A program made the translations under genes and the position numbers. The notes below the pieces were generated by a model. It did not search any database. It saw only the letters and a list, made by a program, of their open reading frames with translations, and was not told the DNA's origin. Positions 1 to 22,980 of a DNA stretch of 22,980 bases are shown piece by piece (positions within the stretch are counted from its first letter, which is position 1; every line of letters begins with the position of its first letter). Origin of the DNA: a virus; the IMG/VR virus record IMGVR_UViG_3300024432_000071, positions 1 through 22,980 of that record. The stretch is one strand, 5' to 3'.

Positions 1-291
1 CACTAAACGCTCAATAGGTAGATCACGCTCGATAGTAATTACATCGCCACCAGTTGCCGCAACAACCAAGACAACATCGCCACCCCCTTCTGCCCCCGCA
101 CCTGTCACTGTATAATTAGTATTTAATACTAATAAATCCAGCACTGGGTCGGGTTCTTGTCCGTTCGGCGTAAGCCAAACAATTAAATCTCCATCCGCAA
201 AAATCTCGAATGGATAGGCAAAGTTTGTCTCACCTATACTTGCCGTGTATTGCTCTCTCGCTCCTGAGTCATTGACTAATCCGTAAGCCAT
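1..291 (-). CDS. Tail fiber/tailspike, N-terminal part (runs off left edge)
   Basis: The first 97 codons of a minus-strand gene start at an ATG (291-289) with an AAGGAG ribosome site seven bases upstream; the rest lies outside the window. The visible protein starts MAYGLVNDSGAREQY and continues with a beta-rich segment, including FPYP-like aromatic positions around residues 24-28, a Gly-rich stretch (66-72) and the motif ERDLPIERL (88-96). The pattern 'TIxRDLPI' closing a roughly 90-residue head is common in the N-terminal virion-anchoring domain of podovirus tail fibers and tailspikes. It follows the internal virion protein genes, the position of gene 17 in T7. The receptor-binding part, and whether it is a fiber or an enzyme spike, cannot be seen. 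Confidence 0.75.
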   Translation of the reverse strand, partial: MAYGLVNDSGAREQYTASIGETNFAYPFEIFADGDLIVWLTPNGQEPDPVLDLLVLNTNYTVTGAGAEGGGDVVLVVAATGGDVITIERDLPIERLV

Positions 292-317
292 AGTTTTATC
301 TCCTTATAAAAAATTAA

Positions 318-2873
318 TTAAGATGCTCCCAATAAATAATGTTGTCCTGTTGTTTTAAGTAAATTTCGTTCAGCCCTTGCTTGTGAACCTGGACTTGCGA
401 TTTCCGCAAGAGAGTTTAACGCATAATTATGCACCACCGCTTGAAGCGGATACCAGTTTGCTAATGGTGCATCGTATTTTAAAAACTGCGTTCCTGCTTT
501 TAATGGGTTTGAAAAAAGTGTACGTCCTTCTCCAAGAAGATCAGAAAACCAACCGCCTGCTGCACCTTGTAATATTTCACCAACGTTATGTCCGTATGTG
601 CCTAATTTGTAATTAAAAACATCTGCAAATAAACCAAACAATGGTAAAAGTGTTTTGTAAATAACATAAGGTTTTGTATAATCCGGTAATGATTTCCCTG
701 TTCCTAACGCAATCGCTGAATTCATCAAAACATTTACTAAAGTAATCTCAACACCTAATTGAGTCATACCAAAAATTATACCTTTTGTTGCATCAAAACT
801 AGAAAATAAATTGCCGTTCATGCCTGAGCAAAACTCACGTCCATAAATTCTACGCAGAAAAGTTAATGGGAAAGTTTTAAATTGCATAATATTTCCTATA
901 ATCTCTCTTTGAATTGAACCTCTTGGTAAACCTCTTGAAATATCTGCTTGTTCTCGTAGTCCTGGTAATGGCACAACATGCTGTTCTTGAGTAAAAAGGT
1001 AATTAGCAAACAAATCTTCAATTTTTGTTCTGGCTCTGGTTATTTCATCTCTATGCGCTGTTTCTTTTCCGAGATATTTTAACATTGTATCGTGTGGTAA
1101 CGTTCTACCAATATCAGCACAAATAATTGCTTTCTTATCAAAGCCTTGTTGAGGATGCGCACGTACTGCATCCCATTCTTTTTCTGTGATATTACTTAAC
1201 ATTAAAGAATGTTTCATTTGTGGTATTAGTTTTTCATAAGATACGTTTCGATTTTGACCTAAAAGTCGTACAGTTGATGCTGTGCTTTCACCTGTTCTAT
1301 ATTTGTCATGACCAATTAAACCATTTAATTTATAAAATAACGCATCCATTTTAAGACTTGACTGATCTGATAATTCAGCAATAGAAAATCTATTACCCAT
1401 TTGACCTATAACATTTCTACCTGTATATGCAATTCTATCCATTTCAGCCTTTCGTTCCCCTGTTGGGATAGCATGAAAAGCATTGTTCATTATTTCTGCG
1501 TGTGCTTGCATGGGATTCATCCCATTAAATTGCAAGGTTCTAACTTCGTGTACAAAGTCCGATTGAGAATGCAACATTGCAGCACCAAGTTTTGCATAAC
1601 TTGTAAAACGTCTAGCATTAGAAAAAAGTTTAGCAACTGTATAATTTTCAACTGTAGAAGTTGTACCATTTAAAACATTTTTTATTCTATTCCATTCGTT
1701 TAATCTACCTTTAGCTGCTCGGGTTCTTTCTTTACCAACGGCATTTTTCATTGCGATATCAGTTTCATTTATGCCATTAGGTCCCATATTTTTTAATATT
1801 GCGATATCTCTTGCTCCTCTAGTAATATCATTACCGATTGCTTCTTGAAGACTAACACCACTATATTTATTAATATAGTCGACTTGTGCTTCTGGGCTGA
1901 TAAAATGAAATACACGATGATGCTCAAGTTTTTTAGCTAACGGGAAACCTTTGTTAGTATTGAAATTTGTTGACGCTTCTAAATCTTGATTGAATGCGTG
2001 TGTGCCGCTATCGTTTGCTTCCCAAAATTCCCTTAATGCTTTATCAACTTCTTCTTTGCTTGGTATAGTTTCTGGAAAAGATTTTTTTAAATCAAACCAT
2101 TTTTCAGCATCTTTTTTCCAATATTTAAAAGCTAAATCCCTACGTGCTTTTTCATTGCCTATAGTTTTTAATTTTAATTTTTGGTTATCTGCAAAACTAT
2201 CAGCTAAACGGCGCATGTGGAATGGATTGTGAACAACGCGACAAAGTCTATTAGGAAGCTTCCTAATATCCCCCCCATTTAGATTAGCAGTCTTTCTACG
2301 CCATTCTGCATTATCATTTACAATTTTTCCCATTGCGTCTACATCAGCATCACCAGTTTCCTTTCCCCAACCCGCTCTAGCTAATTGATATTGATTTTCG
2401 GTACTCTTATCCCAAAACTTAGGTAATAAATTCCCTCTTTCGTGTGTTTTTAATTTATCCAATAATCCATCTTTATGTGATAAAAATCTAGCACCTTCTG
2501 TTACAAGTTGGTTACTTAATGAATCTTGCGAACCTTGTGTTCGTCCTTCGCCACCTCGTGTTTTATACATAATACCTGTTGATTCGTTTTCAAATCTATC
2601 TGTAAACTCCTTTCTTTGTTTATTTTTGTCTTCTTGTGAAAAAACTTGTTGCTCTCTTTTTTTAACTCTGCGTAATGCTTCTGCTGACATTTCTGCTTGA
2701 GCTTGCTTACTTGCTTGTTCAGTACTTAAAGTAGGTTTATCTGCTTTTATAGTATTAGCACGACCACGCAAGCGATCTACCAGATCATTTGTTTCTTTTG
2801 TAGTTAAACGTTTGGCTCCCTTCCAAATCTTTTTAACCATGTCCTGTCCGATTATCTTACATGGGTCTACCAT
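318..2873 (-). CDS. Large internal virion (DNA-ejection) protein, gp16 C-terminal-like
   Basis: An 851-aa protein with start ATG at 2873 preceded by AAGGGA. The N-terminal 120 residues are very charged and Lys/Arg-rich, and the middle is mainly helical. Residues about 698-726 form a long hydrophobic segment (GIIFGMTQLGVEITLVNVLM and onward), followed by another hydrophobic stretch near 738-750. The segment just before it, IMQFKTFPLTFLRRIYGREF, is of a kind I associate with the C-terminal part of large podovirus ejection proteins. No lysozyme or transglycosylase motif is seen. It ends the block tail tube B / gp14-like / gp15-like / 575-aa protein / this gene and precedes the tail fiber. Function is inferred from position, size and composition: an internal core protein ejected into the cell envelope with the DNA. 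Confidence 0.6.
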   Translation of the reverse strand: MVDPCKIIGQDMVKKIWKGAKRLTTKETNDLVDRLRGRANTIKADKPTLSTEQASKQAQAEMSAEALRRVKKREQQVFSQEDKNKQRKEFTDRFENESTGIMYKTRGGEGRTQGSQDSLSNQLVTEGARFLSHKDGLLDKLKTHERGNLLPKFWDKSTENQYQLARAGWGKETGDADVDAMGKIVNDNAEWRRKTANLNGGDIRKLPNRLCRVVHNPFHMRRLADSFADNQKLKLKTIGNEKARRDLAFKYWKKDAEKWFDLKKSFPETIPSKEEVDKALREFWEANDSGTHAFNQDLEASTNFNTNKGFPLAKKLEHHRVFHFISPEAQVDYINKYSGVSLQEAIGNDITRGARDIAILKNMGPNGINETDIAMKNAVGKERTRAAKGRLNEWNRIKNVLNGTTSTVENYTVAKLFSNARRFTSYAKLGAAMLHSQSDFVHEVRTLQFNGMNPMQAHAEIMNNAFHAIPTGERKAEMDRIAYTGRNVIGQMGNRFSIAELSDQSSLKMDALFYKLNGLIGHDKYRTGESTASTVRLLGQNRNVSYEKLIPQMKHSLMLSNITEKEWDAVRAHPQQGFDKKAIICADIGRTLPHDTMLKYLGKETAHRDEITRARTKIEDLFANYLFTQEQHVVPLPGLREQADISRGLPRGSIQREIIGNIMQFKTFPLTFLRRIYGREFCSGMNGNLFSSFDATKGIIFGMTQLGVEITLVNVLMNSAIALGTGKSLPDYTKPYVIYKTLLPLFGLFADVFNYKLGTYGHNVGEILQGAAGGWFSDLLGEGRTLFSNPLKAGTQFLKYDAPLANWYPLQAVVHNYALNSLAEIASPGSQARAERNLLKTTGQHYLLGAS

Positions 2874-2877
2874 AATT

Positions 2878-4605
2878 TTATCCCTTATAAAAAACGTTAG
2901 TTATACATTCGACAATACGCGCCATTAACTTATCGTAATTTGAAAGCTCTTGTTTTTCTTCACGTACTGCTTCTAATTCTTGTTTACCTTTTTCTGAAAA
3001 TTCTGACTCTTTAATATCAAGCCCTTCTGGTCTCCCGCTTTCTTCTTCTTCTGGTGTAATTTTATCTGCGTCTGAAATTGGGTCAGTGTCGCTATAAAAC
3101 ATAGGTTTGGTATCAGATTCTTTTGGATCAACAGCGGTTTTTGGTTCTTGTAAAATATCCAACGCCTCTTGATGATTACCTAATATGTCATTCATGTTTG
3201 CGCGTTGATCTTCTAACGCATCAATTTTTCTTAAAACTTTTTCACTGTGCATTGTTGGTTTTTCTTCAAACGATTTAAGACGTTCAGATAATTTATTTAT
3301 TCTTCTTTGAGGTTCTACAATATCTTTTTGTAATTTATTTGCTTTTGCTTTTTCCCCAGCATCTCTTAATTTGCGCGAGCGTCTATTTATAGTGTCAATC
3401 TTTTCTTGATATTTGTTTGTTCGTTCTTCTATAATTTTTCGTTCGTTTTTAATGCTCGTTGTGCGTGATTTTTGTAGTTTGTTAATTAACTCATCTTCTT
3501 CTGGCGTTAACAACATTTCATGTTTTGTTATCGCTGTACCCAATTCTTCAATTATTTCGTTTCTTGGCAAAGTTTTTAATAAACTTTTCTCTAACTCTGT
3601 GCGCATTTCTCTTGGTTTTATTTCGATACGTTCAATACGATTTGCTATTTTAAATGCACTCAATGTTTCATATGGTTTAACTGGTTCTTTAACTTCTTTC
3701 TGTAAATCTTTGATTTTACTATCAATTTTAGCAATTTTTTCTCGAACATCAACAGCACTTGCGCGTACTTCTTCAACTGTTGGGTCACGTCCTGAATTTC
3801 TTTGATCGTTAAATCCTTGGTGAAGTTCAGCACGCGCATTTGGTTCTTCATCATTTATCAAATCGCTTTCAACTTTTCCGGCAGCTTTGCGCATTGATTC
3901 GGAAGTTGCTACTTGAACAGGTGGGGTATATTTCTTGGTGAGGTGCTTTACACCCGCCTTAATTGGTTCGACAATACCTAAATGAATTACGCTGCCCAAA
4001 AGGAAGTTTTGACCTACTTCACGCAATGCGTCCATATAATTATAGTCATCACGAATTGGTGTGCTTTGTGCTAAATAAGCGTGTGAGATAGCCTCTGGTA
4101 CTGTTACAAGTGCCGCTTCAGCACCTGTTAAAAGACTGCGCCCACCTATTGCTGCAAGTCTGCTTTCCCCTAAATGTGCCATAAATCCAGCGGATTTTTC
4201 TCCGATAAAACTAGATAATCCAGCACCTTTAATCGCTACCCCAGCATCAGCAATTAGAGTTTCTACCCCTAGACCACCTGCTGCAACCATTGGCTGACCT
4301 AAAAATCCACCAACTCCACCTACAACTTTTGCAATTGGATGATTAGAATGTTGAAGTACGGTATTATATTGATCCATTATAGTATTGTAAGAATTGATGA
4401 ATTTATCCGCTGCAGGTTTATTATGCGCTTCACCGTAGGCAATCACCCCTTTGGATAATTCATTCATCGCAAAACCCGTATCAAGAGTTTTTTCACCCAT
4501 TGCAACCAACGTGAGTGCTGTATCGGATTTTATATCGTTAAACCCATATTTCTGGTGAAACTCATCGGCTGCAAAGTCTGCTGTAGGGTATATTACATCT
4601 GTCAT
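2878..4605 (-). CDS. Internal virion protein, hydrophobic N-terminal half plus coiled-coil C-terminal half
   Basis: A 575-aa protein. Residues about 93-215 are Gly/Ala-rich and hydrophobic (for example GGVGGFLGQPMVAAGGLG at 96-113 and NFLLGSVIHLGIVEPIKAG at 200-218), consistent with membrane-inserting amphipathic helices. Residues about 283-500 are highly charged Glu/Lys/Arg/Leu sequence with coiled-coil character, and the tail (510-545) is acidic. Its start follows the previous gene's stop after one base (TAATATG) with no clear Shine-Dalgarno, so translation is probably coupled. Four bases separate it from the 851-aa gene. Together these two are close to the size of T7 gp16 (about 1,320 aa), which spans the envelope during DNA ejection. 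No SLT transglycosylase signature is visible. The role is inferred from synteny and composition. Confidence 0.55.
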   Translation of the reverse strand: MTDVIYPTADFAADEFHQKYGFNDIKSDTALTLVAMGEKTLDTGFAMNELSKGVIAYGEAHNKPAADKFINSYNTIMDQYNTVLQHSNHPIAKVVGGVGGFLGQPMVAAGGLGVETLIADAGVAIKGAGLSSFIGEKSAGFMAHLGESRLAAIGGRSLLTGAEAALVTVPEAISHAYLAQSTPIRDDYNYMDALREVGQNFLLGSVIHLGIVEPIKAGVKHLTKKYTPPVQVATSESMRKAAGKVESDLINDEEPNARAELHQGFNDQRNSGRDPTVEEVRASAVDVREKIAKIDSKIKDLQKEVKEPVKPYETLSAFKIANRIERIEIKPREMRTELEKSLLKTLPRNEIIEELGTAITKHEMLLTPEEDELINKLQKSRTTSIKNERKIIEERTNKYQEKIDTINRRSRKLRDAGEKAKANKLQKDIVEPQRRINKLSERLKSFEEKPTMHSEKVLRKIDALEDQRANMNDILGNHQEALDILQEPKTAVDPKESDTKPMFYSDTDPISDADKITPEEEESGRPEGLDIKESEFSEKGKQELEAVREEKQELSNYDKLMARIVECITNVFYKG

Positions 4606-4606
4606 A

Positions 4607-6961
4607 TTACTTTTGCCGTAGTGGGATTAACGGTAAACCTCCTTCAAATCTTCGTCCTAGTGGTGGTGTCTGTCCTGGATTTAAGGTTTTTACTTTTGAA
4701 TCAATTTTCATATCATCCGTATCGAACCCATAAGGTTTACCGGTTTTATTATCAATAATTTTATTACCATCAATTGTTAATTTTATATATCCTTTACCGT
4801 TTGGATTATTTGTCCATGCACCACCCATAAATAAATCACGTTTTTCAAACCATTGGATAAAACCAGTGCGCCTTTGTTCTTGTGTGAAAGCTTTACCTGC
4901 ACCACCAACAATTTTTAAATCAGCTTCATTACGTTTAATTGCCAAATCTTTCTCGCGCATTTTTGCTTTAACGTGATCTGGGTCTACATCAAAAGGTACA
5001 CGATAAGTACCATTAATAACTGGGAAAATTTTAGTTATAATCATATCAACAGCGGCTTTTTCAGCATTATCTCGACTCATACCTTTTTCTGCATATAAAT
5101 ATTTCGTTACATTTGTTACGTCATCCGTTACTTGCTGAATTTGTTTTGCGTTATTCGCTGCACCTGTAGTTAAAGTTGCAATAAAAGGTGCTATTTTAGG
5201 TGCTAAATCTTGATTAATTTGAGTATCAATATTACTTATATTTTTATCTGCAATTAATGCGTGCTTAGATACTTGTTCATCCAAAATACTTCCTGTCTTT
5301 CCTGGCGGTAGAGTCTTACCAGTTGCCGAAGTATGTGCAGCATCCCACGCAGCATTGTAGGTATCAATATTTGATCTATTAGCTGGGTTCATCCACATAT
5401 TCATCATCGTTTGATATCTGGGTGATAAACCGTTATCCATCAAACCATTAAAATAATAATGAAAGGTTTTAGGTTCGCTTGCGCGTTGATCTAATAAAGC
5501 ACCTAAAACTGCATCATTACCTTGGTTTGGGTCGGAAGCCATTTGGTTTATAGTTCGGACTTGCGCGGATGATTGATCATTACGCTCTACACGAATTTTA
5601 TTATCCGGTTGTTTTAAACTCTTTAGATAATTAACTATAGCTTGGTCTTTCGTCATCTTTAATTCGCCATTATCTATTTGTTGGAAAGTATGTTGTAAAG
5701 CTGGTGAATTTTGTGTTTGTGCAACTGGGTCGGCTAAACGTAGAGTTTTCCAATTATCAATTTGTTTTGCAGCATCTAAGTTTGCATTATGAACAGCAAG
5801 CGGTGCATTTTGCGCAACAAGTTCAGGCGTTATAGTTTTTAAATCACTAGATGCTGCGGTTTGTTGATCTATTGAATCATATTGATGCGGTGCAGCCTTC
5901 GACCATGTGTAATGCGCAAGGTCGATTTTTTGTTTTAAATCTTCTGGGTCTTTAGATGCTGACATTACCATTGCAACATTACCTGAATCTGCTTGCCCTC
6001 CGTTTTTTATTTTAAATAATAAATTATCCGTTAGGTTTTTTAAATGTGCTGCGGTCATGTTAGTTTTATCAAATTCGATTTTATCAAGCTGATCGAATTT
6101 ACTCATCATACCCATACGCTCTTTTACATTAAATATTTTATCGTATGATTTATCTTTCATAAAAAATTTACGAAAGTCTTTTCTTGCCGTAGCTATTTTT
6201 CCTTTACCAAGCGCAAATTTATCTGCTTGTTGGGCTAATTGATATTTATGTAATAATCTACCAGTGTTAAATGACTGATCGGCATCTAAAATACCTTTGG
6301 TGAATTGGACTGGTGTTAGAAAACCACCCTTACTTCCATCATGTGCCATTTTTTTAAGCAAAGCATGATCGTGCATTGCTATAGGACCATTGCCTTGAAA
6401 TGCAGCATTTGACATATCAGCTGTTATAGATTCTTTCTTTTCGTGGTACTCATCAAAAGCTATCGCATTGTTTTGCTTATTTACCAAACCTTGTAACTTA
6501 GTTAAGCCAGCATTTGCATGAGCTTGGAGTAAATTTTTAGCGTAAGGTTCATTTGCTTTTGGAATATTCGATAAAAGTCCTTCGGAATACCCCTGCGCGC
6601 GCATTCTAAACTCATCTAACGTTTCATTACCATTAACATTCTTGCTTAATTCTCCGGTTAAATTCTGCATTTTAGTGCCGATATCTGCGGCTAGTGCGTA
6701 TTTATTTGATCTTAAAGCAGCTACGTTATAGATTTCAGCAGCACGACCACCGCCTTTGGCTGGTTGAAAACCTAAGTTCTCGCCTGCTATACCGCCTTGG
6801 GCTACCGCTTGTTGGTCGGCTTTGCGCTGTAGATTCTTATCAACCATATCGCTTAAGTTGCCTGCAACCTTTGCCGCAGCCTCAAAAGATGGAGCCTCAC
6901 TAACTAAGGGACCAGGTTGTACCGTAACTGTCGATTCAAATTGTGGTAATTTTTGCGCCAT
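4607..6961 (-). CDS. Internal virion protein, T7 gp15-like
   Basis: A 784-aa soluble, Ala/Gln/Asn/Lys-rich, mostly helical protein. The start ATG at 6961 has an AAGGA ribosome site. It begins MAQKLPQFESTVTVQPGPLV, a short beta-like leader followed by long helices. There is no signal peptide and no membrane segment. The length is close to T7 gp15 (747 aa), and it lies directly between a gp14-sized protein and the gp16-equivalent pair, the conserved order of the ejected inner-core proteins. In T7, gp15 forms a tube with gp16 across the periplasm for DNA translocation. The assignment rests mainly on order and size; no catalytic motif is recognised. Confidence 0.6.
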   Translation of the reverse strand: MAQKLPQFESTVTVQPGPLVSEAPSFEAAAKVAGNLSDMVDKNLQRKADQQAVAQGGIAGENLGFQPAKGGGRAAEIYNVAALRSNKYALAADIGTKMQNLTGELSKNVNGNETLDEFRMRAQGYSEGLLSNIPKANEPYAKNLLQAHANAGLTKLQGLVNKQNNAIAFDEYHEKKESITADMSNAAFQGNGPIAMHDHALLKKMAHDGSKGGFLTPVQFTKGILDADQSFNTGRLLHKYQLAQQADKFALGKGKIATARKDFRKFFMKDKSYDKIFNVKERMGMMSKFDQLDKIEFDKTNMTAAHLKNLTDNLLFKIKNGGQADSGNVAMVMSASKDPEDLKQKIDLAHYTWSKAAPHQYDSIDQQTAASSDLKTITPELVAQNAPLAVHNANLDAAKQIDNWKTLRLADPVAQTQNSPALQHTFQQIDNGELKMTKDQAIVNYLKSLKQPDNKIRVERNDQSSAQVRTINQMASDPNQGNDAVLGALLDQRASEPKTFHYYFNGLMDNGLSPRYQTMMNMWMNPANRSNIDTYNAAWDAAHTSATGKTLPPGKTGSILDEQVSKHALIADKNISNIDTQINQDLAPKIAPFIATLTTGAANNAKQIQQVTDDVTNVTKYLYAEKGMSRDNAEKAAVDMIITKIFPVINGTYRVPFDVDPDHVKAKMREKDLAIKRNEADLKIVGGAGKAFTQEQRRTGFIQWFEKRDLFMGGAWTNNPNGKGYIKLTIDGNKIIDNKTGKPYGFDTDDMKIDSKVKTLNPGQTPPLGRRFEGGLPLIPLRQK

Positions 6962-6971
6962 TCTGTTTTCC

Positions 6972-7550
6972 TTAAAATCCTATAAATTCATTCATTCGTT
7001 CCTTACGCCATTGTGTCAAATCTAAAGGTCCTGCGCCACCTTTGGTAAGATCACGCGGATGCTCACCACTGATTGAGTAGTTTTGCATCACACCATCTAC
7101 CTCGGAGCCAGAGGATGCCCCAGGTGACGCAGGCACCTTTAAATCATTAGCTTTGTTTGCGGCATTAAATAAATTCCCAAAGGTTTGCCACATGAATTTT
7201 CTATTAGCGTTTTCTTTTTCTGTATCAATAGCATCTTCTTTAATCGTTAAATTCAAATTAGCCGCAGTCTCATCTTCGGCAAAAGCATCGAATGTACCCC
7301 TAGATATCGCGCCTAAGGACGCAGAGGTGGGAGCCACACCCCGTGCCGCACCTTCTGCACGCTGAGTGCCTAATATCTTCTCTAGCTTATTCTCACGGTG
7401 TATGCCTTCCTCTGTTGCCTGTAATTCTTCTTGAGTACGAAGTTGTTCTAACGCACGTTTTTTCGCTTTCATCGCTTCAAATTCGCCGCCTTCTTTAGCT
7501 GCCATTGCGCCTACCATTAAGCCAATTTCTATTACCGCTACACCACCCAT
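6972..7550 (-). CDS. Internal virion protein, T7 gp14-like
   Basis: A 192-aa protein starting at ATG 7550 behind a strong AAGGAG site. It has a hydrophobic N-terminal helix (GGVAVIEIGLMVGAMAA, residues 2-18), then a long charged helix (20-62) and the segment QRAEGAARGVAPTSASLG (63-80). That segment resembles the conserved region of podovirus gp14-type core proteins, where a helix is followed by an 'ARGI/V..S.S' turn. Length and position match T7 gp14 (about 196 aa), the first core protein ejected and placed in the outer membrane. Ten bases separate it from the gp15-like gene, so the two are surely co-expressed. Confidence 0.65.
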   Translation of the reverse strand: MGGVAVIEIGLMVGAMAAKEGGEFEAMKAKKRALEQLRTQEELQATEEGIHRENKLEKILGTQRAEGAARGVAPTSASLGAISRGTFDAFAEDETAANLNLTIKEDAIDTEKENANRKFMWQTFGNLFNAANKANDLKVPASPGASSGSEVDGVMQNYSISGEHPRDLTKGGAGPLDLTQWRKERMNEFIGF

Positions 7551-7562
7551 AGTTTTATCTCC

Positions 7563-9527
7563 TTAAACAGTTACATCAAAACCAATCCCAATAATCGTCA
7601 TCGGTAATGGTTCTTCTTGGGTAATCGTAATCATATCTCTTGCTTGCCAATCACCTAATATGCCTAATAATTCGTAAATATCCGTCTTTACCGCTGGGGG
7701 TTGGTCTAAAACATCGGGACCAAAGGTTAAAGGCGGAATTAATATATCATCAACATAAATTCCTAAAGATTGGTAATAATCTATATAAGCCGCACTTATT
7801 TTCTTACGCTTATACATTGTATTACCTGTTTGTGATTCTATTGCAAGCGGCATGGGTTTAATTATCGGGATATATTTTAAGCCCACTTCAACCGCCAGTA
7901 CTTCTCTATCAATCGTTATTTGCCCACCAATAACCGTCTCATTTTCTAAAACATAACCATCACCTTTAATTTGTACGGTCTCATCCTCTAAATGCCCTAA
8001 GCCAGTAATAATATCAGTTGCCACCCCATACGTTGCCGTGAATGTAGAATCGGTATAAACATCAAACGATAACTTTTCTAAATAGGTGGTTGTAGAACCA
8101 TCCACCGTTCTTTCTACGGCAAAATAAATATCATTACCAATTTCAATACATCTTTTGAATTTTCCAGTAGTAGTATTAACAGTGTTTGATAATGTCCATG
8201 CTGCAATCTTTTCCTCTATTACAGATTGAAATATTGCCAAAGTACCATCTTCATTTATTATAAATAGATAATCTGCATTATCGCGCGTTGAGCCACTTAA
8301 AACTGCAGCATCAATCGGATTATTTATTAAGTGTGATGCCAATCGGCTTACTTCTAAAGAATTATAAGCTTGGTTGTCATTATTAAAAACAAAACTCATA
8401 ACTCCTTTACCACCACGTTTCACGTAAAACGTTTGATTATCTAAGACTATCGGACGAGGGCTTTCAACACCATTTGATGATTGACGTTGAATGGAAAATT
8501 CACCTGGCTTTATAGCAGTAAAATTAGTTTGACCTACTGCATATTCAGCGCGTGAGGTAAATATCTGTAAACTTCTATCACCTAAAATATGTTTGATAAT
8601 CCCTATCTTATGACCACCAATTGTTTCTTGAACAGCATCATCATCCTCACCTGTTCCTATATCGAAATTTCTAAAATCATCAACAACTGAACCAAAAACC
8701 GAATGCGGTAAGGATTTAGCACCACCAAACCACTTCCGACCTTCATAAAATGTTATTGCCGAAGGCCATCCCCTTGTTGTACTAAAAGCTGGTTCTGTAA
8801 GATAAACATTATTTCCAGAAATTACCGCAGTTAAATTTGAATCAAACTCACTTGTCACTTCAACCGTTACGTTTTTCGCATCAACAAACGCAGTGATTTT
8901 TGCCATACCGAGCTTATCAGATAATTCCTTACCATAAGCTTGAAAAAACCCACCGATATATGAAGCATCAAAGATATTATTCGTTGCTGTTAAAGTACGA
9001 CCTTTACCAACTGCAACGGCACTAAGCAAAAATTCGTTTGAATCGTAATTTTGTTTAAAGTCATAACCAGGAAGATTTTTAAATGTTGCGGTTGCTAGAA
9101 TCCATAAAATATCACTAGCACCTCTTGATAATTCTCGCGGTTCATAATCTGGGTGTGCGATAGTCATTAAATTTTGTGTTTGTGACCACTTTAATTCAAG
9201 ATCAGGTAATAATGCAGCGGGCCACGGAGATGCAATATTTACTTGAAAAACATCATCGCGCCATACTGCAATTTGTAAATTCGTAAAAATCAATAGATAA
9301 GTAATATCTTCACTAAAGATAAATTCAGCAAACATAATGTTATCACCAAGATTTCCTAAATTCTCAAGATATAATGTACCAAATCGTCTTTGTGCGCCTC
9401 CGGTAGGTAATATAACCACATTCCTTAATCTTTCCCCTGCTTTTCTAAATAACGGTAAATTTGATTTAGAAAGCATTCGAGGGTCTAGTTCGCCATGTGT
9501 AAAGTCATTTTGATTAACTAACGTCAT
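7563..9527 (-). CDS. Tail tubular protein B-like (gp12 family)
   Basis: A 654-aa protein. Its N-terminus is a recognisable podovirus tail signature: QNDFTHGELDPRMLSKSNLP (6-25), then a region containing LRNVVILPTGGAQRRFGT (34-51), matching the 'NDFTGGELDPRL...L.N....P.GG..RRPGT' pattern of gp12-like tail proteins. The remainder is beta-rich with many aromatic residues, as expected for the propeller-like tail nozzle. The start at 9527 is preceded by GAGG eight bases upstream. It follows tail tubular protein A by 12 bases, the same order as genes 11 and 12 in T7. It should form the lower part of the short tail to which fibers attach. It is shorter than T7 gp12 (about 790 aa). Confidence 0.85.
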   Translation of the reverse strand: MTLVNQNDFTHGELDPRMLSKSNLPLFRKAGERLRNVVILPTGGAQRRFGTLYLENLGNLGDNIMFAEFIFSEDITYLLIFTNLQIAVWRDDVFQVNIASPWPAALLPDLELKWSQTQNLMTIAHPDYEPRELSRGASDILWILATATFKNLPGYDFKQNYDSNEFLLSAVAVGKGRTLTATNNIFDASYIGGFFQAYGKELSDKLGMAKITAFVDAKNVTVEVTSEFDSNLTAVISGNNVYLTEPAFSTTRGWPSAITFYEGRKWFGGAKSLPHSVFGSVVDDFRNFDIGTGEDDDAVQETIGGHKIGIIKHILGDRSLQIFTSRAEYAVGQTNFTAIKPGEFSIQRQSSNGVESPRPIVLDNQTFYVKRGGKGVMSFVFNNDNQAYNSLEVSRLASHLINNPIDAAVLSGSTRDNADYLFIINEDGTLAIFQSVIEEKIAAWTLSNTVNTTTGKFKRCIEIGNDIYFAVERTVDGSTTTYLEKLSFDVYTDSTFTATYGVATDIITGLGHLEDETVQIKGDGYVLENETVIGGQITIDREVLAVEVGLKYIPIIKPMPLAIESQTGNTMYKRKKISAAYIDYYQSLGIYVDDILIPPLTFGPDVLDQPPAVKTDIYELLGILGDWQARDMITITQEEPLPMTIIGIGFDVTV

Positions 9528-9539
9528 CCTTGCGCCCTC

Positions 9540-10127
9540 TTAAAAAAAATGTGCAAAAAATAAATCCCCAGGTGGCAGTGGTTCTGCCGGATTTTGTTTT
9601 GAATCAATCGCACGCGCTTTTAACGTTTGACCACGCGCTGCTTTCGACCAGATAGTTAATAACGATTCTTTTTGTGTAATCGTCATAGATAAATGCGCTG
9701 TAAGTTCATAAATTAATAAAAGTTTAAAATAGATTGGGAATTTATCTGGTTTGGGTTTAAAAGTGTAATCCATATAAATTACATTTTGATTGGCTAAAAT
9801 CTTATCTTCGTATATCGCATAATTTTTTATGTCATTTATTCCATCATAAATCCTATAACTTAATATTTTATTCGGACTAGAAGGAATCTGTAACATGTAC
9901 GTCCACTCAGAAGTCGGTGGAGCAGTAGTTAAAACATTCAATCGCTTTGAAACCATCGCAAAACGCCACGGCTGACCGTCTCCTAAAAGAACTTCTAATA
10001 TTGTGTCATACCATTTATTTGCTGCATTCCATGCAGGGTTATTACCAGGAAAATCAGCAGTAGAGCTGATAGGTGGAGAACCGAGAAGATTTAAAGATTC
10101 AGAAATAATCTCAACTTTTGAATTCAT
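9540..10127 (-). CDS. Tail tubular protein A-like (gp11 family)
   Basis: A 195-aa protein, the same size as T7 gp11 (196 aa). Diagnostic features are the N-terminal helix with SESLNLLGSPPI (9-20), the W-rich NPAWNAANKWYDTILEVLL region (30-48) followed by QPWRFAM (52-58), and the C-terminus RAIDSKQNPAEPLPPGD, equivalent to the conserved 'A.A.DSQQ.P' end of the family. The protein forms the ring joining portal and tail tube. It is the first gene after the strong terminator at 10147-10179 and has its own AAAGGA ribosome site, so it depends on read-through or an unseen promoter. Confidence 0.9.
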   Translation of the reverse strand: MNSKVEIISESLNLLGSPPISSTADFPGNNPAWNAANKWYDTILEVLLGDGQPWRFAMVSKRLNVLTTAPPTSEWTYMLQIPSSPNKILSYRIYDGINDIKNYAIYEDKILANQNVIYMDYTFKPKPDKFPIYFKLLLIYELTAHLSMTITQKESLLTIWSKAARGQTLKARAIDSKQNPAEPLPPGDLFFAHFF

Positions 10128-10146
10128 CTAAAAATCCTTTTTAATG

Positions 10147-10179
10147 AAAAAGGGAGGGGGCAAATTGCCCCCTCCCTTT
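10147..10179 (-). terminator. Strong rho-independent terminator after the head-fiber gene
   Basis: A perfect 13-bp GC-rich stem (10149-10161 with 10167-10179, extendable by A-T pairs) closes a tiny loop. On the minus strand it is followed by five U residues (10151-10147). On the plus strand there are only three U, so the signal points leftward. It lies in the 57-base gap between the head-fiber stop and the tail-tube A start. The position corresponds to the T-phi terminator after gene 10 in T7, which raises capsid mRNA over tail mRNA. Confidence 0.93.
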
Positions 10180-10184
10180 AAATA

Positions 10185-12077
10185 TTAAGCAACACGTATT
10201 GCACTAACATAAACAACAGTTGATGGGGAATCAGTTCCGCCACCATCGGTTTCTGTTACACGCAATGTACCCGCAGGTGCAATCTCATGGTATGAATCAT
10301 CAATAGTAATTGCACGACCAATAGTCATGTCAGCATTATTGATATCAATCGCATCCGTGATATTATTTGCTCCGTTAAATACCTGAATGGTATCGCCAGC
10401 GGTACCAAGTCCAGTATTTACTACCCACACATCTATAACTCTGATTTTATGCGTTACAGTCACATCGGTATTTGCCGTTGCGCCACCAGCCGTCGCAATC
10501 CTAAATATCTGTGGTAAACCACCGATAACATTAGCATCAGCAACATCAGCCGCTACCAAACCTGTTAAGGTATTTGGGCTAATCATAGACTCATCAACCG
10601 CACTCGCTTGAATGGTTGTAGCACCCGCATTGTCGATTGCTATATCGCCAGACATAGCTACCGAATTAAATGTGGTTCCATCACCAACTCCAATTTGAGC
10701 ATTGGTTGAGAAGTCAGTAACAACAGCAACGTTAGAATTATCACCTAATAATAGGTTTCCTTCTGTCAATGCTGCCATTTTCGACCATGCTATTGCTGCC
10801 GCTGTGGCAACTTTTGCATTATCAACGGCAAGAGCCGCTAATTTCCCATTATCAATAGCCAAAGCGGCTACGGTCAAAGCTCCGGTATTAGCTAAAGTCG
10901 CATCACCAGATACGGCAACCGAGGCGAAAGTCGTACCATTTCCCACACCAATTTGAGTATCGGTCGAGAAATCAGTTACGACAGCCACGTTTGAGTTATC
11001 ACCTAATAAGATATTGCCTTCGGTAAGCGCAGCTAACTTCGAGTAAGCGATAGCAGCAGCGGTTGCAACTTTGGCATTATCTACTGCTAAAGCAGCAAGT
11101 TTGCCATTGTCGATAGCCAACGCAGCAACAGTTAGCGCACCAGTATTTGCCAACGTGGCATCTCCTGACATCGCAACTGAAGCGAAGGTTGTACCGTTAC
11201 CAACTCCAATCTGAGTATCAGTAGAGAAATCGGTTACAACGGCAACATTGGAATTGTCACCAAGCAATAGATTTCCTTCAGTTAGAGCAGCCATCTTTGT
11301 CCATGCAATTGCCGCAGCAGTTGCCACCTTACTATTGTCGATAGCTAGAGCAGCAATCGTCAAGGCACCGGTGTTGGCTAAAGTAGCGTCACCACTCATA
11401 GCGACAGATGCAAAGGTAGTGCCATTTCCTACGCCGATTTGTGTATCGGTAGAGAAGTCGGTAACTACAGCTACATTCGAGTTATCGCCAAGTAAGATAT
11501 TACCTTCTGTTAACGCAGCTAGTTTTGAATAGGCAATCGCAGCAGAGGCAGAAACCTTGCCATTATCAACAGCTAAGGCAGCTATTGTTAATGCTCCAGT
11601 ATTCGCCAAGGTCGCATCGCCCGACATTGCCACTGAGGCAAAAGTCGTGCCGTCACCAACACCTATTTGCGTGTCAGTTGAAAAATCCGTAACTACGGCG
11701 ACATTAGAAGCATCACCTAATAATAGATTTCCCTCGGTTAACAAAGCCATCTTTGACCATGCGATCAAAGCAGATGCATTAACGTGACTATTCATAATCG
11801 CGCCAGCGGGAATAATGCTTGCATCAATTATCGAAACTACCGTTACAGGTGTAGCATTAGTTTCAGAAGAAACTTGATATATTCCAACGTCATCGGACGC
11901 TTGAATATTAATCAAGTCATATTTACGAAAATTATCACCACCTGCCAAAGTATTAAAATAGGCAGAGGCAACAATCGTTGCTAAAGTTTCATCAATCTTT
12001 AAATAATTGAATATCTGCTGTACGGAATAAGGCATCCCCACATCAGCTTTAGCCCAATAAGTTTTATCAAAAGTCAT
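10185..12077 (-). CDS. Repeat-built head fiber / capsid decoration protein
   Basis: A 630-aa protein with AGGAGA ahead of its start at 12077. Residues 1-109 are a unique N-terminal region. Residues 110-433 are four near-identical repeats of 76, 76, 86 and 86 aa, each starting M/LAALTEGN and containing TDFSTDTQIGVG and SGDATLANTGALT. A fifth, degenerate copy covers 434-493. The C-terminal domain (about 505-630: FRIATAGGATANTDVTVTHK, IDDSYHEIAPAGTLRVTET, ending VYVSAIRVA) resembles domains I know from small decoration proteins encoded beside podovirus capsid genes. The gene sits 11 bases after the capsid gene and before a strong terminator, so it is expressed with the capsid. I therefore favour a head-attached fiber over a tail fiber. 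The two 86-aa repeats carry an extra 10-aa unit (GKLAALAVDN-like). Confidence 0.7.
   Translation of the reverse strand: MTFDKTYWAKADVGMPYSVQQIFNYLKIDETLATIVASAYFNTLAGGDNFRKYDLINIQASDDVGIYQVSSETNATPVTVVSIIDASIIPAGAIMNSHVNASALIAWSKMALLTEGNLLLGDASNVAVVTDFSTDTQIGVGDGTTFASVAMSGDATLANTGALTIAALAVDNGKVSASAAIAYSKLAALTEGNILLGDNSNVAVVTDFSTDTQIGVGNGTTFASVAMSGDATLANTGALTIAALAIDNSKVATAAAIAWTKMAALTEGNLLLGDNSNVAVVTDFSTDTQIGVGNGTTFASVAMSGDATLANTGALTVAALAIDNGKLAALAVDNAKVATAAAIAYSKLAALTEGNILLGDNSNVAVVTDFSTDTQIGVGNGTTFASVAVSGDATLANTGALTVAALAIDNGKLAALAVDNAKVATAAAIAWSKMAALTEGNLLLGDNSNVAVVTDFSTNAQIGVGDGTTFNSVAMSGDIAIDNAGATTIQASAVDESMISPNTLTGLVAADVADANVIGGLPQIFRIATAGGATANTDVTVTHKIRVIDVWVVNTGLGTAGDTIQVFNGANNITDAIDINNADMTIGRAITIDDSYHEIAPAGTLRVTETDGGGTDSPSTVVYVSAIRVA
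10599..11750 (-). repeat. Five tandem coding repeats (76-86 codons), synonymously diverged
   Basis: Repeat units on the minus strand: R1 11750-11523, R2 11522-11295, R3 11294-11037, R4 11036-10779, and a degenerate R5 from 10778 to about 10599. R1-R4 translate to almost the same sequence, yet the DNA differs at most third positions. R3 and R4 have a 30-base insertion that duplicates an internal ten-residue unit. This is an internal gene repeat, not a CRISPR or mobile element. Confidence 0.95.
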
Positions 12078-12088
12078 AATCCTATCTC

Positions 12089-12916
12089 CTATTTGGTTTC
12101 ATCACAGATGATTTTAGTTACACCGCCATTATCTAAAATTGACGAACCTCCGATTGTTCGGCTATCGGCCAGCCATGAGAGTTGATCGTCTGAATACCAA
12201 ACGTTAACGTCTGGGTCCATACGATAAACAGCACCTAAAGCTTCTCTCGTGTATGCAAAACAAGTACGGTCATCACCAGTTTTTGGTAATTTACCATTTG
12301 TGTTTTTGTCACTTATGATGATGAAATTAAAGCCTAAGAAGGTATTAATATCACCTCTGACTAACGCACGGATTGAGTTGTAATCAGCACTTGTAACTTT
12401 TTCAAGATTCAACAAAGCAGTTAGCTGGTTAGGACTCATAACGAGGAAATAACCATCAGGGGCTTCCTCATCCATTAAGTACTCTTTCGCAGCAAGTAAT
12501 TTAGCTAAAGTTAAATTAGTCGTACCAACTGCAATTTCATTGGTTGCAGCAGTAAGTGCAGTGATTTTCCATGCGTCTCGTTGACGACCATAAGCACCCG
12601 CATGAATGTTAGCCCATAACGCTCTTTCAGTTGCGTTAATCAAACTTTCCTCACCTTTATCAATACGGGTTCTTAAGACCTTATCTTGATAAGTAGTAGT
12701 GATTTCAGTGTGATCTAACATCGTTGGTGTGATAGTCGAAGAATATGCGCCACGGTCGATCATCTCGGCATTACCGAGCCTTGGCCATTTATACGCATCG
12801 CCCTTTGCTCCGTGTATTTCTAACGAAGTACCGGATAGTTTTTCTCGTCTTTGATATTCCTGTAAAAAAATATCTCTAAATTGCTGAATCGCAATTGCTA
12901 TGGTTGGATCAGCCAT
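12089..12916 (-). CDS. Major capsid protein
   Basis: A 275-aa protein. The start is placed at ATG 12916 (MADPTIAIAI) because a near-perfect GGAGG lies seven bases upstream; the frame is open to 12949, but that start has no ribosome site. The protein has an N-terminal helix with a charged segment (IFLQEYQRREKL), a central region RTRIDKGEESLINATERALW, a P-domain-like stretch (PDGYFLVMSPNQLTALL) and a C-terminus WLADSRTIGGSSILDNGGVTKI, a pattern typical of phage major capsid proteins of HK97-type fold. It follows the scaffold gene, with two small genes between, and precedes the head fiber. It forms the icosahedral shell. It is smaller than T7 gp10A (345 aa). Confidence 0.85.
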   Translation of the reverse strand: MADPTIAIAIQQFRDIFLQEYQRREKLSGTSLEIHGAKGDAYKWPRLGNAEMIDRGAYSSTITPTMLDHTEITTTYQDKVLRTRIDKGEESLINATERALWANIHAGAYGRQRDAWKITALTAATNEIAVGTTNLTLAKLLAAKEYLMDEEAPDGYFLVMSPNQLTALLNLEKVTSADYNSIRALVRGDINTFLGFNFIIISDKNTNGKLPKTGDDRTCFAYTREALGAVYRMDPDVNVWYSDDQLSWLADSRTIGGSSILDNGGVTKIICDETK

Positions 12917-12998
12917 AATTAACCTCCAAAAATAAATTAAATAATCCATATAAAAATTTATTCTCGTTTGAGGTATGCTCTTTGAATTTTGCTAAGGC

Positions 12999-13051
12999 AA
13001 AAAAAAAGAGGCCACAAAACTAGAATGTATCTCTAGTTTCCGGTCCTCTTT
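12999..13051 (-). terminator. Rho-independent terminator upstream of the capsid gene
   Basis: On the minus strand a two-part stem is followed by nine U residues (13007-12999). The outer stem is 13045-13051 with 13005-13011 (AAAGAGG/CCTCTTT); the inner stem is an 8-bp AAACTAGA/TCTAGTTT around a 7-base loop, separated by an imperfect internal loop. It lies 83 bases before the capsid start and downstream of a minus-strand promoter, so it would stop that promoter's transcript unless read through. Confidence 0.85.
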
Positions 13052-13098
13052 CTTTCAGGTTTTACGATGAAAATAAGATGATTGGCAGAAACCAATTG
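12999..13098 (-). ncRNA. Candidate ~100-nt phage RNA or leader between promoter and terminator
   Basis: A transcript starting about 13098 from the promoter at 13105-13133 would run roughly 100 bases to the U-run at 12999. It carries a 5' hairpin (ATTGG/CCAAT at 13081-13095) and the long terminator hairpin. No start codon with a ribosome site and usable frame is seen inside. It may be a small RNA, a capsid-mRNA leader with attenuation, or simply a terminated leftover. This is an inference from promoter plus terminator only. Confidence 0.3.
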
Positions 13099-13104
13099 TC
13101 TAAT

Positions 13105-13133
13105 AATTTAGCAGGATATCGCTAAAATGTCAA
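13105..13133 (-). promoter_or_regulatory. Sigma70-type promoter upstream of the capsid gene
   Basis: Minus strand: a perfect TTGACA (13133-13128), a 17-base spacer and TAAATT (13110-13105), with predicted start near 13098. The spacer holds an inverted repeat TTTAGC/GCTAAA (13107-13112 and 13121-13126) around AGGATATC, a possible operator. It reads toward the capsid gene but meets the terminator at 13051-12999 first. Confidence 0.65.
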
Positions 13134-13136
13134 GGT

Positions 13137-13229
13137 TTATCGAGTTATTACCCACATTATTGCTGCATAGATACATAACCCTATGAGTATTCCTATTAAA
13201 AAATAAGTATCGATTTGTATATTAATCAT
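13137..13229 (-). CDS. 30-aa single-span membrane protein
   Basis: A small gene whose ATG (13229-13227) lies just before and overlaps the stop of the 88-aa gene by eight bases, with AAGGA and AGGG upstream. The product, starting MINIQIDTYFLIGILIGLCI and ending AAIMWVITR, is one hydrophobic helix (about residues 9-28) with a polar N-terminus and a final Arg. It could be a small holin-like or lysis-helper protein, or an inhibitor peptide; length and a single span do not decide. The translationally coupled start and the hydrophobic reading frame support it being real. Confidence 0.55.
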   Translation of the reverse strand: MINIQIDTYFLIGILIGLCIYAAIMWVITR

Positions 13230-13488
13230 CCCTATCTTCCTTGATGGCTGATTGCTCTATGTAATCTAACCATGTCGTAAGGGCTTCTTGAATTGCGCCT
13301 AATCCTGCGTGAAATTCACAATCTAAATATCTTCTGGTTTTTTTATTACGCGCATTATTTATAGCTGCTGTAAAAGATTCGTGCATGATTTCTTGCAATT
13401 TCAGGGTGAATGGCTCTAACCAACTTCTATCTTCTATAGTTTCTACTATTTCTTTTAGGCGTGGTGACACACCATTTATCAATACCAT
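13222..13488 (-). CDS. Small protein of unknown function between scaffold and capsid
   Basis: An 88-aa acidic, helical protein, ATG at 13488 behind AGAGGAG. It has no signal peptide, Cys cluster or membrane segment. Predicted helices are LKEIVETI, WLEPFTLKLQEIMHESFTAA and LGAIQEALTTWLDYIEQSAI. I do not recognise the family. Its location suggests a role in head assembly or late gene control, but nothing in the sequence proves either. Confidence 0.75.
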   Translation of the reverse strand: MVLINGVSPRLKEIVETIEDRSWLEPFTLKLQEIMHESFTAAINNARNKKTRRYLDCEFHAGLGAIQEALTTWLDYIEQSAIKEDRDD

Positions 13489-13525
13489 TATAATTTTCTC
13501 CTCTGTTTAAAAGAAGATAATACCA

Positions 13526-14317
13526 CTATTTCCCATACTTAGCCGCATATTTCTCATCAACCATCTTCTGATAGCTAGGGTCTGATAAGTACTTAGGATT
13601 GCTTATAAGCTCTCGTAATTCATGTGCGGGAGTTGAATCAAAAGTTTGTGTATCAGATGACGGTACTTTTGCATAACTCATTTTATCGCGCATCGACCGA
13701 AAGATATCAAAAGCATCAGCAAAATACATCATATCCTTAAAATCATCCATCTTACAATTCGGGAAGTTCTGACCAAACCATTGACACATTTCGTCAATCT
13801 TTGTCTTGGCTACTTCTCCGCCACCTAGTTTTTCCAGTTCCATCGCTGTAAATTCGCTTAACTCTTTCTCTTGGCGTTGATCTTGAAGTTCACTATAGCT
13901 AACAAACATCTTAATTTGATCGGTATAAGCTTCCTGACTCATCTTATTATTTTTAGCAAAGGCGGTAAAATCTTTAAGTAATGGGTCTTCTGCATTAACT
14001 TCCTTTCCCTTGTAATCCTCGCCTAAATCAAGTGAATATTCTTTAGGCGCACCACTAAAAGCTCCGACCGTTTGACGCATATCTTTCCAACTTTTAGCTT
14101 GATCGTAAACAGTATTAAATTGTTTATCGACAAACCAATCTGGTTTTTCGCCTTCTCCTTTCACATCAGGTCTAACATACCAATCCTGTTTACCTTCTGC
14201 GCCCTCTGGTGGCGTTTCAGGTGCTTTTACATCTATCCCCGCGGCACTTGCCAGATTACCCGCTGATTGTTCTGCTACGGCTTGTGTTCCTTGTGCTGGT
14301 TGACTATCCTCTGTCAT
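13526..14317 (-). CDS. Capsid assembly scaffolding protein
   Basis: A 263-aa, very acidic, Glu/Lys/Asp-rich helical protein. The N-terminal 40 residues are Ala/Gln/Pro-rich and probably disordered. The middle segment KPDWFVDKQFNTVYDQAKSW and the following VGAFSGAPKEYSLDLGEDY match the 'P..Y.L..PE.....' signature region of podovirus scaffolds. The C-terminus is basic (MVDEKYAAKYGK), as expected for a capsid-binding tail. The start overlaps the preceding gene by four bases (ATGA), with GAGGAG upstream. Its position between portal and capsid is that of T7 gene 9 (about 307 aa). It would template the procapsid and then leave it. Confidence 0.8.
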   Translation of the reverse strand: MTEDSQPAQGTQAVAEQSAGNLASAAGIDVKAPETPPEGAEGKQDWYVRPDVKGEGEKPDWFVDKQFNTVYDQAKSWKDMRQTVGAFSGAPKEYSLDLGEDYKGKEVNAEDPLLKDFTAFAKNNKMSQEAYTDQIKMFVSYSELQDQRQEKELSEFTAMELEKLGGGEVAKTKIDEMCQWFGQNFPNCKMDDFKDMMYFADAFDIFRSMRDKMSYAKVPSSDTQTFDSTPAHELRELISNPKYLSDPSYQKMVDEKYAAKYGK

Positions 14318-14622
14318 TTCTTTATCTCCTCTGGTTTACTTGTTTTACAATTAATCGTTTCAGTTATCGGCGGTGTCTGTTGCTGCTTCTTATTAATAGC
14401 ACCCAAAATCCGCCGAATTAATGAGTTCTGACCTTCCCGCCAATATGCAATCGCTGCACTATCAGTTGGATTAGCCACGCTTGCATATAAAAACTGATCC
14501 GTTAATAAGCTCAATAATTCCTTACCGTTTGGTGTGGCAAAAACACTACACACTAATTGATCAAATTTATTCAATACCTCAACATTTTTCTCATCGAGTT
14601 TTTCAAAAGCATCCCATCCCAT
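14314..14622 (-). CDS. Bbp19-like phage protein
   Basis: A 102-aa protein with the pattern FATPNGKELLSLLTDQFLYA (28-47), then a conserved DP/NPTDSAAIAYWREGQNSLIRRIL block (51-73). It resembles a family of small proteins found between portal and scaffold in BPP-1-like podoviruses (Bbp19 family: 'F.T..G..VL..L...F......P..TAFREGQR.VV..I'). The start at 14622 is preceded by AAGGGGG; the stop overlaps the scaffold start (ATGA), so translation of the two is coupled. The molecular role is not known to me; a head-assembly or portal-associated role is inferred from conservation of position. Confidence 0.7.
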   Translation of the reverse strand: MGWDAFEKLDEKNVEVLNKFDQLVCSVFATPNGKELLSLLTDQFLYASVANPTDSAAIAYWREGQNSLIRRILGAINKKQQQTPPITETINCKTSKPEEIKK

Positions 14623-14623
14623 A

Positions 14624-16288
14624 TTATCCCCCTTGTGGTTGCGGTTGCTGCGTCTGTGGTTGTCCTTGACCTGTTCCCATCGGCGGCTGTCCGGCTTGTG
14701 CTTGAGCTTCTGCAGCCTGTTGGGCTTGTTTAGCTAAGTTATCTAACTTCTCTTGAATCACATCAGAATTATTAAGTAAGTGTTTTGGCACACCCATTTT
14801 ATCTGCCATATATCCTGGGATTTCTTTAAGATTATAAGTTGCTGTAATTCCTGTAGGTCCAAAGTTCTGACCGATAAAGCCAATATGTGCTTCTAATTTC
14901 TGTGCATCTTCTTGGTTTTGTACGTCTAACAACGGTGATTGATAATCAACTGCGATTAATTTATTATCGAATTTCAGTTCGATTGTCTTACCGCCAACAA
15001 CTAGGTCTTGTAAGATATTTTTCTTGCGTAAAATCCTAATGCACTTATCTAAGATTTCATTAAGCCATTCTGTAGTTAAACGACTTGCTGCCGCACCATT
15101 TTTACGTGTCCAATTAGATTGACGTATTTGTGTTTGTGTTGCTGTTTGATTTACTGTTTTTTCTGGCTCACCCAAGGGGTCAGCAGATAACGCACTTTTA
15201 ATATTATTTGTTAAATATTCTCGATACGCTTGTTCAAACTGAACATCACCACCTACTTGCATCGGACGTATTGGGTCTTTACCAGAAGGTGAGGGTTCGA
15301 TAATAATCGTATCACCTGCATTCATCTTAAAATTATGTGGGTTTAAAACAGCATTACTTTCTAATAACGTAATCGGAAAAGCACGCATTGATGCACCGCG
15401 CAATGCCATCTCTTCAAATTTATTTAACTTTTTAATATCCGGTAAAACTTTTAATACGGGTCCCCGTCCTAATATTTCACCAGGACTTACGTTTGAACGA
15501 AAGCCAGTAAACGGATTAAACTCGCGCCAGTCAGTATATAAATCTTTAACGCCTGATTGAATATGTTGAAGATAATAAAAATATTGTTTGTCTTGAGAAT
15601 TTTGCGGATAGTTTATACATCCTTCAATTAACTTTACTTGTTCATCAGGATTGCTTTTAAGTAAAGCCGTTAAGGTTTGATCTAATTTAATCATCGGCCA
15701 TTTTAACGGTACAAGTCTTATTGCAATATCCCACTTACGCCAAAAGTTTTTTAAAGTTCCATCTTCGCCTTCGCTAACTGCAACCTGACTTATTGGTACG
15801 GATAAAAACTGAAATGGTTTATCGTCTGTACCTTCATTTAATATCATTATGCCCGTGCTTACTGCAAGGTCTTGTAATGATTCATTTGCTTTAAGAGAAA
15901 AGTTTGAAGCGTTTAAGTATGTGAATAATGTATCTGTATATCCTTCTAAGATCTTTTGCGCTTCTTCAAATTCAGTATCACTTAATTTCTGGGTTTTCTT
16001 TACTAAATCCCCTGGTACTAATTTCGCCCATCGTGCATAAGGCGGCGTTAGAATAGATTGAATAGTTCCTGCATAATCTTCTACCCCATCAATCGCAGTG
16101 GAATCAAAGACATCATTCATTCTATTATCACCACTCGTATTCTTATTAAAGAAATCATCACGATCGGGAATTGCGTATTTATACGCAGTCTGAAATAAAT
16201 GTAACCACAAGTCCATACGTTCTTGTGCTTTTAGATATCGTTTATATCTTTGATCTGCTGTTTCTAAGACTTCCTTATCTTTAGCCAT
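14624..16288 (-). CDS. Portal (head-to-tail connector) protein, T7 gp8 family
   Basis: A 554-aa protein, close to T7 gp8 (536 aa). Hallmarks are RMDLWLHLFQTAYKYAIPDR (23-42), VFDSTAIDG (59-67), ILTPPYARWAKL (79-90) and the C-terminal helix region QIRQSNWTRKNGAAASRLTT followed by EWLNEILDKCIRIL. These follow the order of the podovirus connector family (W..I..Y..P, FDSTA, L.PP...W, RL..E.L..). The last 35 residues are Gln/Gly/Pro-rich and probably disordered. The portal ring is the dodecameric DNA gate at one capsid vertex. Start ATG 16288 has AGGTGG upstream. One base separates it from the Bbp19-like gene. Confidence 0.93.
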   Translation of the reverse strand: MAKDKEVLETADQRYKRYLKAQERMDLWLHLFQTAYKYAIPDRDDFFNKNTSGDNRMNDVFDSTAIDGVEDYAGTIQSILTPPYARWAKLVPGDLVKKTQKLSDTEFEEAQKILEGYTDTLFTYLNASNFSLKANESLQDLAVSTGIMILNEGTDDKPFQFLSVPISQVAVSEGEDGTLKNFWRKWDIAIRLVPLKWPMIKLDQTLTALLKSNPDEQVKLIEGCINYPQNSQDKQYFYYLQHIQSGVKDLYTDWREFNPFTGFRSNVSPGEILGRGPVLKVLPDIKKLNKFEEMALRGASMRAFPITLLESNAVLNPHNFKMNAGDTIIIEPSPSGKDPIRPMQVGGDVQFEQAYREYLTNNIKSALSADPLGEPEKTVNQTATQTQIRQSNWTRKNGAAASRLTTEWLNEILDKCIRILRKKNILQDLVVGGKTIELKFDNKLIAVDYQSPLLDVQNQEDAQKLEAHIGFIGQNFGPTGITATYNLKEIPGYMADKMGVPKHLLNNSDVIQEKLDNLAKQAQQAAEAQAQAGQPPMGTGQGQPQTQQPQPQGG

Positions 16289-16292
16289 TTAA

Positions 16293-16496
16293 TTATCCAC
16301 CTAATAAATCTTGCTGGTCTGGTGTAGGTGCAGCATTGCCACCAACACCTGCACCACCGCCTCGTCTTCTTAACATCTGCAATCGTTTTAACATCAGCTC
16401 TTTTGCTTTTGCTGCACGATCTGCTTTTTCCTTTGCTAATGCCGAACGTTCTTCCATTCCTTCGCCACCCTCAGTTGAGGGAAATACACCACCCAT
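16293..16496 (-). CDS. Gly-rich small basic protein upstream of the portal
   Basis: A 67-aa protein behind AAGGAG. A Gly-rich N-terminus (GGVFPSTEGGEG) is followed by a strongly charged helix (EERSALAKEKADRAAKAKEL, 15-34, then KRLQMLRRR) and a Gly/Ala/Pro tail. Its N-terminal MGGV matches the first residues of the gp14-like protein (MGGVAVIE), probably by chance. Four bases separate it from the portal. T7 also has small virion genes (6.7, 7.3) before gene 8, but there is no sequence resemblance I can claim. Function unknown. Confidence 0.7.
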   Translation of the reverse strand: MGGVFPSTEGGEGMEERSALAKEKADRAAKAKELMLKRLQMLRRRGGGAGVGGNAAPTPDQQDLLGG

Positions 16497-16509
16497 AATC
16501 CTTACTCCT

Positions 16510-16992
16510 TTATCTAATCAACGTTATTTTCTCAATTACCCCAATCGGGCATTTATCCTTTATCTTTTTTAAATATGCGGCTAAACCCCAAGGCGTGTAC
16601 GCATTGCTTTTAATTCCTAAAACATATTCCACAATCGACACACAACTCACAATCCGTGGCAAAAACAAATGCCACCACTTATATTTAATTTTCTTTACCT
16701 TTTCTATTTTGTTTAAATTAATAGTAATTTTAATTAAAGCCATACATTTAAATTTTGTAGTGGTTCTTGGAAACCCTATCCAACTTCCTTTCACATCTTG
16801 TAATGTGATTTTTAGTTTCCATGGCGTAGGGTCTATAAATACCCACTTATTTAATTCCTTAGTTAAAATAACCACATGCCCATAATCTTTACAGAACCAA
16901 TTCTGTACCTTGCAATCTCCTGGTAAAAAATATAACCAGTAATCCTGATACGTTTTTTTTACGTTGCGGGACTTAGGCTGTTTTTTTCCCAT
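16510..16992 (-). CDS. Possible circularly permuted NlpC/P60-like (papain-fold) protein
   Basis: A 160-aa basic, aromatic-rich protein. It contains YGHVVIL with H39, then KWVFIDPTPW with D54, and later SCVSIVEYVLGI with C117 at the start of a helix. The order His, acidic residue, then Cys on a helix is that of permuted papain-fold enzymes (the YaeF/YiiX and LRAT-like branch of NlpC/P60), opposite to classical NlpC/P60 (Cys first). If correct, it could act on peptidoglycan peptides or another amide/acyl bond. It sits just upstream of the virion genes, and the window has no other recognisable muralytic protein. Its start (AAGGAAAG ahead of ATG 16992) overlaps the previous gene by 34 bases. The fold call is from motif order alone. 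Confidence 0.45.
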   Translation of the reverse strand: MGKKQPKSRNVKKTYQDYWLYFLPGDCKVQNWFCKDYGHVVILTKELNKWVFIDPTPWKLKITLQDVKGSWIGFPRTTTKFKCMALIKITINLNKIEKVKKIKYKWWHLFLPRIVSCVSIVEYVLGIKSNAYTPWGLAAYLKKIKDKCPIGVIEKITLIR

Positions 16993-17162
16993 CTATCTTT
17001 CCTTACAATAATAAACGTTGTATTCGGTTTTTCGTTTTCAAACATCTGTCTCGCCTCATCCTCGGAATTATCAGCAAGGATGAAGCGATAATTTTTATGC
17101 TTACGATTTAATAAGCCATCAATCTCAGCAGTTAATTTCTTAGTGAATAAAAAATTAACCAT
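16959..17162 (-). CDS. Small protein of unknown function
   Basis: A 67-aa protein (MVNFLFTKKLTAEIDGLLNR then a beta-alpha-beta-like pattern YRFILADNSEDEARQMF and TTFIIVRKDRW). Its ATG shares a base with the upstream stop (TAATG), and there is no Shine-Dalgarno, so it should be translated by coupling. The sequence suggests a compact alpha/beta domain. No family is recognised. The stop lies 34 bases inside the next gene. Confidence 0.65.
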   Translation of the reverse strand: MVNFLFTKKLTAEIDGLLNRKHKNYRFILADNSEDEARQMFENEKPNTTFIIVRKDRWEKNSLSPAT

Positions 17163-17332
17163 TATTTTTTTGGTTCAAGTTCCGCTGGTTTTTGCGGTGC
17201 TTTTGTTTCTACAATAGGAGTAATTTGCGCCAACAATTGAGTCACTTGTTCTAATGACACTGGCAAACTCGGTGTCTTAGAAAAGTAATTCACCATAAAG
17301 TTTCTTGCGTTTTCAGTTATTTTATATTCCAT
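17162..17332 (-). CDS. Small protein of unknown function
   Basis: A 56-aa protein. The ATG at 17332 is chosen because GAGGA lies nine bases upstream; the frame is open to 17362, but that upstream start has no ribosome site. An N-terminal helix (TENARNFMVNYF) and a second helix (SLEQVTQLLAQITPIVE) precede a Lys/Pro/Glu-rich tail. Unknown function. Its ribosome site abuts the 10-bp inverted repeat at 17351-17395. Confidence 0.65.
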   Translation of the reverse strand: MEYKITENARNFMVNYFSKTPSLPVSLEQVTQLLAQITPIVETKAPQKPAELEPKK

Positions 17333-17350
17333 TATCTTTTCCTCTGTTTG

Positions 17351-17395
17351 TTTAAGTAACATTATTTAAAAATCCATTATGTTGCGTTACTTAAA
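17351..17395. repeat. Perfect 10-bp inverted repeat in the gap after the fiber gene
   Basis: TTTAAGTAAC (17351-17360) and its exact reverse complement (17386-17395) flank 25 AT-rich bases. The pair fills the 82-base gap between the fiber stop (17415) and the next start (17332). No U-run follows on either strand, so it is not a classical terminator. An mRNA processing or stabilising hairpin is possible. Confidence 0.7.
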
Positions 17396-17414
17396 ACAAC
17401 ATGATGAAATTCTT

Positions 17415-19253
17415 TTAAGTTGAGCCTACATATTCAACATTTAATGTTGCATACTCCATCGTAATTTCTACACCACCACCACTATCGTGTCGTACTCTTA
17501 GATCTAAATCCACTGGTACACTCGGTACATCAATGAGATCATTAAAACCCATATTATTAACGTCTGTGTTAGTTGTAAGTTTTTGTTTGAAGTGTAAATT
17601 GGTTTTTGCTACTCCATCCAAAAACGCCACCCCTTCCCAGACGACATTAGCAAATTCAGAAAGTGCGCAGCATCTTCCTACCACGCGATATTTTCCAGTT
17701 TTGGTTATGGTGATTTTATTATTCGTCTGGTCGCTCGTGCAGTTGGAATTCTCGCCGTTTGTCGTAAATGCTGTAGTCTTGACATAACTCGCGCCAGTCG
17801 CAATCTCCTGTGCCGCAGAACCACCTGTAACATAAATCGAAGCGAAAACTCCAGGTTGGGCTATGTAATGATCGAAATCAAAGTAGGCTTCATCTTCCCA
17901 CCACCTGATATACCCATTATTATTCTCGCCATCAAATCCCAAACGATAGTCAACACCTGCTGCACTATTGCCGATCAAAAGAGTGTTAGACGCGGAAATT
18001 AACCTTAAGTCACCGCCAGAAGTTTCTATTGTGCTGCTATAAATCCTAACGTTATCTATTGCAACTTTGCCGTTTAAACCTGCGGTTAATGTGATATCGT
18101 TGTTATCAGCAGAAGTCAATACAATGGCTGCCTCAGATATTAAATTTAAATCATTACTAAAATCACTACTGATCGTATCGCCGGAAAGAGTTAAGCTATT
18201 TATTCGTACCATTCCAAACGTTCCGCTGGGGGTCAAATAAATACTATTGTTTTCTGGTGTGGTCAAAGTAATGTGAGCAGCAGAAGTAAGAAGCATATTT
18301 CCGCTGGTAGTTATAAGAGTATTTCCATCAAGATTAAGATTATCTACGGTTAAATCAGTTACAGCAGCAACTACACCACCATCAAATGTCACACTTTCGA
18401 TTGTAATATTTTTGCCAGTATAGGCAGTAAGCGTTGTGTCGCTATCGGAAATCGCAACTAACGTTTTACCATCGAAGTCCCAATGACTATTAATTATTAT
18501 ATGATCAGCCGGATTATCTGGGGTTATATTTATATTGTTGCCTGTGCTGGACGATAAAGTACTTCCGTTTAGAGTAAGGTTATCAACTATAACCTGACCG
18601 AAACGCACATCATTACTGGTTGCTAAATACTGATCGGATAAAGGTGTGCCACCTACTGAAGGATAATTTGTTGATTCGATATCAGTCGCCCAAATTTTAT
18701 TTATTCTTATAAGAGTATCCCCAATATCATCACCAAGGTTTGCAGGCTTAAGAAACGGAGTGCCTACTGTGTCTCTATCCCAGGTATTTTCATCTCCGAT
18801 TGCAGCCCAAACCGCAGCACCAGTCGGAATCTGATCGTCTGTACTTGCTCCTGAAATACTTGTAACAATTTCGTTGACTGACAATCCGCCAGTTACAAAT
18901 TGCACTCTATTAACAAATAGATTCGGCATATGAATATTACTTGTAACTGCATCAATATTTAAATCACCGCTTGTAGTTGTAATAAGAGAACCGCCAATAT
19001 TTACTGTAATATCGCCTACCCTTAATCCATCCTCAATATCAAGATCTGTAAACCAACCCTTGGTTATTCGCGCACCAGTCGCGCCGATATCATCCGCTGC
19101 TGTCTGTGGTATTAAATAATTTGGGGTGCCGGTAACTCTTCTAATTTGCAAGGCATTCCATGTAGCCAAAGTTGTCGGTACGTTTAAGTTAGTTGCTGAT
19201 ACATCAACAACAGTCGCAACCTCCATTTGTTCTGGTCTAGTTTTATCTCCCAT
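17415..19253 (-). CDS. Fiber protein with beta-repeats and a C1q-like C-terminal domain
   Basis: A 612-aa protein, ATG 19253 after AAGGA. The N-terminal part has two units of the fiber motif 'DDIG...RI.K.W.TDI' (around residues 53-72 and 171-192). From about 220 to 440 there are short imperfect beta-repeats of the type 'SGNMLLTSAAHITLTTPENN' alternating with 'VDNLNLDGNTL', typical of trimeric beta-helical fibers. The last 130 residues (ATGASYVKTTAFTTNGENSN through TITKTGKYRVVGRCC to YATLNVEYVG) look like a jelly-roll of the C1q/TNF type often found at fiber tips. It is probably a receptor-binding or virion-surface fiber. It lies upstream of the portal rather than after the tail genes. Confidence 0.75.
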   Translation of the reverse strand: MGDKTRPEQMEVATVVDVSATNLNVPTTLATWNALQIRRVTGTPNYLIPQTAADDIGATGARITKGWFTDLDIEDGLRVGDITVNIGGSLITTTSGDLNIDAVTSNIHMPNLFVNRVQFVTGGLSVNEIVTSISGASTDDQIPTGAAVWAAIGDENTWDRDTVGTPFLKPANLGDDIGDTLIRINKIWATDIESTNYPSVGGTPLSDQYLATSNDVRFGQVIVDNLTLNGSTLSSSTGNNINITPDNPADHIIINSHWDFDGKTLVAISDSDTTLTAYTGKNITIESVTFDGGVVAAVTDLTVDNLNLDGNTLITTSGNMLLTSAAHITLTTPENNSIYLTPSGTFGMVRINSLTLSGDTISSDFSNDLNLISEAAIVLTSADNNDITLTAGLNGKVAIDNVRIYSSTIETSGGDLRLISASNTLLIGNSAAGVDYRLGFDGENNNGYIRWWEDEAYFDFDHYIAQPGVFASIYVTGGSAAQEIATGASYVKTTAFTTNGENSNCTSDQTNNKITITKTGKYRVVGRCCALSEFANVVWEGVAFLDGVAKTNLHFKQKLTTNTDVNNMGFNDLIDVPSVPVDLDLRVRHDSGGGVEITMEYATLNVEYVGST

Positions 19254-19264
19254 TTTTCACATCC

Positions 19265-19948
19265 TTATGATAAAAAATTCGTTGTCTGGTAAAGATACAC
19301 AAACTCAAATGGTTGTCCTGCAATCAAAGTTGCGCCTGTACCTGTCGAAATATATAAATCGCCATCATCAACATGTCCTGCAGCAGGTATAAACACATCG
19401 CATTTCGTCTGTGGGTCTTGTAAATTATTTCCATCAGGAACCCATGAGTCCACAATACCGCTTAATTTAACCATTAATCGGGGGATTACAATTTGACGTG
19501 CGCTGTCTAAGCCGAGTTGTGCTGCTGTGACTTTTAGATTATTCGCTGCGGCTGGCATTGTTCCTGGATAAGTACCTTTGTATAAGCCAACTACCGGAGC
19601 CTCAGAGTTATATTTGATAATTAGTGTATCGCCAACAATTAATACGGGAGAACCTCCCCATGTGAATGCTGTACCTGTGAATGAATATTTGCTTGATACC
19701 TGTCCTTTACCATTTAAAAGTACAAGCACTGCGGCATCACCGCTAGGAATAGCTGATAAAGTAAATGCTATTTGTCCGGCGGTAGGGGTATATTCGTCTT
19801 TTATACTAGCCACTTTCACATGATCTTTAAATTGTGCTGCGGTGACTTTTTTAGTTGTCGTATCTGTATTATCAACTATCGCAAGTAAATCAGCGTCCGC
19901 AACCGCTGGAAGCGCGTCTAATTGTGTAATCTTCTTATCGCCTGCCAT
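19265..19948 (-). CDS. Fiber-associated structural protein
   Basis: A 227-aa protein with AAGGAG before its start. Its N-terminus KITQLDALPAVADADLLAIV followed by DNTDTTTKKVTAAQFKDHV (5-43) is the widespread leader found at the start of phage fiber and appendage proteins ('KIS.LPALT.LADAD.LPVVD...TKKIT...L'). The remainder is beta-rich: YTPTAGQIAFTLSAIPSGDA, TFTWGG-like turns, and a C-terminal region with repeated Gly/Asp turns. It precedes the 612-aa fiber by 11 bases. It may be a fiber base, connector or second appendage. Confidence 0.65.
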   Translation of the reverse strand: MAGDKKITQLDALPAVADADLLAIVDNTDTTTKKVTAAQFKDHVKVASIKDEYTPTAGQIAFTLSAIPSGDAAVLVLLNGKGQVSSKYSFTGTAFTWGGSPVLIVGDTLIIKYNSEAPVVGLYKGTYPGTMPAAANNLKVTAAQLGLDSARQIVIPRLMVKLSGIVDSWVPDGNNLQDPQTKCDVFIPAAGHVDDGDLYISTGTGATLIAGQPFEFVYLYQTTNFLS

Positions 19949-19960
19949 GGCTGTGTCTCC

Positions 19961-20137
19961 TTACAAATCTAGCAAGATGTTGTCGCCTGTCTCTTGCAGT
20001 ATTCCAAATCCATTTTCTTGTAATAATCTATCGTCAACTGGTGGTGGTAGGCTTCCTGTTAATCCCGTACCTTTCCAGTACAACGCCTTAAACGGTGTCC
20101 ACCAGAACTTAATACCTTTGTATAAGCTCTTAATCAT
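19961..20137 (-). CDS. 58-aa small phage protein with terminal 'ENGFGILQETGDNILLDL'
   Basis: A small gene between the 105-aa and the 227-aa genes. The ATG (20137-20135) overlaps the preceding stop by eight bases, with no clear Shine-Dalgarno, so coupling is likely. It begins MIKSLYKGIKFWWTPFKALY, a basic aromatic segment, and ends QENGFGILQETGDNILLDL. The end resembles the repeated 'ENG...L.ETG..LL' strand pattern found in phage head or appendage genes. Its size, exact packing between neighbours and sensible amino-acid pattern support it. The role is probably structural, but this is unproved. Confidence 0.6.
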   Translation of the reverse strand: MIKSLYKGIKFWWTPFKALYWKGTGLTGSLPPPVDDRLLQENGFGILQETGDNILLDL

Positions 20138-20447
20138 AAAACGCTACGCTTATATCCATGTCGTTGCGTGAGATAAAATGCAGAACGCTTACATCTGTGA
20201 CATCAATCGCATCAAACGCTATGACGTTATCGTTTTGAGTCCAGCTACCTGTCGGTAACGCAGCAGTACCATCAGCACAGAATATCCAGTAATCATCACC
20301 GGATATCAGCGCACGAGTAGCACCCGTCGGTACATTTAACGTTGTCTCTGTTGCCGCAGTCAAACGGTATGTATAACCTGCATCTGTCGGCTTAATCACA
20401 TATAACGCAACTGACGTTATATCCCTTGCACTTACTAGTTGTTGCAT
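20130..20447 (-). CDS. Small beta-rich protein, probably structural
   Basis: A 105-aa acidic protein with AGGAGA ahead of ATG 20447. Alternating hydrophobic strands (SVALYVIKPTDAG, YRLTAATETTLNVPTGATRA, YWIFCADGTAALP, SVLHFISRNDMDISVAFYD) suggest a beta-sandwich. It stands first in the run of virion-surface-like genes (this, 58 aa, 227 aa, 612 aa). Family not recognised; a decoration or appendage part is inferred from context. Confidence 0.65.
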   Translation of the reverse strand: MQQLVSARDITSVALYVIKPTDAGYTYRLTAATETTLNVPTGATRALISGDDYWIFCADGTAALPTGSWTQNDNVIAFDAIDVTDVSVLHFISRNDMDISVAFYD

Positions 20448-20459
20448 TGTCTAAATCTC

Positions 20460-20639
20460 CTATTTATTACTCATTCCAATAGCTTTCGCCTGTAATATCT
20501 TCGCTTTGCGTAATGATATATTGCGTCTTTTCGCAAGCGTTCTAATGCCCTTAGCGCGTGTTGCACTCGGCTTTGTTTTGATTAGCTCGCCAATATTAAA
20601 CGAGCGAACCTGCTTTGATTTTCCCTGCTTTAATGGCAT
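20460..20639 (-). CDS. Small basic phage protein (MPLKQGKS-type)
   Basis: A 59-aa gene overlapping the end of the 96-aa gene by 44 bases in another frame. ATG 20639 has AAGGA eight bases upstream. The product begins MPLKQGKSKQVRSFNIGELI and continues KTKPSATRAKGIRTLAKRRN with a basic C-terminal helix; it has very many Lys/Arg and almost no acidic residues. It resembles the small 'MPL.KGKS...S.NI..L.......QA.AIAL..A' proteins common in phage genomes, whose function is unknown to me. Strong basicity is compatible with nucleic-acid binding. Confidence 0.6.
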   Translation of the reverse strand: MPLKQGKSKQVRSFNIGELIKTKPSATRAKGIRTLAKRRNISLRKAKILQAKAIGMSNK

Positions 20640-20886
20640 CTTCTAATTCCTTTTTCGAAGGTATCCTAAAATTCTCAAGCAAATAATCTAGCGTTACCTT
20701 TTCAGTAGCCCCAGAAAATCGCTTTAAGCTATCTTTAAGTTGTAATGTGTCACCGTTAAATATAATTATCATGTTCGTTTTCTCCTTTCGTCTTCCGTAG
20801 TTTTTCCAATCGTAACTTTTGCAAATAAGGTCTATCTCTGGATCTTTTGCTATTGATTCAGCCAATAACTTTAAGCCCAACTCCAT
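20596..20886 (-). CDS. Small protein of unknown function with two possible starts
   Basis: A 96-aa protein from ATG 20886 (AAGGGG upstream). A second in-frame ATG at 20772 has a better ribosome site (AAGGAG, 20787-20782, nine bases away) and would give a 58-aa product starting MIIIFNGDTLQLKDSLKRFS. Both may be used. The C-terminal half is mixed alpha/beta with TLDYLLENFRIPSKKELEDA. The start overlaps the end of the preceding gene by 29 bases. Family not recognised. Confidence 0.6.
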   Translation of the reverse strand: MELGLKLLAESIAKDPEIDLICKSYDWKNYGRRKEKTNMIIIFNGDTLQLKDSLKRFSGATEKVTLDYLLENFRIPSKKELEDAIKAGKIKAGSLV

Positions 20887-21133
20887 TACTTACCCCTTTC
20901 AATTTAAAATCCTTCACATAGTTTAAAAACTCTAGTTGTGCAGTTAGTTTGTCAATCCCTGCGAGCCTTAACTTATTTAATACGCCTGTGCATTCCCATC
21001 TCTTAAACTTAATCAGCCTACTTTTCGTAAACTTAATCTTAGTAGCAACCCGTCTGATGTTATTTAGATTAAACTTACGTTCTAGCTGTTTATAATCCGT
21101 GGTGTAATCCCATGTGTACGCGTAGTCTTTCAT
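20858..21133 (-). CDS. Small basic protein of unknown function
   Basis: A 91-aa protein, start chosen at ATG 21133 (MKDYAYTWDYTTDYKQ) with AAGGAAAAGG upstream; a GTG at 21166 is possible but has no ribosome site. It is rich in Lys/Arg, Leu and aromatic residues: a central segment NIRRVATKIKFTKSRLIKFK and a C-terminal helix LTAQLEFLNYVKDFKL. Its charge suggests RNA or DNA binding, or HNH-like small phage proteins, but the required His/Asn motif is absent. It overlaps the previous gene by 44 bases. Confidence 0.55.
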   Translation of the reverse strand: MKDYAYTWDYTTDYKQLERKFNLNNIRRVATKIKFTKSRLIKFKRWECTGVLNKLRLAGIDKLTAQLEFLNYVKDFKLKGVSNGVGLKVIG

Positions 21134-21296
21134 TAAACCTTTTCCTTTTCGTACACGTAAGGTCACCTGCTACTTTGCCTAATTGAGCCACGATAGCTAC
21201 AAACTGAACATCGTTATCAACTTCAATTAATCCCGTTAATTTCTCATAAATAACCGCTAATTCTTCAAAAACTTGCTTTAACTCTGCGTCTGCCAT
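21090..21296 (-). CDS. Small helical protein following the small terminase
   Basis: A 68-aa protein whose ATG shares a base with the stop of the probable small terminase (TAATG), with AGAGGG upstream. Two helices (AELKQVFEELAVIYEKLTGLI and VQFVAIVAQLGKVAGDL) are followed by a basic C-terminal tail (TKRKRFNERLRVHMG). Function unknown; coupling to the terminase suggests a packaging or DNA-binding helper. Confidence 0.6.
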   Translation of the reverse strand: MADAELKQVFEELAVIYEKLTGLIEVDNDVQFVAIVAQLGKVAGDLTCTKRKRFNERLRVHMGLHHGL

Positions 21297-21859
21297 TACT
21301 TCTTACCCTCTTTCAGCTCATCTCTGAACGCTATTGCTTGTGCTAACATTGACTTAACCTCTGTGTTCTCGTCAGTCTTGACTACCGTGCCGATTATGTT
21401 CGCCATTTGCTCGCCTTCTTTCACTGATATCTTGCCATCTAATATCGCTGTTAGGACTTTTGCTATAATCTCGAGTGGAGTGTCCTTTTTGGAATCAATG
21501 TTAAGATCATCATATGATTTCAGGCGAGTAAATCGCGAATAAGTCTCTGGATCTCTGCGTTCCATCAGCGTCATTGCAGCTTGCCAATTCTTAGGGTCTT
21601 TACCCGCTAGATTCACGCAATCAACAAGCGAACGCATGTAAGTAGCTTTCGCTTTGTCCATAGCTAATGATAATTTGATATAAACGCTTTCAGAAGGGGA
21701 TTTTTCAGCTCGGATATCTTTTAGAGCCATAGCACGCCAGTGTCTGCCAGTATATTTATTAATTCCGGCTAATAAGTAAGCATCACGGAAAGACGTACCT
21801 GTCTTAACAAACTCACAAATTGAATCTATTACATCCTCCGTAATATTCACGTGCTGCAT
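21296..21859 (-). CDS. Probable terminase small subunit
   Basis: A 187-aa protein starting at ATG 21859 after AAGGG. The N-terminus has a helix-turn-helix-like DNA-recognition region (ICEFVKTGTSFRDAYLLAGI then NKYTGRHWRAMA, 14-45). The segment SVYIKLSLAMDKAKATYMRS and the W-containing block PKNWQAAMTLMERRDPETYS (88-107) match the 'A..WLLERR.P..F' element typical of phage small terminases, where the large subunit or central oligomerisation domain follows. It should recognise phage DNA for packaging. It is the first gene of the minus-strand late operon. The large subunit is not beside it and not elsewhere in the window, so a general helix-turn-helix regulator is a weaker alternative. Confidence 0.65.
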   Translation of the reverse strand: MQHVNITEDVIDSICEFVKTGTSFRDAYLLAGINKYTGRHWRAMALKDIRAEKSPSESVYIKLSLAMDKAKATYMRSLVDCVNLAGKDPKNWQAAMTLMERRDPETYSRFTRLKSYDDLNIDSKKDTPLEIIAKVLTAILDGKISVKEGEQMANIIGTVVKTDENTEVKSMLAQAIAFRDELKEGKK

Positions 21860-21952
21860 AAAATTTGTCCCTTTTCATGCTTTTGAAGACAACTAATATA
21901 ACTAAGCTAATTAAGCTAATACTTTCATTAATTCAATCACTTATAAGTTAAT

Positions 21953-21981
21953 GTTATAGCATAGGTTGATAGAAAGCGCAA
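21953..21981 (-). promoter_or_regulatory. Leftward promoter of the late operon
   Basis: Minus strand: TTGCGC (21981-21976), 17-base spacer, TATAAC (21958-21953) with an extended -10 TG one base before it. The predicted start is near 21946, inside the palindrome ACTTATAAGT (21939-21948), giving an 87-base leader to the terminase start. A good sigma70 match and the only strong one before the late genes. Confidence 0.65.
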
Positions 21982-21999
21982 GGAAAATTGAAAGAAGTA

Positions 22000-22027
22000 T
22001 TGCAATCAAGATACAAGCCCGTATACT
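22000..22027 (+). promoter_or_regulatory. Rightward promoter 1
   Basis: Plus strand: TTGCAA (22000-22005), 16-base spacer, TATACT (22022-22027). Predicted start about 22034, at the dyad TGTCAC/GTGACA. It is followed within 40 bases by a terminator-like hairpin. The -10 lies inside the CCCG/CGGG inverted repeat (22018-22032), which shares a 15-base motif with rightward promoter 2. Confidence 0.5.
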
Positions 22028-22032
22028 GCGGG

Positions 22033-22048
22033 TGTCACTTTTGTGACA
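22033..22048. repeat. Dyad TGTCAC-TTTT-GTGACA at the rightward start point
   Basis: A perfect 6-bp inverted repeat with a four-base centre, covering the predicted start site of rightward promoter 1. Plausible as an operator for a dimeric repressor such as the helix-turn-helix protein encoded at 22785-22967, or as a 5' RNA hairpin. Confidence 0.6.
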
Positions 22049-22052
22049 AGGG

Positions 22053-22073
22053 AATGCTCGAAAGAGTATTTTT
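22053..22073 (+). terminator. Short hairpin terminator close to rightward promoter 1
   Basis: A 7-bp stem AATGCTC/GAGTATT (one G-U pair) with a GAAA tetraloop (22060-22063) runs directly into five U residues (22069-22073). It lies about 20-40 bases after the predicted start of rightward promoter 1, so it would end a very short transcript unless bypassed. Confidence 0.6.
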
Positions 22074-22101
22074 AGTCCATAATTTGTTATTCTAGTTAGT
22101 T

Positions 22102-22145
22102 AAGGTCGCTTATATATCCTTGAAAGAATCAAAGTAAGCGACCTT
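22102..22145. repeat. Perfect 11-bp inverted repeat
   Basis: AAGGTCGCTTA (22102-22112) and its exact reverse complement (22135-22145) surround 22 bases that themselves contain TTGA/TCAA. No U-run follows on either strand. A long-stem RNA hairpin, processing site or protein-binding dyad is possible. Confidence 0.75.
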
Positions 22146-22220
22146 CACACTTTCGTAGTATTTTTCTTGTACATTTCCTACACTTTTCACAAGTTATTTC
22201 AAATTATTTGTATTTCTTTG

Positions 22221-22249
22221 TTGACATAACCCGCAGGATGCGGTATCAT
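22221..22249 (+). promoter_or_regulatory. Rightward promoter 2 (early operon)
   Basis: A perfect TTGACA (22221-22226), exactly 17 bases, then TATCAT (22244-22249). The spacer holds the inverted repeat CCGCA-GGA-TGCGG (22231-22243). Predicted start near 22256, 37 bases before the first small early gene. The best sigma70 promoter in the window. Confidence 0.8.
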
Positions 22250-22270
22250 GTAATTGTATCGTTGTGATAC
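22243..22270. promoter_or_regulatory. Candidate operator half-sites around the early start point
   Basis: GTATCA (22243-22248) overlaps the -10 box; GTATC (22256-22260) and its reverse complement GATAC (22266-22270) flank five bases just after the predicted start. Repeated half-sites over -10 and +1 are what a Cro/CI-type regulator would use. Assignment is by position and symmetry only. Confidence 0.45.
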
Positions 22271-22292
22271 GCAATAAATAAGGGAGCAGAAA

Positions 22293-22466
22293 ATGGATAT
22301 TAAAATGGGTGAAAATCAATTTCGAGTAAAGGCAGCTAAATTTGGCTTAAATGTTTGGATATTAGACGAGAGAGACAGCACATATCATTTAATAGCTAAT
22401 TTAGCAATGGACAAAAACTCTAGCGAAGAAGAAATTACGCAACAACTTACTTATTATCAAAATTAA
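22293..22466 (+). CDS. Small early protein of unknown function
   Basis: A 57-aa protein, ATG 22293 after AAGGGAG, and the first gene behind rightward promoter 2. It begins MDIKMGENQFRVKAAKFGLN with alternating strands (VWILDERDSTYHLIANLAMD) and an acidic C-terminal helix (SSEEEITQQLTYYQN). No family recognised. Regular spacing with the next three genes shows an early operon. Confidence 0.7.
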   Translation: MDIKMGENQFRVKAAKFGLNVWILDERDSTYHLIANLAMDKNSSEEEITQQLTYYQN

Positions 22467-22483
22467 ACTAAGGAGTACAGATT

Positions 22484-22636
22484 ATGGATACTGAAACGCT
22501 AAAAGAAACGCTAACAGATGAGGAGCTAACGCTGTTAACAAGACTTACTCTTTTAATAACTTTTAGAAATAATAAAAAAGATGATGATAACTTAACATAT
22601 TTAATAAAAAAACTTAAAATTAAATACAAGGAGTAA
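22484..22636 (+). CDS. Small early protein of unknown function
   Basis: A 50-aa protein, ATG 22484 with AAGGAG eight bases upstream. Two helices: an acidic-to-hydrophobic one (DTETLKETLTDEELTLLTRL, then TLLITF) and a basic C-terminus (DDDNLTYLIKKLKIKYKE). Its stop codon is just downstream of the next gene's ribosome site. Unknown function. Confidence 0.65.
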   Translation: MDTETLKETLTDEELTLLTRLTLLITFRNNKKDDDNLTYLIKKLKIKYKE

Positions 22637-22642
22637 TAAATC

Positions 22643-22798
22643 ATGGGAATAGAAATGTGTGAACGGTGCAATAGTTTAATAGATACCGATTCCGAAGAAA
22701 TGTTTGAATCACTAGACAAAAAATACGATTCTGTTTGTGATTCATGCGCACAAGATGAATATGAAGATGCAGAGGATGGATATTATGAACAAGCTTAA
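22643..22798 (+). CDS. Small early zinc-ribbon-like protein
   Basis: A 51-aa very acidic protein, ATG 22643 after AAGGAG. It has two CxxC pairs: C6-C9 (CERC) and C32-C35 (CDSC), 22 residues apart, the spacing of a treble-clef or zinc-ribbon metal site. The rest is Asp/Glu-rich (DEYEDAEDGYYEQA), mimicking nucleic acid charge. Possible roles are a zinc-binding regulator or host-protein inhibitor. It overlaps the next gene by 14 bases. Confidence 0.65.
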   Translation: MGIEMCERCNSLIDTDSEEMFESLDKKYDSVCDSCAQDEYEDAEDGYYEQA

Positions 22799-22967
22799 AA
22801 CTCTCTGCGACAAGTACGGCTTAACATACCAGCAAGTAGCTGATAAGCTTAGATATTCTAAAAGTCAAATCGAGCGATTCGCAAACGCTGAGAAAGATTG
22901 GGGCAGTAAGATAAATCGGCGCGTGTTAGCACAGCTAGAAGACTGGGCGAAAGAATTAGAGAAATAA
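22785..22967 (+). CDS. Cro/CI-type helix-turn-helix protein
   Basis: A 60-aa protein, start chosen at ATG 22785 (MNKLKTLCDKYGLTYQQVAD) with AGAGGA upstream; the frame is open further left, but those starts lie inside the previous gene and lack a good ribosome site. Residues 14-33 (TYQQVADKLRYSKSQIERFA) are a classic helix-turn-helix: QQVADKL first helix, turn at Y24-S25, SKSQIERFA recognition helix. A C-terminal helix (LAQLEDWAKELEK) may dimerise. The short length and place in the early operon suit a Cro-like repressor of the promoters at 22000-22249. It could equally be a small regulator of host genes. Confidence 0.75.
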   Translation: MNKLKTLCDKYGLTYQQVADKLRYSKSQIERFANAEKDWGSKINRRVLAQLEDWAKELEK

Positions 22968-22980
22968 TTCTATACCTTTA

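Follow-up and report, generated by a model that had tools for sequence, protein, structure and literature searches.

The Fiber Gene and Its Genomic Context

The window, that is the whole stretch of 22,980 nucleotides analysed here, is a single contig (IMG/VR record IMGVR_UViG_3300024432_000071) in which terminase small subunit, portal, capsid, tail tube and internal virion proteins can be recognised. The genes of the central block are arranged in the T7-type order portal, scaffold position, major capsid, fiber, tail tube and internal protein, and they match PHROGs for portal (phrog_332), capsid (phrog_3437), tail (phrog_394 and phrog_376) and virion proteins (phrog_418 and phrog_684). By its predicted gene products and their order the phage is a T7-type podovirus. 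The gene under study, a predicted virion fiber gene (positions 10,185–12,077, minus strand), is an open reading frame for 630 amino acids that matches phrog_2012 (minor tail protein). It is placed immediately after the gene of the major capsid protein (12,089–12,949, minus strand; phrog_3437, 2e-40), which is used below as a yardstick, and ahead of a tail-tubular-type gene. The whole protein belongs to the family PF19264 (DUF5907), scoring 29.3 bits in three stretches at a cut-off of 27, while single repeats searched alone in six frames reach 15–17 bits and stay under this cut-off. Its assignment as a putative fiber is based on the family match together with the PHROGs identities of its gene neighbours.

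The predicted protein consists of an N-terminal anchor (amino acids 1–102), five tandem repeats (amino acids 103–496) and a C-terminal beta-sandwich (approximately amino acids 500–630). The C-terminal domain (10,188–10,580, minus strand) was modelled by AlphaFold2 as a jelly-roll-like beta-sandwich with a pLDDT of 81. With Z scores of 7–8 the model matches cement, fiber and baseplate domains of phages as well as a large number of other beta-sandwiches, so that the predicted likeness to phage cement and fiber domains lies at the level of a common fold only. A prediction for three repeats gave a pLDDT of 39 and is uninformative for the structure of the repeats. Antisense open reading frames across the repeats were set aside on inspection as mirror readings of alanine-rich codons. 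The window encodes a second fiber-like, repeat-rich protein of 612 amino acids at 17,415–19,253, for which no PHROGs match was obtained. Large virion proteins are encoded at 318–2,873 and 2,878–6,961; the one of 851 amino acids alone matches a PHROGs structural family, and those of 575 and 784 amino acids from this region have no PHROGs match.

Near-Identical Repeat Proteins Encoded by Different Codons

All repeats lie on the minus strand and were compared over cores of 70 codons: R1 (11,562–11,771), R2 (11,334–11,543), R3 (11,106–11,315), R4 (10,848–11,057) and R5 (10,590–10,799), the final and diverged copy. R1–R4 are 86–97% identical in protein, differing at 2–10 of the 70 columns. Counted from the unit starts at 11,771, 11,543, 11,315, 11,057 and 10,799, the copies alternate strictly between W..M..L and Y..L..I. 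The pairing of W with M and of Y with L is present elsewhere across the DUF5907 family, for which reason the alternation is no evidence for avoidance at the DNA level; it suggests coupled packing residues. A duplication of dimers, with odd and even copies alternating in W/Y, M/L and L/I, was considered and rejected, as copies of the same type have no extra codon identity (0.355).

Codon identity was scored at shared residues, excluding Met and Trp. Only 192 of 584 sites (33%) carry the same codon over all pairs of R1–R5, and 72 of 241 (30%) do so in adjacent copies, which bears out the claim of an initial sequence-only reading that R1–R4 are nearly the same protein with strongly diverged DNA. 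Shuffling codons within the repeats predicts 210 ± 10 identities for all pairs (P = 0.037) and 87 ± 7 for adjacent pairs (P = 0.014). If codons are drawn at the frequencies of the phage's remaining genes, 237 ± 15 and 98 ± 8 are expected (P < 3e-4), a larger deficit that arises partly because the repeats draw on a flatter codon set. The description of adjacent copies as differing at as many synonymous sites as possible is too strong, since on average 70% of the codons differ compared to 62–64% at random.

The lowest adjacent codon identity in a scan was found in a 26-codon stretch, approximately columns 36–61 (36–62 was also obtained), which corresponds to 11,586–11,663 in R1, 11,358–11,435 in R2, 11,130–11,207 in R3, 10,872–10,949 in R4 and 10,614–10,691 in R5 (minus strand). 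Of the 24 non-Met residues that R1 and R2 share here, 21 have different codons, as do 20 of 29 in the preceding stretch; both counts are as first reported and were recounted by eye. Adjacent copies share about 0.165 of their codons in these columns compared to 0.30 for non-neighbours, a deficit with P = 0.004–0.005 after correction for position and window size (all positions, nine window sizes), in a test aimed at a stretch that had been picked for looking extreme.

These data raise the question whether the copies are selected to differ in their codons. DNA shared between neighbours would lead to loss or scrambling of repeats by recombination or slippage, and lineages with mismatched copies would survive. 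This explanation, which seems unlikely to us on the evidence as a whole, is favoured by the scan and by the deficit relative to the phage's own codon usage, and most directly by fourfold sites. Neighbours are identical at 26 of 132 of these (0.20 versus 0.31 expected; P = 0.0013, better taken as perhaps 0.01 because this class was picked after looking), non-neighbours at 58 of 184 (0.32), and the true order of the copies gives the lowest neighbour identity among all 60 possible orders. However, no such effect between neighbours is seen at the twofold sites or at the Leu, Ser and Ile sites of the window copies, and twofold identity is 74 of 143 compared to 77.5 expected. The codon shuffle confirms identity at or slightly under random and does not confirm the part of the first reading that concerns twofold sites. 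Moreover, exact runs, to which recombination responds, are not significantly shortened: the longest between any copies is 15 nt compared to 18 ± 3.5 nt expected, and the longest runs of adjacent copies sum to 42 compared to 48.5 (P = 0.19). The columns around the conserved repeat core are at random (0.36 versus 0.37), and the array had been selected for study for the very feature that this explanation addresses.

A Relative Sharing the Distal Fiber Module

When an alignment of the five units was used as the query, one phage was identified, present in two contigs, L215 and L216, and this phage is the sole informative relative. Its capsid and tail-tube-A proteins have no detectable similarity to those of the window, its portal and tail protein B are 32–37% identical, and the N-terminal part of its fiber is only 37% alike. 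Over a region that starts in the second half of R2 and stops shortly past the gene end (10,148–11,453, minus strand; 3,863–5,168 in L216) the two phages are 82% identical in nucleotides, and this region includes a terminator-like hairpin at approximately 10,147–10,179, downstream of the fiber gene. To judge from the nucleotide comparison, the distal fiber module with the hairpin following it is a unit exchanged between two podoviruses. In a further contig (L221, 3,998–4,846) the N- and C-terminal parts of the fiber are the same but there is a single repeat copy, and the copy number thus ranges from 1 (L221) over 4 (L216) to 5 (window).

The two arrays align without gaps, R3 corresponding to r1, R4 to r2 and R5 to r3. 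Counterparts share codons at 0.50–0.71 (R3–r1 30/60, 0.50; R4–r2 43/63, 0.68; R5 block 38/63, 0.60), compared to 0.27–0.31 for neighbours within a gene (R3–R4 0.29, r1–r2 0.31). Because colinear counterparts are this much more alike than neighbours, the duplications took place before the two fiber genes diverged. The copies are saturated at silent sites. The comparison with relatives that the sequence-only reading had called for directly supports the null that it had named, old duplication under tight protein constraint, which accounts for the saturation.

Classical concerted evolution would have homogenised the copies by gene conversion or unequal crossing-over, with silent sites diverging again afterwards. 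It is in line with the variable copy number and with the protein data described below, in which copies are more alike within a gene than between phage counterparts, its usual sign. At the DNA level the opposite was found over the entire unit, as counterparts at 0.50–0.68 exceed neighbours at 0.29–0.31. Furthermore, r1 and r2 retain 15 of the synonymous differences between R3 and R4 exactly, and not one has been swapped. For tracts of more than a few codons this explanation is already largely refuted, and we consider it very improbable.

For selection on codon divergence the relative gives a divided result. Fourfold identity between r1 and r2 is 0.21 compared to 0.34 expected (P = 0.06), which agrees with it, but pooled over adjacent copies of L216 it is at expectation (0.34 versus 0.35). 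Silent change since the split was faster in the repeats, with 131 of 214 codons identical, than in the C-terminal domain with 94 of 122 (P = 0.004). This difference favours codon divergence and counts against drift alone, although silent change follows a gradient along the fiber gene, which suggests a mosaic history that can explain the difference.

Replacements Matched Between Copies

While codons are shared between counterparts, the protein is more alike within each gene (R3–R4 93%, r1–r2 96%) than between counterparts (R3–r1 87%, R4–r2 90%). Most of the counterpart difference is explained by five columns at which the phages differ and the internal copies agree: 14 (N/S), 29 (F/V), 30 (S/K), 36 (G/L) and 43 (F/I), reading N-F-S-G-F in the window and S-V-K-L-I in L216. 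The coincidence of the changed columns alone has P = 2e-4. Several of these replacements involve two or three nucleotide changes in one codon (TCG/AAA, GGT/CTA), and columns 29 and 36 are encoded differently in r1 and r2. Ordinary gene conversion is excluded because the replacements are individually bracketed by synonymous differences retained at columns 11|16, 21|31, 34|39 and 39|45. Conversion would require at least four separate tracts, most of them of 3–8 nt. In this comparison the replacements since the split are largely matched among internal copies and conversion tracts of more than a few codons are ruled out, and we conclude from the aligned codons of this one pair, window and L216, that the matched changes arose copy by copy.

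At column 36, Leu is the state in the outgroup L221 and in nearly all other relatives, and the 11 other distinct motifs carry Leu or Met. Gly was seen only in the window units, where all five copies have it, and in the last copy of L216 (r3), and may be the derived state. A small residue at column 36 is paired with two Phe (29 and 43), and Leu at that column with Val and Ile, which suggests that these side chains could share in filling a core.

The Repeats in the DUF5907 Family

DUF5907-like proteins were found in about 200 contigs by alignment-based scans, two on viral contigs and one on bacterial genomes, and many of these contigs share the repeat core A-A-I-A-[WY]-S-K-[LM]. Among viral contigs, the close relatives identified by fiber, capsid and tail protein are L002, which is identical, and L012, whose sequence stops short of the fiber; a phage collection gave no protein match, and DNA matches of 28–39 nt at chance level only.

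Saturation is not strange within the family, since of the 196 near-identical repeat pairs compared besides those of the window, 88 cannot be told statistically from random codon choice. Constraint comparable to that of the window units is found in DUF5907 units of other phages, again as the null of old duplication foresees: domains keep 95–97% protein identity between phages, silent sites of more diverged pairs have shed 72–85% of their excess identity, and in L019/L020 the repeat domain is 97% identical in protein compared to 81% for the rest, at a codon identity of 0.52. Protein change per silent turnover is 0.012–0.109 in the family (median 0.056). The upper limits for R1–R4 are 0.016–0.10, in the low range of the family, with R2–R3, R2–R4 and R3–R4 at its constrained end. 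The capsid protein, at 89% protein and 59% codon identity to its nearest relative L012, is less strictly constrained.

Selection on codon divergence gains one point from the survey. At similar protein identity, viral loci (L003–L173) have a much lower median excess codon identity between repeats than genome loci (L174–L213; 0.16 versus 0.41, P = 0.0016). Against it, neighbours in other viral arrays exceed random expectation (0.433 versus 0.398), the lower tail of the family is not enriched at fourfold sites (2 of 160 below z −1.64), and stretches of 30 nt or more that agree exactly between repeats are tolerated in 20 other surveyed genes. The control with a long array, a bacterial contig (L188, 476–4,822) encoding a DUF5907-family protein of 1,449 amino acids with 17 consecutive 22-residue repeats, has the ordinary pattern of recent duplication (neighbours 0.535 versus 0.401 random). 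Codon identity in this array is highest at lags of one and four units, which suggests that both single units and blocks of four were duplicated.

The low identity might also be a matter of ascertainment, because short-read assemblers break or collapse identical tandem repeats and contigs spanning an array would then be the diverged ones. All closely compared sequences are indeed metagenome contigs, and the longest shared run in the window is only the 15 nt given above. However, the exact runs assembled in the 20 surveyed genes extend from 30 to 224 nt, contig L002 also contains the window array, the L216 array is the same in both of its contigs, and ascertainment can yield neither sub-random identity nor matched replacements. 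We regard this explanation as extremely improbable.

Origin and Maintenance of the Array

Taken together, it is likely that the array goes back to old tandem duplications, whose copies have been held alike by selection on the protein while their silent sites drifted to saturation. The array would be an old set of duplications in a virion fiber, in which strong selection keeps every copy matched to the protein unit of its neighbours, probably as a result of consecutive units packing against one another, and in which silent sites are nearly free to drift. A purifying-selection model of the ubiquitin type, with the same protein, saturated silent sites and no homogenisation, describes the array. 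The matched protein changes go beyond what pure conservation foresees; we infer that selection drove them, and packing from unit to unit is the presumed structural reason. Drift would not lead one to expect the fourfold deficit between neighbours, which counts against this explanation by old duplication and protein selection.

Both forms of selection may also have acted at once. Packing would force matched residue changes in every internal copy without exchange of DNA, and neighbours would be driven to different codons since identical tracts would cause loss of repeats, which would amount to a natural codon scrambling. We hold this combination to be a doubtful possibility.

The sequence-only reading had put forward selection for synonymous divergence, of which the adjacent fourfold deficit and the extreme copy order still speak in favour, while the silence of the other site classes, the unshortened runs and the overall agreement of L216 with expectation do not.

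Comparison With Known Repeat Systems

Whether tandem protein repeats are kept the same by homogenisation of DNA or by selection on each copy is an old dispute. Here the two signals separate, as the protein looks concerted and the histories of the DNA copies stay separate past the split of the fiber genes. If this is confirmed in more relatives, phage fibers would provide a simple and fast-evolving test system for coevolution from repeat to repeat, in which it can also be asked whether silent sites are selected to differ. A search of the open-access literature yielded no natural case in which repeats changed alike in protein while their DNA was not homogenised.

The closest case is polyubiquitin, for which purifying selection (Nei et al., 2000) and, in Plasmodium, concerted evolution (PMC10457151) have been put forward. 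Both systems consist of tandem repeats of the same protein with many synonymous differences, but ubiquitin hardly changes, whereas the fiber repeats have changed alike while their silent sites kept separate histories. Within DUF5907 (PF19264), which includes phage fibers and bacterial surface-type proteins, the window units differ by an inserted T-D-F-S-T-D-T-Q-I-G-V-G-N-G-T-T-F. Copies within a protein have been described to diverge under relaxed or positive selection, faster than orthologous repeats (Persi, Wolf and Koonin, 2016; PMC5120217). As in those proteins, every unit of the fiber is conserved between orthologs, but the fiber copies are more alike within the protein than between phages. 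Engineered repeats with diversified codons, e.g., ABCD for AAV (PMC12365220), likewise encode the same protein repeats by different codons, there by design, and the different codons prevent recombination. Finally, the repeats of the Argiope spider silk AcSp1 (PMC3933166) resemble the phage array as near-identical units of a fiber protein, but they are near-identical in DNA as well (>98%), which was attributed to intragenic concerted evolution.
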